From NCBI GenBank assembly GCA_016218715.1, contig JACRDG010000089.1, positions 124,001-188,000 on the forward strand: a DNA stretch of 64,000 nt. The letters are read 5' to 3'. This DNA is from Desulfomonile tiedjei. GTDB taxonomy: Bacteria > Desulfobacterota > Desulfomonilia > Desulfomonilales > Desulfomonilaceae. The position numbers and the translations under genes were made by a program. This document shows, one piece after another, positions 1 to 64,000 of the stretch (within the stretch, counting starts at the first letter, position 1; every line of letters begins with the position of its first letter). Under the pieces are notes generated by a model. It did not search any database. It was not told where the DNA came from and worked only from the letters and a program-made list of their open reading frames with translations.

Positions 1-1731
1 GGCACCGTGTTGCTTGAGCAGTTGGACGATCCGCGCGTGACCCCGCAAGGATGCCTCGGTAAGGGCCGTGAACCCGGTCTCTTCGGCTGCCGTTACGTCG
101 GCTCCGTGGTCGAGAAGGAGCTGGACCACTTCTGGGCAACCGACCCTCGAGGCTTCGATGAGCGCGGTAGTACCAAAAATGTCTTCGCGAGCGTTAACGT
201 CAGCTCCTCGCTCCAGCAGCATCGTGACTACTTCCTGATGGCAGTTCACCGCGGCCAATCGCAACGCGGTGGTCCCGTCGAGGGTTCTCCCGTTCGGGTC
301 GGCTCCTGCATCCAGAATCAGTTCGACTACCTCGCGATGGCCTTTCGCCGCTGCCTCCATCAGAGCAGTGGACTCGAACAGGGTGTCTTTCTCTCGAACG
401 TCCGCTCCCGCGTCCAGGAGAATGCTGACGAGCCCCGTATGCCCTTCCCGGGCTGCGGCCATCAAAGGAGTCACTCCGTTAAAGGCTTTCGCTCTTGCAC
501 TCACCCCGAGCTCGAGCAGAAGCTTGAGAAGGTCCTCATGCCCAGACATGGCAGCCTTGACCAGGGCTGTTTCAGCTAGCGGATCTCTCGGATCGAAGTG
601 GATCTCCTTGTTCCTGAACCTCTGGAGAAGCTCTTCGTGCCCATGGGCCACGGCGAATATCAGGGAAGTGATGGTGTCCCGTTCTTCCAGTTCGGCATTC
701 AAGGCCCGTTCGACCAGGAGATCGACCAATTCCCCGTGACCGCCGGCCACCGCTGCTGACAGGGCTGTGTTCCCCGCGTTGTCGGGGGGATCGAGCGCAC
801 CATGGTCCAGCAAGAGCTCTGCAATATCTCGGTGCCCCATGTACGCGGCAAAGAGGAGAGCGGTGATCCCCAATCGGTTCGTGGCATTGACGTTGGCTCC
901 CCGAACCAGGAGCATGCCCACGATGTCCGCATATCCGGCGAACGCTGCCTTCATCAGAGCTGTTTGACCGAGGTTATTTGCCGCTTCCGTATCTGCCCCC
1001 CGGTCGAGAAGGGCTTCCACCATCGGCGCTCGCCCCGCCCCCGCGGCTTCCAGCAGTGCTGAGTTACCATTCACGTCGCAGGCATTGACGTCTGCCCCGC
1101 GGTCGAGGAGCAGCACGACTGCGTCGAGGTGACCGTGGGTCGCCGCTTCCATGAGCGCGGTGAAGCCCCTGCGATTGTGGGCGTTCACTTCGAACCCCGA
1201 GTCGAGATACACTTCAAGGGCGGTTGTTCGCCCCTCACGGGCAGCCTTGAGGAGTGCGGGGTTGCCGACGGCCAGGATATCCCTGACCTGGATCGCCTCA
1301 CCGAGGAGGCGGGTCTCCATAAGTTGGACGACCTCCGTGTGGCCCTGCATCGCCGCTTCCATGAGCGCCGTGTAGTAGGCAAATGCCTCTTGCTGGGGCT
1401 GAACCACTGCCCCTTCCTTGAAGAGGAGTTTCACGATTTGCACGTGACCCGACCGGCAAGCCTCCATTAATGCGGTTTCGCCTCTGACATTTCTGGCGTT
1501 GACTTCCGCACCGTGGTCGAGAAGGATTTGGACCACCTTCGCGTGACCGTTGCGGGCAGCCTCTATGAGGGGAGTCGTTTCGTGGCTGCCTTTGACGCTT
1601 GGGTCAGCCCCCTCGGCGAGCAGGCTTTGTACCTCGCTGATTCGGCCCACCGCACAGGCTTCGATCAAGGATGAACTTCCGGAGCCCGATCTCTTGTGCA
1701 ATGCGCAGCCTCCGATGCCCTGCCCCAACAT
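1..1731 (-). CDS. Ankyrin-repeat protein (3' end cut by window edge)
   Basis: The reverse strand is open from an ATG at 1731 to the left edge, so at least 577 residues are visible and the stop lies outside. Nearly the whole protein is ankyrin repeats of about 33 residues with the usual signature: TALMEAA, a GH pair, VVxLLLDHGADVNA. I count about 15 repeats, some degenerate (around 1261-1320 and 600-700). Ankyrin repeats bind protein partners, and no catalytic domain or signal peptide is visible. Upstream in frame are stops at about 1750 and 1783, so the start is either this ATG or a GTG at 1746; neither has a convincing ribosome binding site. It follows the DUF3795 gene by about 40 bp on the same strand and may be co-transcribed with it. 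Confidence 0.85.
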   Translation of the reverse strand, partial: MLGQGIGGCALHKRSGSGSSSLIEACAVGRISEVQSLLAEGADPSVKGSHETTPLIEAARNGHAKVVQILLDHGAEVNARNVRGETALMEACRSGHVQIVKLLFKEGAVVQPQQEAFAYYTALMEAAMQGHTEVVQLMETRLLGEAIQVRDILAVGNPALLKAAREGRTTALEVYLDSGFEVNAHNRRGFTALMEAATHGHLDAVVLLLDRGADVNACDVNGNSALLEAAGAGRAPMVEALLDRGADTEAANNLGQTALMKAAFAGYADIVGMLLVRGANVNATNRLGITALLFAAYMGHRDIAELLLDHGALDPPDNAGNTALSAAVAGGHGELVDLLVERALNAELEERDTITSLIFAVAHGHEELLQRFRNKEIHFDPRDPLAETALVKAAMSGHEDLLKLLLELGVSARAKAFNGVTPLMAAAREGHTGLVSILLDAGADVREKDTLFESTALMEAAAKGHREVVELILDAGADPNGRTLDGTTALRLAAVNCHQEVVTMLLERGADVNAREDIFGTTALIEASRVGCPEVVQLLLDHGADVTAAEETGFTALTEASLRGHARIVQLLKQHGA

Positions 1732-1771
1732 GCCGGGACCGGCCACCGTTCAGAGGGGAGGATTACGAACA

Positions 1772-2218
1772 TCAATCCAGATCTACTGGTTCTTGACAGC
1801 TCCTGCAGCGCCTCGCCCCTCTGAAGAGCCGGTACCCGCAGTGCGGGCAATGGTACCGTTTCTCTTCTTCAGCGACCCATTGTTCGGTCCCCAATTCACG
1901 CCAGGAGGGGATGGCGCGGGCAATAACTTTCTTTCCCACGGGATAGGGGAAGTTTTGCAGGAACTCACACGGGAAGTCATTGCACTGATGGCAGCCCTCA
2001 TAGCCTTTGTCGCTGACGCATGTCCTGACCGGACACTGCTGACACAGAATGAAGCGTTCGTCCGACATGCACCCCTTGCACGCGATCTGCTCCGCGGAGC
2101 AGCCGTACACCTTTGTAAGTTTTTCTTTGAATTTCAGGTTGTTATCACGATGAGCGATGAGAACGGCGCATACCCCGCAGTACAGGCCACAGGGAGCGAG
2201 CAACTCTCGATTGACCAT
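1772..2218 (-). CDS. DUF3795 family cysteine-rich protein with C-terminal zinc ribbon
   Basis: This 148-residue protein opens with the DUF3795 signature LLAPCGLYCGVC, followed by many paired cysteines (CKGC, CQQCPVRTC, CHQC, CEF) that look like metal ligands. The C-terminus adds a separate zinc ribbon, CPHCG then CRSC, which is an extra compared with the shortest DUF3795 proteins. Function is unknown; the cysteine pattern suggests zinc or an iron-sulphur cluster in an anaerobe's cytoplasm. It lies directly upstream of the ankyrin gene on the same strand. Confidence 0.8.
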   Translation of the reverse strand: MVNRELLAPCGLYCGVCAVLIAHRDNNLKFKEKLTKVYGCSAEQIACKGCMSDERFILCQQCPVRTCVSDKGYEGCHQCNDFPCEFLQNFPYPVGKKVIARAIPSWRELGTEQWVAEEEKRYHCPHCGYRLFRGARRCRSCQEPVDLD

Positions 2219-2412
2219 GACGACCTCCCCAATTTTGATCCATCAACCCCGCAGCAGGTCCCGGTGAATAGTCCTAGGCTATTTTACAATGCATCCGAGA
2301 AAAAGGGAACCGGGTCCGCTGCCTGAGGTGGCAGGGGGCACGGCCGAATCTAGGGCCGGGCTTCTGTGTTCGAAATGCGCTGGCATGGGGCGTCCTGCAC
2401 CAGCACAGCGAA

Positions 2413-3681
2413 TCATGCAGAGGCTGCCTCCGGCTTGGCTCCTTTCCCGTTGTCTTCCGAATGACCTCGTTCGACAGATGTAATGACCACGCAGTTCCGG
2501 CCGCGGTCCTTGGCCTGGTACAACGCCTTGTCCGCGTGCCGAACCGTGGAATGGAGGTCGATGGAACTCCCGGGACCGATGCAAGCCACGCCGAGACTCA
2601 CCGTAACCTGAATAGGACCTGCTTGGGTATGGACAGGTTGAGTACCCACTTCCACCCGTATCCTCTCCGAGATCACCGGTGCTGAAGCAGCATCGCAGCC
2701 GGGAAGGACCACAATTATCTCCTCCCCGCCGTACCGTCCCACCAGATCGTACGATCGAACCGATGACGTGATTCGCAGCGCCACTTCCTGGAGCACCGCA
2801 TCACCGATGAGGTGCCCGCAGGTGTCGTTGACCCGTTTGAAGTGATCCAGATCGATCATGACCACGGTCAGATGCCGTTCTTCCCGACTGGATCGGGCGA
2901 GTTCTCTGTTGAGATTCTCCAGGATAGCTCCTCGATTCAGCAATCCCGTCAAAGCATCGTGCGTGGCCTGGAAGTTGAGCGTCTCTCGTGTCGTCTCGAG
3001 GTCGGATATGAGTTCTTCGCGTTCGGTCTCCACCCGCTTGCGTTCGGTAATTTCGGTCACATTTCCCATGCACGCCGGCTGCCCTTGATGCGTTATGGTT
3101 GCGGCCATGACCTCAACCCACCTGACCGCGCCGTCTTTGCACAAGAGGCGGAACTCGTATTGAGGGACCACTTCTTGGCCTTGTATTCGCGCCAGTTCTC
3201 GTTCCTCAACGAGTTCCCTGTCGTTCCAGTGGACGAACTCACAGAAATCCTTTCCGACGATCTCCGAGGCAGGATAACCGAGCAGATCGGCAAATCGGTC
3301 GTTGACGTAGGCAAAGGCCGCACCCTGCTGTATGTAGATTCCGGTGAGGGAATGATGGGTGAGCAGCCGATAGCGTTCCTCGCTCTCTTTCAATTCCTGT
3401 TCCGCTTTCCTGATCTCGAAAACAATCTTGGAAACGTACAGGCCGTATCCGAGGAAACAGATGATTCCTACCAGCGGAAGGAACAGCGTATTGATTTGCA
3501 ATTGCCGTGCGAGAGGGCCGAGCAGGTCTGACTCGTAGGTGGCGAAGTAATTCAGGACGGCTTCAACGATCCAAACTACCAACCCGAAAACGAGAAGAAA
3601 GGCAATAGCCCGGAATTCACGTCTGCGGATGTCCGAACTCTGAACCGAGTTTGTACTGCTTGTGGTGCTCTGGCGTGCCAT
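2413..3681 (-). CDS. Membrane-anchored PAS-GGDEF diguanylate cyclase
   Basis: The 422-residue protein has two predicted membrane segments (about 24-44 and 65-87), a PAS domain (about 100-215), a short coiled linker and a GGDEF domain (about 235-400). The active-site motif is GGEEI at 318-322, an accepted variant in which the last Phe is Ile. An RxxD inhibitory site (RSYD, 309-312) sits five residues before it, so product inhibition by c-di-GMP is expected. It should make c-di-GMP from two GTP, with PAS input. The C-terminal tail after about 400 is polar and probably unstructured. The gene is flanked by about 190 bp and 230 bp of non-coding DNA and seems to be its own unit. Confidence 0.9.
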   Translation of the reverse strand: MARQSTTSSTNSVQSSDIRRREFRAIAFLLVFGLVVWIVEAVLNYFATYESDLLGPLARQLQINTLFLPLVGIICFLGYGLYVSKIVFEIRKAEQELKESEERYRLLTHHSLTGIYIQQGAAFAYVNDRFADLLGYPASEIVGKDFCEFVHWNDRELVEERELARIQGQEVVPQYEFRLLCKDGAVRWVEVMAATITHQGQPACMGNVTEITERKRVETEREELISDLETTRETLNFQATHDALTGLLNRGAILENLNRELARSSREERHLTVVMIDLDHFKRVNDTCGHLIGDAVLQEVALRITSSVRSYDLVGRYGGEEIIVVLPGCDAASAPVISERIRVEVGTQPVHTQAGPIQVTVSLGVACIGPGSSIDLHSTVRHADKALYQAKDRGRNCVVITSVERGHSEDNGKGAKPEAASA

Positions 3682-3913
3682 CGTGGTTTTGCGCCGGCGG
3701 ATCCTTTTCTCGCTCTTCCGCCTGGATGACGGCCATGCGGCCTCTTCGTATTGTACGGGAACGACCGGGAATCTTCAAACAGATTGGGCTGACTCAAGTA
3801 TACGGGACGATATCAGATGCGTCCGGGGAATTCAATCAGATCCCTCCGGCAGGAGGGCAGGGTGGCAAGGAATCTCCCTGCCGTTCCGCGACGCGCACGA
3901 GATCCGGGCCGGG

Positions 3914-5419
3914 TCAAACCGCCAAGTCCGCGCCGCTCGATCCGCCTTGTTCGGCGTTAATGTCGCCGGCATCGCGTTTCCGGGGAATGCGCCCCAGGAA
4001 TCTGGGACCCAGTTTCCACAGCAGCAGGCTGTAAATCCCTAGCGTGAGCGTTACCGCCGCATGGAGGGTTATCAAGGGCTCCAGAAGGCAGAAAAACATG
4101 ACTGACCCGCCAGCGAGCGCAAGGAGAAAGACAAAATCCCTCACCCTGAAGTACTTGAACCGGACCTGGCAGTAACCGGTGGTAAGGATCGTCATAAAGA
4201 GCTTGGTCAGCACGATCACCAGGCATCCGCCGAGCAGGCCGAGCGGTTTGACCAACAGCACGTTGAGGGCAAGATTCAGCAGCGTTACGCATGCCGCAAA
4301 CGCCAGCAGCACCCGCTGAGCGCCCGCGACCATCATCACATACGCGAACAGATTCTGCTCGAATGAAAAGAGTATGGTCCAGACCAGATACTGCTGCATC
4401 CAGATCGCGTCCTTAAACTCGGCGGGATAGATCAACCCAATGAGAAGGCGACTCTCCGTATGAAGGAGGAACATGATGGGGAACGCGAGGGCCATGAGCC
4501 ACTGGGCTGTCCGGCGGACAAGCGGCGCTACCTGCGTCCGGTTCTGCCACCAGAGCGCGGAGAGTAACGGAAAGATTACCCAGCCCAGCAATTGCTCGGA
4601 GGCAAGAACCGATACCGGATCGACCAGGTTCCAGGTGGCGCTGTAGACCGCGACGCCATCGACCCCGGTCTGACTTTCGAGGAAGAAGATGTTCGTCTTG
4701 TTGTAGATGATGCCCAGGATGTCGATGAGCGCGAAAACCGTTGCGGCAAGAAAGACCCGCCACGTCGCAACCCAATCCGGCCCATTGTGAGGTGTCGATG
4801 GGTAATTTCGCATGGATTCGGCCATGCCGAAGGCCAGCCGGATCAGCCCTGAGACCAACTTGAACCATGCCACAACGAGCGGGTGCAGCCCCAGAGCCGC
4901 TGTCAGGACGCCATATCCATACGACGCAGCGGACCCGGCGATCTTGATTCTGGCCTCCACCTTTTGGAGCCCCCGCACGCGCATATCAGCGAAGAACGAT
5001 TCGGAGAGCGATTCGAGACCAAATCCCAGCGAAACGAGTATAAGCGTTCCCGCCATCTGGAACGAAAGCTCGCGGTACCAGGCCAGGCCGGTCACGAAGA
5101 GCATGCACACGGTCAGGAGAAACGCCTTGATGATGTTCACCCGCCTGACGATCTGGGCGGTCTCTCCGTCCTTGGCCTCCCCCAACTCGTGAACCATCGG
5201 GTAATAGAGCCCGAATTGCACTACCTTCCAGACGATGGCCCCGGCCGCGAGGGCGTACATCACCTCGCCGTACATCGTGGAATTCACCCACGCAAGATAG
5301 AGGAAGAAGGCGGCGCTTCCCAGACCTTCCACCCCCTGCGCGGACAGGAGGTACGCAAAGCGTCTGATGATTCGCTTGCCGGACGAGGCTTGTGCGGGGG
5401 GCTCGGCGTGGTTGGTCAT
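3914..5419 (-). CDS. Polysaccharide biosynthesis flippase (Wzx/oligosaccharide flippase type)
   Basis: A 501-residue protein made almost entirely of hydrophobic segments, about 12-14 helices, with the arrangement of the oligosaccharide flippase branch of the MOP superfamily. Such proteins move lipid-linked glycans across the inner membrane. No glycosyltransferases are adjacent, so the substrate cannot be guessed from context; asnB at 18.6 kb, often seen in such loci, is too far away to argue a link. The C-terminal tail (after about residue 480) is polar. The ribosome binding site before the ATG is weak. Confidence 0.8.
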   Translation of the reverse strand: MTNHAEPPAQASSGKRIIRRFAYLLSAQGVEGLGSAAFFLYLAWVNSTMYGEVMYALAAGAIVWKVVQFGLYYPMVHELGEAKDGETAQIVRRVNIIKAFLLTVCMLFVTGLAWYRELSFQMAGTLILVSLGFGLESLSESFFADMRVRGLQKVEARIKIAGSAASYGYGVLTAALGLHPLVVAWFKLVSGLIRLAFGMAESMRNYPSTPHNGPDWVATWRVFLAATVFALIDILGIIYNKTNIFFLESQTGVDGVAVYSATWNLVDPVSVLASEQLLGWVIFPLLSALWWQNRTQVAPLVRRTAQWLMALAFPIMFLLHTESRLLIGLIYPAEFKDAIWMQQYLVWTILFSFEQNLFAYVMMVAGAQRVLLAFAACVTLLNLALNVLLVKPLGLLGGCLVIVLTKLFMTILTTGYCQVRFKYFRVRDFVFLLALAGGSVMFFCLLEPLITLHAAVTLTLGIYSLLLWKLGPRFLGRIPRKRDAGDINAEQGGSSGADLAV

Positions 5420-5668
5420 TCGGTTACAGGTTGTGCCGCGGACGGGCCATTCCTTGATCCTTCAGTCGATGCGCCGGGGAATATAGCATCTTTCGTGCGT
5501 CGGTGAAAAGACGGAACGTCTCTTTCCCTCTGAGAAAGCCGTGTGGGCTCGGGAGGATGTCCCGGGTCTCGTGAAGTTTTTCTTGCCTCTGTCCGGTGCC
5601 CGATGGATAGTGTCCGTGGATTAAGGGGAATAGTGTCAGACGGCAATAGCGGAGGAGCGCTGGCAAAC

Positions 5669-7063
5669 ATGCTACCGAAATGTCCGACCGGAATACGTGG
5701 TCTCGATGAATTGACCGGAGGCGGGTTGCCGAAAGAGCGATCCACGCTGGTCTGCGGCGATGCAGGCGCGGGGAAGACGCTGTTCGGCCTCGAGTTCCTG
5801 GTAAACGGGGCTCGGCTGTACGACGAACCCGGGGTCTTCCTTGGTTTCGACGAATCCCAGGAGGAGTTGGCCGCTAATTGCGAATCGCTCGGTTTTCAGC
5901 TTCAGGAGCTCATCGCCAATGGAAAGATCGTTATCCATCACGTAGCAATGGAACGCAACGAGATCGAAGAGACCGGCGGGTACGACCTGGCCGGGCTGTT
6001 TATCAGACTCGGTCATGCCATTGACTCCATCAAGGCCAAGCGGGTGGCGCTCGACACCATCGATGCTCTGATTCCCGGCTTTGAAAACGAATTGATCCTG
6101 CGGGCGGAACTCCGGCGACTGTTTCGATGGTTCAAGGCCAAAGGGGTCACCGCGGTCGTGACCAGCGAAAGCGGAATGGAAACCCTCACCAGATACGGCC
6201 TCCAGGAATACCACGCGGACTGCATCCTCCTCCTCGACCGGCGGTCTACAGGTCCGATGGTGACCCGGCGGCTGCGCGTCGTGAAATATCGGGGGGCCGC
6301 TCACGCTCTGGACGAGCACCCTTTCCTCATTGATGAGACGGGCTTCTTTGTGGTCCCGACTGCGATGAAGGTGCCTGATCCGGAGGTCTCCGGAGAGCGG
6401 GTTTCTACCGGAATCGCGGACCTGGATGCCATGCTGGAAGGGGAGGGATACTTTCGCGGCAGCACCGTCCTGATTTCCGGCGCGTCCGGGACTGGCAAGA
6501 CCGGCTTTGCAGCCCATTTTGCCGACGCTCTCTGTCGAAACGGAGATCGGGTCCTGGTCTTTTCGCTTGCCGAGTCAGAGAGCCAACTCGTTCGTGACAT
6601 GCGGTCCATGGGGATCGACCTCGAACCGTGGGTGAAACAGGGAACTTTACGCTTCTCGGCGTCCCGTGCCGTCGGAGCCTGGTTTGAGCTGCACCTCGCC
6701 ACGTACTATCGCCTGGTCGAGGAATATAGGCCAGCCGCGGTGATCTTCGATCCCATTTCCGGTCTGGCTGCCATGGGCACTTCGGTACACGTGGCAGCGA
6801 TGTTGACGGGGCTCATGGATTTCCTGAAAGCGAATCGGATCACCGCACTCTTCACGGATCTGAGCCCGGGATACCTAAGCGCGGAACCCGCGGCAGCAGC
6901 GCTTACTCCCTTGATAGATACCTGGATTTCGCTCCACTTCCTCGAGAGCGGAGACGAACTCGTTCGCGGCATCCATGTGGTGAAATCGAAAGGTATGGCC
7001 CATTCCAGCGCGATGCGCACCTTCCGGTTCACGAACCAGGGTGTCCAATTCTTTGAAATGTGA
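5669..7063 (+). CDS. KaiC-like double-domain RecA-family ATPase
   Basis: The protein has two RecA-like halves in tandem, as in KaiC. From the ATG at 5669 it is 464 residues; this start begins with the usual LPKCPTGIRGLDELTGGG entry, while the reading frame extends 42 codons further upstream. Walker A motifs are GDAGAGKT (30-37) and GASGTGKT (about 271-278). The KaiC catalytic glutamate pair reads DE in the first half (about 61-62) and AE in the second (about 301-302). The site matching the KaiC phosphorylated Ser-Thr pair, just before an IDT motif near the C-terminus, reads Thr-Pro by my alignment. No kaiA or kaiB is nearby, so a clock role is unlikely; many such proteins in non-cyanobacteria act in signalling. 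The neighbour upstream is divergent. Confidence 0.85.
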   Translation: MLPKCPTGIRGLDELTGGGLPKERSTLVCGDAGAGKTLFGLEFLVNGARLYDEPGVFLGFDESQEELAANCESLGFQLQELIANGKIVIHHVAMERNEIEETGGYDLAGLFIRLGHAIDSIKAKRVALDTIDALIPGFENELILRAELRRLFRWFKAKGVTAVVTSESGMETLTRYGLQEYHADCILLLDRRSTGPMVTRRLRVVKYRGAAHALDEHPFLIDETGFFVVPTAMKVPDPEVSGERVSTGIADLDAMLEGEGYFRGSTVLISGASGTGKTGFAAHFADALCRNGDRVLVFSLAESESQLVRDMRSMGIDLEPWVKQGTLRFSASRAVGAWFELHLATYYRLVEEYRPAAVIFDPISGLAAMGTSVHVAAMLTGLMDFLKANRITALFTDLSPGYLSAEPAAAALTPLIDTWISLHFLESGDELVRGIHVVKSKGMAHSSAMRTFRFTNQGVQFFEM

Positions 7064-7146
7064 TTTCCTGCCTCGCACAACAGCGGCCACAGTTCGTCGG
7101 GGTTCTTTGAGAAATAGTGTCTTTGATGGCAATAGGTTACTCACAG

Positions 7147-7158
7147 TGAGAATTCTCA
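7147..7158. promoter_or_regulatory. Perfect 12-bp palindrome upstream of xerC promoter
   Basis: TGAGAATTCTCA reads the same on both strands and lies in an AT-rich stretch, 25 bp before the -35 box of the xerC-hslVU promoter. It could be an operator for an activator or repressor; no regulator can be assigned. Confidence 0.35.
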
Positions 7159-7183
7159 TTTCTTAATATATTATCCTAACTTA

Positions 7184-7212
7184 TTGCACCAATTATAGAA
7201 AAATGCTATTCT
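7184..7212 (+). promoter_or_regulatory. Sigma70-type promoter for xerC-hslVU
   Basis: TTGCAC and TATTCT are separated by exactly 17 bp, preceded by a strongly AT-rich stretch (about 7155-7205). Transcription would start near 7219, giving a leader of about 45 nt before the TTG start of xerC. Confidence 0.6.
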
Positions 7213-7265
7213 AATTCTGTCAGCGTGTTCGCGATCGACTGCCCCCCGGGAGGAGACACACTCCC

Positions 7266-8207
7266 TTGACCTTTGACGATGCACTCCAGCGTTTCCAGCG
7301 TCACCTGGAGACGGAGAAGATGCGCTCGAAAGAAACGGTGCGAGCCTATCTGGCTGACCTGCGTGATTTTCGGGTCTATCTCGAAGGGACCGGGTCGACC
7401 GCTGAATTGAAGAATGTCGCCAAGCTGGATCAGTTTCACGCGCGCGGGTTCCTGGGGAACCGGTACGGCAAAATCAAGAAAGTGTCCGTGGGGAGGAAAT
7501 TGGCGTCGATCAGGACTTTTTTCCGGTTCCTCGTAAGAGAAAGGGTCCTGAAGACGAATCCAGCTTCAGCCTTGCGGTCTCCCAAGTCCGAGAAACCGTT
7601 GCCCAAAGCCCTCACCGTGGACGAGATCGACCGGTTCTTCTCGCGCACCTCGGAGCGGAGTGCTCGAGACTTCGCGATCTTCGAGTTGCTCTACTCTTCG
7701 GGCCTCCGTGTAGGCGAACTGACGACGCTGCGGGTCCAGGAAGTGGATCTGCAAAACGGATGGCTCCGGGTGGTCGGAAAAGGGAACAAAGAACGGTACG
7801 TGCCGGTGGGATCACGGGCTCTTGAGGCTTTGAAGGAATACCTTCCGCTGCGTGCGGCTATTCGAGCCATGACAGCCGAAACGATCGTAACGGATGCGGT
7901 CTTTCTCAATTCGCGCGGCGGCCCGTTGTCATCCAGGAGCGTACGACGTATACTCAAGTCGTTTCTCGTCACCGCGAATCTGGCAAGAGACGTCTCGCCG
8001 CATGCGTTTCGGCACTCTTTTGCGACGCATCTTCTGCAAGGCGGAGCCGATCTGAGGTCGATTCAAGAGTTGCTCGGCCATGCGAGTCTCTCCACGACTC
8101 AGCGCTACACCCGGGTGGACCTTGGCCGCCTCATGGAGGTCTACGACCGATCCCATCCGAGAAGCGGATTCACGGAAAAGGGAGAGGACCCAGATCGGCA
8201 CAAGTGA
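7266..8207 (+). CDS. xerC: Tyrosine recombinase XerC
   Basis: A 313-residue tyrosine recombinase with an N-terminal SAM-like core-binding domain (about 1-100) and a catalytic domain. All catalytic residues are visible: R148 (SGLRVGEL), K172, H246 and R249 (HAFRH), H272 (LGHAS) and nucleophile Y281. It resolves chromosome dimers at dif sites with XerD. The start is TTG at 7266, chosen because GGGAGGAG lies about 10 bases upstream. The gene is followed by hslV and hslU, the same order as codV-clpQ-clpY of Bacillus and related arrangements in many bacteria, which supports XerC rather than a phage integrase. Confidence 0.92.
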   Translation: MTFDDALQRFQRHLETEKMRSKETVRAYLADLRDFRVYLEGTGSTAELKNVAKLDQFHARGFLGNRYGKIKKVSVGRKLASIRTFFRFLVRERVLKTNPASALRSPKSEKPLPKALTVDEIDRFFSRTSERSARDFAIFELLYSSGLRVGELTTLRVQEVDLQNGWLRVVGKGNKERYVPVGSRALEALKEYLPLRAAIRAMTAETIVTDAVFLNSRGGPLSSRSVRRILKSFLVTANLARDVSPHAFRHSFATHLLQGGADLRSIQELLGHASLSTTQRYTRVDLGRLMEVYDRSHPRSGFTEKGEDPDRHK

Positions 8208-8320
8208 CCAACACCGAGGCAGAGGATCGCTTTGCGCGATGTTTCTCGCATGCCGGCGGCACGAGGGGGTTTGACTGCGGTCCGTCAGGACCGACCGTTC
8301 ACTACTGAGACGATGAGCGC

Positions 8321-8875
8321 ATGAAACAAGAAATCAGATCTACGACGGTCCTTTGCGTCAGGAGAGGCCCCAAGGTCGTCATGGCCGGTGACGGTCAGGT
8401 GTCCCTCGGCGATACGGTGATTAAACACTCCGCCCGGAAGATCCGCCGCCTGGGAAAGGGCGGGAACGTGCTCACCGGGTTTGCGGGATCCACGGCTGAC
8501 GCGCTGACCTTGCTCGACAAGTTCGAGCAGATGCAGGAAAAATATGCCCACAATTTGACCAGGGCCGCGGTGGAGCTGGCCAAGGAATGGCGCACCGACA
8601 GGATGCTGCGAAGATTGGAGGCCCTGCTCATCGTGGCGGACGCGGAAAAGACGCTCCTACTGTCGGGCAATGGAGACGTGGTGGAACCGGACGACGGCAT
8701 CATAGCCATCGGGTCGGGCGGCAACTACGCTCTAGCCGCTGCCAGGGCTCTGTTCCGGCATACGGACATGGACCCCGCCGAGATCGCCCGCGTGGCGATG
8801 GCCATAGCCGCAGAGATTTGTGTCTACACCAACGACCAGATGGTGCTCGAACAAATCGGCGATGAACCGCGTTAA
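8321..8875 (+). CDS. hslV: ATP-dependent protease peptidase subunit HslV
   Basis: A 184-residue proteasome-like peptidase. A seven-residue leader MKQEIRS precedes the Thr-Thr pair; removal of the leader would expose the catalytic N-terminal Thr (TTVLCVRR block). The lysine-containing RKIRRLG, the GFAGSTADA loop and the GSGGNYA block match HslV. It forms a double hexamer capped by HslU and degrades unfolded proteins in the cytoplasm. It sits between xerC and hslU with a gap of 78 bp to the chosen hslU start, so the three genes are probably one operon. Confidence 0.95.
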
Positions 8876-8953
8876 TCGCAAAGAAGTCACGCAATGGACG
8901 ACGGCCGCGGACTCGAGACGTATCAGAAGGGGGGCAGCTCAACAGCAGGAGCC

Positions 8954-10321
8954 ATGGAAGCCTTCACACCTCGCAAGATAGTGCAAGAACTGGACAAGTT
9001 CGTCATCGGGCAGGACAATGCCAAGAGAATGGTGGCCATTGCGCTGCGCAATCGCTGGCGCCGGCGACAGGTCCCCGAAGAGCTGCGCGATGAGATCGCT
9101 CCGAAAAATATCATCATGATCGGCCCCACCGGTGTCGGCAAGACGGAAATAGCTCGCAGACTCGCCAAACTGGCCCAATCGCCGTTCCTCAAGGTCGAAG
9201 CCTCCAAGTTCACGGAAGTGGGGTACGTCGGTCGAGACGTGGAATCCATGATCCGAGATCTGATGGAAATCGGGATCAGCATGGTCAGGGCCGAAGAACA
9301 CGAAACACTCCGGGCCAAAGCAGAAGAGCACGCGGAAGAGCATCTCCTAGATATCCTTTTACCCATGCGCTCCCCGCGTAAGCCTCGAAATGCCCAGCCT
9401 CGGCAGACCCAGGAGCTGACCGATGAGATGGACGTCGCGCAGCGGACCCGCGAAAAGTTTCGGAAGATGCTGCGGAACGGCAAGCTGAACGACCGAGAAG
9501 TGGAGATCGAGACCCAGGTCAGCCCCATCCCGGTGGTCGAGGTCTTCTCGCCCGCGGGAATGGAAGAGATGGACATCAATCTGAAGGACATGTTCTCCGG
9601 GCTCTTCCCTACCAAAACCAAGAGGCGGAGGGTCAAGGTTCCCGAGGCAATGCAGATGCTCGTCCAGGAAGAACTGAGCCGCCTGGTGGACCCGGACAAG
9701 GTCAACAAGATGGCCAGGGATCGGGTCGAGCAGATGGGGATCATCTTTGTGGACGAGTTGGACAAGATAGCGAGCGCGGGCGCCTCGCATCTCGGTCCCG
9801 ACGTCTCCCGCGAGGGGGTCCAGCGCGACTTGCTCCCGATCATCGAGGGGAGTACCGTTAACACGAAACACGGTGTGGTGCGGACCGATCACATTCTGTT
9901 CGTGGCAGCCGGCGCATTCCACGTCACGAAGCCTTCCGATCTCATTCCGGAACTTCAGGGGAGGTTTCCGCTCAGGGCTGAGCTGTCCGCCCTGACCCGT
10001 GAGGATTTCGTGCGTATTCTCACCGAACCGAAGAACGCGCTGGTGAAACAGTACGAGGAACTGCTCAAGACAGAAGGCGTAACGCTGGAATTCGCAGTTG
10101 AAGCTGTCGCAGAAATCGCCGCGCTCGCTGAAGAAGTGAATGAAAAGGCCGAGAACATCGGCGCGCGGCGCCTTCACACCATCATGGAGAAGCTCCTCGA
10201 GGAGATCTCCTTTCAGGCGCCCGACATGAACGGCGTGACCGTAAAGGTGACGGCCCAGATGGTCCGAGAACGTCTCCAGGACATCGTTGCCAGCCAGGAC
10301 CTGAGCCGCTACATCCTGTAA
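8954..10321 (+). CDS. hslU: HslU ATPase subunit of the HslVU protease
   Basis: An AAA+ unfoldase of 455 residues from the ATG at 8954. This start is preferred to the upstream ATG at 8894 because GCAGGAG lies 3-9 bases before it and because the protein then begins at the conserved [16 protein letters not shown]. Walker A is GPTGVGKT (57-64), Walker B is in IIFVDELDK, the pore motif GYVG is in the [10 protein letters not shown] segment, and the C-terminus LSRYIL is the tail that docks into HslV. It unfolds substrates and feeds them to HslV. A large palindrome follows the stop codon immediately. Confidence 0.95.
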
Positions 10322-10413
10322 CACCACGTCGCAATTCTAAGAGCAATTCTGGGGGGAACTTCTTTGTGCAAAGAAGTTCCCCCCAGATTACTTCTTTGAA
10401 TGCGACGTGGTGT
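10321..10413. repeat. Repeat family A, copy 1: nested 93-bp palindrome between convergent genes
   Basis: Outer arms of 13 bp (10321-10333 and 10401-10413) are perfectly complementary, and an inner 19-bp perfect stem (10348-10366 and 10369-10387) has only two bases between the arms. It starts on the last base of the hslU stop codon and faces the end of the PxxKW gene. A related element lies at 22.77-22.86 kb in the same kind of place. It probably acts as a bidirectional terminator or mRNA 3'-end stabiliser, although there is no U-run. Confidence 0.75.
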
Positions 10414-10510
10414 CACAGGGTTCGGAGGCGCGCACGACGTCCTGTGCTGCACGCGCGCGAGTAGCGTGCGACCGCGGTCTGGGGAAGGATAGGATCTTCC
10501 GGTCCGGGGC

Positions 10511-10801
10511 TTACTTCATTTTGGCGCCGGCAGCTCGTTTTGAAGCCTTGAGCGGGTTGAGCTTTTGCGCTTCTTCGACAACGGCTGCTTTGAGGTGCGT
10601 CGCGAAATTACAGGCTCCGGTGGTCCACTTTTTGGCAGGATGAGGGACGACGAGACAGAATATGCCTTCGTCAGAGTTCAGGGTCTTGGTACAGCCTTCA
10701 CACGATTCGACGACCGCATGGCACCGGCCGCCGTTAAAATTGCATCCTTTTCTGGTCATGAAGGCGCACTCGACGCCCTTTTTCAAGGTTAGGCACTGCA
10801 T
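10511..10801 (-). CDS. PxxKW family cysteine-rich protein
   Basis: A 96-residue protein with seven or eight cysteines, including CEGC, and the PAKKW motif that names the PxxKW family seen in deltaproteobacteria. The C-terminus is lysine- and alanine-rich. The function is not known; the cysteines suggest metal binding. GGAGGAATTC stands 8-17 bases before the ATG, a strong ribosome binding site, and a good promoter is found 55-85 bp upstream. Confidence 0.8.
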   Translation of the reverse strand: MQCLTLKKGVECAFMTRKGCNFNGGRCHAVVESCEGCTKTLNSDEGIFCLVVPHPAKKWTTGACNFATHLKAAVVEEAQKLNPLKASKRAAGAKMK

Positions 10802-10854
10802 TGACTGAATTCCTCCGGTCTGGGGTGAAGTCCGGGGGTCCTTCCCCGGAACGT

Positions 10855-10884
10855 GTATAATCCTTTTAGTATATCCATTGTCAA
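10855..10884 (-). promoter_or_regulatory. Sigma70-type promoter for the PxxKW gene
   Basis: On the minus strand TTGACA (10879-10884) and TTATAC (10855-10860) are separated by 18 bp. Transcription would start near 10848, about 45 nt before the ATG. Confidence 0.6.
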
Positions 10885-10999
10885 CAAATTCTCAAACAAA
10901 AGATTCCGTCTGCCACCATTTTTTTTTACGAACACCGCTCTTTAAAGTCCACCATTCTACCAGCCGACCGTGCCATTCCAGGACACGCACATCACCAGA

Positions 11000-13843
11000 T
11001 CACAGGGCCGGCTCTGTATCAGCCGCGTTTCCCGACGCGTCGACTTCCCGCGATGAACGGTCCTCGGTAGCCCCTGTCGAGAGATCGGGCCAACAGGCCC
11101 CCTGGCCCTGGCCGCTAAGACAGTAGGCCAGTGCGAGGAGGATCGAGTTCAGTTTGGTCTGCGCCGTGTCTCCCCGCGACGTAAGGACGATAGGGACCGT
11201 GCCGGGGCCGGCGGTGATGATCCCGCCGTTATCCACCAGAAGCCCCAGGCTCCCCATGGTCTTGGAAAGCATTTTGTACAATACGTTGGCAGTATTGATG
11301 TCCGTGGCCATCAGGCAGTTCGCGTCACCGCGGATTTCACCGCGGAAGTGCTTCTCCTCTGAGACTTCCGGGACGGTGGCCAGATCGAAGGAGAGCGGAC
11401 CTTCCACGATCAGGGGGCCGTATCGCTCTTCGAGGAGCTTGGCCTTGACCTGCGTCTCCGCGGCAAGCAGGGTAGAGGGAATAGCCGAGGTCTCCTTTTC
11501 CACCGCGGTAATAATGGCGACCTTCAAGACTTCGCGGCGATGCACCACGGATCTGACGACCGCGAGCTGATTCTCGATCGCCTTGACGAGCGCGTCGGCA
11601 TTCCTGAAGCCTGGATTCACTCCTGCATCGGAGAGCGCAAAGAAGCGGCCGTCCGGGAGCACGAACAGGGCCGTATGCGATGCCAGCTTTTTTTGGGCGT
11701 CTACAGGCGTTCCCTGGTCCGCCGGAGCGGGCGGTTTGTAGATGGATAGGGCTTCATGGAGGAGTTTGCTCGTGTCCACGCTCCCTTTCATGACTATATA
11801 ATCCGGGTTATTGGCCAGGAACTCCCTGAACACGTTCGCCATGGATACGGCCTTGGCCTCGAAATCCACAGCGAGTGGGTCGATCGGGACGATCTCCACG
11901 TTCGGGTCGAGCCCCGGTTCCAGTTGCGCCTTGCATCGCGCGAGCGCGTCGTTGATATCGTTGGGATCGCCGATGAGCGCCACTCGCTCAACGATCCCCT
12001 GGTCTCTCGCCTCGGAAACCGCAACGAGCGCGTCCTCGTTGTCCGCGCCGACGATGACGAGCCTGCCCGGCCTGGCCTTCTTTTGGTTTATGGCCGCGGT
12101 CACTTCCTCGAGTAAGGCAGAGAACGAGAAGCCTTGCGCGCCGGCCCTGGAAGCTCCCAGGACCTGGAGGGCCTTCCTCATGCTCTGTGCCTCGACGGTG
12201 AAGTTCAGACGCCGATCTCCCCGAGCCGGATTCACGTACAATTCGAACAGATGGTTGGCGATCAGGTACTCGTGTTCGAGAGAATCCAGACAGAGCACCG
12301 GAGCGGCCGGCTCCTCCACCATGCCGCGAATCCTCCGGAAGAGAGCCTGAAACTGTGGATCGTGGGCCATCATGCTCGTGATGATGATATAGTCCGGCCT
12401 CTCGCTCTCGGGTCCTGCGGAGGCCATTGCCAGCACCATGTCCACCTTGCGCGCGTAACTATCCACCACGTACGAGAGACTGCGGGCCAGCGAGGTGGAT
12501 ATCTTCCCCGATTCCACGATCATGAGCAGCTCGCAGACCTCCTTCACGCCAGTGCCGATCTCACGGGACGCGAGCCGGAAGTGAGAGGGAATAACGAAAC
12601 CGTCGTCTTCGAGGGATTTCACAATCCGGTTGAAATCGAAGTCAATAAGGATCCGGTTCGCCTCCTGCGCGGCCATCTCTCGCACGATGCGCGGACCGAT
12701 CTTGCGGGCCACGGATGCGAAGAGTTCATCAAGAGACATCACGAGCAGATTCAGATTATGTTGGCTGACGGATTCGGCTTCCGAAATAAGGGCAGCCATG
12801 GATTTGAGCGGCGTCACTTTCACGTACCCGCGCAAGCTCTGCTGGAGGTGCCTGGAATCTTCGGAATAGAAGAAGGTGAGGTCGTGCGGGCCCAGTGTGG
12901 AGAACGAGAGCGGACTGCACAGCGAGGCATGCACAACCCCGGCATCGGCTTGCACCCTCAGGAGTTCCCGGAGTTCCCAGGCCACCAGCGCGCCTCGATT
13001 GAGCGAGCTATTGTGGAGCCGTTTCCACGACTCATCCTTGACCCGCTCGTTTAGCACGTAGATCCCGTCGGGGAGCGTCCCCAGATCGCCGCCCCCGCAC
13101 ACGAGGTCGGTCACGTCTGCCAGTCGCACGTCGTTCTTGAGGAGCAGATTGGTAATCTGTAATGCCAGGGCTTCCGGTGACGTGCCGTACTGCCGAAAGG
13201 GTATCTCGGCGCGCAAGAGGGTTGTCAGGCCTCGGGTGGCCAACACGTATACCGCGTACCTCTTTGCGATCAACGCAATGGTCACTCCGCGAGCCAACCG
13301 CTCCACGGCTTCCTTAAAGCGGGCCTGATCCAGCTCGATGGCTTTGCGCCGGGATATGTTTTGCAGCATCAGGCCGATGATGCGGTTTCCCCGACCCGGC
13401 GCGCCGGCCCTCGAAAGTGAAAGGATGTAGAGAGTCAGGAGTTCCTCGTAGAGGCGGACGAACTGTTTGTTTTGCTTGACGGATCTGAGTGCGGAGAGCA
13501 GCTTCTGCAGGAAACTTGCAAGGCTGTCGAATTCGCTCGCGTCTCTGATATCGGATGCCAGCTCGCGCAACGGCCCGAGTGCGTGCTCAGAGATAAATTC
13601 GGAAACCGTTCCAAGTTGCCGGGCCGCGCTCGCTTCCTCGTTGAGGGCTGCCAGGAATCCCTTCGCGGCAACCAGGTCCTCGGTGGGGACAATCGTTGAC
13701 GGCGCGGCAGTCTTGCCCTCGAAGTACCTCGAGTTCGCCAGGTTCTGCGCTATCTTCTCGATCTTCTCGTTTATACCCTTTTCTTGCATGGCACTCTCAA
13801 AGCTAGTCTCGGCGTTTCGGCTGCTGTCGGTCGAGACATTCAC
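11000..13843 (-). CDS. Fusion of a butyrate-kinase-like domain with a phosphate acetyl/butyryltransferase domain
   Basis: A 947-residue protein in three parts. Residues 1-190 are helical and unrecognised. Residues about 190-540 resemble butyrate kinase: a VCGGGDLGTLPDGIYVLNE block corresponds to the GRGG...PGGxYxVNE block of that family, and IIITSMMAHDP corresponds to the GGIAHS block. The first phosphate-binding motif (NPGSTSTK in active kinases) is not present, so this half looks degenerate. Residues about 575-915 match the phosphotransbutyrylase/phosphotransacetylase family: DNEDALVAVSEA, VMKGSVDTSKLL, EGPLSFDLA, DINTANVLYK and PIVLTSRGD. The C-terminal half should exchange acyl-CoA and phosphate for acyl-phosphate. 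It is divergent from ackA, which would convert acetyl-phosphate to acetate plus ATP. The start used is GTG at 13843; an ATG at 13789 is an alternative. Confidence 0.8.
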   Translation of the reverse strand: MNVSTDSSRNAETSFESAMQEKGINEKIEKIAQNLANSRYFEGKTAAPSTIVPTEDLVAAKGFLAALNEEASAARQLGTVSEFISEHALGPLRELASDIRDASEFDSLASFLQKLLSALRSVKQNKQFVRLYEELLTLYILSLSRAGAPGRGNRIIGLMLQNISRRKAIELDQARFKEAVERLARGVTIALIAKRYAVYVLATRGLTTLLRAEIPFRQYGTSPEALALQITNLLLKNDVRLADVTDLVCGGGDLGTLPDGIYVLNERVKDESWKRLHNSSLNRGALVAWELRELLRVQADAGVVHASLCSPLSFSTLGPHDLTFFYSEDSRHLQQSLRGYVKVTPLKSMAALISEAESVSQHNLNLLVMSLDELFASVARKIGPRIVREMAAQEANRILIDFDFNRIVKSLEDDGFVIPSHFRLASREIGTGVKEVCELLMIVESGKISTSLARSLSYVVDSYARKVDMVLAMASAGPESERPDYIIITSMMAHDPQFQALFRRIRGMVEEPAAPVLCLDSLEHEYLIANHLFELYVNPARGDRRLNFTVEAQSMRKALQVLGASRAGAQGFSFSALLEEVTAAINQKKARPGRLVIVGADNEDALVAVSEARDQGIVERVALIGDPNDINDALARCKAQLEPGLDPNVEIVPIDPLAVDFEAKAVSMANVFREFLANNPDYIVMKGSVDTSKLLHEALSIYKPPAPADQGTPVDAQKKLASHTALFVLPDGRFFALSDAGVNPGFRNADALVKAIENQLAVVRSVVHRREVLKVAIITAVEKETSAIPSTLLAAETQVKAKLLEERYGPLIVEGPLSFDLATVPEVSEEKHFRGEIRGDANCLMATDINTANVLYKMLSKTMGSLGLLVDNGGIITAGPGTVPIVLTSRGDTAQTKLNSILLALAYCLSGQGQGACWPDLSTGATEDRSSREVDASGNAADTEPAL

Positions 13844-13881
13844 GCGTGGAGCGTCGGTTCTCGATCGTCATTCGCCACCAT

Positions 13882-13909
13882 CATATATGACCCCAGTCCA
13901 TTTTGTTAA
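13882..13909 (-). promoter_or_regulatory. Possible promoter for the phosphotransacylase fusion gene
   Basis: On the minus strand TTAACA (13904-13909) and TATATG (13882-13887) are separated by 16 bp in the 173-bp region between the fusion gene and ackA. The expected transcription start is near 13875, just before the GTG at 13843. Confidence 0.4.
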
Positions 13910-14016
13910 CCGCCCAAAGAGCGGAGAGGATTTTTTTCTCGTCCGCCGCGCTTTGGGGTATCCTGGTTGGGTTCGGAGGCGTCTGCCATCCCGACTTTCG
14001 TGCAGGGGAGCGATAC

Positions 14017-15225
14017 GTGAAAACACTCGTGATCAACAGCGGAAGTTCTTCGCTCAAATACACCCTCTTTGATATGGCCCACGAGACCGTACTTTTTGCG
14101 GGGGGGATCGAGAGGATCGGCCTCCCCGGCGGTGTGCACGTCTCTCGTTTCGGAAGCGATGAAGAGACGAGGAAGGCGGTCAATGTCGGCGATCACGGTC
14201 AGGCGCTGGACGACATGCTCGCCACCCTGATTGCCGGTCCGCTCGAATCGTTGGACCAGCTGGCTGCGGTGGCTCATCGGGTCGGTCATGGAGGAAAATA
14301 CTGGGACGCGGTGCGTATCGACGATGAGGTGCTGGCGGAGATTCGACGCATGACTCCGATGATTCCGCTTCATCATCCCGCGATGATCGAGGAGATTGAA
14401 GAGTGTCGGGTTCGGATGCCCCACGCGGTGCACGTTGCTGTGTTCGACACCTGGTTCCATAAGAGCATCCCGGTGGAAGCGGCAATCTACGGTTTACCTT
14501 ATCGGTACTTCGCGGAGCGGGGCTATCGCCGCACCGGGTTTCACGGCAACTCCCACGCGTATGTCTCGTTGACCGCCGCGCAGTTTCTTCGCCGGAATCT
14601 GGACGAGCTGAAAGTCATCTCCTGCCATTTGGGAAACGGCGCGAGTATCTGTGCCATAGCCAGAGGAAAATCCATCGACACTACCCTGGGAATGACAGCG
14701 GTGGAGGGGCTCATCATGGGGACCCGGTCGGGGGACGTGGATCCCGGCCTGATACCGATCATCATGGAAGAAGACTCCCTTTCTCCCGGAGACCTGATCG
14801 ACCTGCTCTACAAAGAGTCCGGCCTCAAAGGAATTAGCGGCGTCAGCAGCGATATGCGTGAAGTGGAAGCCGCTGCGGAGCAGGGCAACGAAAGGGCCGT
14901 GCTGGCGCTCAACGCATTCTGTTACAAGGTCAAGCGCTCGATTGGGGCCATGCTCATGGTTCTGGGAGGGTGTGACGTGCTGATCTTCACCGGGGGCATC
15001 GGTTGCAACAGACCCACGGTGAGATCCAAAGCACTGGCGGGAACGGAACGCCTCGGTTTCGTGATCGATGAGGCGCTCAATAGCCGCGCTTGCGTTGAGA
15101 GCCCTGTGACGGACATCTCTCCCCCGAGCTTGCCAACCCGGATTCTCGTGATACGCACATTTGAGGAGCTGATGATGGCCCGGCAGTGCGTGCAGGCGAT
15201 CGGATGGGCGCCGGGATCCGAATAG
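14017..15225 (+). CDS. ackA: Acetate kinase
   Basis: From the GTG at 14017 the protein is 402 residues, the usual length. The reading frame extends 38 codons further upstream, but GTG is preceded by AGGGGAG at 6-12 bases and begins the conserved MKTLVINSGSSSLKY. Family motifs are intact: N7, S10, S12; HRVGHGG; FDTWFH; GFHGNSH; HLGNGAS; IMGTRSGDVDPG; and a late FEELMMAR with its conserved Glu. The GGIGEN motif reads GGIGCNR, so the Glu and the residue after Asn are changed while the Asn is kept. It makes acetate and ATP from acetyl-phosphate and ADP, in the cytoplasm. With the divergent phosphotransacylase fusion it forms an acyl-CoA to acetate energy-yielding route, reversible for acetate activation. 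Confidence 0.95.
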   Translation: MKTLVINSGSSSLKYTLFDMAHETVLFAGGIERIGLPGGVHVSRFGSDEETRKAVNVGDHGQALDDMLATLIAGPLESLDQLAAVAHRVGHGGKYWDAVRIDDEVLAEIRRMTPMIPLHHPAMIEEIEECRVRMPHAVHVAVFDTWFHKSIPVEAAIYGLPYRYFAERGYRRTGFHGNSHAYVSLTAAQFLRRNLDELKVISCHLGNGASICAIARGKSIDTTLGMTAVEGLIMGTRSGDVDPGLIPIIMEEDSLSPGDLIDLLYKESGLKGISGVSSDMREVEAAAEQGNERAVLALNAFCYKVKRSIGAMLMVLGGCDVLIFTGGIGCNRPTVRSKALAGTERLGFVIDEALNSRACVESPVTDISPPSLPTRILVIRTFEELMMARQCVQAIGWAPGSE

Positions 15226-15437
15226 CCCACCGTTTTGAACCCTTGAGACCCTTTCTGCAACTAAGTACGGTAAGGCAGTAGCGTAGCGCAGCGTCAATTC
15301 ACCGGGGCCGTCGAGCCGCCCGTGGCCGTCTCGGGCAATGCTGCCACCGAGCGGTTCGGAACCGGGGCTCGCTCCTCATCTGAACGCAATGGGGGAACGA
15401 AGACGGTCCTGCGAAGTGGGCGAACGGAGGCTCTCAG

Positions 15438-17231
15438 ATGGCGACGGGATCATTAGGCGAGAGCGAAGAGCCGGCCCGGACAGGCGGACGGAACGATCCG
15501 GGGAGTAAGAATTTGGCATCGTGGGGCGACGAGTCGCTACGAAAGGACCAACTCGCCCAAGAGAAGCTGAATCTGGCGGCAGAGATCATAGACAGCATCG
15601 ACGAGGCGATCGTTATCACGGATGTCCAGGGTAACATCGTGCAGGTGAACGACGCATTCTGCAGGCTTACAGGCTACTCCGCGGCCGAAGTGCACGGGAA
15701 GAATCCGCGAGTGATGAAGTCCCATCGGCATGACGGGGAATTCTATCGCCGCATGTGGAAGAGCCTCACCAAGACCGGACGGTGGCAGGGCGAGCTTTGG
15801 GACCGGCGCAAGGACGGAGAGGTCTTCGCCAAACTCATGTCGATCAGTTCGATCACCAATCACCGGGGAGAAGTGACTCACTTTGTGGGCGTCTTCTCCG
15901 ACATCACCGAGAGGAAAGAGGCTGAGGCGCACCTGACAAATCTTGCGCACTACGATCCATTGACGGGACTTCCAAACCGAACCCTTGCAATGGATCGTTT
16001 GAGACAGGCCGTCCTGCAAGCCGAGCGGCCAGGGCGCAGCGTCGCGGTACTGGTTCTGGATCTGGATGGCTTCAAGGAGATCAATGACACCTTGGGTCAC
16101 CCTGCAGGCGACGATCTCCTGGCCGCTGTGGCCCAAAGGCTCAGGGAAACCGTGAGAAGAGGTGACACGGTAGCTCGCATCGGGGGGGACGTATTCACGG
16201 TGATCCTGCCGGAGGTCCAGGACGGGACTGAAGTGGCTTCGGTGGCTCGCAAACTGATCGATCGCCTGGCCGGCTCCTACCGGGTTGCGGATACGGACAT
16301 CTCCATCACCGCGAGCATCGGGGTGGCGGTCTATCCCGATGACGGCTCCGATGCGGAAACCCTGATTCAAAATGCGGATGCGGCCATGCATCGTGCCAAG
16401 GAAGGGGACAGAAACACCTTTCAGTTCGTATCCAGCGGCATGAATCTGAATGTGCTCAACCGACTCGAGCTGGAAACCGAACTACGGCTCGCCATTCAAC
16501 GAGACCAGTTCGTCCTCCACTATCAACCGCAACTGGAAGTCCGTACCGGCCGCGTCGTGGGGATCGAAGCGCTGCTCCGATGGAACCATCCGCGTGACGG
16601 CCTTGTATTGCCGGGGAGATTCGTCCCACTTGCCGAAAAGACTGGCCTGATAGGTCCCATAGGCGATTGGGCGCTGCGCGCGGCCTGTATCCAGAATGGA
16701 GCATGGCAACGCGAAGGCCTGGGGAAGTACCGCATCGCGGTCAACCTCTCGGCCCGTCAAGCCGAGGGACCCAGGATCTTGGCCGTACTCGACAAAATCC
16801 TCAAGGAGACGGGCCTCGATCCCAATTCTCTGGAACTTGAAGTCGGCGAGGGTACGGTGATTCAGGGTACGGAAAGCACCATCGAGGCGCTACGACAGTT
16901 GCGGAGGATCGGAGTGATCGTCAGCGTGGACCGCTATGGTGCCGGATACGCGTCTCTCAGTCACCTGCAGCGATTCCCGGTGGATAAGGTGAAGATCGAC
17001 CGGGCCATTATTGCGGCGGTTTCCGGAGAGCCGGACGACGCGGTGATGGTACGCGCGATCATCGCGGCGGCACACAGCATGAACCTGAAAGTAGTGGCGG
17101 AAGGGGTCGAAACTGAAGCCCAGCTTGCTTTCCTGAGGCATCATGACTGCGACTTCTGGCAGGGAAACCTGGGTTCCCGACCGGTGCCGGCAGATGCCCT
17201 TGCGTCGTTCCTGCGGCAACTCGCGGGCTGA
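15438..17231 (+). CDS. PAS-GGDEF-EAL protein with altered active sites in both output domains
   Basis: A 597-residue cytoplasmic protein: PAS (about 45-160), GGDEF (about 165-330) and EAL (about 340-597). The cyclase motif reads GGDVF (249-253), so the catalytic Glu is Val and cyclase activity is doubtful. The EAL motif itself is intact (377-379), as are N436 of VNLS, E471, K519 and E of AEGVE and Q575, but the DDFG metal pair reads DRYG (498-501), replacing the second Asp with Arg. The protein may bind GTP or c-di-GMP as a sensor rather than make or break it, or be a weak phosphodiesterase. GGAGG precedes the ATG by 8 bases. No membrane segment is seen. Confidence 0.9.
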   Translation: MATGSLGESEEPARTGGRNDPGSKNLASWGDESLRKDQLAQEKLNLAAEIIDSIDEAIVITDVQGNIVQVNDAFCRLTGYSAAEVHGKNPRVMKSHRHDGEFYRRMWKSLTKTGRWQGELWDRRKDGEVFAKLMSISSITNHRGEVTHFVGVFSDITERKEAEAHLTNLAHYDPLTGLPNRTLAMDRLRQAVLQAERPGRSVAVLVLDLDGFKEINDTLGHPAGDDLLAAVAQRLRETVRRGDTVARIGGDVFTVILPEVQDGTEVASVARKLIDRLAGSYRVADTDISITASIGVAVYPDDGSDAETLIQNADAAMHRAKEGDRNTFQFVSSGMNLNVLNRLELETELRLAIQRDQFVLHYQPQLEVRTGRVVGIEALLRWNHPRDGLVLPGRFVPLAEKTGLIGPIGDWALRAACIQNGAWQREGLGKYRIAVNLSARQAEGPRILAVLDKILKETGLDPNSLELEVGEGTVIQGTESTIEALRQLRRIGVIVSVDRYGAGYASLSHLQRFPVDKVKIDRAIIAAVSGEPDDAVMVRAIIAAAHSMNLKVVAEGVETEAQLAFLRHHDCDFWQGNLGSRPVPADALASFLRQLAG

Positions 17232-17456
17232 TCCGTTTGATACCGGGAGCGATCACGGAAGTGGTACGGCTCCTGCGCGCGCGGTAGGTGCCCAGAATGA
17301 TTCCCGTTTGAGAGGGCAAGGTATGGACGACTCATGGAGGGGTCGAAAGGACCCGACGGTCCTTGCCGCTATTGGGTTCCATGGGCACATTCTGATGGAG
17401 TTCGCGTGTGGCGCTAGCCAAAATGACGTCAGCAACGCTTGCGGAGGTGATAGTCG

Positions 17457-17642
17457 ATGTTCTGGCCGGTGATCAAAGAGAACGAGTGCACGAATTGCCG
17501 CGCGTGTCAGCGCATCTGCCCGAAGATGGTCTTCGACCTGGAAGATCGCAAGGTGACCGTGGCAATGCCTACGTATTGTACCGGGTGCGAATCGTGTTCC
17601 GAGGTTTGTCCGCTGAAGGCCATCGACGTGCGCGAGATCTGA
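17457..17642 (+). CDS. Small dicluster 4Fe-4S ferredoxin
   Basis: A 61-residue protein with two complete cluster motifs, CTNCRACQRICP and CTGCESCSEVCP, each CxxCxxCxxxCP. It is an electron carrier of the 2[4Fe-4S] type. GGAGGTGAT lies about 7 bases before the ATG, a near-perfect ribosome binding site. No partner oxidoreductase is adjacent; the gene stands between the PAS-GGDEF-EAL gene and the KYxLT-module gene. Confidence 0.93.
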   Translation: MFWPVIKENECTNCRACQRICPKMVFDLEDRKVTVAMPTYCTGCESCSEVCPLKAIDVREI

Positions 17643-17789
17643 TCGTTTGCAGATCCGAATGCTTGCGACAACTCGGTTTCTCGTCTGGTGTTCTCGCCGG
17701 ACCGATGCTATTATGATTTCCGTCTAAGCCTCGGGGGATCGGACGCGGTGCGGGATGCGCAGAACCGATCGCTGGAGGAGGATATCCCG

Positions 17790-18251
17790 ATGGAGGTCGA
17801 TGGCACGGGCATGTTCGGAGGCGGAGGAAAATCAGCCGAGTTTGTCGACGACGTTGCAGCCGGAATTAGTGACGAGGCGCTCAAGGCGAAGTACAAGATC
17901 TCCGGCAAGAGGTTCTTTCTCGCCAAAGCAGCGGCCAAAGACATCCTCGCGAGGCAGAAGCTGGAAGCGCCCGAATCAAAATCGGGAGCGAAGCTAAGCG
18001 ACATCCTTACCGATATCAAGCGGAACGTGTCGAATCAGGAGTTGATGGACAAATACAACCTGACGAGCCGGCAGTTACAGAGGTTGTTCCGGGACCTGAT
18101 CAATGGCGACATGGCCACGCCGCTGGAGTTGTCGGGACGTCTGAGCATGACGACCAGCCAGGTGGTCGAGGCGTTCGAGGCGGTAGGGATGGCTCTCAGC
18201 GACCTGGATCATGTGTACATCAGTCCTGGAGACCCTGTACCGGACGAGTAG
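17790..18251 (+). CDS. Protein with KYxLT/KYxIS helical modules (unknown function)
   Basis: From the ATG at 17790 (GGAGGAGGAT just upstream) the protein has 153 residues; an upstream in-frame ATG at 17688 is less likely. It contains two copies of a module of about 45 residues: a helix, then DEALKAKYKIS or NQELMDKYNLT, then a helix ending in a basic stretch. A third partial copy follows (LSMTTSQVVEAF). The pattern looks like a small helix-turn-helix, so DNA or protein binding is possible, but I cannot name a function. The same module is found twice in the gene at 33619-34374. Confidence 0.75.
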   Translation: MEVDGTGMFGGGGKSAEFVDDVAAGISDEALKAKYKISGKRFFLAKAAAKDILARQKLEAPESKSGAKLSDILTDIKRNVSNQELMDKYNLTSRQLQRLFRDLINGDMATPLELSGRLSMTTSQVVEAFEAVGMALSDLDHVYISPGDPVPDE

Positions 18252-18370
18252 CGGAACGTCCGTCGCCCCCGTACGGATCGTGCCGCGTTTTTCGCGAACC
18301 ACCACCCCACGCCCGGTCGCGTTCGTGCGGCGGCGTCACCTTCCCCCATCTATGGCCTGCATTCAAAGGG

Positions 18371-18535
18371 TTAGAGCTTAAAATAGATCAACAACCCACA
18401 AGCACCTGCAATTACAGAAATCATCAGGCCGTAAACGAAGATGGCATCCTTCATCATCCTCTGTCGCAGCACCAGCTCCTTAACCGAGATGTCCTGGCTG
18501 CCGGTCTCCGCCAGAGTATTAGGATTCATGGCCAT
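18371..18535 (-). CDS. Small single-span membrane protein (unknown)
   Basis: A 54-residue product from the ATG at 18535, with AAGGAGAT 7-14 bases upstream; the frame is open for eight more codons but that start has no comparable site. The first half is polar and the C-terminal half is one hydrophobic segment (FVYGLMISVIAGACGLLIYF) ending in KL. It resembles a tail-anchored membrane peptide. No homologue is recognised. It is convergent with the KYxLT gene and lies upstream of asnB's stop side. Confidence 0.6.
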   Translation of the reverse strand: MAMNPNTLAETGSQDISVKELVLRQRMMKDAIFVYGLMISVIAGACGLLIYFKL

Positions 18536-18615
18536 CGCAACATCTCCTTCCTTAATCAATTACAGTATACCATCTGCCGCGCGTCCTTTCAATGATGAAT
18601 TCTCGGGGGGAGACG

Positions 18616-20469
18616 TCACGCGAGGTGAGTGTACCACTCGCTAAAGAAGAGGATGAGCCAGATTTTGTGGCTATTATCAGCCTTTCCTCGCTGGTGATCC
18701 AGCCACATCGCTTCCACCGTGGAGCGATCGAGCAGGTTGTGGGGCGCCCTCATCAGCCGCTCGAAGGCCCAGTCTTTCAGCTCGCCTTTAAACCACCGGC
18801 CCAGCGGAACCTGGAACCCATACTTGGAGCGGGCGAGTATCGGATCGGGAACGAGTCCTCTGGCTGCGTCCTTGAGGATTCTTTTCGTCGTGCGACCCTT
18901 GATTTTGAATCGCACGGGGAGCCGGCAAGCGAATTCGACCACCCGGTAGTCGAGCAAGGGGCTGCGGACCTCCAGGGCGTGGGCCATGCTCATGCGGTCC
19001 ACCTTGGTGAGGATGTCCTCGGCCAGATACGTTTGGATGTCGGTGAATTGCATCCGGCTCACGGGGTCGAGCCCCATCCATCTTCGAGCTGCTTCAATGA
19101 CTGGGTCTGCCTCGGGATCATAGGCGATTCCGGTCAGGGCTCTGACTTCGTCCCCCGAGAAGGTCCGGGGAATTACCGCCAATGGGTCCTCCCGGATGCG
19201 ACGAGATGCCTGAACGAAGAGCTTGAGTTTCTTCGATAGACTCGTTCCGTAGTAATCGGTAGTCGCGGGAAGATGCTCGACGAAAGGTTCGATGATCCGT
19301 TCGCGCAGTCTCAAAGGGAGCAAATCGTAGATCACCTGAAAACGGCGGGCAAGGTATCGCTCGTATCCGGCGAACAGCTCGTCTCCTCCATCCCCGGACA
19401 GGGCGACGGTCACGCGTTCCCGCGTGTGTTTGCACAAGTGCCAGGTCGGAATTGCCGACGAATCGCCGAATGGCTCGCCGAAGTGCGAGGCCATCTTGGA
19501 AAGGACACCCTCGATGTCGTACTCGACCGGGTAGGCTTTATGGTCGGTGGCGAGCGCACTGGCCGCGAGATCGGACCATGCGGACTCATCGTGCGTGGTT
19601 CCGGGAAACGAGATGCTGAAGGTTTTCACACGCTCCGAGTCTTTTGCTGCCATGAATGCCGTCACGAGCGTCGAGTCGATCCCACCGCTGAGGAACGACC
19701 CAAGGGGCACATCCGAGATAAGTCTCAGGCGAACCGCGTCAGCTATCAACTCGATGAGCTGCTCCTTCGCGTCCGAGTATTTCGGGTCATCATCCGGTTC
19801 GGGAGGGCTCCAGTATCTGCGGATCCGCAAGCCGTCCCGGTCGAAGATTGCCATGTGACCGGCGGGCAGCTTGGACACTTCATGAAAAACCGAATGGGGC
19901 GCGGGAATAAAATCGTAGAGGAAGTATTCGAAGATCGCCCGTTGGTTCAGTCTTCGCGGGACGAGCCGATCATGCATAAGTGAGGAAAGCTCGGACGAAA
20001 AGCTCAGCCTCTCGGCAGTGTGACAGTAATACAGAGGCTTCTTCCCGAGCCTGTCCCGGGCGAGCAGGAGCCGCTGGAGCCGCTCATCCCATATCGCGAC
20101 ACTGAACATGCCGTTCAGTTCTTCCAGCATGGCTTCGCCCTTTTCAAGGTAAAGCCGGAGGAGCACCTCGGTGTCCGAGCTGGTGCTGAACCGGTGCCCG
20201 CGGCCTGCCAGCGTCTGTCGGATCTCCTGGAAGTTGTAAATCTCCCCGTTGAAGACCAGAGCTGTGTCCCGATCCTCGGACAGCATGGGCTGATTCGCGG
20301 ACTCCGAGAGGTCGAGAATAGAGAGTCTCCGATGCCCCAGAACGGCAGCCGCGTACGAGCAGGTCCCCTCCGCGTCGGGCCCGCGGTGCTGCAGACTGCG
20401 CGTCATCGCACGAACAGTATCGGCAGACGGGGGACCGGCGAAATCAACGATGCCGCAAATGCCACACAT
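18616..20469 (-). CDS. asnB: Glutamine-hydrolysing asparagine synthase
   Basis: From the ATG at 20469 the protein is 617 residues and starts MCGICGIVDF, with Cys2 as the glutaminase nucleophile after Met removal; an upstream in-frame ATG would block this Cys and is rejected. The N-terminal glutaminase shows QHRGPDAEG and FNGEIYNF. The synthetase half has the PP-loop SGGIDSTL and SGDGGDELFAGY. It makes asparagine from aspartate, ATP and glutamine. The 600-plus length and the sequence type are also common in polysaccharide and exosortase loci. A GAGAGGT site precedes the start. Confidence 0.93.
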   Translation of the reverse strand: MCGICGIVDFAGPPSADTVRAMTRSLQHRGPDAEGTCSYAAAVLGHRRLSILDLSESANQPMLSEDRDTALVFNGEIYNFQEIRQTLAGRGHRFSTSSDTEVLLRLYLEKGEAMLEELNGMFSVAIWDERLQRLLLARDRLGKKPLYYCHTAERLSFSSELSSLMHDRLVPRRLNQRAIFEYFLYDFIPAPHSVFHEVSKLPAGHMAIFDRDGLRIRRYWSPPEPDDDPKYSDAKEQLIELIADAVRLRLISDVPLGSFLSGGIDSTLVTAFMAAKDSERVKTFSISFPGTTHDESAWSDLAASALATDHKAYPVEYDIEGVLSKMASHFGEPFGDSSAIPTWHLCKHTRERVTVALSGDGGDELFAGYERYLARRFQVIYDLLPLRLRERIIEPFVEHLPATTDYYGTSLSKKLKLFVQASRRIREDPLAVIPRTFSGDEVRALTGIAYDPEADPVIEAARRWMGLDPVSRMQFTDIQTYLAEDILTKVDRMSMAHALEVRSPLLDYRVVEFACRLPVRFKIKGRTTKRILKDAARGLVPDPILARSKYGFQVPLGRWFKGELKDWAFERLMRAPHNLLDRSTVEAMWLDHQRGKADNSHKIWLILFFSEWYTHLA

Positions 20470-20678
20470 TCGGACCTCTCGCGCTCGGGTAGAGAAATTC
20501 ACTTATAGGAGAATCCGCCGCGGCAGGGGAGAGTTTTTTTCCATGACGTGAAATTTGGCAGGAAATTACACGCGTATTTCTTGACAGATGGGCATTTTTG
20601 TGGAAGGTGATTCGACCAATCAGGCGCAATGAAGCGCGACCGACCGGTTTTCCCCTGACTGCGCCGAGGTGAAAGAGA

Positions 20679-22769
20679 ATGGTTCAGGTCAGATGCCCGG
20701 AATGTGGTTATCTCCAAACCCTTTCTGAGGAAAGGTTGTTGTCCGTAACCGAAGACTACCTCAACTGCCCGCATTGCAACGCGAAGGTTCCCAAGAAATG
20801 GGAACCCGCTCAGGGCGAAGGGATCCCGGAAGAGACCAGCCACAAGATGCTGGCGTTCTCCCGCCGCATCCTGAACGGGCGCAATGTCTCCGGAGAGGTG
20901 ATCTACGCGCTGGAGTCCCTTGTTCGGCACTACGGGAGTACAGACGAGACGGACAAGGCCCTTGGTGTCGGGTATGCCAGACTTGGTGAGCACGGTAAAG
21001 CCGAGCAGTACCTGCTCCAGGCAAGACGGCAGGTGCCGGAAGACGGGTTGGTACTTCGTCACTTGCTCGAGGTTCTGGTAGCGCAAGAGCAGTACCATGA
21101 CGCGGTGGAGGTCGGTCGCGCGTTGCTCGAACTGTCCGGCAAGCGCCCGGAATCCGATGATGTCGCTCGACTCGCGCGGGCTCTGGTGGGACTCGGGGCT
21201 GACGATGAAGCCAAGGCCCTTCTTGCCGCGCATCCGGAACTCGACCCGCGTAACCCTCTGGTGAAGAAAGCCCGGAAGCAGCTCAACAAGAACTCGGAAT
21301 CGAGTCTTCGCACGTTTTTCAGCGCCAAAGGTCCCATCCAGCGCTTGTTCGGGGGAGCGGGCCGGGAAGGGTTGCGGACGCTCAGGAGACGAGCCGGAGC
21401 GTTCATGGGGTCTGTGGGCAAGGACGCGATCCGGTCGGATGCCCTCCCCTTCGAAGGCCGGTCCGAGGCTGCGCCTGCAGCCGTTCCGGAAGCTTTTGAC
21501 CTGGGGAATCTTCCCGCGTTCGTCGAATACTGGGTCTATGCGCGACAGACCGACAGCCCAAAATGGGAAGAGATCAGGGATGTCTTGGCCCAACAGCTCC
21601 AGACACCCGACGAGGCCGAGAAGGTCTTTCGTTTTCTCGAAGCCCAGATCGAGAAAGACCGGTTGGCTATCGAGTACATCCTCAAACAGGACGCAGGCGA
21701 GCTGTTCGACTATCCCGAAGAACTGATCCCGCACAATTCCCGAGAGTTCGGGGACGATGACCGGAAGACCCTCCAGGAGGCCGAAATGATCGTGCGCGTA
21801 CGGCTCACGGCCGACCAGGCGTACGGCTTTAATCACCTCCTGTTCATGGCACAGTTTGTCGAATCGATTCGGAACCTCACCGGGGGGGTGGTCCAGGATG
21901 CTGTTTCACACATCCTGTGGGGATCGGATTCCTGGAAGAGAGGGGTCGCTGACGGGCAGAAGGGTGTCCTGGTTTCTCACATCAACTTCGAGGCGCTCGA
22001 TGAAGAGGGCAAGGCGTGGATCCACACGCATGGCATGCAGAAGTTCGGACTGCCGGACATGGAGATGGAACACATTCCCGCGGACCACGCCTCCAACGCC
22101 AGAAGGCTGATGCTCGTGGTTGCGGACATCCTCTTTCAGATGCGCGCTGCGGGACGTCATTTGCGCTCTCCTCTGGCCATTCCGAATACGCCGGTTCTGG
22201 TCGGGATCGAAGCCCGGGCCGAGGACGAGGAAGGGCATTTCCCCGCCGGGAGCCTGAGACTCCTCCCGTCGCTGGTGGGCAAGCCTTCTGAACGCGCTGA
22301 GTCAGTCTCCGAGGCCCTGAACGTCTTCAGCACGGCAGTGCGTTCCGTGGCTCCTGTCCCTGCCGTGGCACAGCCCGACGCACTGTCCGGGCAGCCGACA
22401 TCGGATGCGGAACGACCGCCCGGTACGGAGGGGGCGCGAGAAGAATACCTCACCGCGCACCGAAAGGCGATACAGGATCTCCAAGCTTTCAAACGGAGCT
22501 TCGAGGAGGGTGCCGGCCGGCCGGATACGGTTCACGCGGTGAAGGTCGGGTTTCCGGCGCCGGGAGCGACTTACGAATGGATGTGGGTCTCCTTACAGGC
22601 ATGGCGGAGCGGTGCCTTGGTCGGGTGCATAGAGAACAGCCCGGTCATACGCAAAGATCTTCCCAAAGGGACCCTCGTGCAGATCGATGAAAGCGAGATC
22701 TTCGACTGGGTTGTTGCCAGAGGTGGAACCGTCGAGACCGGGGCCTATACCGAAGGAATCGCGAGCTGA
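20679..22769 (+). CDS. Zinc-ribbon, TPR-like and DUF2314 multidomain protein
   Basis: A 696-residue protein of unknown function. Residues 5-36 form a zinc ribbon (CPECG and CPHC). Residues about 55-210 are helical, TPR-like repeats (EKAEQYLLQARRQ-type helices). A central region (about 265-530) contains the conserved-looking block WIHTHGMQKFGLPD. The C-terminus (about 595-690) is a DUF2314 domain: HAVKVGFP, GCIENSPVI, VQIDESEIFDWVV and GAYTEG. No signal peptide or membrane segment is visible. The combination resembles cytoplasmic proteins seen beside immunity or stress genes, but nothing here supports a firm role. A family A palindrome follows its stop codon. Confidence 0.75.
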   Translation: MVQVRCPECGYLQTLSEERLLSVTEDYLNCPHCNAKVPKKWEPAQGEGIPEETSHKMLAFSRRILNGRNVSGEVIYALESLVRHYGSTDETDKALGVGYARLGEHGKAEQYLLQARRQVPEDGLVLRHLLEVLVAQEQYHDAVEVGRALLELSGKRPESDDVARLARALVGLGADDEAKALLAAHPELDPRNPLVKKARKQLNKNSESSLRTFFSAKGPIQRLFGGAGREGLRTLRRRAGAFMGSVGKDAIRSDALPFEGRSEAAPAAVPEAFDLGNLPAFVEYWVYARQTDSPKWEEIRDVLAQQLQTPDEAEKVFRFLEAQIEKDRLAIEYILKQDAGELFDYPEELIPHNSREFGDDDRKTLQEAEMIVRVRLTADQAYGFNHLLFMAQFVESIRNLTGGVVQDAVSHILWGSDSWKRGVADGQKGVLVSHINFEALDEEGKAWIHTHGMQKFGLPDMEMEHIPADHASNARRLMLVVADILFQMRAAGRHLRSPLAIPNTPVLVGIEARAEDEEGHFPAGSLRLLPSLVGKPSERAESVSEALNVFSTAVRSVAPVPAVAQPDALSGQPTSDAERPPGTEGAREEYLTAHRKAIQDLQAFKRSFEEGAGRPDTVHAVKVGFPAPGATYEWMWVSLQAWRSGALVGCIENSPVIRKDLPKGTLVQIDESEIFDWVVARGGTVETGAYTEGIAS

Positions 22770-22770
22770 G

Positions 22771-22862
22771 ACCAAGACGCAATCCAAAGAGTAATCCTGG
22801 GGGAACTTCTCTCAAAAAGATTCGCACCAGGATTACCTCTTTGAATGCGATTCGGTGTGAGC
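22771..22862. repeat. Repeat family A, copy 2, between convergent genes
   Basis: CAAAGAGTAATCCTGG (22785-22800) is complementary to 22827-22843 apart from one bulged base. The right half TTACCTCTTTGAATGCGA is nearly the same as 10388-10405 in copy 1, and a CTGGGGGAACTTCT core is also shared. It starts two bases after a plus-strand stop codon and faces the end of the minus-strand CoA transferase gene. Confidence 0.7.
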
Positions 22863-22935
22863 AGATTTGCCTTCATTGGCGCAATCGGTGAGAATCTTTT
22901 CGCAACTGGACTGAACTTCCGGGAATTGTTCCTGC

Positions 22936-24087
22936 CTACGCCGACGTCTTATCCGCCCATATGACCCCCTCCTGTTCCAAGCGCCGGATTTCGTCAACTC
23001 CATGACCTAGCTGGGCAAGAATCTCGTTAGTGTGCTCTCCGAATCGGTAGGCTGGTCTCCTGAAGCCTCCCGGAGTCCCCGAGAGTTTCGGTGCGATGCC
23101 TGGTTCCGGAATCCCGTTTCCGCTGTATCGGACCATTCGGCGTGCTTCCAGGTGAGGGTCCCGTGGAAGGTCTGCGACCCGCGTCACCGGTGCGACGCAG
23201 TCGTCCGGATGGTTCAGGATTCCGAGCCACTCCTGGAGGTCTCGCGTCCGAAAGAGCCGATCGAGATGCTCGGTGATCTCTGCCTGTCGATCTGGATGGT
23301 ACTGGAGTCCGCCGTACTGAGGGCATCCAAGCCTGGTGCAGAGTCCTGTCCAAAGATGGGGTTCCAGGGGGCCGACGGACAGGAATTCTCCATCACGGGT
23401 TTTGTACACGCGATAGCACGCGAAGGAGTCCCTGGACCCGTTGCCGAGCTTGCCCGGCAAGCGCTTCTGGGAAAACGTGAATGCCAGCGGCATGGCAAGG
23501 AGGGACACGAGTCCGTCCGTCAGCGAGACATCGATGAATTGCCCCAGGCCGGTCTGTTCTCTGGACGCAAGCGCGAGCAGGATCCCGATCGTTGCATACA
23601 GACTTCCGGACAAGCCGGCCATCTGGAAGTTCGGCATGATCGGCACACCGTCCCGGTCGCGAACCATATCCAGCATGCCTGCGGCGGCCATGTAATTGAG
23701 ATCGTGGCCCGCCCTTGTGCTCAGAGGGCCGTCCTGGCCGTAACCGGTCATCGAGCAGTAGATAACTCTCTCGTTTCTCTCGCGAAGAGAGTCGTATCCG
23801 ACACCGAGCCGTTCCGCTACGCCGGGTCGAAATCCTTCGACCAGCACGTCTGCATCCTCGGCAAGTTTGAAGAAGACCGCTCTGCCGGCGGCACTCTTCA
23901 GGTCAAGGCTCAGATGCCGCTTGTTTCGCATCACCATGGGGACTTCTCCGAGGAGTGAATCTTCCCGGAAGCGCGGGGCTTCCACCGCGATGACGTCCGC
24001 TCCGTGGTCAGCCAGGAGTGTGGTGCAGAAGCGGCCCGGCAGCAATCTGCTGAGGTCTAATACGATGAGTCCGTCCAGAGCGCCCAT
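22936..24087 (-). CDS. CaiB/BaiF family (class III) CoA transferase
   Basis: From the ATG at 24087 (GGGAGGT 5-11 bases upstream) the protein is 383 residues, a normal length for the family. It starts LDGLIVLDLSRLLPGRFCTTLLADHGADVI, the typical family entry, and has the catalytic Asp in AGHDLNYMAAAG. Such enzymes move CoA between carboxylic acids or are racemase-like (alpha-methylacyl-CoA racemase is in the same family). The substrate cannot be told from the sequence; GRFCTTLLADHGAD and the racemase-like spacing slightly favour an alpha-methylacyl-CoA racemase-type substrate. Confidence 0.85.
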   Translation of the reverse strand: MGALDGLIVLDLSRLLPGRFCTTLLADHGADVIAVEAPRFREDSLLGEVPMVMRNKRHLSLDLKSAAGRAVFFKLAEDADVLVEGFRPGVAERLGVGYDSLRERNERVIYCSMTGYGQDGPLSTRAGHDLNYMAAAGMLDMVRDRDGVPIMPNFQMAGLSGSLYATIGILLALASREQTGLGQFIDVSLTDGLVSLLAMPLAFTFSQKRLPGKLGNGSRDSFACYRVYKTRDGEFLSVGPLEPHLWTGLCTRLGCPQYGGLQYHPDRQAEITEHLDRLFRTRDLQEWLGILNHPDDCVAPVTRVADLPRDPHLEARRMVRYSGNGIPEPGIAPKLSGTPGGFRRPAYRFGEHTNEILAQLGHGVDEIRRLEQEGVIWADKTSA

Positions 24088-24216
24088 TTCTACCTCCCGG
24101 CCGCATCCTGGCACCGAGAAACCCCTCGGTCAAGAGTCGACCTGGGGTTGCTGACCGGCGATAGTCCGGGAACTTCGTGCAGCATAGAGCTGGTGTGGAG
24201 CAGCTACTAGTAGGTC

Positions 24217-24441
24217 TGCCGTCTTATGCTTGGCCTCTCGGTGCCAGAAGACCATGGTTTGGGTGGCACTGCTGGCTTGCTCAGAAGTGCCACCCATGCG
24301 ATGAGCCGGGATTCTGCCACCGGAGCAGCACCGATGGAGTGGGCTGGCTCCAGAAGAGTGACCGGCAAGATGCCGGCCCCACTGAACGGCCACGAGCAGG
24401 GACTCCCATGGAGACACCGTATTTACAAAGAGGAGTACTAA
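24217..24441. repeat. Repeat family B, copy 1, in a 427-bp gap
   Basis: This gap (24088-24514) holds no gene. The 3' part (24303-24441) is similar to 40594-40757: shared blocks include GAAGAGTGACCGGCAAGATG, CCGGCCCC, CTGAAC and GAGGAGTACT. A 10-bp perfect stem, GGGTGGCACT (24261-24270) with AGTGCCACCC (24286-24295), lies in its 5' part. A minus-strand reading frame over the repeat translates to a similar peptide in both copies (RGRHLAGHSS), which I take as a by-product of DNA similarity. Confidence 0.7.
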
Positions 24442-24514
24442 GGGGACCGAGCCGTTCCTGCCCTTGTGAGTACCTGCGGAATGTGTCATGGTTATCTCAG
24501 GAAAGGCGGTTTCA

Positions 24515-26008
24515 ATGGCCCTGGCGAATCTCCGGAAATTCATCCTTGGGAAAGCTCCGCTCATGTACGTGATCTCCGAAGAAGAGGAGCGAGTGGAACG
24601 ACTCATTGCTGCCGCGGCCGAACAAGCTGGTCCTCAGCCTTTTCAAATCTTCACGTGGTCCTGTATCCACGGTTTGCGAAAAGGGAAAGACCGCGTCGAA
24701 GGGAGCACCGATCCGGTGGCGGCTCTTGGCCTCTTCCTGAGGCTGAAGGACCCGTCCCTCCTGATATTCAAGGATTTGCACCTCCTCCTCGACGCGAACG
24801 CACCCCTGACGCGGCAGATAAAGGAATGTGCCCGCGCCTTGCGTCCCACTCATAAGAAAATATTCTTCGTCTGCCCTCAATTGACGTTACCACCGGACAT
24901 GCACTCCTCCTTCAAGATCGAAGATGTGCCGTTGCCTCGGTCTGAAGAGCTTTCCACGATTCTCGACGCGACCATCCAGGGGCTCCCCTCCGCAGAGTCG
25001 CTCACAAAGTCGCTCACCCCCGATCTGCGCGGCAAGCTCGTGCGCGCTGCCATGGGCTTCACCGCGACCGAAGCCGGTGAAGTCTTCAGTACGGCTTTAA
25101 TGGAGCAGGAGCGGATCACGGAGACGATCGTCGACCTGGTCATCGCCGAGAAGAGCGCACTCGTACGAAAGAGCGGCGTCCTGGAGTTCGTGACTTCAGC
25201 CACCGGCACCTGGGAGATCGGCGGCCTGTTCAACCTGAAGAAGTGGTTGAAAGAGAGAGGACAAGCCTTTTCTCCTGAAGCCACGAAGCTCGGACTGGAC
25301 CCGCCCAGAGGGATTCTCGTCATGGGGGTCAGTGGGTGCGGCAAGAGCCTGTGCGTGAAGGCTGTTGCCTCGTATTGGAAACTGCCCCTGCTGCGCCTCG
25401 ACATGGGGAAGGTCTACGACGGGCTCGCGGGCCCGCCCGAAGAGGCGATGCGGAAGGCCATCAAGACCTCGGAAGCGCTGGCCCCGTGCGTGCTGTGGAT
25501 CGACGAGATCGAGGCCGGTATCGCGAACCAGCAGCAGAAGCAAGCAGGCGGGCACGAAGCTCGAGTACTGGCTCTATTCCTAACCTGGATGCAAGAAAAG
25601 ACCGCTCCGGTATTTGTGGGAGCCACCGCGAATGAAGTCGAGGTGCTCCCTCCTGAAATCCTTCGGAAAGGCCGGTTCGACGAGCTGTTCTACATGGGGC
25701 TCCCTTCCGCCGGGGAACGGAAAGAGATCCTCGAAATCCATATGCGAAAAAGAAACGTCGATCCAGCAAAGTTTGACATGGATTATCTGGCTGAATCCAC
25801 CGACGGTCTCAATGGAGCCGAGATCGAGCAGGGTGTCATCGCCGCGGCGTTTGAGGCCAACTCTTTGAATCAGGAACTGTCCGAACATATCCTCGCCAAT
25901 ACGCTCCGCAACACCGTCCCGCTGTCCCGTACCATGCGGGAACGAATCCAAAAGATCGAGGCCTGGGCTCGTGACCGGGCCATGAAGGCCTCCCTGGAAA
26001 CGATCTGA
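24515..26008 (+). CDS. AAA ATPase of the Ycf46/CbbX-like type
   Basis: About 497 residues from the ATG at 24515 (AGGAAAGG lies 8-15 bases upstream); an in-frame ATG at 24488 is the alternative. The N-terminal 200 residues resemble the Ycf46 N-terminal region. The AAA core has Walker A GVSGCGKS, Walker B CVLWIDEIE, sensor residues in FVGATANEVE and the arginine finger in RKGRFDELFYMGLPS. A helical C-terminal lid follows. Ycf46-type ATPases occur in cyanobacteria, plastids and scattered bacteria, with a role in carbon uptake or photosynthesis control described for cyanobacteria; here the role is unknown. Confidence 0.85.
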   Translation: MALANLRKFILGKAPLMYVISEEEERVERLIAAAAEQAGPQPFQIFTWSCIHGLRKGKDRVEGSTDPVAALGLFLRLKDPSLLIFKDLHLLLDANAPLTRQIKECARALRPTHKKIFFVCPQLTLPPDMHSSFKIEDVPLPRSEELSTILDATIQGLPSAESLTKSLTPDLRGKLVRAAMGFTATEAGEVFSTALMEQERITETIVDLVIAEKSALVRKSGVLEFVTSATGTWEIGGLFNLKKWLKERGQAFSPEATKLGLDPPRGILVMGVSGCGKSLCVKAVASYWKLPLLRLDMGKVYDGLAGPPEEAMRKAIKTSEALAPCVLWIDEIEAGIANQQQKQAGGHEARVLALFLTWMQEKTAPVFVGATANEVEVLPPEILRKGRFDELFYMGLPSAGERKEILEIHMRKRNVDPAKFDMDYLAESTDGLNGAEIEQGVIAAAFEANSLNQELSEHILANTLRNTVPLSRTMRERIQKIEAWARDRAMKASLETI

Positions 26009-26166
26009 ACCGCTGCCCACCGTGCCGCAAACTCACCGCTCGCCAAATGAATGATTCCTGAGAAATTATAAGATTACTAGACATTGATCGAATATCTTGA
26101 TAGTACGATTTAGGAAAATCCGGCGGCGGGCATCCCGGCCGTCGAGAAGCTACAGAGGTGGATGGC

Positions 26167-26772
26167 ATGGAATGCACCGTAGAGTCGAGAACCGATCGCG
26201 CGCTGGACGCAAAACGACCGAACCGGGTGAAGGTTTGCCTGATGCTCTCGCTGGTAGCTGTGCTCATGGCGTCAGCGCCGGCTTTTGCCCTCTGGTTGCC
26301 TTGGGCCGGCGAGGAGGACAAGATCAAGAAAGTCGTCTCCGATGTCTGGCGAGGCCTGGTCTCCAATGACCAGGCGCTGCTGAGCAAGAATCTTGCCGGC
26401 GAGCAGATTCAGTGGTTCGTCGACAACCACCAGAACGCGGTCAAGAGATTGGGGATTCAAAGCTACCAGTGCCTCTTCCAGACGGTCACCCTCGACCCCG
26501 CTCAAGGAGCCACCGCACAGGTGACCTATGAAACGGTGGCGACGTTGGAAGACGGATCGCGGCTGGTAAGCAAGATCGTGTCCACTGTCGGGAAGGTCAA
26601 TGGGGAGTGGAAGCTCCTTGCAGACGTCGATGCCATGATCGACCGCATGGTAAAAGACAGACTCAAACAAGCTGAAGAAGAGGCCGAATCAGAAGTGCGG
26701 TTTGGGCCTTTGCCTGGAAGCCGTCCGGACTTTCGGCGACCGGCGGCCACCGGAGGTGGCGGGCTTCGATGA
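26167..26772 (+). CDS. Secreted or membrane-attached protein (NTF2-like size, unknown)
   Basis: From the ATG at 26167 (GAGGTGG upstream; a GTG at 26158 is the other candidate) the product is 201 residues. A hydrophobic segment (VCLMLSLVAVLMASAPAFA) ends in an AFA cleavage site. The following 140 residues (VVSDVWRGLVSNDQALLSKNL, then alternating strands such as ATAQVTYETVATLEDGS and NGEWKLLADVDAM) look like an NTF2/DUF4878-type fold. The tail after about 180 is glycine- and arginine-rich. Its stop overlaps the ATG of the first HIT gene (ATGA), so the three genes form one operon. Confidence 0.7.
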   Translation: MECTVESRTDRALDAKRPNRVKVCLMLSLVAVLMASAPAFALWLPWAGEEDKIKKVVSDVWRGLVSNDQALLSKNLAGEQIQWFVDNHQNAVKRLGIQSYQCLFQTVTLDPAQGATAQVTYETVATLEDGSRLVSKIVSTVGKVNGEWKLLADVDAMIDRMVKDRLKQAEEEAESEVRFGPLPGSRPDFRRPAATGGGGLR

Positions 26773-27119
26773 GTAACGCGGGAACAGACTGTATCTTCTG
26801 CAAAATAGCTCAAGGGAGAGCTCCCGCGGACAAAGTCTACGAGGACGAACACGTGGTGGCCTTTTGGGATGCGCATCCGGCACGACCGATCCATATCCTC
26901 ATCGTTCCCCGCGAGCATATTCGGACCCTCAACGACATACCGTCGGACAATCACATCCTCGCCCACATCGGTCAGGTGGCGGTGAAGATCGCCCAGCAGT
27001 TCGGCGTGGCCGAGTCCGGGTACCGGTTCTTCGTCAATGTGAATCGAGGCGGCGGTCAGGTCGTTTTTCACCTGCACGCACACGTGATCGCCAAGAAAGA
27101 GGAGACTCCGGGCTCGTAG
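26769..27119 (+). CDS. HIT family nucleotide-binding protein (first of tandem pair)
   Basis: A 116-residue member of the histidine triad family. It starts DCIFCKIAQGRAPADKVYEDE, the standard entry (CxxC zinc pair included), and ends with the active-site triad HLHAHV plus a short charged tail. HINT-branch HIT proteins hydrolyse nucleoside phosphoramidates or AMP-lysine type adducts. It starts within the stop of the secreted-protein gene (ATGA) and is followed 28 bp later by a paralogue with about 70% similar sequence, so a tandem duplication is clear. Confidence 0.93.
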   Translation: MSNAGTDCIFCKIAQGRAPADKVYEDEHVVAFWDAHPARPIHILIVPREHIRTLNDIPSDNHILAHIGQVAVKIAQQFGVAESGYRFFVNVNRGGGQVVFHLHAHVIAKKEETPGS

Positions 27120-27147
27120 GGGGCCTCATGAGGTGGGAAAGGTCCGT

Positions 27148-27555
27148 ATGAACGATTGTATCTTTTGCAAAATAATCGCGGGAACTCTCCCCGCGCGGAA
27201 GGTATACGAAGACGATCAAGTGGTGGCTTTCTGGGACGCGCGGCCTGCCGCACCGATCCACATCCTGGTGGTGCCCCGGCAGCACATTCCGACTCTGAAC
27301 GATGTCCCCGAGGGCGATCCACTCATCGCCCACATGGCGGAGGTGGCCAGGAAGATCGCCAGGGACCAAGGGGTCGCTGAGTCGGGTTACCGCTTTTTCT
27401 TCAACGTGAACCGGGGCGGCGGCCAGGTCGTCTTTCATTTGCATGCGCACGTGGTCGCCGGCTGGAATCTCGGTGTGCTCTTCATTCACATGGGGGTAGC
27501 GCTCGCCATAATTTGGAACCGCGTGGCGAGCCTAGTTCGCCTGCGCCGCCCGTGA
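27148..27555 (+). CDS. HIT family protein with C-terminal membrane tail (second of tandem pair)
   Basis: From the ATG at 27148 (GAGGTGGGAAAGG upstream) the product is 135 residues. Residues 1-105 repeat the first HIT protein, with DCIFCKIIAG, the GGGQVVFHLHAHV triad and the HIHILVVPRQHI-type core. It then differs: after HLHAHV come VAGWNLGVLFIHMGVALAIIW and a basic end RVASLVRLRRP, which looks like a single membrane anchor with positive inside residues. The first copy has no such tail. A tail-anchored HIT protein would place the hydrolase at the inner membrane. Confidence 0.88.
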   Translation: MNDCIFCKIIAGTLPARKVYEDDQVVAFWDARPAAPIHILVVPRQHIPTLNDVPEGDPLIAHMAEVARKIARDQGVAESGYRFFFNVNRGGGQVVFHLHAHVVAGWNLGVLFIHMGVALAIIWNRVASLVRLRRP

Positions 27556-27662
27556 TAACAACCCACACTCGCAATGGTGCCGGCATCTTTCGGGTCCGTT
27601 CCTGCGGCCCCGTTGCAGGGCCGGCGGATACCTCAAGATAGTCCCCAATTCGTCCTGCTGAC

Positions 27663-29117
27663 TCACGGCGCTCCTTTGTCCACAGGGTTCTGCCGCGCTC
27701 CACTGGTGCGTGCGCGGCCGAGGCACGCTTCCCAGAGCAACTTGTTGCTCTGGGTGTCGATGGACGCGGTAGTCCAGTAATCGCCCCGGAATCGAAGTAC
27801 GAGGAGCCCACACATGAGTATGAGCGATGTGGTCAGACACCACCACACGCCGGCCGCGTGAGCGCCGAGAACATAAGTTACGAAGAGTATTAAGGGAATA
27901 CGAACCCCCCACATGCCGGTGAAGATGATCCGCATGGTGGCCAGCGTGTCTCCCGCTCCCTGCAATGCGCCGGAGAGTGCTACGCCGACCGCAAAGAACG
28001 GCATCCCTATCATGTTTATCCGCAGGTAACGGCTCATTTCCGCGATAACCGCGGAGTCGTCTGTAAGCAAAGTCGAGATCCAGGGGGCCAGGACAAAGAC
28101 GGCCAGGGAGGGCAATAAGGTGATGGAGAGCGAAAGCGCTGCGGTAACGATCGCGCCGGACCGAGCCCCGTCCACATCGCGAGCCCCGATACGATTACCC
28201 GTCAGCACGGCCGACGCCATGTTGAAGGCGAAGATCGGGAGAAAGATAAGGGCCTCGATGCGCAGTCCGGCAGTCATGGCGGCAAGGGCCGTGATTTCTC
28301 CGTGCTGGAGGCCTCCGACGAGAAAATAGACCACGAGCGTCCCCGCGTTCCAGGCGATCTGCTGCAATGCGGACGGCAGGCCGAGCTTGATGAGATTTCT
28401 CATGCACCGGCTCATAGGGGGCATCAACGGGGCAAGGCGAATACGATAGGAGCCCGAGAACATGTAGGACAGGTTCAGGACCATTCCCACTGTCGTAGCA
28501 AAGGCGCTGGCCCAGGCAATGCCCTGGTAACCGAGAGCAGGGATAGGGCCCCAGCCGAACGCGAGCACCACATCTCCCACCACGTTGACCGAAGCCGCAA
28601 TGCAACTGTTGATCACGGCGACGCGAACCCGACCTGAAGATCGAAGCACGCCGCCAGTGATGATCATCACGTACACCGGGATCAGGACCAGCGAGAAAAT
28701 CCTCAGGAACGCCTCCGCGATTTCCCGGATCTCCGCCGGCATCCCTGCGGCCCGTATGATAGTGCCCGGAAAGATCTGTGCGAACGCGGTCAGTACGCTC
28801 GACAAGACAATGCCGATCAAAAGCGATTGCGAGGCGATGTTCCCGACCCCCTCGTCCGAGTGCGCACCATACGCCTGCGATACCATGGAGACGGTGCCGA
28901 CCGTAATGCCGTTGGCCATTATCAGGAGCGTAAAATAGAGCTGTCCCACATAACCGACCGCGGCCATGACCCGGGTGCCCAGATAGCCGGCAACGTACAC
29001 GTCGGTGATTCCGATGGCAAACTGAAAGAACATCATGAGAATCATCGGCCACCCCATGGACCAAGAGTCTTTGAGGTACTGCCGAATCTCTCGGTACGTG
29101 GCTTTGACGATTACCAT
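27663..29117 (-). CDS. MATE family efflux transporter
   Basis: A multidrug and toxin extrusion type transporter with twelve membrane helices, from the ATG at 29117 (484 residues). The reading frame reaches 32 codons further upstream to a TTG; the ATG sits just before the conserved KDSWSMGWPMILMMFFQF first-helix block, but no strong ribosome binding site exists at either. Typical family stretches are GTRVMAAVGYVGQ, a central MPPMSRCMRNLIKLGLPSALQ loop and the second-half GRNRIGA-type block (TGNRIGARD). It exports cationic drugs or metabolites in exchange for Na+ or H+. It is convergent with the HIT operon, with about 108 bp between stops. Confidence 0.9.
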   Translation of the reverse strand: MVIVKATYREIRQYLKDSWSMGWPMILMMFFQFAIGITDVYVAGYLGTRVMAAVGYVGQLYFTLLIMANGITVGTVSMVSQAYGAHSDEGVGNIASQSLLIGIVLSSVLTAFAQIFPGTIIRAAGMPAEIREIAEAFLRIFSLVLIPVYVMIITGGVLRSSGRVRVAVINSCIAASVNVVGDVVLAFGWGPIPALGYQGIAWASAFATTVGMVLNLSYMFSGSYRIRLAPLMPPMSRCMRNLIKLGLPSALQQIAWNAGTLVVYFLVGGLQHGEITALAAMTAGLRIEALIFLPIFAFNMASAVLTGNRIGARDVDGARSGAIVTAALSLSITLLPSLAVFVLAPWISTLLTDDSAVIAEMSRYLRINMIGMPFFAVGVALSGALQGAGDTLATMRIIFTGMWGVRIPLILFVTYVLGAHAAGVWWCLTTSLILMCGLLVLRFRGDYWTTASIDTQSNKLLWEACLGRARTSGARQNPVDKGAP

Positions 29118-29346
29118 AGAGGCGATCCCATGAGTCGATCCGAATGCCCGCCGCTGGGTCAGATGCCCGCCGATAGACCTTAGCACCATTGCTGAGGCTT
29201 TTCGAGACAACAATGGCCGGGTGTGGTAAAGTAACGGGTCTCACTTGAAATCTTTCGCCACGGACCGTATAGTCTCCCGTGGTTGATCGGGGATACGGGA
29301 GTACTACGCCTCCACAGGGCGAAACCATCGGGAAAAGAATTTCGAT

Positions 29347-32576
<3,230 letters not shown>

Positions 32577-32595
<19 letters not shown>

Positions 32596-33434
32596 GCGTG
32601 AACGGCTGCTGCGAAGCGTGCGAATTCCTCGGGGGACAGCGTTTCGCCTCGTCTGGCCAGATCGATTTCAGCTTCCTCGGCAGCTTTTAAGACGGCCTCC
32701 ATCGTCACGCCGGGGATCGGTCTCGCACGGAGCGTATTTCGCAACGTCTTGCGGCGCTCCGCGAACGACGACCTCACGAGGTTCGTCAAGAGCCCTCTGT
32801 CGGGAACCGCCACGATAGGCTCTTTCAGAAACGATACCCGGACAAGAGACGACACGATATCCGGCGCGGGGAAAAAGGCTCGGGCCGGGATGTGGAAGAG
32901 TATGTCCACCTCCGCGTTCACCGCAAGAAAGACTGACAGAATACCGTAGTCCTTGGTACCCGGCTCCGCGACAAGTCGTTCGGCAACTTCCCGCTGAAGC
33001 AAGATGTGGAGCGACGAGAAAATGTCGCGGTTCTCGTGAATCCTGAAGAGGAGCCGACTGGAAATGCTGTAAGGAAGATTCGCGACCACCTTGAGCCTGC
33101 CGATCGTCTTGGCCAGGCCCTGGAAATCGTACCTGAGAGCGTCCGCGTGTACGAGCTGAACCTGATCGGTAAACGCGAATTTCTCTTCCAGAACGCGAAA
33201 GAAACCGGCGTCCACTTCCAGCGCCCACACGCGAACGCCCCACTCGACCAGCGTTTCCGTCAACGCCCCGAGACCGGCACCGACCTCGACTACGGAGTCT
33301 CCTCTCTGGACCCCGGAGGCGGCTACGATCTTGCGCAGGTAGGATGGGTCCACGAGGAAATTCTGTCCCATCCATTTCTTTGGGGCGAGACCGTGATCCT
33401 TCAAGATTCTCTTTATTTCTGCCGGCTTGGGCAT
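32577..33434 (-). CDS. rsmA: 16S rRNA dimethyladenosine transferase
   Basis: A 285-residue SAM-dependent methyltransferase. It starts [35 protein letters not shown], the standard RsmA/KsgA opening. Motif I is [10 protein letters not shown], motif IV is NLPYSIS, and the C-terminal [17 protein letters not shown] is the family's tail. It dimethylates two adenines in helix 45 of 16S rRNA. The start is ATG at 33434, with GAGGTAAC 13 bases upstream; a GTG three codons earlier is possible. Its 3' end overlaps carB by 19 bp. Confidence 0.95.
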
Positions 33435-33618
33435 AACGTGCACCGTTACCTCACGGGAGATTACCGTCCCGCGATCGCGAAATACAAGGACTCACGTAAA
33501 GCAATTCCTTCTGCTAACTCACGTGACGGAACTCTCCCGCTCACTTCCATCGAAACACGTCACATCACGCGTGAAAAGGTGAACCGAGAAAAGGGATATC
33601 GATGTCAAGGCCGTCCGG

Positions 33619-34374
33619 TCAATCGACGTCCTCATGGCCCCACACCGTGATGTTCGGCATGCCGTGCCCGCGTTTCACCTTCGAGAACACGATCCCGCAG
33701 TAAGGGCACGACTCGGCCGTGAAGTCATCTTTGGGTCTCTGGCAGTTGGGGCATAGTTCGGTGGTGAGGAGCACCACGGTGGGCTGATCTTTCGGGGAAT
33801 CCTTGCCTTTCTGCGGACTGTCCAGGCCCGGGTCCAGGGGTAATTGACTCGTGGAACCAAGCTTTATACCGGAGAAATCGCGGTAGAAGTCTTCCGGCAA
33901 ATCCCCTGGTCCTCGCGAGGACGACCGCGCAGAGATCTCGGGTTCCTCGCTCGGCGTGCTGAGAAGCGCAGTAGCGCTCATCGGGATGATGGAAGCCTCG
34001 TCCACCTCGGGCGCGGCTGCGTCGCGGGTATGGAATTCATATTCCGATAGCACTCCTCTCTCGAGGAGTCGCCGGTAAACCGTCCGCAATTGCGACGGAG
34101 TGAGAGAGTATCGATCCATCAGGTAGAAGTCATCGGGGTGCTGTCGAAATTCTTCGGCAAACTGCTTTGCGTTCAGGGCTTTTCTATCGGGACGTGGCGG
34201 TTCCGAGGTCGGACTGACATCCGCCGAAGTGATGAGTCTCCTGGAGAGGAGTTCTTTCTTGAGATTGAGGAGGCTGGCCGGGGAGAGGTTGTATTTCTCC
34301 CTGAGAGCAGCGTCACCGATTCGCGCCCTGAGATCGGCGATGAATTGTCTGGCGCTAATCACGACCTTTTTCAT
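33619..34374 (-). CDS. KYxLS-module protein with C-terminal zinc ribbon (unknown function)
   Basis: From the ATG at 34374 the protein has 251 residues; the open frame extends 44 codons upstream without conserved-looking sequence. Two modules of the type also found at 17790-18251 are near the N-terminus: DAALREKYNLS (about 20-30) and FYLMDRYSLT (about 82-92), each followed by a helix with basic residues. A Ser/Pro-rich linker follows. The C-terminus has a zinc ribbon, CPNC and CPYC, then a GHGMPNITVWGHE tail. It resembles a DNA- or protein-binding regulator, but its function cannot be named. Confidence 0.75.
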   Translation of the reverse strand: MKKVVISARQFIADLRARIGDAALREKYNLSPASLLNLKKELLSRRLITSADVSPTSEPPRPDRKALNAKQFAEEFRQHPDDFYLMDRYSLTPSQLRTVYRRLLERGVLSEYEFHTRDAAAPEVDEASIIPMSATALLSTPSEEPEISARSSSRGPGDLPEDFYRDFSGIKLGSTSQLPLDPGLDSPQKGKDSPKDQPTVVLLTTELCPNCQRPKDDFTAESCPYCGIVFSKVKRGHGMPNITVWGHEDVD

Positions 34375-34572
34375 CGTGAATGCCCCTGGGTATCCGAGTC
34401 CTTTAAGGCACTGCGGTCGATCGCCGAAACCTGTATCGTCGGCTGAATGTTGCCGGCGAGATCTGCCGGGTCTGACAACGGCTGCGAGAACGGTTCCGTG
34501 ACGCACGCGAACAGCGCTTTGAGCGCGTCACACGCTCCATTACAAGGGTAAACCGCTTCCGGACACAAGTCA

Positions 34573-34601
34573 ATTAGACACGAAAAACGTTGCCGGGTCA
34601 A
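34573..34601 (-). promoter_or_regulatory. Sigma70-type promoter for the KYxLS/zinc-ribbon gene, within a 449-bp gap
   Basis: On the minus strand TTGACC (34596-34601) and TCTAAT (34573-34578) are separated by 17 bp. The leader to the ATG at 34374 would be about 190 nt. The rest of the gap (34375-34823) shows no gene that I can support. Confidence 0.5.
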
Positions 34602-34823
34602 AGGAAAAAAAGCATGTTTCTCGGCCGCTATCGCCCGTTCTCCATGCGTCAGCTCGTTCCGGGGCGGAATCATGCGGACAAGCTCAGGAAAAGTGGCGTC
34701 ACAGCCTGGAGTGCTTCAGGAAAGACGCGAATTGCAGAAAGCGGCACAACAGATCAAGGGTAACGGCTCACCCGGACAGGCGCAGTCCCCGGAAATGAAA
34801 ACAGGCGCCGTTTACAGGATAGA

Positions 34824-35564
34824 CTACCAGGGGTTCTCCTGTATTCCGCGGGACTCCAGTCGCGGCTGCGGGGAAGACGCAAGTTCCATGGATTTCGTGA
34901 CGTCGGCCATGGCCTCGCGTGTCTTGTCCAAATTCGCCAAGGTGACCCCTCGATTGTTGTACGCCACCGCATCGTTTGGTCGCAATTCGATGGCCTTATC
35001 GTAGTCGAGGACCGCATTGCGGTGGTCTCCGGACGCGGCGAGAAGATCCCCCCTGAGCCGGTAGAGCGAACCGTCGCCCGGACTGAGGGAGATCGCCTGG
35101 GAAACATCCGCCACGGCCAAAGCGGCACGGTCGAGCCTGAACAAGGTCTTTGCCCGAGTACGCAACGCTTCGGCGTTTGCAGGTTCGATTTCCAAGACTT
35201 TGGTCAAATCGTTCAGTGCGTCTTGATACTTGGCAGTCTTCAGGAGAAGCGCGCCCCGTTTCAGGTGGTACTCCGGACGGTTAGGGGCTAGCGAGATGGC
35301 CTGGTCGAGGTCGCCGAAGGCTGCGGCTAACTGACCGCTTTGGATGTACGCGATGCCACGCTCGAAGTACAGCTCAGGCTGCGGAGATGCCGTAATCAGC
35401 CGCGACAGGATTTCCGCCGCGTCTTTGGCCTGACCTGCCTGCAACACGGTTCTGGCACGTTGCAACTCGCCCTGGAGGTCCTCGGCGGTTGCGGGACAAG
35501 GCCCGGAACCTTGAGCCAGAGACAGACCCACAAAGATGGCGACGAGCCAAGAGCGGCACTTCAT
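34824..35564 (-). CDS. Periplasmic TPR-repeat protein
   Basis: A 246-residue protein from the ATG at 35564, with GGGGAGGAAGGGAAA upstream. Residues 1-28 are a signal peptide (SWLVAIFVGLSLAQG, cleavage likely near ATAEDL). Residues about 60-225 hold five TPR repeats, each with the W/Y-A-A-F pattern (ALNDLTKVLEIEPANAEAL is typical). Such proteins act as periplasmic scaffolds. It is divergent from glyQ, so the gene pair shares a promoter region. Confidence 0.85.
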   Translation of the reverse strand: MKCRSWLVAIFVGLSLAQGSGPCPATAEDLQGELQRARTVLQAGQAKDAAEILSRLITASPQPELYFERGIAYIQSGQLAAAFGDLDQAISLAPNRPEYHLKRGALLLKTAKYQDALNDLTKVLEIEPANAEALRTRAKTLFRLDRAALAVADVSQAISLSPGDGSLYRLRGDLLAASGDHRNAVLDYDKAIELRPNDAVAYNNRGVTLANLDKTREAMADVTKSMELASSPQPRLESRGIQENPW

Positions 35565-35753
35565 ATCCGGTTTCCCTTCCTCCCCGGGCAATGCAGCAAG
35601 TGAATGAATCTGAAACTATACGACATCGAGCGAGAAGAATCAAATCCCGAGCTTTGGCTTGACGGTTGGGGCTTCTGATGGTAAAAAAGCCTGTTTACGC
35701 GTCAGCTTGCACGTTCCGTTCTCATCAGGAATCCCCAAACGAGGCGACTGCAC

Positions 35754-36656
35754 ATGATGACCTTTCAAGAGCTGATTCTCGCACTGGAAAAGTTCTGGTC
35801 GGAAAAGGGGTGCGTGATCCAGCAGCCCTACGATATCGAAAAAGGCGCCGGGACCATGAACCCCGCGACGTTCCTCCGGGTGCTCGGGCCGGAACCGTGG
35901 CAAGTGGCCTACGTCGAGCCCTCTCGAAGACCCACCGACGGGCGATATGGAGAGAATCCCAACAGGCTCCAGCACTACTATCAGTACCAGGTGATCTTGA
36001 AACCGTCCCCCCTGGAAATTCAGGAGCTGTACATCGAATCGCTCTCCGCGTTCGGTATCGACCCGCTCGCGCACGACATTCGCTTTGTCGAGGACGACTG
36101 GGAGTCACCCACCCTCGGTGCGTGGGGAGTCGGGTGGGAAGTCTGGCTCGACGGAATGGAAATCACCCAGTTTACCTATTTTCAGCAGGCCGGTGGGATC
36201 GACATCAAGCCCGTGGCGGTCGAACTGACTTACGGCATCGAACGGATCTGCATGTACCTCCAGGGGAAGGAAAGCGTCTACGACCTGATCTGGACCGGAG
36301 ACGTTACGTACGGCGACATCCACCACCGTTCCGAGGTGGAAGGCTCGATCTACAATTTCGACAAAGCCGACTCGGAGATGCTCATCACGCTGTTCAACAT
36401 GTACGAGTCCGAGTCGTTGGCCCTGCTCGAGGGGGAAGAGCCGCTGGTCCTTCCCGGATACGACTACTGCCTGAAATGCTCGCACGCGTTCAACGTCCTG
36501 GATGCACGGGGAGCCATCAGCGTCGCGGAGCGCACCGCGTACATCCATCGGGTTCGCAATCTCGCACGCTTGGCCGCGGCTGCGTACCTCGCCCAGCGGG
36601 AGGCAATGGGATTTCCCCTCCTGAACAAATTCTCCCAAAGCGGAGCGAAAAGATGA
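35754..36656 (+). CDS. glyQ: Glycyl-tRNA synthetase alpha subunit
   Basis: A 300-residue class II subunit of the bacterial alpha2beta2 enzyme. It starts [20 protein letters not shown], and contains the family blocks [39 protein letters not shown] and [11 protein letters not shown]. It holds the aminoacylation active site. GAGG lies about 10 bases before the ATG. Its last four bases overlap the glyS start (ATGA), so the subunits are coupled in translation. A TTGACG/TAAAAA pair with 17 bp between (35659-35687) is a weak candidate promoter. Confidence 0.97.
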
Positions 36657-38734
36657 AAGGTGAGTTCCTGCTCGAAATCGGCACCGAAGAGCTGCCTGCC
36701 GGCTTTATGGTTCCCGCGCGTGAATCCATTCTCGATCTGTTCACCAGAGCGCTGGACAACGCACGGATAGCTCACGGCCGCATCGAAACGTTCGCAACCC
36801 CTCGGAGACTCATCCTGAGCGCTGTTGACGTGGCTGCGGCCCAGGCCTCTCGCGAGATCGAACGGACCGGCCCTCCGTACGACTCGGCGTACGATGGCAA
36901 TGGGAACCCAACCAAGGCTGCTATAGGCTTCGCGCGGAGTCAAGGGGTCGATGTAACCGACCTGATAGTGGTGGAGAGCGCCAAAGGCAAACAGGTGGCG
37001 GTTCGCAAAGTGGAACAAGGAGTTCCGTTCCCTCAAGTGGCGGCCGAGTTGTTACCGGACCTGATCCAGCGAATAGCCTTCCCCAAAACCATGCGCTGGA
37101 TGGACCTGGACGTGCGCTTCGGCCGGCCGATCCACTGGATGGTCGCTCTGTTCGAGGGACAGGTGGTTCCGTTCGCCATCGGGAACATTCAGACCGGGAA
37201 CCAGAGTCGCGGTCACCGGTTCATGAGCCCCGAAGCCTTCAGCGTCGCTTCATTGGACGATCTCCGGAACGGATTGGAAAGCCGCGGTGTTATCATGGCG
37301 CCGGAACTGAGACGCGGCGCCATCGAGGAGCAGATCAAGAAGCTCGCAGCCCGGGAAGGGCTCAAGGTGTTCGACGACCCGAGCCTTCTCGATGAGGTTA
37401 CGTTCCTCGTCGAGACGCCGTATCCAGTGATGGGGCAATTCGCTGAGGAGTTCCTCGAACTTCCTGCATCAATCCTCATCACGTGTATGAAGAAGCATCA
37501 GCGCTACTTCTCGCTCCAGGGTCCCGAAGGGAGGATTACCAACCGGTTCATTGCCATAAACAACACGGCGGTCAAAGATCCGGCAGTCTCGGTGGCCGGC
37601 CACCAGAGAGTGCTGAAGGCCCGACTCGAAGACGCCCGTTTCTACTACCGTGAGGACCGGCGGACCCCGTTGTTCGACCGCCTCGATGCACTGAGAGGGG
37701 TGGTGTTCCACTCGAAGCTGGGGACCGCGTACGAAAAGGTCGAGCGATTCACCCACCTGGCCCGGAAACTTGCCGAACGCCTCGCACCGGACAAGGTAGA
37801 CCTGGTGCAACGGGCCGCGCTCCTGTGCAAGTGCGACCTCGAGACCGGGATCGTCTACGAGTTCCCCGAACTCCAGGGGATGATCGGCAGCTACTACGCG
37901 AAGATGGATGGCGAGCCGCCGGAAGTGGCCACCGCGGTCAGGGAGCACTATCTCCCGGCCCACGCGGGGGACCGCCTTCCCGAGGGAATAGTCGGGGCCT
38001 TGGTCTCCATCGCGGACAGGATGGATACGATCACCGGCTGCTTCAGTGTCGGATTGATTCCGACGGGCGCTACGGACCCGTACGCGCTCCGGCGCCATGC
38101 ACTCGGGATCATTCAAATCGTGATCCAACTCGATCAGCCCCTGGACCTGGATTGGTTGATAGAGGAAGCCATGGAATCAATCTCGGAGAAGCGTACCCGA
38201 GATGCCGATCAGGTGAGATTCGATATCAAGGAGTTCATCCGTACCCGTTTCGTGAACTTTCACACCACGCGCGACTTCGCACTGGACGTCGTGGAAGCCG
38301 CTGTGCGCGCTCGATTTGACGATCTGTCCGACGCGCGGCGCCGCGTCGAAGCCCTCGATCAGTGGAAACACCGCGAAGATTTCGATGCGATCATGATAGG
38401 GTTTAAGCGCGTAGTGAACATCCTGAAGGACACGCAATACGGGGATCTGTCGGAAAGCCTGCTCACCGAGGAGGCGGAAATAAACCTTTTCCAGGTGTTC
38501 AAGGGCGTAGCGGAACGGGTTGCCCCCCTCATCGAAGAGGGCGATTACGTCAAGGCCCTGGAAGTCATTGCTGAACTGAAACCGCCCATCGACGATCTCT
38601 TCGATCAGGTCATGGTCATGGTGGAAGACGAGAAGGTCAGGAGTAACCGGCTGGGGCTTCTCGGACAGATAGCAGGACTCTTTGCGCGGATCGCTGACTT
38701 CTCCTTCATCGGGTCCACCGCGCCTGCAAGATAG
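36653..38734 (+). CDS. glyS: Glycyl-tRNA synthetase beta subunit
   Basis: A 693-residue protein from the ATG at 36653; the open frame goes back to 35666 but that part lies over glyQ in another frame and is not coding. It begins [23 protein letters not shown], the conserved opening. The tRNA-binding HD-like core ([22 protein letters not shown]) and the anticodon-binding C-terminus ([17 protein letters not shown]) are present. Length matches the family (about 690). Confidence 0.96.
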
Positions 38735-38779
38735 CTGGTGCACCGGGGTTTCCGTCCCGCGACGGAAACCCAAAGAGTG

Positions 38780-40435
38780 CTACAGTCTCGTCTTGAGAAA
38801 CGCAGCCAGATTTCGTCTCGATTTGTCCATCCCGAGCTTTTTCCTGATGTTCTTGCGATGCACGAGGACCGTTTGGGGGGATATGCTCATGGTTTTGGCT
38901 ATCTGCTTGGATGAGAGACCCGATCGTATCAGTTCGCAGACGCGGATCTCTCGCGGGGTCAGCCTGTGATCGTTGTTCGTGATGTTGAAACCGAAAGACG
39001 AGAACATGTTTGACAGGTTGAATTCCAGTGATTCCAGGAGAAACTTGACCGTGTCGGACTTCTCCTGATGTTTCAACTCCTCGAGGATGGGCATCACGGT
39101 AAGATTCAAGTGGTGCGCAACCTTCTCCCGGACCTCTCTCTTCTGGCCTTCAATCCCCGAGATGACTATTTTGAGGGCTTCGTTCGTCTTTTCGAGACTT
39201 TCCGAGTACCGCCGCAAGTCTTGTCGCGAATGCTCCAGGTCTCGCGTGCGCTCGGCGACCTTGGTCTCCAGGGCCTCGTGGCTGGCCCGGAGCTTTTCCT
39301 CGGCCTCTTTGAGGTCCGTGACATCCCGAAGCGTGACGACGAGGCCGATCGGCACCCCCCTGTGATTGCGGAGTATCGAGTTGTGCACCAGACCAGGGAA
39401 GACGCTGCCGTCCGCGCGGCAGTGCCAGAGTTCGCCTGCGAAGTGTCCGCGGGACTGGATATCCCGGAACGCTTCTGCCACCGCGGGGAAATGTTGCTGG
39501 CTGTGGAATACCGAGTAATGCTTGCCCATGGCTGCTTCGGGCGTGTACCCGTGCATGGCGGCAAACGCTCGATTGACGAACCTGACGCTCCCATCGAGAT
39601 CGATCAGCATGATCCCCTCGGAACTCTGTTCCACTGCCTCGGAGAGGAGTCTGATCCGTTCCTGCCATCGGCGACGCTCGCTGATGTCACGGAACACCAG
39701 TACCCACCCGATGATCTTACCTTCGGGATTGCGAATGGGCGCGCCGCACGGGTCTACGGCCACGCGGGAACCGTCTGCCGCGACGAGTTCGTAATCACGC
39801 TCGGCATAGACGACGTCCGCGTCGAGATGCAGCAGTTTGTCCGCAAAACCTTCATGGGCGCTCCCGTCGGCATCGGTGACCGTTCGGAACACCTCGGAAA
39901 GCGGTCGGCCGGTAGCCGAGTTCTGTGACATGCCGGTGAGTGCTTCCGCAACGGGGTTCATGAAAATCACTCGGCCTCCGGGATCGGTGGCAATGACCGC
40001 ATCCGCGATGCTCCGCAAGGTGCCGGAAAACCATTCCCGACTCACGCGGAGCTGGTTCTCGAGCTGGTGTCGCAGGAGCGCCATCTTGATCGTGGAATGC
40101 AGTTCTTGCTCCCGGAAGGGCTTGATCAAGTATCCGAACGGCTCTGAGAGGCTTGCGCGTTCGAGCATCTCCTCGTCCGCATATGCGGTAAGGTACACGA
40201 TGGGAATCCTGAGATGTGCCCGGATGCGTGCCGCTGCGGTCACTCCGTCCATGTCGCCTCTCAGCACCACGTCCATGACCACGAGGTCCGGATGGAACTC
40301 GTCGGCTAACCGAACGGCCTCGCTACCGCTGGAAGCTATCGCGCACACCTCGTAACCGAGCTCTTCCAGGCTCATGGAGATGTCTTCTGCGATGACCGCC
40401 TCGTCGTCAACGACCATGATTCTCGGTCTGGCCAT
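38780..40435 (-). CDS. Response regulator: REC-PAS-PAS with LuxR-type helix-turn-helix
   Basis: A 551-residue protein. The receiver domain (1-120) has the acidic pocket (D10, D11), phosphoacceptor D55, T83 and K105. Two PAS domains follow (about 130-255 and 262-385), then a coiled coil (about 385-430) and a LuxR/GerE helix-turn-helix (about 487-545, LTPREIRVCELIRSGLSSKQIAKTM). There is no histidine kinase domain, so the kinase is encoded elsewhere. The PAS domains may sense a ligand or redox state and modulate DNA binding. It is on the minus strand and ends 45 bp from glyS. Confidence 0.93.
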   Translation of the reverse strand: MARPRIMVVDDEAVIAEDISMSLEELGYEVCAIASSGSEAVRLADEFHPDLVVMDVVLRGDMDGVTAAARIRAHLRIPIVYLTAYADEEMLERASLSEPFGYLIKPFREQELHSTIKMALLRHQLENQLRVSREWFSGTLRSIADAVIATDPGGRVIFMNPVAEALTGMSQNSATGRPLSEVFRTVTDADGSAHEGFADKLLHLDADVVYAERDYELVAADGSRVAVDPCGAPIRNPEGKIIGWVLVFRDISERRRWQERIRLLSEAVEQSSEGIMLIDLDGSVRFVNRAFAAMHGYTPEAAMGKHYSVFHSQQHFPAVAEAFRDIQSRGHFAGELWHCRADGSVFPGLVHNSILRNHRGVPIGLVVTLRDVTDLKEAEEKLRASHEALETKVAERTRDLEHSRQDLRRYSESLEKTNEALKIVISGIEGQKREVREKVAHHLNLTVMPILEELKHQEKSDTVKFLLESLEFNLSNMFSSFGFNITNNDHRLTPREIRVCELIRSGLSSKQIAKTMSISPQTVLVHRKNIRKKLGMDKSRRNLAAFLKTRL

Positions 40436-40582
40436 TCACACCATCCCTTTGGCACCTGCGCCACTCCTCAAGCGCGGCCTGATCCGCACCGTCATGGTAC
40501 CCACATTACAAGGGGTCGCGAGAAAAGCAACTCCCTCAGTACCGGAGTTCGCAAATGCAGTGGCGGATTCGTCCTCGCTTTC

Positions 40583-40760
40583 ACAGGCCCGTAAGCCGGC
40601 AATGGCACCCGGGCGAGCAGCGGAGATACGGCCACCGGAATGGCACCGATGAAAGAGACGTGCCTCGGAAGAGTGACCGGCAAGATGTCGGCCCCTCTGA
40701 ACAGGCAAAATCAGAGACCTCAAGGAAAGTATCGCATCAGAGAAGGGGAGTACTCCTACA
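40583..40760. repeat. Repeat family B, copy 2, in a 554-bp gap
   Basis: Similar to 24303-24441, with the shared blocks GCCACCGGA, GCACCGATG, GAAGAGTGACCGGCAAGATG and a GGAGTACT end. It lies just upstream (5') of the REC-PAS-PAS gene and after the end of the minus-strand SH3 gene. The remaining gap (40436-40989) has one more structured stretch at 40864-40901 and no gene that I can support. Confidence 0.7.
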
Positions 40761-40863
40761 AGACTGACTGAATAATCTCAGGGAGTGCTTTCAAAGCGAA
40801 TTCGTGTGGAAGGATGGGGAATCGCTGGCTCGAAGGACGACGGTGCCGTAAGTCAAGAGCAAT

Positions 40864-40901
40864 GCTGCCCGAGCGTGACGAGGAAACGTTCTCTCGGCAG
40901 C
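40864..40901. other. Hairpin with an inner stem, in the 554-bp gap
   Basis: GCTGCCCGAG (40864-40873) pairs with CTCGGCAGC (40893-40901) with one bulged base, and the loop contains the shorter GAGGAAACGTTCTC self-complement. It may be a terminator of the SH3 gene or part of a small RNA. Confidence 0.35.
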
Positions 40902-40989
40902 GGCTTGGTTGGAGAGGGTACCGGAGAGAAGAGCAGTCTCTGCAAGCCCCCGGTATCCTCCTGCGGTCTGGAACCTTAGTACAGAGGCT

Positions 40990-41805
40990 CTAGACCCGGC
41001 CTTCTAGCTTTATGAAGCGAAAATCGACCCAGCCGCTTCTGCCGGCAGGGGTCACGACCCTGAACCACATAGCGTCGCGGAACAACCGCTTCTCGGTGAC
41101 CTTCACCTTCTCTCCCGAACCGAGGCGTTCCACGATCGGAGAATCCGATTTCGGCTGCTTGCGCACCCGCAGCTTGTCCACGGTCACCAGCCCATTGAGG
41201 TCGAGTGCCATGGAATAGCCCGGGTCTGATTCCTGCGTGTCGGTCTTGGAGGGAGTGTCCGGTGGGGCCATACTGGATGCCCTGGCAGAGTAGGATTTCG
41301 CTTCACCCGAGAACCCTGACGCATCGGAAGGAGTCTGCGCCGGACCCGACACACTGCGCATGAGGCCGCCTTTCATAGGGGCTGGGGGGGGGGTAAGCGG
41401 TTCTGCCGTGGGTCCGAGTGAAGCGGTCCGGGTTTCTCCGCCGCGAGCCTGGTTGCGAAGTTCGTCCAGAAGCGAAGAGAGATCGTGCCGCAGCCGCTGG
41501 GTGGGAGCCCCGGCCTCCAGGAGTGCTCGAAGAGCTCGCTCCTGACCGTTATACGATTCGGTGAGCGCTGCGAGGCGCTCGTTCACCAGCGCAGACGAGC
41601 GAACAAAGTGCACCTGAGCCAGACAGGTGACCACCACCACCCCCAGCAGCACCCATGAGAAGTACCTGAAGGGGAACAAGACCTGCTCGTCGTCCTCGAG
41701 GAGGTACGAGCAGACGAGCTTCTTCTTGACCCAGAAGTACCAGAGTACGAGAAACGCCGCCACAGCCGTAGCCTGGAGAAGGATGATGGCCAAGTGGAAC
41801 ACCAT
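40990..41805 (-). CDS. Membrane protein with C-terminal SH3-like domain and a 10-C tract
   Basis: From the ATG at 41805, placed behind a perfect GGAGGT 7-12 bases upstream, the product is 271 residues; the frame opens 56 codons earlier without conserved sequence. Two hydrophobic segments (about 3-25 and 45-66) precede a polar, Ser/Pro-rich linker. The C-terminal 60 residues are an SH3 type-3-like domain (VTVDKLRVRKQPKSDSPIVERLGSGEKVKV), usually found in periplasmic cell-wall binding proteins. A run of ten C (plus strand G 41384-41393) codes for the prolines of the linker. Confidence 0.7.
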   Translation of the reverse strand: MVFHLAIILLQATAVAAFLVLWYFWVKKKLVCSYLLEDDEQVLFPFRYFSWVLLGVVVVTCLAQVHFVRSSALVNERLAALTESYNGQERALRALLEAGAPTQRLRHDLSSLLDELRNQARGGETRTASLGPTAEPLTPPPAPMKGGLMRSVSGPAQTPSDASGFSGEAKSYSARASSMAPPDTPSKTDTQESDPGYSMALDLNGLVTVDKLRVRKQPKSDSPIVERLGSGEKVKVTEKRLFRDAMWFRVVTPAGRSGWVDFRFIKLEGRV

Positions 41806-42025
41806 GTCGAAGACCTCCGATTGAAGTTGTGAAGGAATTACCATTAATAACAAAGTTATGCAATATTTATTTAAAGTAAAATATTCAAAAGCCTTGTCGC
41901 GGTTCCTCTGATCTTTCCTGCGAGAGAGCTGGGGCCGCCGCGCCCCGAAACGTCGCTTTCGCCGGATGGTCACACACTTATTGCACGTGATACCAGGATG
42001 TTACTTGAGCGCATGCCGAAAGGTC

Positions 42026-42054
42026 TTGACTTAGTCCCGGCCATCTGGTTACAT
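42026..42054 (+). promoter_or_regulatory. Promoter for the rpmH cluster
   Basis: TTGACT and TTACAT are separated by 17 bp, and transcription would begin near 42061, 35 nt before the rpmH start. The upstream stretch 41815-41890 is very AT-rich. Confidence 0.55.
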
Positions 42055-42095
42055 GAATAGTTTAGAAGTTTGAACGACAAGATCGGGGAACCGCC

Positions 42096-42230
42096 GTGAA
42101 ACGAACATTTCAACCGAGCAACATCTCTCGAAAAAGAACTCACGGTTTTCGCGTTCGGATGAGCACCAAAAGTGGAAGAATCGTTCTCCAACGGAGAAGG
42201 GCAAAAGGACGTAAGCGCCTGTCGGTCTGA
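42096..42230 (+). CDS. rpmH: Ribosomal protein L34
   Basis: A 44-residue basic protein beginning with GTG at 42096: [20 protein letters not shown], the standard L34 start, ending in KGRKRLSV. It is too short for most ORF lists but is unambiguous. GGGGAA is 5-10 bases upstream. Its end overlaps the rnpA frame by 59 bases if rnpA starts at 42172. Confidence 0.97.
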
Positions 42231-42570
42231 GGAGCGATATTTCAGGCTGACGAAAGAGGACCGAGTCCGACGTCCCTCCGAATACCGGAGAATCATGAAA
42301 ATGGGCGCGAGTTACCGCACAGCCCATTTTCGCATCCGAATGCTGAGAAATCCGCTGGGTGTTACGCGGCTGGGGATTGCGGCGGGTAGGAAAGCTGGGA
42401 AGGCTTGCGCTCGAAATCGGATCAAGAGGAGGCTCCGAGAGTACTTCAGGCTGAATCGGGACAGAATACCGCCCGAGACGGATGTGGTGTTCATCGCACT
42501 GCCAGGAGCCGCCACTGTGGACACAAGACAGCTCTGCGAGGAGTTGGACCGATTTTTCGACAGGGAATAA
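42172..42570 (+). CDS. rnpA: Ribonuclease P protein component
   Basis: A 132-residue basic protein. The core [18 protein letters not shown] opens the folded domain, and [16 protein letters not shown] holds the RNR motif. It binds RNase P RNA to process tRNA 5' ends. The only standard start upstream of the core is GTG at 42172, which lies inside rpmH and gives a 59-base overlap in a different frame; rpmH-rnpA overlaps are known in other bacteria. Confidence 0.92.
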
Positions 42571-42788
42571 CGAGTTTCGGTACACACGCCCTGATTGGGG
42601 CGATTCGTCTGTATCAAGTTCTGGTTTCTCCCCTGGTCCCATCGTCTTGCCGCTTTTATCCCACCTGCTCGGAATACGCCCGCGAGGCTGTGCTCCGGTA
42701 CGGCGTTCTGAAAGGATCCTGGCTCGCCTTCAGACGCTTGACACGGTGTCGCCCGTTCGGTCCGGCCGGGTTTGACCCGGTTCCGTGA
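42567..42788 (+). CDS. yidD: Membrane protein insertion efficiency factor YidD (start codon unusual)
   Basis: The frame encodes [32 protein letters not shown] and GFDPVP, a full YidD body of about 65-73 residues. No ATG, GTG or TTG occurs in frame near its start; the nearest ATG is at 42405, inside rnpA. The first plausible codons are ATA at 42567, overlapping the rnpA stop (ATAA), or a CTG at 42591. I give 42567 as a provisional 5' end. YidD helps YidC insert membrane proteins and is encoded between rnpA and yidC in most bacteria. Confidence 0.85.
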
Positions 42789-42874
42789 GACCGGCCCAGC
42801 ATGTCCTACGCCGTGCGAGCCCCGGAAAACTTCGCTGTCCGAAGTCCCATGCCCCTCGTCGCGGGAGCTGAGTG

Positions 42875-44587
42875 ATGGAACGCAATCTTATTCTGGCAAT
42901 TGTATTCTCCGTTGTGATCATTCTCGGGTTTCAGTACTTCTTCCAGACCTTTTCGCCACCACCGGCAAAGAAGCCTCAAGAGATTACCGAAGCCGCCAAG
43001 CAGGCGAAGCAGCCGGACGAACCCACAACGGTAGCCCAGGAGTCAGTGGCTCCAAAGGCCCCTGCCGCTGCCCCTTCGAAACCGGAAGCGGCTCCCTCGG
43101 TTCCCGCTCCCAGCCCCGCGAAAGAAAAACTCGTTACCATCGAGACACCCAAGTACGAGGCGCGCGTCTCATCCGTGGGTGCGCGCATAGTATCCTTCAA
43201 ATTGAAGAACTACACGGTCGGTCTGAAGGACACGGAACCGGTGAATCTCTTCGAAGCGAACGGGCTGGACACGTCAGGGCCTACCATCGACTTCACCAGG
43301 CGCGATGAGACCTTCAAGGACGAGAAGCTGGGATACGAGTGCGATGCAGGCGCTGGGAAGATAAGCCTGACCGAGGCTACATCTCGCAAGTCGATCACCT
43401 TTCGCACCACCACGGCCGGGGGGCTGGTCATAGCCAAGACGTTCACTTTTCACGCGGACAGCTATGCCGTCGATTTCAAGCTTACGCTCACCAACGAGTC
43501 GGGAGAAGACCGCAACTACTTGATCACGTTTCCGTGGCGCAAGGTCTACACCGTCGATTCGAGCAACCGTTTCGTATGGAATAGCGCCGAGATCTTGCTG
43601 GATGGAGTGTTGAAGGACTATCAGGTCGCGGACATCAAAGGGGAAGAGGAACCATCGGGTGCCGTGGAGTGGGCGGGCCTGGGTGACGTGTACTTTTTCA
43701 AGGCCCTCGTTTTCGGAGAGAAGCCGGCAACGAAAGTCACCCTGTTCAAACCGACCAAGGAAGGGCTCGCCGAGATCTGGATCCGGTACGGCGGCATCGA
43801 CCTGCCCAAGGGACAACCCGTCGAGAACGATCTGATGCTGTACCTCGGGCCCAAGAAGGTCACCTCACTCGAGGCTGCCGGACACAATCTCCCCCGCGCG
43901 CTCCAGTACAGCAGCTACCGGGTGCTCGACATCATGGCGGAGTACCTGCTGAAATTCTTGAGGTTCTGTAACACGGGCTTTGAGGTCTTTGGGATCAAGG
44001 TTCCCGGTACGGGGAATTGGGGCATCGACATCATCATCCTGACCGTGTTCATCAAGATCCTGTTTATCCCGCTGACCCATAAGAGCATGAAATCCATGAA
44101 GCGGATGCAGGATCTCCAACCGCAAATGGCCAAGCTCAAGGAGAAATACAAGGACGACAAGGCTGCGCAGAATAAGGCGACGATGGAGCTGTTTCGAGAA
44201 CACAAGGTCAACCCGCTGGGTGGGTGTTGGCCCATGTTCCTCCAATTCCCCGTCTTCATTGCCTTGTACCAGGCCCTGTCCTATGCCATTGAGCTGAGGC
44301 ACGCGCCATTTGTGTGTCTCCCGTCCATTTACCTGTGCATCAACGATCTCTCCGCGCCTGATCCCTACTACGTCACCCCGGTTCTCATGGGCGGGACCAT
44401 GGTGCTCCAGCAGTGGATGACGCCGTCCGCGGGCGATCCGATGCAGAAGAAGATGATGCTGCTCATGCCCGTGTTCTTTACCTATCTTTTCCTCAGTTTT
44501 CCTTCGGGCCTGGTCTTGTACTGGCTGGTGAGCAACGTGCTGTCCATAGGACAACAGTTGATTACCAACCGGATGGCGGCCCACTGA
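42875..44587 (+). CDS. yidC: Membrane protein insertase YidC
   Basis: A 570-residue protein of the Gram-negative type. The first helix is LILAIVFSVVIILGFQYFF (about 4-22), followed by an Ala/Pro-rich linker, a large periplasmic domain (about 85-340), then the conserved Oxa1 core (WGIDIIILTVFIKILFIPLTHKSMKSM to the C-terminus) with the remaining membrane helices. It inserts and folds inner-membrane proteins, alone or with Sec. ATG at 42875 has GGGAG 8 bases before; a GTG one codon earlier is less likely. It is part of the rpmH-rnpA-yidD-yidC-jag-mnmE cluster. Confidence 0.95.
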   Translation: MERNLILAIVFSVVIILGFQYFFQTFSPPPAKKPQEITEAAKQAKQPDEPTTVAQESVAPKAPAAAPSKPEAAPSVPAPSPAKEKLVTIETPKYEARVSSVGARIVSFKLKNYTVGLKDTEPVNLFEANGLDTSGPTIDFTRRDETFKDEKLGYECDAGAGKISLTEATSRKSITFRTTTAGGLVIAKTFTFHADSYAVDFKLTLTNESGEDRNYLITFPWRKVYTVDSSNRFVWNSAEILLDGVLKDYQVADIKGEEEPSGAVEWAGLGDVYFFKALVFGEKPATKVTLFKPTKEGLAEIWIRYGGIDLPKGQPVENDLMLYLGPKKVTSLEAAGHNLPRALQYSSYRVLDIMAEYLLKFLRFCNTGFEVFGIKVPGTGNWGIDIIILTVFIKILFIPLTHKSMKSMKRMQDLQPQMAKLKEKYKDDKAAQNKATMELFREHKVNPLGGCWPMFLQFPVFIALYQALSYAIELRHAPFVCLPSIYLCINDLSAPDPYYVTPVLMGGTMVLQQWMTPSAGDPMQKKMMLLMPVFFTYLFLSFPSGLVLYWLVSNVLSIGQQLITNRMAAH

Positions 44588-44600
44588 CAAGGACGTGACG

Positions 44601-45434
44601 ATGACCTGGTACGAGTTTACCGGAAGATCAGTAAAAGAGGCGATTGCCAAGGCCTGTGAAGAACTCAATGCGGAAGAGCCCCTCCTGGACATAGAGGTGC
44701 TTGAGGAGAGCACCCGGGGTTTTCTGGGCATTGTCGGCCACAGAGACGCTCGGGTGAGAGTGAGAAAACGTGACATCCTGAGAGAAGTCACGGAAACCGC
44801 CGAGCCTCCTGAATCGGCCGAAGGTGCCGGATCCGAAGCTCGACTGCGGGAATCCGCCCCTAGGCCTGACGTCGATGCGTTGGAGGGCAGTGCGGATGAA
44901 CGAGAGGAATCGGGCGAGGCGCTGAAGGCTGTGGAATCCAGGGTGGACCCGTCCCCCTTCGTCGAAGGAGCACGAGAGATCCTCCAAGGGATGCTCGATC
45001 GGATTCCGGTGGCAGCCCAGGTCGAGGCCACCACTGCCAACGGGGCAGTTTATCTGGACATCAAGGGGGATGGGTCCGGCCTGCTTATCGGGAAGAAGGG
45101 GCAAACGTTGGATGCCCTGCAATTTCTCGTGAACAAGATCGTAAACAAGGCCAACCCCCCAGGTTCCAAGGTCGAAGTCGTGGTGGACACGGAGAACTAC
45201 AGGGCCCGGAAGCAAGAAAACCTCCGGGAAACCGCGCTGAGGAGCAGTGAGAAGGCCAAGAGAAGCCTCAAGCCGGTGTCGCTCACTCCTATGCCTGCCC
45301 ATGAACGGCGAATCATCCACCTGATTCTCGCCGACGATCGGGAGGTCTACACCAAGAGCTACGGTGAAGGTGCGCTCCGGAGAATTATCGTGTACCCGCG
45401 GCGCGGGACAATCAACAAACGCCGGAGACGCTAG
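44601..45434 (+). CDS. jag: Jag/KhpB RNA-binding protein
   Basis: A 277-residue protein from the ATG at 44601 (AAGGA 7 bases upstream; a GTG at 44595 is also in frame). An N-terminal Jag_N domain (EFTGRSVKEAIAKACEELN...GFLGIVG) is followed by a variable acidic linker (about 65-120), a KH domain (SGLLIGKKGQTLDALQFLVN) and an R3H domain (TALRSSEKAKRSLKPVSLTPMPAHERRIIHLILAD). It binds RNA, as KhpB in Gram-positives. It is directly behind yidC, as usual. Confidence 0.93.
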   Translation: MTWYEFTGRSVKEAIAKACEELNAEEPLLDIEVLEESTRGFLGIVGHRDARVRVRKRDILREVTETAEPPESAEGAGSEARLRESAPRPDVDALEGSADEREESGEALKAVESRVDPSPFVEGAREILQGMLDRIPVAAQVEATTANGAVYLDIKGDGSGLLIGKKGQTLDALQFLVNKIVNKANPPGSKVEVVVDTENYRARKQENLRETALRSSEKAKRSLKPVSLTPMPAHERRIIHLILADDREVYTKSYGEGALRRIIVYPRRGTINKRRRR

Positions 45435-45485
45435 GGCCCGCCGGCACGCGTGGCTTGATTCCGCGGGCCTCGCATTCGTACTGCG

Positions 45486-45620
45486 TTTCACAAATACGGG
45501 ATCCCTATGGCACAGGGTTTCCGTTCATCACCGCGGCCTCTCTGGCTGTATTGGTGGGACAGCAAGTTGCCTGGCCCACCCTACTCCTCGAGACGCGTAA
45601 CTGAACTTGCGAAGAGGTGT
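45486..45620. repeat. Repeat family C, copy 1, in the 318-bp gap before mnmE
   Basis: Shares with 53093-53255 the blocks TTCATCACCGCGGCCTC, CTGGCTGTATTGGTGGG and GAACTTGCGA. In this copy the hairpin arms around GGTGGGAC and GGCCCACC are shorter than in copy 2. Confidence 0.7.
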
Positions 45621-45637
45621 GCTTAGTAATCGGTTTC

Positions 45638-45688
45638 CCGCATACCGTGACACTCCGCCGTTGCCTGTCACAGCTCCGCGGTATGCGG
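45638..45688. other. Hairpin leader upstream of mnmE
   Basis: CCGCATACCG (45638-45647) pairs perfectly with CGGTATGCGG (45679-45688), and an inner TGACA/TGTCA stem extends it. It lies 65 bases before the mnmE start. It may be a leader element, but I cannot assign it to a known RNA family. Confidence 0.5.
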
Positions 45689-45752
45689 TGACTGACGCAA
45701 ACCGTATCCTTCGGGGTCTCTTCTCGACCGGCGACCAGACTGACCGCTCGCC

Positions 45753-47138
45753 ATGAAACCAGCTCCTGACACCATTGTGGCCCTCGCAACCCCCAGAGAT
45801 TACTCCGGCATCGGGGTGATTCGCCTGAGCGGGCCCGACGCGGTCTCGCTTCTGAAAGCTATTTTCCATCCGGTGAGGGCCGGAGCCGACTTTGCCGACC
45901 GGACCGCGGTATACGGTCGAGTTGTGGACCCCGAGAACGGCAAGATCCTCGACGACGGCATCGCAGTGGTCATGTGCGGCCCCAGATCGTATACCGGTGA
46001 AGACGTGGTGGAACTGAGCCTTCACGGGAGCCCCACGATTCTCGACATGGTGCTGCGTCTGCTCGTCTCGCGGGGCGCTCGACCGGCCACCCGAGGCGAG
46101 TTCACGAGACGGGCGTTTCTCTCAGGGAGGCTCGATCTGATCCAAGCGGAGGCGGTGGCAGACCTTATCGAGGCTCTGACCCCTGTTGCCGTGGATGAGG
46201 CCCGCGGGAGACTGGACCGTTCGCTGTCGAGCAGCATTCTGGAGGTTTCCAACTCCCTTAAGACCATTCTTGCCGGGGTGGAAGCGTACATCGATTTCGA
46301 CGAAGATGAACTGGAGCCCCCACCGGAATCCGTGACCCTCGTGGGAACGGCCCTGGAAGCGATGGAAGCCCTCATACGAGCCGCGGACACCGGGCGGATT
46401 AGGCGGGAAGGGGTCAAGGCAACCATAATCGGCAAGCCGAACGTGGGCAAGTCAACGCTGTTCAATGCGCTCGTCCAAACCGACCGGGCCATTGTCACCC
46501 CTTATCCGGGAACGACGAGAGATTCGCTGGACGCCCTGGTTGTGCTCGATGGGTTGGCCTTCGCGCTCTGCGACACCGCGGGAATACGCGAGCACCCCGA
46601 GCCTGTCGAAGCAGAAGGCATCAGGAGGACTCTGCTCAAGGTGGCCGAGTCGGACATCGTGATCGCTGTCTTTGACGGGTCAGCACCCTTGGACCTGGAA
46701 GACAGCAGGGTACTGGAAGCCTGTGCCTCAAAACCGGCCGTCGTGGTACTCAACAAGAGTGACATCGGTACGCGGCTTGACCGGCAATCAGATGCCCTTG
46801 GGCCTCAAGGCCGTCCCAGGGTTTCTCTGAGCGCAAAGGACGGGGAAGGTCTGGATCTTCTCCGGGAGGTTCTCGCTGAGTTCGGCAGGCAATCGGGAGA
46901 AATACCGGCCTACGGGACGTCAGCGGCGCTGACCCGCCGCGGGGTCCTCCTCATGGAGGCAGCCACGGTTCCGCTGCAACGAATCCTGGAAGTCGCCGCG
47001 GGCGGACGGACGGTGGAACCGGAGCTTCTCTCCCTGGAACTGCGCCGAGCCCTGGAGCCGCTGGAAGAGATCACTGGAGAACGAGTGGACGAGGGAGTGC
47101 TGGATCGGATCTTCGAACGGTTCTGTGTGGGGAAATGA
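45753..47138 (+). CDS. mnmE: tRNA uridine-5-carboxymethylaminomethyl GTPase MnmE (TrmE)
   Basis: A 461-residue protein with N-terminal tetrahydrofolate-binding domain, a helical domain, an inserted G domain and a C-terminal FCVGK. The G motifs are GKPNVGKS (227-234), the switch PGTTRD, DTAG and NKSD. The C-terminal Cys-x-Gly-Lys (FCIGK in most homologues) is kept as FCVGK. With MnmG it modifies wobble uridine of tRNAs, using a methylene group from folate. It sits at the end of the rpmH cluster after a 318-bp gap. Confidence 0.96.
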   Translation: MKPAPDTIVALATPRDYSGIGVIRLSGPDAVSLLKAIFHPVRAGADFADRTAVYGRVVDPENGKILDDGIAVVMCGPRSYTGEDVVELSLHGSPTILDMVLRLLVSRGARPATRGEFTRRAFLSGRLDLIQAEAVADLIEALTPVAVDEARGRLDRSLSSSILEVSNSLKTILAGVEAYIDFDEDELEPPPESVTLVGTALEAMEALIRAADTGRIRREGVKATIIGKPNVGKSTLFNALVQTDRAIVTPYPGTTRDSLDALVVLDGLAFALCDTAGIREHPEPVEAEGIRRTLLKVAESDIVIAVFDGSAPLDLEDSRVLEACASKPAVVVLNKSDIGTRLDRQSDALGPQGRPRVSLSAKDGEGLDLLREVLAEFGRQSGEIPAYGTSAALTRRGVLLMEAATVPLQRILEVAAGGRTVEPELLSLELRRALEPLEEITGERVDEGVLDRIFERFCVGK

Positions 47139-47231
47139 GCCCACCGACTTCGACGGAGCGCAGGGTCGCGGAATCGATCCTGCGATGGCGCGAAGGTAAG
47201 GAGTTTGGCGGTTGTCCCGCTGCCATCTGGG

Positions 47232-47260
47232 TTGACAGGGAGCAACCGGTTCACTATTTT
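47232..47260 (+). promoter_or_regulatory. Candidate promoter in the 479-bp gap after mnmE
   Basis: TTGACA and TATTTT are separated by 17 bp. The next gene begins at 47618, giving a long leader of about 350 nt if used. The remaining gap contains AT-rich sequence and a weak GAGGCCC/GGGCCTT stem near 47475-47498, with no further gene that I can support. Confidence 0.45.
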
Positions 47261-47617
47261 TGTAAAACATGCTAAGATAACAGACGAAAGTTGGCCGTTA
47301 GTGCTACGTCTCATCGACACGTCACCGTAAGAAGGTAAGTCTAAGAGATTGCTTCACCAACATAAGAAATCACATTAGCTTCTTGCTCTATCATCTGAGA
47401 ATAAAATCATTAATCAGACAGAAACATCTTGACTTTTGACCCCCTTTGCGTTACCCATGTAGGAGCATCCTGCGAGGCCCCTGTTTGATGGGCCTTCCGC
47501 CCAGCGGGAAAATCCGGTGTGTTCCGGGGAAAGGTTTCTCCCTTTGTTAACCACTCTCGCCAGCCGTTTAATCGAGGGGCCAGCCGCTCCGGTTCAGAGC
47601 CGTTTGGAGGAATGCTT

Positions 47618-48592
47618 ATGCCTGCAAGGGTATCGATGAAAACTCCCTGTGCCTTGGTGACCCTGGCCCTACTTGTACTGGCAGTAGGGGCCGCGATGGC
47701 CTGGGATCAGCCGAATCGTCTCCCGGCCAAGGTGAGATCTTTGGAAGGCGGATTGTCAAATCCCTTTGTCGGTGGGATCGGCGCGATCAGAGGCCGCGGG
47801 GGCATAGAGCGGGGCGATTGGCTCGCGGCTGCAGGTCAGGCTCGCCGCACGATTCTCTGTCCGTCCAGCGACTACGCCATGGCACTCGGTGTCAGGCCGT
47901 TCTTCTCCAATCTCGGCGGCGCGGTCAAGGCGGTTAGCAGGGGCGGCGAGGGGACTTGGCTCAGTCTCCCGGGTCATCTCAGGCTTCCGACGGAAGCGAC
48001 ATCATGGGAGCTCTACGCGCATCTGCGCACGTGGGACAAAGTGATGTGGCGCATCGAGTACCGTCCCTGGAACTGGTCCGGACCCGGACACATCCCAACG
48101 GATGGAGACTTTGCCGGGCTGTTTCTCCAGGCAAATGACGGGATCAACACGGACCTCACCATCACCACTTTCTTGGTCGGTGCGGATTACGATGTCTCGT
48201 TCAACCGCGAGCTGATGTTCGGACCGAACGTTGACCTTCACATAATCAAATGGGCGCAGCGGGTGGCCAAAGACGCCGGCGCGGTCGTGGACTTTTCTCA
48301 GACGATGTTGCAGCCCGCGATCGGGGCACATGTGCGCTATGAGCCTACCAACACCGGGTACTTCTCCTGGTTCAAGCCGTACCTGGAAGGACGCTTCAGC
48401 TGGATGAGTTTTGGCAGTCTCGCACTCTCCACCTGGGACGCGGGCCTCGGCGTGGCGCCCCCGTTGAGCAGGAACATGGACGGCGGGATCAGGGCCGGGT
48501 ACAAGCAGTGGAAATTGGACGGAACTCGGGGGCGTCTCTCTACGGACGTGGATGTTGAAGGATTCTACCTGGATTTCTCCCTGAGGTTCTGA
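47618..48592 (+). CDS. Outer-membrane beta-barrel protein (unknown)
   Basis: From the ATG at 47618, behind GGAGGAATGC, the product is 324 residues. Residues 1-30 form a signal peptide (PCALVTLALLVLAVGAAMA, cut before WDQ). The rest alternates amphipathic strands with turns such as GADYDVSFNRELMFGPNVDLH and ends in Phe (FYLDFSLRF), the C-terminal signature for barrel assembly. No family is recognised. The gene has a clear terminator about 40 bp downstream. Confidence 0.75.
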   Translation: MPARVSMKTPCALVTLALLVLAVGAAMAWDQPNRLPAKVRSLEGGLSNPFVGGIGAIRGRGGIERGDWLAAAGQARRTILCPSSDYAMALGVRPFFSNLGGAVKAVSRGGEGTWLSLPGHLRLPTEATSWELYAHLRTWDKVMWRIEYRPWNWSGPGHIPTDGDFAGLFLQANDGINTDLTITTFLVGADYDVSFNRELMFGPNVDLHIIKWAQRVAKDAGAVVDFSQTMLQPAIGAHVRYEPTNTGYFSWFKPYLEGRFSWMSFGSLALSTWDAGLGVAPPLSRNMDGGIRAGYKQWKLDGTRGRLSTDVDVEGFYLDFSLRF

Positions 48593-48631
48593 TTACCATC
48601 CGGGACTCACCCCCATCTCTTGTCTCATGGG

Positions 48632-48665
48632 AAGCCCGCAGGACTATGGTTCTGCGGGCTTTTGT
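48632..48665 (+). terminator. Rho-independent terminator after the beta-barrel gene
   Basis: A ten-base-pair perfect stem, AAGCCCGCAG (48632-48641) with CTGCGGGCTT (48652-48661), ends in a TTTTG stretch. Confidence 0.85.
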
Positions 48666-48711
48666 AATCGTCCACCGGGCTTGCTTGAGGCGCCCACGCG
48701 TCCACTTCCCC

Positions 48712-48740
48712 TTGACAGTTAACTTCCGCGATTTTAGTAT
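48712..48740 (+). promoter_or_regulatory. Promoter for the S24-type regulator gene
   Basis: TTGACA (48712-48717) and TAGTAT (48735-48740) are separated by exactly 17 bp. Transcription should begin near 48747, about 86 nt before the start codon. Confidence 0.7.
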
Positions 48741-48765
48741 GGGATTGCACGCATCTGCCCGCAAT

Positions 48766-48781
48766 GGACCGACGGCGGTCC
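48766..48781. promoter_or_regulatory. Candidate operator, inverted repeat in the regulator's leader
   Basis: GGACCG (48766-48771) and CGGTCC (48776-48781) are inverted repeats with a 4-bp spacer, located about 20 bp after the expected transcription start of the S24-type regulator gene. This suggests autoregulation. Confidence 0.4.
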
Positions 48782-48832
48782 GCCGATACCAGAGTTTGGA
48801 CAGGATGATAACCTGTTGGGTTACGGAACCGT

Positions 48833-49879
48833 ATGACGACGTTTGGAGAATACGCACGACAGAGAGTCCGGAGACTCGGCAAGAGCCAGAAGGCACTGGC
48901 ACTGGAACTTGAGGTGTCTCCGGCCTACGTCTCTCAGGTTTTCAGCGGGAAGAAGAATCCTCCCGATCTGGGGCGGCCGCGCAGTCGCACACTTCTGAAG
49001 AAGTGGGCGGAATTTCTCGAGGCCCCGGAGAGTGTCCTGTTGGAAAAGGTCCGGTTCGATCTTCACCACGTGCCCCCGCGTCCCGGCGCGAAATTCGGCA
49101 AGATGCGGGAACTTCTGTGTGCGAGGCTGCACGCTCAAGCCGCGGGCCTGGTGGAGGAGATACGATCCATGGCGCTTCATCCGGCGGAGAGCCTGGCGAT
49201 TCAACGCCTGGTACAGGTATATCTGGTCATGCAGGAGGACCTGCATCAGCCCCGCGGAGATGGGCCGCGTCGCTTCAGGGACCTCTCCTGTCGGGCCAGG
49301 GCTGACCGTGAGTTTGTCGAAGGGGAATTGTTGCACTTCTTTGACGAGCAGCCTTTCGCGTGGTCGTGGGACCCTGACAACGGGCAGATCCGGCTCGCCT
49401 GGAAATCGGGTGACCTACAACATGCCATGGAGACGGTGAGGTCCATACTCGAGGATTCACGGATCGCTCCGCTCGGGTGCACGGTTCCGGTCGTGGGACA
49501 CGTGAGCGCCGGCGAAGGGTTCGCGTTTACCGACGGCGGATTTGCCGTGGGGGAGGGCTTCGAGCAGGTCGAGATGCCTCCGGGGATAGAACCTGCACTG
49601 GCTCGAACCCTGTACTGTGTCAGGGTGAGGGGAGATAGTCTGCGCGATTTCCTATGTGACGGCGCGCTCCTCTTCATCAAACCCGAGTCGTGGGAGGAGA
49701 TCAAGGACGGCGACCTGGTGATCTTCAAGGATTCGAAGGACCGAAGGGCGTTTGTCAAGAAGGTGGAATTTGCAGGCGAGAACCTGATCCTGAAACCGAT
49801 GAATTCGCTCTACAAGAACATGGTGCTCCGTCGGGCGGAGTTGGTCCTTCTCGAGCGGGTCACCGCGATCGTCCTGTAG
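48833..49879 (+). CDS. XRE-type regulator with S24/LexA-like self-cleaving domain
   Basis: A 348-residue protein with an XRE helix-turn-helix at the N-terminus (about 6-62, QKALALELEVSPAYVSQVFSGKK), a long middle region, and a C-terminal S24 peptidase domain (about 215-340). A candidate cleavage site is the Ala-Gly in VGHVSAGEGF. The catalytic Ser is in VRGDSLRDFLCDG and the Lys in FVKKVEF. Such regulators cleave themselves when activated, usually by RecA after DNA damage, as cI/LexA do. A Gly-Asp-Ser-Leu replaces the more common Gly-Asp-Ser-Met. The 3' neighbour is a lytic transglycosylase. Confidence 0.88.
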   Translation: MTTFGEYARQRVRRLGKSQKALALELEVSPAYVSQVFSGKKNPPDLGRPRSRTLLKKWAEFLEAPESVLLEKVRFDLHHVPPRPGAKFGKMRELLCARLHAQAAGLVEEIRSMALHPAESLAIQRLVQVYLVMQEDLHQPRGDGPRRFRDLSCRARADREFVEGELLHFFDEQPFAWSWDPDNGQIRLAWKSGDLQHAMETVRSILEDSRIAPLGCTVPVVGHVSAGEGFAFTDGGFAVGEGFEQVEMPPGIEPALARTLYCVRVRGDSLRDFLCDGALLFIKPESWEEIKDGDLVIFKDSKDRRAFVKKVEFAGENLILKPMNSLYKNMVLRRAELVLLERVTAIVL

Positions 49880-49897
49880 GTGGCGGGATTGCGAGTC

Positions 49898-50944
49898 ATG
49901 AGCAGAGAACTGAAATCGGCCATTCTCACGGCAGCCCTTCTCTGGGGAGTTGGGGCCGGCACGTGCCTTGCCCTGCCGCCGAGCCTTCCCCCGCATCTGG
50001 AAACCATGGGAAACGGCTTCCGGTACGGCTTCCCGCCTCAGGTGGAAAAGCAAGGACTGGTCTTCGCGGGGAGCGTGGTGCCGATCCAACGCCCGGATGT
50101 GCGTAGCCGTGTGCTCAAAGAGATCAACTACCTGTTGCAGGACCGGCGATCGCGTATACTGGCGTGGCTGAACGGAGCAGACGCGCTCACTGGCGTCATG
50201 GCCCCTATCCTCCGGGAATACGATATCCCCTCGGATTTCATTTACCTGGCGGCCATCGAGAGCAGTTACAATAGCAGGGCTCTCTCCAGCGCAGGCGCAT
50301 ACGGCTACTGGCAGTTCATCCGGCCGACAGCTGCGAATCCCCCCAAGGGGTGCGACAAATACAACTGGAAAATGATCATGTGCGACTGGAAGGACGAACG
50401 AGCCGATCTCGTGCGTTCGACACATGGCGCCGCTCGGTACCTGGCGTGGCTGAACCGGATCAAGAAAGTGAGCTTGAACGGGCGGCCGAACCGTGATGGC
50501 TTCAACGACTGGTTACTCACCTGCGCTTCGTACAACGCGGGCCCGAGCAGGGTGGTGGAGCGATTGAACGGTTTCGGGGCCGAGTCGTATTGGGATGTTC
50601 CGCTTCCCGTCGAAACGGAACGGTACGTTCCGCGATGGATCGCTACGGCCCTCATCGGACGGTATCGCAATTTCTACGGAGTCCAGATACCGCGCACGCG
50701 CAGCGTGGCCTTTGAAACGGTCGACAAGATCCGTCTGAAAAAAGATCTCTCCTTCGTCGCGATGGCTCGACTCCTGGACACCAATCCGCGTGTCGTATGG
50801 TCCCTCAACACACAGGTGGCCCCGGAGAAGGGCGTGTTCCCTGCACGCTCCGGAACTCGATCGATCGAGCACAGGATCAACGTGCCCCGGGGCAGTCGCA
50901 ACAAGTTCATAGCTCAGTTGGCAGCCAACGGATACACGAAGTAA
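49898..50944 (+). CDS. Lytic transglycosylase (SLT/MltD-like)
   Basis: A 348-residue protein from the ATG at 49898 (a GTG at 49880 directly after the regulator's stop is an alternative). A signal peptide is visible (LKSAILTAALLWGVGAGTCLA). The SLT domain (about 110-260) has the catalytic Glu in FIYLAAIESSYNSRALSSAGAYGYWQF and the CASYNAGPSRV block. It lacks the LysM repeats of MltD; the C-terminus holds a weaker unit (FETVDKIRLKKDLSFVAMARLLDTNPRVVWSLN). It cleaves peptidoglycan in the periplasm. It follows the S24-type regulator, so both may be in one transcript. Confidence 0.87.
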   Translation: MSRELKSAILTAALLWGVGAGTCLALPPSLPPHLETMGNGFRYGFPPQVEKQGLVFAGSVVPIQRPDVRSRVLKEINYLLQDRRSRILAWLNGADALTGVMAPILREYDIPSDFIYLAAIESSYNSRALSSAGAYGYWQFIRPTAANPPKGCDKYNWKMIMCDWKDERADLVRSTHGAARYLAWLNRIKKVSLNGRPNRDGFNDWLLTCASYNAGPSRVVERLNGFGAESYWDVPLPVETERYVPRWIATALIGRYRNFYGVQIPRTRSVAFETVDKIRLKKDLSFVAMARLLDTNPRVVWSLNTQVAPEKGVFPARSGTRSIEHRINVPRGSRNKFIAQLAANGYTK

Positions 50945-50968
50945 CGGGGATCCCGCCGCTTACTGGTC

Positions 50969-51541
50969 CTACCCCGTTTTGAGCGCTACCAGGAGAACCG
51001 AAACTATTTCGCTCGTCTCGTTGCTCAGTTCCACATCCGCTTCTGGGAGCAGATAGAGGGCGTCTCTTTCTTTGACCGCGTACGTGTCGTCGGCTACCTT
51101 GACCGTGACCTCCCCGGCCAAGCAGTAGATGAAGCGGTCCATGGCGGTCACGAGGGGAGACATCGGCTCGCACCCTGGTTGGAGCACGAGAGTCACCACT
51201 TCCATCCTGTTCGCGTACGCGTCTCCCGTGAGCAGCCGGATAGACACATCCGTGACCGCGGATGCCATCTCCCTCCCTTCTCCATTTCGACACAGGACGG
51301 CTTTGCTGTAGAGCGCTTCGTCCAGGAACGCGCCGGCCTTCATTTTGAACGCGGCGGCGATCTTGGCCAGCGTGTTCAGCGTGGGGGACGATTTGCCGTG
51401 CTCCATGGCACTGAGATTGGACGCGGAAATCCCGGTAGCCTGTGCCAGATTGTTTAGGGAGAACCGGTGTTTCAGCCTCATGGCTCTGATGTTGCGGCCC
51501 AGATCCTTTCCCGAAGATTTCATGTCGCCTTCCCCTGACAT
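50969..51541 (-). CDS. XRE-cupin transcriptional regulator
   Basis: About 190 residues from the ATG at 51541 (GAGGA 8 bases upstream; a second ATG at 51523 behind GGGGAAGG is possible). An XRE helix-turn-helix at the N-terminus (LGRNIRAMRLKHRFSLNNLAQATGISASNLSAMEHGKSSP) is joined to a C-terminal cupin (about 85-185; MSPLVTAMDRFIYCLAGEVTVKV, ALYLLPEADVEL). The cupin probably senses a small molecule. It lies 45 bp after the radA stop on the same strand. Confidence 0.88.
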   Translation of the reverse strand: MSGEGDMKSSGKDLGRNIRAMRLKHRFSLNNLAQATGISASNLSAMEHGKSSPTLNTLAKIAAAFKMKAGAFLDEALYSKAVLCRNGEGREMASAVTDVSIRLLTGDAYANRMEVVTLVLQPGCEPMSPLVTAMDRFIYCLAGEVTVKVADDTYAVKERDALYLLPEADVELSNETSEIVSVLLVALKTG

Positions 51542-51585
51542 AAGGGTCCTCGAACGGAAGAAGAGGGTGGTCCACGAAGAGGGGC

Positions 51586-52953
51586 CTACTGGAAAAGGGC
51601 CGCGGCCAGGTCCTTGATGCCGGCAACGCCCACCATCGTCAGTTCCGGCAGGCGAGGGGCCTGCTCGGCATTGGAGCACGGGGCAACGATGCGCTTGAAG
51701 CCGAGCCTGACCGCCTCGTTGATCCGCTCCTCCGCCCTCGATACACGGCGGACTTCGCCGGCCAAACCGACTTCTCCGAAGACGATGGTTCCGGTGGGAA
51801 CGGCTCGATCCAGGTAGGACGAGAGGAGGGCCGCAGCCATGGCAAGGTCCACCGCAGGTTCTGTGGCTCTCAAACCTCCCACCGCGTTAAGGAAGATGTC
51901 GTGATCGCCGAGGTGCAACGACAATTTCTTCTCGATCACCGCGATCATGAGCGCGAGCCGCTGTGAGTCGGTTCCCAGGCAGGTTCTCCTCCCCTGACCG
52001 GGCACCGGACCGGTAACCAGCGCCTGTATCTCCGCGAGGATCGGCCGAGACCCTTCTACAAGAGCCGTCACCGCAGACCCCGGCGCTCCCACCGGACGTT
52101 CGGACAAGAATATTTCCGATGGGTTAGCGACCTCGACGAGGCCTCGGTCGGCCATCTCGAACACGCCGATCTCGCTGGAGGAACCGAAGCGGTTCTTGAC
52201 AGCCCGGAGGATTCGGTATGGGTGGCCGCGGTCACCTTCAAAGTACAGGACCGTGTCTACCATGTGCTCCAGCACCTTGGGCCCGGCCAGAATGCCGTCC
52301 TTGGTCACATGCCCCACGATGAAGCAAGCTGAGGAGCCTCTTTTGGTACAGTTAGTGAGCGTATCCGCCACTTCTCGCACCTGTACGACGCTCCCCGGAT
52401 GGCTCTGGACGGAGCGAGACGACACGGATTGAACGGAGTCGAGGACAACCACTGACGGGTCGATCTGGCCCAGCTTCTCGACGATAAGCTCGAGATTGTT
52501 CTCCACGAGCACCAGGAACGTGTCGCCTCCCAGCGAGAGCCGTTCGGCCCTGAGTTTGAGCTGCTCGGACGACTCTTCCCCGGATATGTACAGCACGGTC
52601 TCGCCCGCGGCCGCAAGCGAACCGAGCGCCTGCATCACGAGCGTGCTCTTGCCAATCCCCGGATCTCCACCGACCAGGATGACGCTCCGTCGTACAAGTC
52701 CCCCGCCGAGGACGCGGTCCAATTCGCCGATTCCTGTCTTGAGCCTGGGTTGCTCATCGCCGCGGATTTGTGGCAGGGGGAGGATCGCACCGACCTGGCC
52801 ACCATCCGATTTCCCGGACACGGAAGCACCGCGGGCCGTGGACACCTGTTTTTCGACGACCGTGTTCCACTCCCCGCAGCCCGGGCATCGACCCATCCAC
52901 TTGAGGAGTTGCCTGCCGCACTCGTTGCAGACGAAAACCGTATCGGATTTCAA
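51586..52953 (-). CDS. radA: DNA repair protein RadA
   Basis: A 455-residue protein. A zinc finger at the N-terminus uses C9, C12, C23 and C26. Walker A is GGDPGIGKST; the RadA signature KNRFG is present, followed by a Lon-like C-terminal domain. It helps branch migration in homologous recombination. It is followed by the XRE-cupin gene 45 bp later. Confidence 0.96.
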   Translation of the reverse strand: MKSDTVFVCNECGRQLLKWMGRCPGCGEWNTVVEKQVSTARGASVSGKSDGGQVGAILPLPQIRGDEQPRLKTGIGELDRVLGGGLVRRSVILVGGDPGIGKSTLVMQALGSLAAAGETVLYISGEESSEQLKLRAERLSLGGDTFLVLVENNLELIVEKLGQIDPSVVVLDSVQSVSSRSVQSHPGSVVQVREVADTLTNCTKRGSSACFIVGHVTKDGILAGPKVLEHMVDTVLYFEGDRGHPYRILRAVKNRFGSSSEIGVFEMADRGLVEVANPSEIFLSERPVGAPGSAVTALVEGSRPILAEIQALVTGPVPGQGRRTCLGTDSQRLALMIAVIEKKLSLHLGDHDIFLNAVGGLRATEPAVDLAMAAALLSSYLDRAVPTGTIVFGEVGLAGEVRRVSRAEERINEAVRLGFKRIVAPCSNAEQAPRLPELTMVGVAGIKDLAAALFQ

Positions 52954-53092
52954 AGTTAGCCTCCGGGTAATCGTTCACCCAGCGCGATTCCGACGCGTGC
53001 TTTTTGCTCCGGTGACCGGTTACCACCACCGTTCATCGGACAGTTCTATCTCGATTTGCCTGTGTCTACAAGCCCTGTTGCTTGGTGCTCCA

Positions 53093-53255
53093 TTTCATAA
53101 GTACGGTCGCTTATTCCTATGAGAAACCGCTTGTGTTCATCACCGCGGCCTCACTGGCTGTATTGGTGGGCATCTTGCCTGTCATTTTCCGACGGACAGA
53201 CAAGATGCCTGTCCCACCGTACGCTCCGAGCCGCGCGAGCGAACTTGCGAAAAGC
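53093..53255. repeat. Repeat family C, copy 2, in the 355-bp gap before the radical SAM gene
   Basis: Similar to 45486-45620 (see the shared blocks there). Here the hairpin is longer: CATCTTGCCTGTC (starting at about 53170) with GACAGACAAGATG (53195-53207) pairs apart from one mismatch, framed by GGTGGG and CCCACC. A TATAAT hexamer follows at 53265-53270, about 40 bases before the next gene, but no good -35 box matches it. Confidence 0.7.
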
Positions 53256-53308
53256 TGCAGTTGGTATAATGATGAAGGTAATCCTTGCATTGGTTGTAGA
53301 CTGTACCC

Positions 53309-54292
53309 ATGAGCAAAACCCCTCAGCGCTATCGTTCACTTTCGTCGTGGCTGAAAGAGACGTTCGGAGAGCCGGTCCGGAAAATCGCGCTCGATGCCGG
53401 CTTCAGTTGCCCTAATCGCGACGGCGCTCTTGGGTCGGCAGGATGCCTGTACTGCAATCCACGCGGATCGGGCACCGGTGCGCTGGCTGCCGGGATTCCC
53501 ATCCGCGAGCAGGTCGACCGCGCGATTGCATTCCTTTCCAGGCGGTACGGGAGTGGAAAATTCATCGCCTATTTCCAATCGTTTACCAACACGTACGCCG
53601 ACCCCGCGCGTTTGCAGACAATCTACGCGGAAGCCCTCCGGCGACCGGAAGTTGTCGGCCTGGCCATTGGAACGAGGCCCGATTGCGTGCCGGATGAAGT
53701 TCTGGACATGATTGCACTGCTTGCCGAAGGCCGCCTGGTCTGGATCGAGTACGGGCTCCAGTCGATTCATTCCCGCTCGCTCAGGTTGATCCGCCGGGGA
53801 CACGGGCCGGAAGCGTTTTTCGACGCTGTGGCACGGACCCGCCAACGACGCGTAGGGACGGTCGCGCACCTGATCCTCGGGTTACCCGGGGAATCTCTGG
53901 ATGACATGCGCGAGACCGCGATCGCAGTGGGCCGCGCTGGAGTGGATGGAGTCAAGCTGCACCCGCTCTATGTTGTGGCAGGGACCGATCTGGAGAAGCT
54001 TGCGAAGGAGGGGGGGTACGAACCGCTGACGGAAGAGCAGGCCCAGGAAGCCATCATTACAGTGCTCGCAGCGCTACCGCCGGAAGTGGTGATCCATCGG
54101 CTCACCTCAGATCCTCATCGGGAAGAACTGGTGGCGCCAACCTGGATGCTCGATCGAAATGGAGTGAGAAGACGCCTGGAGCAGGCTCTGGAGCACGCGA
54201 GCCTCGTTCAGGGGACGGAACGGACGAGCCGCCTTGCGCGAGAAGGCGATCGAGAAAGAACAAAGAGTGAGGCAATGCCGAAAGAAAAGTGA
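53309..54292 (+). CDS. Radical SAM protein of the YhcC family
   Basis: A 327-residue protein with the family layout: RYRSLSSWLKETFG at the start, and CPNRDGALGSAGCLYC, the extended C-x11-13-C-x2-C cluster motif of this family. A TIM-barrel core follows. YhcC-type proteins are known in many bacteria, with no settled function. The C-terminal tail (about 300-327) is polar. The start has a weak ribosome binding site. Confidence 0.9.
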   Translation: MSKTPQRYRSLSSWLKETFGEPVRKIALDAGFSCPNRDGALGSAGCLYCNPRGSGTGALAAGIPIREQVDRAIAFLSRRYGSGKFIAYFQSFTNTYADPARLQTIYAEALRRPEVVGLAIGTRPDCVPDEVLDMIALLAEGRLVWIEYGLQSIHSRSLRLIRRGHGPEAFFDAVARTRQRRVGTVAHLILGLPGESLDDMRETAIAVGRAGVDGVKLHPLYVVAGTDLEKLAKEGGYEPLTEEQAQEAIITVLAALPPEVVIHRLTSDPHREELVAPTWMLDRNGVRRRLEQALEHASLVQGTERTSRLAREGDRERTKSEAMPKEK

Positions 54293-54315
54293 TCAGAATG
54301 ACTCTTATGCCAACG

Positions 54316-54528
54316 CTATTGATCCAATACGAAGATCACTTCCGCCCGTACGCGGTACTCCTGAATCTGTCCAGCCTCGCACATGATTGTCTGATCGACA
54401 ATTCTCATGCCAGTGATATTTCTCAATGTTTTGTTAGCCCGCTCGAAGGCGATTTTGACTGCAGCATCAAAGCCGTCGGGGGAACCTGCTATGACTTCCG
54501 TGACCCGTGCTACGCGACCATCAGGCAT
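54316..54528 (-). CDS. Dodecin
   Basis: A 70-residue dodecin. It starts with VARVTEVIAGSPDGFDAAVKIAFERANKTL and ends with EYRVRAEVIFVLDQ, the standard fold. Phe replaces the conserved flavin-stacking Trp of the bacterial SPxxW motif (SPDGF), which could change ligand preference. It stores or buffers flavins as a hollow 12-mer. GGGAGGACAAG lies just upstream of the ATG, with a good promoter further up. Confidence 0.93.
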   Translation of the reverse strand: MPDGRVARVTEVIAGSPDGFDAAVKIAFERANKTLRNITGMRIVDQTIMCEAGQIQEYRVRAEVIFVLDQ

Positions 54529-54568
54529 TTTCTTGTCCTCCCTGCCAGGCTTGCCTCACCAGTTCCAG

Positions 54569-54596
54569 AGTAGAAGATCGTCCCCCCATTTGTCAA
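54569..54596 (-). promoter_or_regulatory. Promoter for the dodecin gene
   Basis: On the minus strand TTGACA (54591-54596) and TCTACT (54569-54574) are separated by 16 bp, about 40 bases before the ATG. Confidence 0.55.
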
Positions 54597-54649
54597 CTCT
54601 TCTTGCTACGCCATTACAGGGTAGAGGGCCGAGTGGCATGCAGACCGGG

Positions 54650-55378
54650 TCACTTCAGGAGTGCGAACACTTCCGCCATTTCCGCTTCCGTGAGTATTCG
54701 CCATTGACCGACGGGCAAAGAACCCAAATTGAAAGGTCCGTAGGCTGTTCTTCGTATGCGGCGGACCGGGTGGCCGATCCGAAAGAAAATCCGTTTGATC
54801 TCGTTCTTTTTCCCCTCGAAAAGGACTATTTTGACCCATGTCGTCGTCTTTTGTCGCTTGACGACGCTCCAGCTTACATCGCCGATGCGTTCCCCCTCTC
54901 CAATGCTCAAGCCTCTTCTGATCTTTCCGAGGGTGGCGTCGTCCGGGGTGCCGCGAACCTTCACCGCGTAGGTTCTGGCAACGCGAAACGAGGGGTGACT
55001 GAGCTTCTGGGCGAGGTTGCCGTCATTGGTGAGGATCATGAGCCCTTCCGCGTCGAAGTCGAGGCGGCCCACCGTGAAGAGGCGCTTCTTTAAAGGCTTC
55101 AGGAGGTCTCCCAGACACGGACGCCCCTCGGGATCGCTCATGGTGGAGACGACGTTGCGGGGCTTGTTGTACAGATAGAAGTCCTTGGATGCGTCAGACG
55201 GCCTGAGAAGTTTCCCATCGACTTTGATGTGGTCTTTTTTCGGGTCGGCCAATGTCCCGGGATGCTCTACCACGGTCCCGTTCAGAGTGACCCGTCCTTC
55301 GCGTATCATTTCTTCTGCGGCTCTGCGCGATCCGAGCCCCGCGTCGCGAATAATGAGTTGGATTTTCTTCATTTCCAT
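54650..55378 (-). CDS. rluB: 23S rRNA pseudouridine synthase (RluB/RsuA family)
   Basis: A 242-residue protein. The N-terminal S4 domain (IQLIIRDAGLGSRRAAEEMIREGRVTLNGTVV) is followed by the pseudouridine synthase core, with the catalytic Asp in GRLDFDAEGLMILTNDG and EIKRIFFRIGHPV. The specific site (RluB type) is from sequence resemblance only. The start is ATG at 55378 (GAGGGAACG upstream); a second ATG two codons later is possible. Confidence 0.9.
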   Translation of the reverse strand: MEMKKIQLIIRDAGLGSRRAAEEMIREGRVTLNGTVVEHPGTLADPKKDHIKVDGKLLRPSDASKDFYLYNKPRNVVSTMSDPEGRPCLGDLLKPLKKRLFTVGRLDFDAEGLMILTNDGNLAQKLSHPSFRVARTYAVKVRGTPDDATLGKIRRGLSIGEGERIGDVSWSVVKRQKTTTWVKIVLFEGKKNEIKRIFFRIGHPVRRIRRTAYGPFNLGSLPVGQWRILTEAEMAEVFALLK

Positions 55379-55399
55379 GTACGTTCCCTCGGGGGCCTC

Positions 55400-56626
55400 T
55401 CACATCACGTGTTGGAAGATCACCTTGACTGCCTTGCTCCCGGAGCGATCCTGGAGCGCTCCTAACGCTTCACCATGCTGATCCGGCTTGAGCCGATGCG
55501 TGATCAGTTCCGACGAGGGGAGACCGCGCGACGAGACCAGATCGAACGCTATGTCAAAGGTTTCTCTGACCTCGCCCCGGTAACGATCGACCCCGGAAAA
55601 GGCGCTTCGGTGAAGCTGAATGCCCTTGAACCAGATCGGCGCAATATTAAAGGCCGAGGCCTGGGTAACCGCCATGAGCACCAGTGCCTTGCCCTCGCCG
55701 GTAAAACACAGGGCATCCCCAATGTTTTCGCTGATGCCGGTCGTTTCGTACACGAGATCCGCTCCTCCCTCGAGACCGATCCGACCGGCTTGCGGATAAC
55801 GGACCGTGCCTGCCACCAGTTTCGCCACATCCTCATAGGCCGACGCACGCGGATTCAGGAGAACCACCGCTGCGGCGCCAAACTTCCTGGCGAGCTCAAC
55901 CTCGAACGGCTGTTCGGCCACTACAAGCGGATCTGCCTCGAAACCGAGCTCGTGAAGCGCAATGAGCGTCAACAGACCGAGAGACCGCGCGCCCAGGATG
56001 ATTACTCGGTCACCGGGGGCAGGCGGGTGATGCAACACCGCTCGTACGGCTCGGGCGAACTCGGGAAGCAGGATAGCATTTTCAGTCTCCATATTGGAAG
56101 GGATCGGCCTTATCTGGCTTGCATGCGCGAGAAAGGAATCGGACCAGCCACCGCCGGTGTCCGCACAGGCCCCGATGATAACTCCCGGGCCGAGCCGTCC
56201 TCTGAAGAAGTTCTTGCACGAACTCGGATCCCCGTCGGCACACGAAGTGCATACCGGCTGTATCCCTCGCGGCCTGCATGACAGCAACGGGTCGACTGCG
56301 ACGCGGTCACCCGGTTCCACCCCACTTACCTCGCTCCCCACTTCCGTGACGATGCCGAGATTCTCGTTTCCCGGAACGAAGGGAAACGTGAGAAACGCCC
56401 CTAAGGAGGCAAAATCGCCGTACACAAACATCCCTTCGTCGATGTCCGAGATCCCGGACGTAATCGTCCTGATCTTTACCCACTCAGGATGCGGGAGGGC
56501 CGGTTCGGGGATGTCCGACAGGTGCAAAGAGACGTGGGGTGATGGGCCGCTCTTCGAAAAGAAACCCGATTTGAACCGGTTCCAGACTTCCTTGCCGACA
56601 CTCGAATGTGCTACCAGCGCTTTCAT
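55400..56626 (-). CDS. Medium-chain dehydrogenase/reductase-like protein lacking catalytic zinc ligands
   Basis: A 408-residue zinc-type alcohol dehydrogenase-like protein. The structural zinc site is kept (C117, C126, C129, C137). The catalytic zinc ligands appear changed: the Cys of GIC(G) reads Ser60 (TSGISDIDEG) and the His of PGHE reads Asn87 (PGNENLG). The Rossmann fold motif VIILGARSLGLLTLIALHELG is present. The protein probably binds NAD(P)H but may not use catalytic zinc. It starts with KALVAHSSVG and is followed after 21 bp by the rluB gene on the same strand. Confidence 0.83.
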   Translation of the reverse strand: MKALVAHSSVGKEVWNRFKSGFFSKSGPSPHVSLHLSDIPEPALPHPEWVKIRTITSGISDIDEGMFVYGDFASLGAFLTFPFVPGNENLGIVTEVGSEVSGVEPGDRVAVDPLLSCRPRGIQPVCTSCADGDPSSCKNFFRGRLGPGVIIGACADTGGGWSDSFLAHASQIRPIPSNMETENAILLPEFARAVRAVLHHPPAPGDRVIILGARSLGLLTLIALHELGFEADPLVVAEQPFEVELARKFGAAAVVLLNPRASAYEDVAKLVAGTVRYPQAGRIGLEGGADLVYETTGISENIGDALCFTGEGKALVLMAVTQASAFNIAPIWFKGIQLHRSAFSGVDRYRGEVRETFDIAFDLVSSRGLPSSELITHRLKPDQHGEALGALQDRSGSKAVKVIFQHVM

Positions 56627-56670
56627 GACGGAAGCCTCCAGGCTTCAAGATGGTGATTTGTGTTAGTGTC

Positions 56671-56792
56671 ATGGTTCACCGGGCATGAAGCGGCTTTGTG
56701 CCCGGTGAGGATGGACAGGGAGACCATCTCCCCCTCCAAGTTTGTCGCATCGTCATTTCGAGGGGTGCGTGTATCCCCGAGAACGGTTACGT
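56671..56792. repeat. Repeat family D, copy 1, between divergent genes
   Basis: A stem CACCGGGC (56677-56684) with GCCCGGTG (56700-56707) is followed by a block that also occurs at 61.45-61.69 kb: AGATGGA..AGGGAG, then CATCGTCATTT and CGGTTAC near the end. It stands in the 360-bp gap between the divergent dehydrogenase and ftsH genes. Apart from the repeat and the ftsH promoter the gap holds nothing that I can support. Confidence 0.7.
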
Positions 56793-56920
56793 GTTAGTTT
56801 TTCAGTCAGGTTTTGTCAAACCGTTTCATCGGGTGAGGCCGCAAAAAACAGGCGATGCTGCGTGGCAACCTTGACAACGATCCCGTGGTAACACATTCTA
56901 GAGAGAGAGTCCGGGTGAAA

Positions 56921-56949
56921 TTGCGTGTGGGCCTCTTTCGTGGTATAGT
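56921..56949 (+). promoter_or_regulatory. Promoter for ftsH
   Basis: TTGCGT (56921-56926) and TATAGT (56944-56949) are 17 bp apart, with a TG extension before the -10. Transcription should begin near 56956, about 30 nt before the TTG start of ftsH. Confidence 0.55.
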
Positions 56950-56986
56950 TATACTTCTCACTGAAAATGAATGATGGGAGCGCTCG

Positions 56987-58906
56987 TTGAACGCGGTTTA
57001 TAAAAATTTGGGCCTTTGGTTGGTCATTTGCCTCGTGATGATCATGCTGTTTCATCTGTTCAACCAGGCAAAGGCACCTCAAGAGGAAATAACTTACAGC
57101 CAGTTCCGCCAGGAAGTCGATCAAGGGGCGGTCAAACAGGTCATCATTCAGGGTAATCGCCTCAAGGGAACCTTTATGGACGGGTCCCGGAGTTTCAGGA
57201 CCTATGCCCCTGCGGATACGGATTTGGTTCCCAACCTGATGAAGAATAAGGTGGACATCAAGGTGATGCCAGAAGACGACAATCCCTGGTACCTTACCGC
57301 CTTGATCTCCTGGCTTCCGATGATATTCCTCATAGCCATCTTCGTCTTCTTCATGAGGCAGATGCAGGCCGGCGGCGGGAAGGCGATGAGTTTCGGAAAG
57401 AGTCGCGCGCGGCTCATTAGCGAGGCTCAGAACAAAGTCACCTTCGAGGACGTTGCTGGTGTCGAAGAGGCGAAAGAAGAACTGGGCGAGATCATCGAAT
57501 TCCTCAGAGACCCGAAGAAGTTCACCCGGCTGGGCGGGAAGATCCCGAAAGGGGTGCTCTTGATGGGCGCGCCCGGCACCGGTAAGACCCTCCTGGCCAA
57601 GGCAGTGGCAGGTGAGGCGAGCGTGCCGTTCTTCTCCATCTCAGGCTCCGATTTCGTCGAGATGTTTGTCGGTGTAGGCGCTTCCCGGGTTCGGGATCTC
57701 TTCGTCCAGGGCACGAAGAACGCACCCTGCATCATCTTCATCGATGAGATCGATGCAGTGGGCCGGCATCGAGGCGCGGGCCTCGGAGGCGGCCACGACG
57801 AACGCGAGCAGACGCTGAATCAGCTCCTCGTGGAAATGGACGGGTTCGAGACGAACGAGGGGGTCATCCTGATCAGTGCCACCAACCGGCCGGACGTCCT
57901 GGACCCGGCGCTCCTGAGACCCGGTCGCTTCGACCGCCAGGTCGTGGTGCCGCCGCCAGACATACGAGGCCGGACTGCGATCCTCCACGTACACACCCGA
58001 AAGACTCCCTTGAGCAAGGACGTGACCTTGGAAACCATCAGCCGCGGCACGCCCGGATTCTCCGGCGCGGATCTCGCGAACCTGGTGAATGAGGCGGCTC
58101 TCAACGCTGCGCGAAGAAACGCGACTCTGTTGGAAATGGTGGACTTTGAATATGCCAAGGACAAGGTCCTCATGGGCGGCGAACGGCGGAGCCTGGTCAT
58201 CAGTTACGAGGAGCGCCGGAACACGGCTTTTCACGAGGCGGGGCACGCATTTGTCGCGCGCATGACCCCCGGAACGGACCCTATCCATAAAGTGACGATC
58301 ATCCCTCGAGGCCGCGCGCTCGGCGTGACTCAGCAACTCCCGCTGGACGATCGCCACACCTATGCGAAAGAGTTCCTTCTTGGCCAGATTGCGGTGCTCA
58401 TGGGAGGCAGAGCCGCAGAAGAGATCTTCCTCCAACACACGACCACCGGCGCGGGTAACGATATTCAACGAGCCACGGAACTTGCCCGGAAAATGGTCTG
58501 CGAATGGGGGATGAGCGAAGTGCTGGGACCGTTGACTTTCGGCCAGAAGGAGGAGCATATCTTCCTCGGGAAGGAATTCGCCCGGCACCGCGACTACTCC
58601 GAGGAGACGGCAATCACGGTGGATGCCGAGATCCGCAGGATCGTTTCCGAGCATTACGAGAAGGCCAGACAAATACTTCTCGACAATGAGGAGACGCTCG
58701 TTCGTATGGCGGAGGCGCTTCTGGAACGGGAGACACTCGGTGCGGATGAGATCGAGGCCCTCATTGAAGGCCGCGAGCTGCCGCCTCTGGAGAAGACACC
58801 CGACGCTCGAAAGGATAACAAACCCGTGGACGTCGGTCCGGCCGTGCAGGACGGAAACGTCATCGTGAGGAATAGTCCCGCCACTCCCGACCCTGAAAAA
58901 GTGTAG
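56987..58906 (+). CDS. ftsH: ATP-dependent zinc metalloprotease FtsH
   Basis: A 639-residue protein. Two N-terminal helices (about 8-25 and 103-124) flank a periplasmic domain. The AAA domain has Walker A GAPGTGKT (194-201), Walker B FIDEID (251-256) and the SRH block (RPGRFDRQ). The zinc protease motif is HEAGH (416-420). It degrades misfolded and regulatory membrane proteins. The TTG start at 56987 has GGGAG 6 bases upstream. It is followed by folP with only 7 bp between stop and start. Confidence 0.97.
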
Positions 58907-58913
58907 ACGTCGG

Positions 58914-59786
58914 ATGATCGCTCTCGCCAGCATGGTACCTATCCCCTTGCCTGCGACAACTCTCGACCCCCGTTCTCATACCTTGATCATGGGGGTCATC
59001 AACACGACCCCCGATTCCTTCTCGGATGGCGGAAAACACCTCGCGACCGACGTGGCTGTTGCGGCAGGCATAGGGATGATCGATGCGGCCGCGGACATAG
59101 TTGACATCGGAGGAGAATCCACCCGACCCGGGTCCGTGGCGGTCAGCGTGGAGGAAGAGATGTCCCGGGCCATTCCCGTAGTGAGGGGCATTGCCCAGGC
59201 CCGTCCCGACGCGGTGATTTCCATTGATACCCGCCGCACAGTCGTAGCCGAAAAGGCCATCGAGGCTGGCGCACAGATCATAAACGATGTCACTGGCTTC
59301 CGCGATGACCCGGGACTGATCGCTCTTGCCCGAGAGGCAGGAACCGGAGTCATCGTCATGCACATGCTGGGCCGTCCCAAGAACATGCAGCAGGAGATCC
59401 ACTACGATTCATTCCCCGGCGACATCTGCACCTTCTTTCAGGAACGGATTCGCGTGCTGGAAGACGCGGGGATAGCGCCGGAAAAGATCGTCATCGATCC
59501 GGGGATCGGGTTCGGGAAAACCTTCGATCACAACCTGATCCTGATCAACCGCCTCCACGTCTTCCAAGAACTGAGAAAACACATCCTGGTGGGACCGTCC
59601 CGAAAGGCGTTCCTGGGAAAGATCCTCGACGAACCGGACCCCGCCGCTCGCGATACGGGGACTCTCGCGGTGATCACCGCCGCGGTGTTGCGAGGGGCTT
59701 CTATCGTGCGCGTCCATGAGGTCCCTGCCGCGGTTCAGGTCTGCCGCGTGGCCGACGCAATCGTACGGGAAAGCGTGGCCTCTTGA
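58914..59786 (+). CDS. folP: Dihydropteroate synthase
   Basis: A 290-residue TIM-barrel protein. Pterin and pABA site motifs are visible: IMGVINTTPDSFSDGG, IVDIGGESTRPG, the DPGIGFGKTFDHN block and GPSRKAFLG. It joins dihydropterin pyrophosphate with p-aminobenzoate in folate synthesis and is the sulphonamide target. It sits between ftsH and acpS and its stop codon overlaps the acpS start by four bases (TTGA). Confidence 0.96.
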   Translation: MIALASMVPIPLPATTLDPRSHTLIMGVINTTPDSFSDGGKHLATDVAVAAGIGMIDAAADIVDIGGESTRPGSVAVSVEEEMSRAIPVVRGIAQARPDAVISIDTRRTVVAEKAIEAGAQIINDVTGFRDDPGLIALAREAGTGVIVMHMLGRPKNMQQEIHYDSFPGDICTFFQERIRVLEDAGIAPEKIVIDPGIGFGKTFDHNLILINRLHVFQELRKHILVGPSRKAFLGKILDEPDPAARDTGTLAVITAAVLRGASIVRVHEVPAAVQVCRVADAIVRESVAS

Positions 59787-60169
59787 TCGTGGGAATCGGC
59801 GTTGACCTCGTAGAGGTGTCTCGCATGGAACGCACGCTGCGGAGCCGGTGGGCGCAGAGATTCCTTGCCCGGGTCTTCTCCGCGGGGGAAATCACGGCCT
59901 GTGAAGCAGCGGCTAGTCCCCCTCAGGCCTTCGCCGCGAGATTTGCCGCCAAAGAAGCGGTGGTGAAAGCGCTGGGCACCGGATTCAGCCGGGGAATCAC
60001 GCCAGGCCAGATAATCGTTCTGGGGGGCGATCGGTCACAACCAGCCGTAAAATTACTGGGCAAAGCCCACGTACGGGCTCAAGCCCTGAACGTCGGCACG
60101 ATTCACCTGTCCCTCACCCACACGCCGAATACGGCAGCCGCATCGGTTGTCCTGGAGACACGGGAATAG
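59783..60169 (+). CDS. acpS: Holo-[acyl-carrier-protein] synthase
   Basis: A 128-residue phosphopantetheinyl transferase. It opens with VGIGVDLVEVSRMER, the Mg-binding Asp in GVDLV, and has RFAAKEAVVKALGTG, the other family motif. It transfers phosphopantetheine from CoA to apo-ACP. The TTG start is inside the folP stop codon (TTGA), so translation is coupled. Confidence 0.94.
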   Translation: MIVGIGVDLVEVSRMERTLRSRWAQRFLARVFSAGEITACEAAASPPQAFAARFAAKEAVVKALGTGFSRGITPGQIIVLGGDRSQPAVKLLGKAHVRAQALNVGTIHLSLTHTPNTAAASVVLETRE

Positions 60170-60273
60170 CAAGCCGATTCATGTGGCGGTTGTTAATACA
60201 ACTGCCCGATAATCGAGCTGACTCTCGTGGGACGGGGCTCTTGCACGCTATCTGTAGCCAAACACCGTAATCC

Positions 60274-61452
60274 TCAAACCACCTGAGCCACCATGACCTT
60301 GAGATAACGGGTTTCCGGCATGGCCAGGAGCACGGGATGGTCCGGAGCCTGTCCTCGGGCGTCGAGCAGGCGAAGCTCTCGGCCGCTCTGCCGGGAGGCG
60401 CTCAGCAAGGCGGACTCGAAGCCCGGTGGGTCCAGATGGTGCGAGCAGGAACAGGTCACGAGGATGCCGCCGGACTGCAGCTTTCCGAGCGCGCGGCGGT
60501 TGATGTCTATGTAGCCTTTGAGCCCCTCCTTCACCAGCGATCGGCTCTTGATGAAGGCAGGCGGGTCGAGCACGATCACGTCCCAGGTCTGAGACGTTTT
60601 CTTTAGGAAATCCAGGGCATTATCCTTTATCGGATCAAAGCGATCTCCGAATCCGTTCAAGTCCGCGTTGGCCTGTGCGGTATTCAAGGCGGGGCGGGAC
60701 GAATCGACGGCGGTAACCTCCGTTGCTCCCGCGGCTACAGCGTGGATGCCCCACCCACCGGTGTAACAGAACAGATCCAGAACCGAGGCTCCAGGCCAGA
60801 CGTAGTGCTTCAGTAGACTTCGGTTGGATTCCTGGTCGAGGTACATGCCCGTCTTCTGCCCGCCAGGAACGTCCACGACGAATTTGAGGCCCTCAAGCTC
60901 GACAATGACCTGCTCGGGGAGCTTGCCGTATGCGAGCCTCTTTTCCAGGGGAAGGCCTTCCAGCATACGGAACGGCGAATCGTTGCGCAGGTAGATTGCC
61001 TCCGGCGCGAGGATCTCGACAAGGGCGTCCTGAACCAGGTCCATGTGAGCGTCGATCCCGGCGGTTAGACTCTGGATCGCCAGAACCGGTCCGTATTTGT
61101 CGACCACCAGTCCAGGGAGCAGATCCCCCTCGCCGAACACGACCCGGTAGGTGTCCCGGTCCGGGAACAGACGCTTTCTCCGTTCCACCGCGGCCTCGAT
61201 CTGATGCACGAAGAACGCACGGTCGATCGGCGCCTTTTTCCGCGAGAGAATCCTCGCGGCAATGAGGCTCGACGGGTTCGCGTAGACCATTCCAATGAAC
61301 TCCCCGGCAGCATCCTGAAGCTCATGGATCGAGCCCGTCTCCAGCTCGGAGATCCGGGGCGTTGCTATCTCATTGGAGAACACCCACAGGTGCCCTTTGC
61401 GTATCCGTCGGTCCGCGTGTCGTTTCAAAACAATCATGTTTTTCTCGCTCAT
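60274..61452 (-). CDS. rlmI: 23S rRNA methyltransferase of the RlmI/RlmK family
   Basis: A 392-residue class I SAM methyltransferase. An N-terminal PUA domain (about 5-80) is followed by an EEHAD-like middle and a Rossmann core: LDLFCYTGGWGIHA (motif I), VDSSRPAL and VLDPPAFIKSR. It methylates m5C in 23S rRNA. It starts with ATG at 61452, and a family D repeat begins on the start codon itself; an in-frame ATG five codons later is possible. Confidence 0.9.
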   Translation of the reverse strand: MSEKNMIVLKRHADRRIRKGHLWVFSNEIATPRISELETGSIHELQDAAGEFIGMVYANPSSLIAARILSRKKAPIDRAFFVHQIEAAVERRKRLFPDRDTYRVVFGEGDLLPGLVVDKYGPVLAIQSLTAGIDAHMDLVQDALVEILAPEAIYLRNDSPFRMLEGLPLEKRLAYGKLPEQVIVELEGLKFVVDVPGGQKTGMYLDQESNRSLLKHYVWPGASVLDLFCYTGGWGIHAVAAGATEVTAVDSSRPALNTAQANADLNGFGDRFDPIKDNALDFLKKTSQTWDVIVLDPPAFIKSRSLVKEGLKGYIDINRRALGKLQSGGILVTCSCSHHLDPPGFESALLSASRQSGRELRLLDARGQAPDHPVLLAMPETRYLKVMVAQVV

Positions 61453-61686
61453 CGTTCATCGGGCTTGAGGCGGCTCTGCGCCCGGTGAAGATGGAAAGGG
61501 AGTGAGCCCGCGGGAACTGCCGAGAGATAGGATCGGGCTCGTTGCCAGCGTGCCCCAGCGCATGCTGGTTTTGTTTGAGAGCTTTCCTCACCTCTCAACG
61601 ACACCACGGCTGCTCTGCAGCCGACCCTCCAAACCTCCCACATCGTCATTTGAAGGGCCAGTGTTTGTCCAGGTGATCGGTTACCT
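61449..61686. repeat. Repeat family D, copy 2, spanning the gap before rlmI
   Basis: The first part (ATCGGGC...GCCCGGTG with AAGATGGAAAGGGAG) and the last part (CATCGTCATTTGAAGGG, ending in CGGTTAC) match the copy at 56.67-56.79 kb, with about 130 extra bases between. It starts at the rlmI start codon and ends on the serS stop codon. Confidence 0.65.
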
Positions 61687-62955
61687 TTTCGGTTCGATGC
61701 GCTCCATGCCGAGCATGAGGGGGCGGAGCACTTCGGGGATGTTCACGCTGCCGTCGGCGTTCTGGAAGTTCTCGAGGATCGGAATCAGGATTCGCGGAGA
61801 CGCGATGGCCGTGTTATTGAGCGTGTGGCAATACTGTATTTTGCCGTTCTTTGCCCTCCAGCGTATCTTTGCGCGTCGGGCCTGAAATTCGTACAGCGAA
61901 GAGCACGAATGAGTTTCGGAGTACTTGCCGCGACTGGGCATCCAGGTTTCGACTTCATGCTTGAGAACCTGTCCCTGCCCGATTTCCGCTCCGCATGCGA
62001 GTGCGACGCGATAGGGGAGTCGCAGCGCCTGCATGATCTCTTCCACATTGTTCAGGATGAGCCGGTGCTCTGCGGCCGAGACCTCCGAGTCGTTCTGGCA
62101 GATGACCACCTGCTCCACTTTGTTGAACTGGTGCAGCCGGTAAAAACCCTTCACATCTCTGCCGTAAGAACCGGCCTCTCTTCTGAAGCAGGTGGAATAG
62201 CCGCAGTAGCGCTTGGGAAGCTCTTTTTCATTGAGGATCTCGTCCATATGATATGACACGAGGGATACTTCGGAGGTGCCGATGAGATAGAGTTGGTCCT
62301 TCTCGATGTAGAACGTATCCTCTTCGCCCAATGGGAAGAAGCCAGTCCCAATCATGGCCTCGCGCCGAACCAGTTGCGGGACGATCATCGGATGGAAGCC
62401 TCTGCCGACGAGATGATCCAGCGCGAACTTGAAGAGCGCAAATTCCAGGAGCGCACCTTCATTCTTGAGGCAATACATGCGCGATCCCGCGAACTTCACT
62501 GCGCGGGGCATGTCCACGATATCGAGTGACTCCGCCAGCTCCAGGTGGTCCTTGGGCTGGAAATCGAACTGAGGGGGCTCCAGGAACCGGCGTAACTCGA
62601 CGTTATCGTCGTCGGACTCGCCCTCCGGAACCTCGGGAAGCGGAGGATTCGGCACGAGGAGCATGAGCGCCTCGAAACGCTCTTCAGCAGCCCTGAGCTG
62701 TGGTTCCTTTCCACCGAGGCTGTCCTTGATGGCTCTGACTTCTGCTACCGCTTCTTCCTTAGCCTCGCCGGCAAGTTGCGGGATCTCCTTGGACAGCCGA
62801 TTGCGATCGGCCCGCAGCTTTTCCGCCTCGTTTTTAAGCCGTCTCACCTCGTCGTCAACAGCGAGAAGCTCGTCCAAGTCGACGTTCATCCGTTTCTTGC
62901 GGATGCCGTCCTTGACCAGTTCGGCGTTATTACGAATGAAAGCGATATCCAGCAT
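61681..62955 (-). CDS. serS: Seryl-tRNA synthetase
   Basis: From the ATG at 62955 (GAGGAG 7-12 bases upstream) the protein is 424 residues, the usual length. It starts LDIAFIRNNAELVKDGIRKK. An N-terminal coiled coil (about 30-100) for tRNA binding precedes a class II catalytic core: FRREAGSYGRDVKGFYRLHQF (motif 2) and MLGMERIEPKR near motif 3. The frame extends 34 codons upstream with no conserved sequence. Confidence 0.96.
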   Translation of the reverse strand: MLDIAFIRNNAELVKDGIRKKRMNVDLDELLAVDDEVRRLKNEAEKLRADRNRLSKEIPQLAGEAKEEAVAEVRAIKDSLGGKEPQLRAAEERFEALMLLVPNPPLPEVPEGESDDDNVELRRFLEPPQFDFQPKDHLELAESLDIVDMPRAVKFAGSRMYCLKNEGALLEFALFKFALDHLVGRGFHPMIVPQLVRREAMIGTGFFPLGEEDTFYIEKDQLYLIGTSEVSLVSYHMDEILNEKELPKRYCGYSTCFRREAGSYGRDVKGFYRLHQFNKVEQVVICQNDSEVSAAEHRLILNNVEEIMQALRLPYRVALACGAEIGQGQVLKHEVETWMPSRGKYSETHSCSSLYEFQARRAKIRWRAKNGKIQYCHTLNNTAIASPRILIPILENFQNADGSVNIPEVLRPLMLGMERIEPKR

Positions 62956-62989
62956 ATGTGTCTCCTCAAAATTCGAACGGGTTGAACGA

Positions 62990-63307
62990 TCAGGACTGCC
63001 TTTCCGGTTTCCGCGTCTTGACGCTTTGAGCCTTCGAAAGTGCCGACCGGAGTGCATGGGACGGAGGGGCCCAGACGCGCTCCTCCATTTTTGCGATTGG
63101 ATCGTCTTCTTCTACGGGTTCTTGCGGCTGTTTCTGGGCCAATTTCTCGTCGAGATACCGCTTGAGGTCCTGCTGTTCCCGGGGGAGCAGCTCGGCGTAG
63201 AGCTTTTCCAATGCCTCCCGCTCACTCCTGGTCATGGGACCGGGTCCGATTTTCTTGGAGAGCTGCAACCACTCACGCTGCTTCTTTGTCAGTTGATGTT
63301 CTTCCAA
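62990..63307 (-). CDS. Small charged helical protein upstream of serS (unknown)
   Basis: A 105-residue protein. It is strongly helical and charged (KLYAELLPREQQDLKRYLDEKLAQ), with no signal peptide or cysteines. The start is TTG at 63307 with GGAGGAGG 8-15 bases upstream, which decides in its favour. No family is recognised. It is 34 bp before serS on the same strand, so both are likely in one operon. Confidence 0.7.
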   Translation of the reverse strand: MEEHQLTKKQREWLQLSKKIGPGPMTRSEREALEKLYAELLPREQQDLKRYLDEKLAQKQPQEPVEEDDPIAKMEERVWAPPSHALRSALSKAQSVKTRKPERQS

Positions 63308-63477
63308 TGCTCGCGTCCTCCTCCGTCTGCCCGGGGTGCTCTCTCCAGTCGCTCAACAGAGTATCATAACTTATCAATTCGCCGCGCCTGCTGCAAGCCG
63401 TTTTGGTGGAGGGGCGTATTCATTCACTTGCGCGAGGCATGTGAGTGCTTGACCCAGACCATCAAGAAGGGCAGTTC

Positions 63478-63560
63478 CTTATCCGTCAGTCCGGCGGAGG
63501 CGGGAATCCAGGTTCTGCAGCATTCTCTGGGCCCCGGCCTTCGCCGGGGTGCCGACGTGG
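63478..63560. repeat. REP-like palindromic element in a 524-bp gap
   Basis: CGGGAATCCAG is followed by CCCCGGC, a CTTC loop and GCCGGGG, ending in TGCCGACG, the form of a common dispersed GGAATCCAG-type palindrome of proteobacteria. No other gene or strong signal is seen in 63308-63831. Confidence 0.5.
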
Positions 63561-63831
63561 AGCCACCGGCTTGTCGATGCCTCAACAGCGTGGAACGCCT
63601 GCCCCGAATAACTGAATGAGTACCGAGAGGATCTTTCCCATTACCAGAGCGTCTTTACAACCGAAAAGCGGCGGGCGGAAACAAAGTTCTCTTGCCGCGT
63701 CTTGATTTAAGGAACTATCTTGAACATATATGTGGTGGAATCCAACCGGCGCCGCAACGCCCCCGTCAGCCGGAGGAGAGGAGGCCGGGTGTCGGCCTGC
63801 ACCCTAGACCGCCGACGTCTCGGAACGGTGA

Positions 63832-64000
63832 ATGGAAGTCATTACCACTCATGTAAACGCTGACTTCGACGCGTTTGCGTCCATGGTGGCCGCAAAGAAG
63901 CTCTATCCTGCCGCGGTGGTGGCATTCCCCGGGTCTCAGGAGAAGAGTCTGCGTGACTTCTTCATGGAATCGACCCTGTACATCCTTTCCATCGAGCGCG
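63832..64000 (+). CDS. DHH/CBS-type tRNA nucleotidyltransferase (partial, 3' end cut)
   Basis: The first 56 codons of a gene cut by the right edge. It begins EVITTHVNADFDAFASMVAAKKLYP, the DHH phosphoesterase start with NADFDAFAS, then FPGSQEKSLRDFF. In deltaproteobacteria this start belongs to a fused DHH-CBS-polyA polymerase protein that acts on tRNA CCA ends. The cut prevents checking the later domains. Confidence 0.75.
   Translation, partial: MEVITTHVNADFDAFASMVAAKKLYPAAVVAFPGSQEKSLRDFFMESTLYILSIER

Follow-up and report, generated by a model that had tools for sequence, protein, structure and literature searches.

The fusion gene and its divergent ackA neighbour

The window analysed here, a stretch of 64,000 nucleotides from Desulfomonile tiedjei, contains a minus-strand gene whose product joins a helical N-terminus, a pseudokinase region related to butyrate kinase, and a phosphotransbutyrylase region (Table 1), a three-part anatomy that is visible in the sequence or by prediction. 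An earlier sequence-only reading described a gene of 947 residues, and the ORF reading of the window confirms a 947-codon frame (11000-13843) that is open throughout with no break. The protein itself is probably 929 aa, however, because its homologues begin at Met19, an internal ATG at 13787-13789, and the upstream GTG at 13843 falls outside this conserved start. Residue numbers for the fusion protein follow the 947-aa frame. The same reading placed an unrecognised helical region of 190 residues at the N-terminus; the region is indeed helical, and family searches gave no reliable match to it, but it comprises about 145 residues (19-164). The order it gave, kinase-like then transferase, agrees with domain matches at residues 165-560 and 591-910.

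Table 1. Features of the fusion/ackA locus (window coordinates; residues in 947-aa frame numbering)
Feature	Position	Strand	Remarks
Fusion gene: helical N-terminus, pseudo-butyrate-kinase, phosphotransbutyrylase	11000..13789	-	929 aa from conserved ATG
N-terminal helical region, residues 19-164	13352..13789	-	long helices in low-confidence model
Butyrate-kinase-like (pseudokinase) region, residues 165-560	12164..13351	-	profiles and predicted fold
Phosphate-1 loop position: TIALIAKRYAVY instead of butyrate kinase NxGSTSTK	13247..13282	-	
Best-kept butyrate-kinase stretch, VCGGGDLG..PDGIYVL...NSS.NRGALVAWEL, residues 248-291	12971..13102	-	TIGR02707 52-118, hhalign
Phosphate-2 position: SLDEL instead of butyrate kinase H(L/M)GGG	12722..12736	-	
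Adenosine motif position: ITSM instead of butyrate kinase LTGG	12371..12382	-	weak C-terminal profile alignment
Phosphotransbutyrylase region, residues 591-910	11114..12073	-	PF01515, TIGR02706, 7vg9 alignment
LTSRGDTAQTK signature, Ser-Arg pair S889, R890	11153..11185	-	common to C. acetobutylicum PTB
Divergent intergenic region, fusion/ackA	13790..14016	.	227 bp
ackA, acetate/propionate kinase	14017..15225	+	402 aa; TIGR00016 E 3e-119

As also noted from the sequence previously, the fusion gene lies back to back with ackA, the two being adjacent and divergently oriented across the 227-bp gap. The nucleotide and acyl-site motifs of AckA are intact, and its translation probably begins at the GTG at 14017 rather than at the TTG at 13903. 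A shared operator was considered for the divergent regions and rejected, since no 9-mer was found common to at least four of seven related fusion/ackA regions. Downstream of ackA is a gene (15438-17231) judged by sequence only to be of the PAS-GGDEF-EAL type. hslU and the fusion gene stand about 680 bp apart (10322-10999); no ORF of at least 100 aa is confined to this interval, and Rfam gave no match there or anywhere else in the window.

The transferase half is of the phosphotransbutyrylase type

Residues 591-910 match PF01515 (PTA_PTB) with an E-value of 8.5e-18 and 65 bits against a Pfam cut-off of 24, and their best match is TIGR02706 (phosphate butyryltransferase; E 7.9e-33), above the Pta equivalogs. 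The TIGR02706 score of 113.8 bits does not reach the equivalog cut-off of 410.5 bits, making this half PTB-like with no equivalog assignment, and a score so far under the cut-off does not point to one particular acyl group. Phosphotransbutyrylase of C. acetobutylicum (7vg9) aligns end to end with the transferase half, sharing regions of the forms VMKG..(N/D)T, (L/T)(S/T)D, GPLxxDxA and TSRxDxxxTKxNSI, and is also the top PDB structural match of the full-length fusion model. The Ser-Arg active-site signature TSRGDTAxTK is present, as in 7vg9, in the fusion members that have this end, in line with the earlier description of this half as apparently intact. By profile the fusion is not a long (E. 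coli-type) Pta: its Pta equivalog score is far under the cut-off, and DRTGG matches below threshold (E 0.03) at residues 589-617, within the PTB region.

A butyrate kinase relative that has lost its kinase motifs

The kinase-like half (residues 165-560) has no match in Pfam, PF00871 included. On sequence profiles and a predicted fold it is a distant relative of butyrate kinase with a duplicated ASKHA fold. The butyrate kinase model TIGR02707 matches 11 of 12 fusion members (best E 7.5e-5), and its positions 52-118 match several fusions in genome searches at about 20 bits, below the family cut-off of 289, which the kinase-like half does not reach. Comparison by hhalign of a profile of 12 fusions with one built from seven butyrate kinases of the same phylum gave an E-value of 1.3e-4 over 131 columns in a sensible register. 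None of 100 column shuffles did as well, and shuffles and a reversed profile scored far lower (best 23.0, against 40.3); a global forced alignment gave a meaningless register.

When an AlphaFold2 model of the kinase-like half (pLDDT 67, moderate confidence) was compared with the PDB using Foldseek, the butyrate kinases 9a71 (E 1.5e-13) and 1saz (3.2e-13) led the matches, with acetate kinases next, so that the structural comparison upholds the kinship proposed from the sequence. The matches cover about 390-424 columns, from which both ASKHA lobes appear to be present in the model, with TM-scores near 0.5 and high rmsd that make its domain details unreliable. Searching the PDB by sequence alone with the kinase-half profile gave no meaningful match, and the homology thus rests on the butyrate kinase profiles together with the predicted fold.

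The absence of the first phosphate motif had been remarked upon before, and the loss extends further. In the butyrate kinases taken as reference, the motifs are of the types (I/L)NxGSTSTK (apart from one or two variants), H(L/M)GGG, LTG(G/S) and VDPPS, at the aligned positions of which the fusions have KRYAxY, (S/T)LD(E/G), (I/V/L)TS(M/T) and (C/V)SPLS. Phosphate-1, Phosphate-2, the Adenosine motif and the catalytic Asp are thereby replaced in all 12 fusion members checked, with the Asp position occupied by an invariant Ser310 in the hhalign register; the Phosphate-2 register is backed by several alignments and by predicted strands. Judged from these replacements, the kinase-like half has probably lost the usual mode of binding ATP. 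An active bifunctional Buk-Ptb enzyme is disfavoured by the loss of the kinase motifs, and the gene should not be annotated as one.

The best-kept stretch, residues 248-291, matches the lobe that bears the acyl-site residues in acetate kinase (AckA residue roles as given in PMC3475010). Because this lobe is the best preserved, acyl sensing is a plausible leftover role.

Constraint on the two halves

Mean pairwise identity among the fusions is 67.9% in the kinase-like half and 70.0% in the PTB half, compared with 32.5% in the N-terminus. For the kinase-like half, dN/dS in three close pairs came to 0.046, 0.046 and 0.127, and for the PTB half to 0.054-0.062. By these values the kinase-like half is under a constraint nearly equal to that on the transferase. 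Three genome-search matches (L021, L023, L024) contain one stop each, yet every one of these loci has an open frame of more than 900 aa, and the stops therefore probably lie in short ends beyond the gene. A decaying or pseudogenised kinase half is ruled out by the frame being open family-wide, the 68% identity and the low dN/dS.

A kinase half that is dead by its motifs and yet strongly conserved suggests a structural or regulatory job, and the earlier proposal of a regulatory, structural or AckA-binding half is compatible with these results. The strong conservation and low dN/dS would also suit a half that is still enzymatic, working by an altered mechanism or in a new reaction (for example as an acyl phosphatase, or with a different nucleotide site) and leaving the protein bifunctional; a Glu pair in its LEHEYLIAN stretch lines up, on visual inspection, with the part of AckA that holds the metal-binding Glu (RTFEEL). 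We regard such activity as improbable, because every member checked has other residues in place of Phosphate-1, Phosphate-2, the Adenosine GG and the catalytic Asp.

The fusion in the Desulfomonilaceae

A search for the same fusion in relatives, as suggested by the sequence-only reading, showed that it recurs, but within the single family Desulfomonilaceae. It is present in 17 of 18 genomes of this family, the remaining one being 82%-complete with only an ackA fragment. A kinase-half profile search of 395 genomes drawn from the whole phylum identified five carriers, all Desulfomonilaceae, and no fusion outside the family. Among 84,980 species genomes scanned for close relatives, the only loci returned were labelled Desulfomonile, Desulfomonilaceae, generic deltaproteobacterial, Thermodesulfobacteriota or Syntrophaceae MAG. 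A mobile or plasmid-borne module was rejected, as no plasmid matched the kinase-like half.

In its own genome (99.99%-complete) the fusion is the sole PF01515 gene and ackA the sole PF00871 gene. This genome is one of 14 of the 17 carriers in which the fusion is the only member of the PTA/PTB family; the other three (G003, G005, G012) additionally have a canonical long Pta in a frame of 700-751 aa. Elsewhere in the D. tiedjei genome lie four or more homologues of ADP-forming acyl-CoA synthetases; four strong alpha-type homologues (L074-L077) all score under the TIGR02717 cut-off.

A PTA fold does not itself prove activity, because the PTA domain of the hybrid malic enzyme MaeB is a catalytically dead sensor (PMC7902834). 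Taking MaeB as precedent, and with Ser-Arg lost from several standalone PTB-like proteins beside butyrate kinase genes in the same phylum, one could suppose that the transferase half too is non-catalytic and senses CoA esters, the whole protein being a regulator. Such a protein would hardly be expected to keep the Ser-Arg signature across the fusion members, or to be usually the only PTA/PTB gene in a genome with an intact AckA, and we consider this explanation very improbable.

AckA is matched in every Desulfomonilaceae genome (n=18, one match being a fragment), and a divergent ackA adjoins the fusion gene in seven of the 17 carriers (G000, G003, G005, G006, G008, G010, G012). Acetokinase-family proteins dimerise, and the dead half has the AckA-superfamily fold by prediction. 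Together with the co-occurrence and divergent adjacency of ackA, these properties form the case for the main rival to the explanation we favour, namely that the pseudokinase is a docking platform for AckA, on which the dead copy replaces one dimer partner and acyl phosphate passes from transferase to AckA. Adjacency is not universal, however, as the other ten carriers, some of whose contigs are short, showed no ackA next to the fusion, and docking seems unlikely to be the explanation. In genus g5 (L006, L008, L012, L013) ackA and the fusion are on different contigs, and the divergent pairing is thus not fixed in the family.

Proposed function and comparison with known systems

Through Pta and AckA acetate is activated or excreted, a step central to energy conservation in anaerobes. 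We infer that the transferase half is active, and think it reasonably probable from the sequence that the fusion works as a phosphotransacylase supplying AckA and that the pseudokinase is a non-catalytic module kept by selection. The transferase would interconvert acyl-CoA plus phosphate with acyl phosphate plus CoA, acetyl-CoA being the most likely substrate and propionyl- or butyryl-CoA possible ones, and the divergent AckA would turn the acyl phosphate into ATP and free acid, or work in reverse. The fused, full-length butyrate kinase relative might set the oligomer, sense a ligand, or both, in a role likened to that which N-terminal domains unrelated to it play in long Pta enzymes. The fusion is probably the main acetyl-phosphate-making enzyme of the Desulfomonilaceae. 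Counting against this explanation, the ADP-forming acyl-CoA synthetase homologues could handle the exchange between acyl-CoA and ATP.

More tentatively, a butyrate kinase may have become a pseudokinase devoted to sensing the status of acyl phosphate or acyl-CoA, or to holding AckA in position, and so to controlling the ATP-yielding acetate step. If so, it would mark the first occurrence of a pseudo-acyl-kinase as part of a phosphotransacylase, an arrangement fixed in a single family of sulfate reducers. That what is usually the sole phosphotransacylase carries a conserved dead acyl kinase implies that the control or organisation of the step is probably of a kind undescribed for other bacteria. 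The fusion also offers a natural test of Ptb association with Buk or AckA, and of what the acetokinase fold can do without ATP. A literature search for a Desulfomonile fusion or an inactive butyrate kinase found no paper describing one, in a coverage that leaves out most subscription journals.

In long Pta enzymes, additional domains on the PTA fold can set oligomeric state and allostery, and the N-terminal portion of the E. coli enzyme is an unrelated P-loop/DRTGG domain. The fusion resembles long Pta (E. coli type; PRK05632) in having a non-catalytic N-terminal portion before the phosphotransacylase domain and AckA as partner, but its catalytic half is of the PTB rather than the Pta type. 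PRK08190 (bifunctional enoyl-CoA hydratase/phosphate acetyltransferase) likewise has a C-terminal PTB-type domain, although its N-terminal partner is a hydratase-type domain where that of the fusion is an acyl kinase relative. MaeB also joins a phosphotransacylase-fold domain to a metabolic enzyme and keeps one dead half, and shows that oligomeric state and allostery can depend on an extra or dead domain attached to this fold (PMC7902834); in MaeB it is the PTA domain that serves as the dead sensor, beside an active N-terminal enzyme, a pattern that appears reversed in the fusion.

By sequence or fold, the families nearest to the two halves are those of clostridial ptb-buk (TIGR02706, TIGR02707), which are separate genes in the order ptb-then-buk with an active kinase, whereas the fusion is one polypeptide with its kinase-like half first, its kinase motifs lost and an extra helical N-terminus. 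The ptb-then-buk order was found in loci of the same phylum. Seven standalone PTB-like proteins beside butyrate kinase genes in the phylum (L036, L037, L039, L040, L041, L042, L043) are without the Ser-Arg signature, which is thought to be catalytic, and most of the adjoining kinases retain their motifs.

Follow-up and report, generated by a model that had tools for sequence, protein, structure and literature searches.

The analysis of a 64,000-nucleotide stretch of DNA (the window), which is part of a 5.55 Mb Desulfomonilaceae assembly (G000), pointed to a resident chromosomal switch of this family of sulfate reducers, in which a self-cleaving repressor would control its own wall-enzyme operon and RecA would be the most likely trigger; taken as a whole, we regard this reading as having an even chance of being correct. 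The two genes concerned lie on the forward strand of the window and encode a regulator of 348 aa (48833–49879) and a lytic transglycosylase of 354 aa (49880–50944). Judged from their sequences, both open reading frames are real genes. The genes, their catalytic residues, their synteny and the conserved promoter region can be read directly from the sequence.

A preliminary description had named the first gene product a self-cleaving S24-type regulator, and the domain analysis agreed with this. The N-terminal DNA-binding domain of the regulator matched HTH_3 with 27.2 bits (Pfam cut-off 23), and the C-terminal part matched Peptidase_S24 (PF00717) with 49.4 bits (cut-off 23.3), with a middle domain lying between them. 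The Ala-Gly cleavage site (A226-G227) and the Ser-Lys dyad (S269 and K309) aligned with their equivalents in three proteins of the same genome, which were labelled LexA-type from a reading of their sequences. These three LexA-type S24 proteins are encoded in addition to the window's regulator, on C11, C85 and C93 (loci L071, L073 and L072, respectively). A226, G227 and S269 were identical in all 10 family members, and K309 was identical in all nine that reached that position. The mean pairwise identity of the regulators was highest in the S24 domain (0.70), followed by the HTH (0.62) and the middle domain (0.39), and it amounted to 0.83 in residues 219–243 around the cleavage site. The model of the whole regulator was poor in the S24 half, with a block pLDDT of 36–57. 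The best alignments of this low-confidence half were to chains of lambda CI and LexA in complex with RecA (Z of 12.3 and 11.7), and Foldseek also placed it with such chains. A sequence search of solved structures with the regulator matched one chain, over the HTH only. We also considered the regulator as a LexA orthologue and rejected this assignment, as its TIGR00498 score was 35.6 bits against a cut-off of 110.95. Collectively, the domains and residues suggested that the regulator very probably belongs to the self-cleaving type and is LexA/CI-like.

A RecA gene was present in the genome. By analogy with LexA-like proteins, it is plausible that RecA triggers the cleavage, and we weigh this assumption about equally in either direction. 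The middle domain (residues 80–214; 49070–49474, forward strand) bears on this point. When it was modelled alone (AlphaFold2, 11 sequences), a pLDDT of 85.4 and a pTM of 0.81 were obtained. The comparison with solved structures gave no clear match, with a best Foldseek E of 0.75 and a best VIA Z of 3.9, and weak rows of the MarR/PadR type were seen among the Foldseek matches. The last part of the domain consists of helices, a hairpin and a helix, which look winged-helix-like by eye, a claim that the scores do not support. The absent structural match does not show that the fold is new; it leaves room for a trigger that is independent of RecA, as in IrvR. We therefore weighed an alternative in which the operon and the self-cleaving repressor are the same and the middle domain senses another signal, for example envelope stress, leading to self-cleavage or release. 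A large extra domain that models confidently and finds no clear structural counterpart would suit such a sensor, as would the wall enzyme encoded by the adjoining gene, and the available part of PMC7101444 offers IrvR as a precedent that works without RecA. However, the same source describes RecA dependence as general among LexA-like proteins, and conservation within the regulator is lowest in the middle domain, which is unusual for a ligand pocket. We consider this alternative rather unlikely, roughly a one-in-four matter. A one-target wall homeostat, in which a family-specific regulator senses an envelope or metabolic signal through its middle domain and RecA-free self-cleavage releases the transglycosylase of its own operon, appears improbable. 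The reading that we prefer remains that of a self-cleaving repressor most likely triggered by RecA.

The second gene product matched the transglycosylase SLT domain PF01464 with 51.8 bits (cut-off 21.3). An AIES motif, whose Glu we take to be the catalytic Glu, was found in all 16 transglycosylase orthologues, and lytic activity is predicted from these features. The MltD model NF008050 matched residues 111–310 with an E of 1.8e-21 and 76 bits, below its equivalog cut-off of 508. The enzyme thus shares the SLT domain and the model match with MltD, whereas its 354 aa are fewer than the 457 positions of the model. The protein begins with a signal-peptide-like stretch, from either GTG 49880 or ATG 49898, in which no lipobox was seen by eye. 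The enzyme is probably secreted and MltD-like. In addition, three further transglycosylase matches were found elsewhere in the genome.

Upstream of the regulator lies a gene for an outer-membrane beta-barrel-like protein (47519–48592, forward strand), whose true start may be an internal ATG. TIGR04219 matched this protein weakly, with 21 bits (cut-off 105), and Pfam gave no match. It is a neighbour kept across the family and was found upstream in all 10 loci with the regulator and in all seven that lack it. A terminator-like hairpin, AGCCCGCAGGACTATGGTTCTGCGGGCT, with the tail TTTGTAATC (48633–48669, forward strand), follows the outer-membrane gene, and a hairpin with a T-rich tail was present in all 10 spacers between this gene and the regulator. 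The hairpins were found by a custom criterion with one mismatch allowed and no shuffle control, and a general terminator scan did not list the hairpin of the window. The preliminary description had claimed a strong promoter before the regulator. A motif scan located the promoter-like TTGACA-17-TAGTAT at 48712–48740 on the forward strand. The bare match was not above chance, as two such matches were counted in 5.5 kb against 1.0 (sd 1.1) in shuffles, but TTGACA stood at the matching place in the spacers of 8 of 10 relatives, with TTGACT in G008 and TTCATA in G006. No clear Shine-Dalgarno sequence was seen by eye before the regulator start codon in G000, G001, G003 and G006.

The order of outer-membrane gene, terminator-like hairpin, promoter, regulator and transglycosylase was the same in all nine family genomes in which the contig continued, with the transglycosylase directly downstream of the regulator on the same strand in each. 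The close junction noted earlier was confirmed in the window, where the transglycosylase ORF begins directly after the regulator stop. The likely enzyme start lay at most 40 nt from the regulator stop in seven of the nine loci. The gap can be longer in G006, where the enzyme may start at 13 or 94 nt, and in G003, whose first possible start is at 106 nt; both gaps were checked by eye only. A separate terminator and promoter between the two genes were looked for, and the scan of the junction in the window found neither a sigma-70-type promoter nor a terminator. The conserved synteny, together with the lack of a promoter- or terminator-like site between the genes in the window, indicated that the regulator and the transglycosylase are highly likely to share one operon.

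The preliminary description had also proposed an inverted repeat behind the promoter as the operator. This repeat, GGACCG-ACGG-CGGTCC, exists at 48766–48781 and starts 26 nt 3' of the -10 hexamer, but it is probably not an operator. GGACCG/CGGTCC was present in 1 of 10 upstream regions, and such repeats (perfect, at least 6 bp, spacer of at most 10) were common, with at least one in 134 of the 266 tiles of 240 bp in the window; the candidate was rejected on these grounds. When the whole spacer was shuffled, 40% of the shuffles contained at least one such repeat and 5.2% contained at least three, the number observed. For the leader only (48741–48832), the shares were 16.4% with at least one and 3.5% with at least two, again the number observed, indicating that the region is mildly rich in repeats.

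Two other sites were better operator candidates than this repeat, with neither occurring in all relatives. The first, TTGACAGTTAA (48712–48722, forward strand), is an imperfect palindrome over the -35 box. It was exact in 5 of 10 upstream regions; G002, G006 and G008 agreed with it in 9 of its 11 letters, and it was not found in G005 and G007. Six of its letters coincide with the -35 box, which leaves GTTAA as the informative part. Its exact form occurred once in the window's genome, and an 18-letter form with up to three mismatches retrieved the window copy only, compared with three hits for the control. The second candidate, GATAACC-TGTTG-GGTTA (48807–48823), lies 26 nt before the start codon, just upstream of the expected translation start of the regulator (region 48806–48832). 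GATAACC-N5-GGTTA was exact in G000, G001 and G006 and agreed in 10 of 12 letters in G010, in all four at 26–28 nt before the start codon; it was not found in the other six of the 10 upstream regions, where 9 of 12 letters or fewer agreed. The exact form was again single in the genome. With up to one mismatch, 15 places (the exact one included) were found compared with six for the reversed control, palindromes being counted on both strands. Both sites were conserved although the leader between them was not. The four genomes with the second site fall on one side of a branch of the outer-membrane-protein tree with modest support (81/90), so shared descent contributes to its conservation. As neither site has a second exact copy in the genome, the regulator, if these sites are operators, may mainly control its own operon. 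Overall, the regulator probably represses its own operon.

We also compared the spacer with LexA boxes. No complete match was found to three candidate boxes from the upstream regions of the lexA-type genes in the same genome, the best matches being 9/15, 9/15 and 7/13 letters. Likewise, four generic LexA boxes had no complete match in the spacer; the best were 7/8 for GAAC-N4-GTTC, inside the terminator-like hairpin, and 7/9, 5/8 and 4/6 for the others. As the LexA boxes of Desulfomonilaceae are not established, this negative result is weak. Upstream of L073 on C85, two similar TTCGTA-led stretches were observed, which may be boxes of that LexA-type gene.

A search with the regulator gave a match in 15 of 60 genomes, the window's own included. 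A homologue with 51–60% identity was present in 10 of 18 genomes of the same family (own included), of which nine were complete and one (G009) was cut by the contig end; in the remaining five matching genomes, the S24 part only was matched. Matches were obtained in 41 of 395 genomes of the phylum, which were drawn evenly from a larger group. Beyond the family, f7 (G046 and G117) alone matched residues 158–345, and the others matched mainly the S24 or the HTH end. The distant relative in G046 (L062, 4829–6049) shares the order of HTH and S24 domains, and its neighbour is a PAS/HAMP histidine kinase (6191–8866); none of the four surrounding ORFs listed, each of 130 aa or more, was recognisable as a transglycosylase. 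A search of genome contigs gave no matches with the single protein as the query and seven loci with the alignment.

In genus g5, all seven genomes carried the outer-membrane gene followed by the enzyme, and the regulator was absent. In one of them, G017 (L055, about 4455–6714), the outer-membrane gene was found twice in tandem. G012 was left out of these counts, as its contig with a transglycosylase-like fragment holds neither neighbour. The g5 genomes formed one group beside the regulator-bearing G007 in both trees, with support of 100/98 for the outer-membrane protein and 93/86 for the enzyme. Where a row of the former tree had internal stops, it was cut after the last of them, and the second of the two G017 copies was used; in the latter tree, the two outgroup rows were very long. 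One change explains the pattern of regulator presence and absence. With a root outside g5, loss of the regulator in this genus would be the more likely direction, both trees being without a safe root. The seven genomes that keep the enzyme without the regulator indicated that control by the regulator is dispensable.

These genomes also bear on an alternative in which the targets of the regulator are limited to its own gene or to distant ones, and the enzyme, a housekeeping gene, has its own promoter and happens to stand behind it. Such independence would explain how g5 keeps the enzyme alone and why the gap can be longer in G003 and G006, and with three further transglycosylase matches in the genome the window enzyme may be an ordinary one. 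However, the adjacency held in nine of nine loci with regulators of 51–60% identity, the junction in the window had no sigma-70-type promoter or terminator, and neither operator candidate had a further exact copy in the genome. We judge this explanation to be distinctly unlikely and retain the shared, self-controlled operon.

The pair had alternatively been described as a possible domesticated phage relic, that is, a prophage remnant with a CI-like repressor and an endolysin. At the domain level, PHROG matches agree with this idea: the regulator matched ten families (best phrog_4, repressor, E 1.6e-18) and the enzyme three families of lysis or tail proteins (best phrog_669, endolysin, E 3.4e-7). 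However, no relatives were found in phage records, plasmid records or viral contigs, and the 11 window proteins scanned between 42872 and 56626 were of the housekeeping type, none being phage-type. According to their domains, from which the gene names were read, the neighbours include yidC, jag, mnmE, the outer-membrane-like protein, an XRE-cupin regulator, radA, a radical SAM protein, a pseudouridine synthase and an alcohol dehydrogenase. Moreover, the enzyme occupies the same place in the seven genomes without the regulator; whatever the direction of the change, an enzyme that stands without the regulator speaks against a fixed phage lysis cassette. The phage relic was thus abandoned as very improbable, and assignment of the regulator to the prophage CI repressors was rejected, as there were no phage-type genes among the 11 proteins scanned around it, no relatives in the phage, plasmid and viral records and only domain-level PHROG matches.

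In the resident switch that we favour, one promoter behind the terminator-like hairpin of the outer-membrane gene would drive both the repressor and the secreted transglycosylase. The repressor would most likely bind over the -35 box and/or at the site before the start codon and hold its own operon low. The self-cut between A226 and G227, performed by the S269/K309 dyad, would follow a stress signal, for which RecA filaments formed upon DNA damage are the most likely candidate. The cut repressor would lose its grip on the DNA, and the operon and the wall enzyme would rise until new repressor accumulates. The amount of the enzyme may thus depend on stress, for instance on damage to DNA. If this is true, wall turnover in anaerobic Desulfomonilaceae would be coupled to genome damage, or to another stress, by a minimal single-operon circuit that is resident and free of phage genes, and the genus without the regulator would provide a natural comparison.

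To our knowledge, repressors that cleave themselves and are linked to wall or lysis enzymes have been described mainly from phages, pyocin and alp systems. Literature searches for Desulfomonile with LexA, for Desulfomonile tiedjei with transglycosylase, and for four of the five terms S24, XRE, peptidoglycan hydrolase, autoproteolysis and RecA found nothing. The search for lytic transglycosylase with SOS response and LexA yielded no such operon among the matches listed, as judged by title or the start of the abstract.

Compared with LexA (TIGR00498), the regulator has the S24 domain, the Ala-Gly site and the Ser-Lys dyad in common, whereas it carries a Cro/CI-type HTH and an extra middle domain, scores below the cut-off, and is encoded in a genome with three LexA-type proteins elsewhere. 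In the available part of PMC7101444, IrvR of Streptococcus mutans is a LexA-like protein that does not belong to the SOS regulon and acts mainly on its neighbouring gene, irvA, and it is an exception to the RecA dependence of LexA-like proteins. The proposed switch resembles IrvR, as far as described there, in having a LexA-like repressor with an adjacent target gene; IrvR differs in that it is RecA-independent and acts on irvA, while the proposed target in the window is a transglycosylase. This precedent is the main reason to keep a trigger other than RecA in view. A further likeness, in function, is to AlpR of P. aeruginosa, which, according to the available parts of PMC7969949 and PMC9998450, self-cleaves after DNA damage and, via AlpA, raises lysis genes and the amidase AmpDh3. 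In both cases, a repressor that cleaves itself after DNA damage, as is proposed for the window, would release a peptidoglycan enzyme. In contrast to the antiterminator AlpA, which in those parts acts on other operons, the window has its wall enzyme, a lytic transglycosylase, directly 3' of the repressor gene. The analogy with AlpR suggested that the likeliest reading of the locus is a damage-responsive, self-cleaving repressor with a wall enzyme in its own operon.
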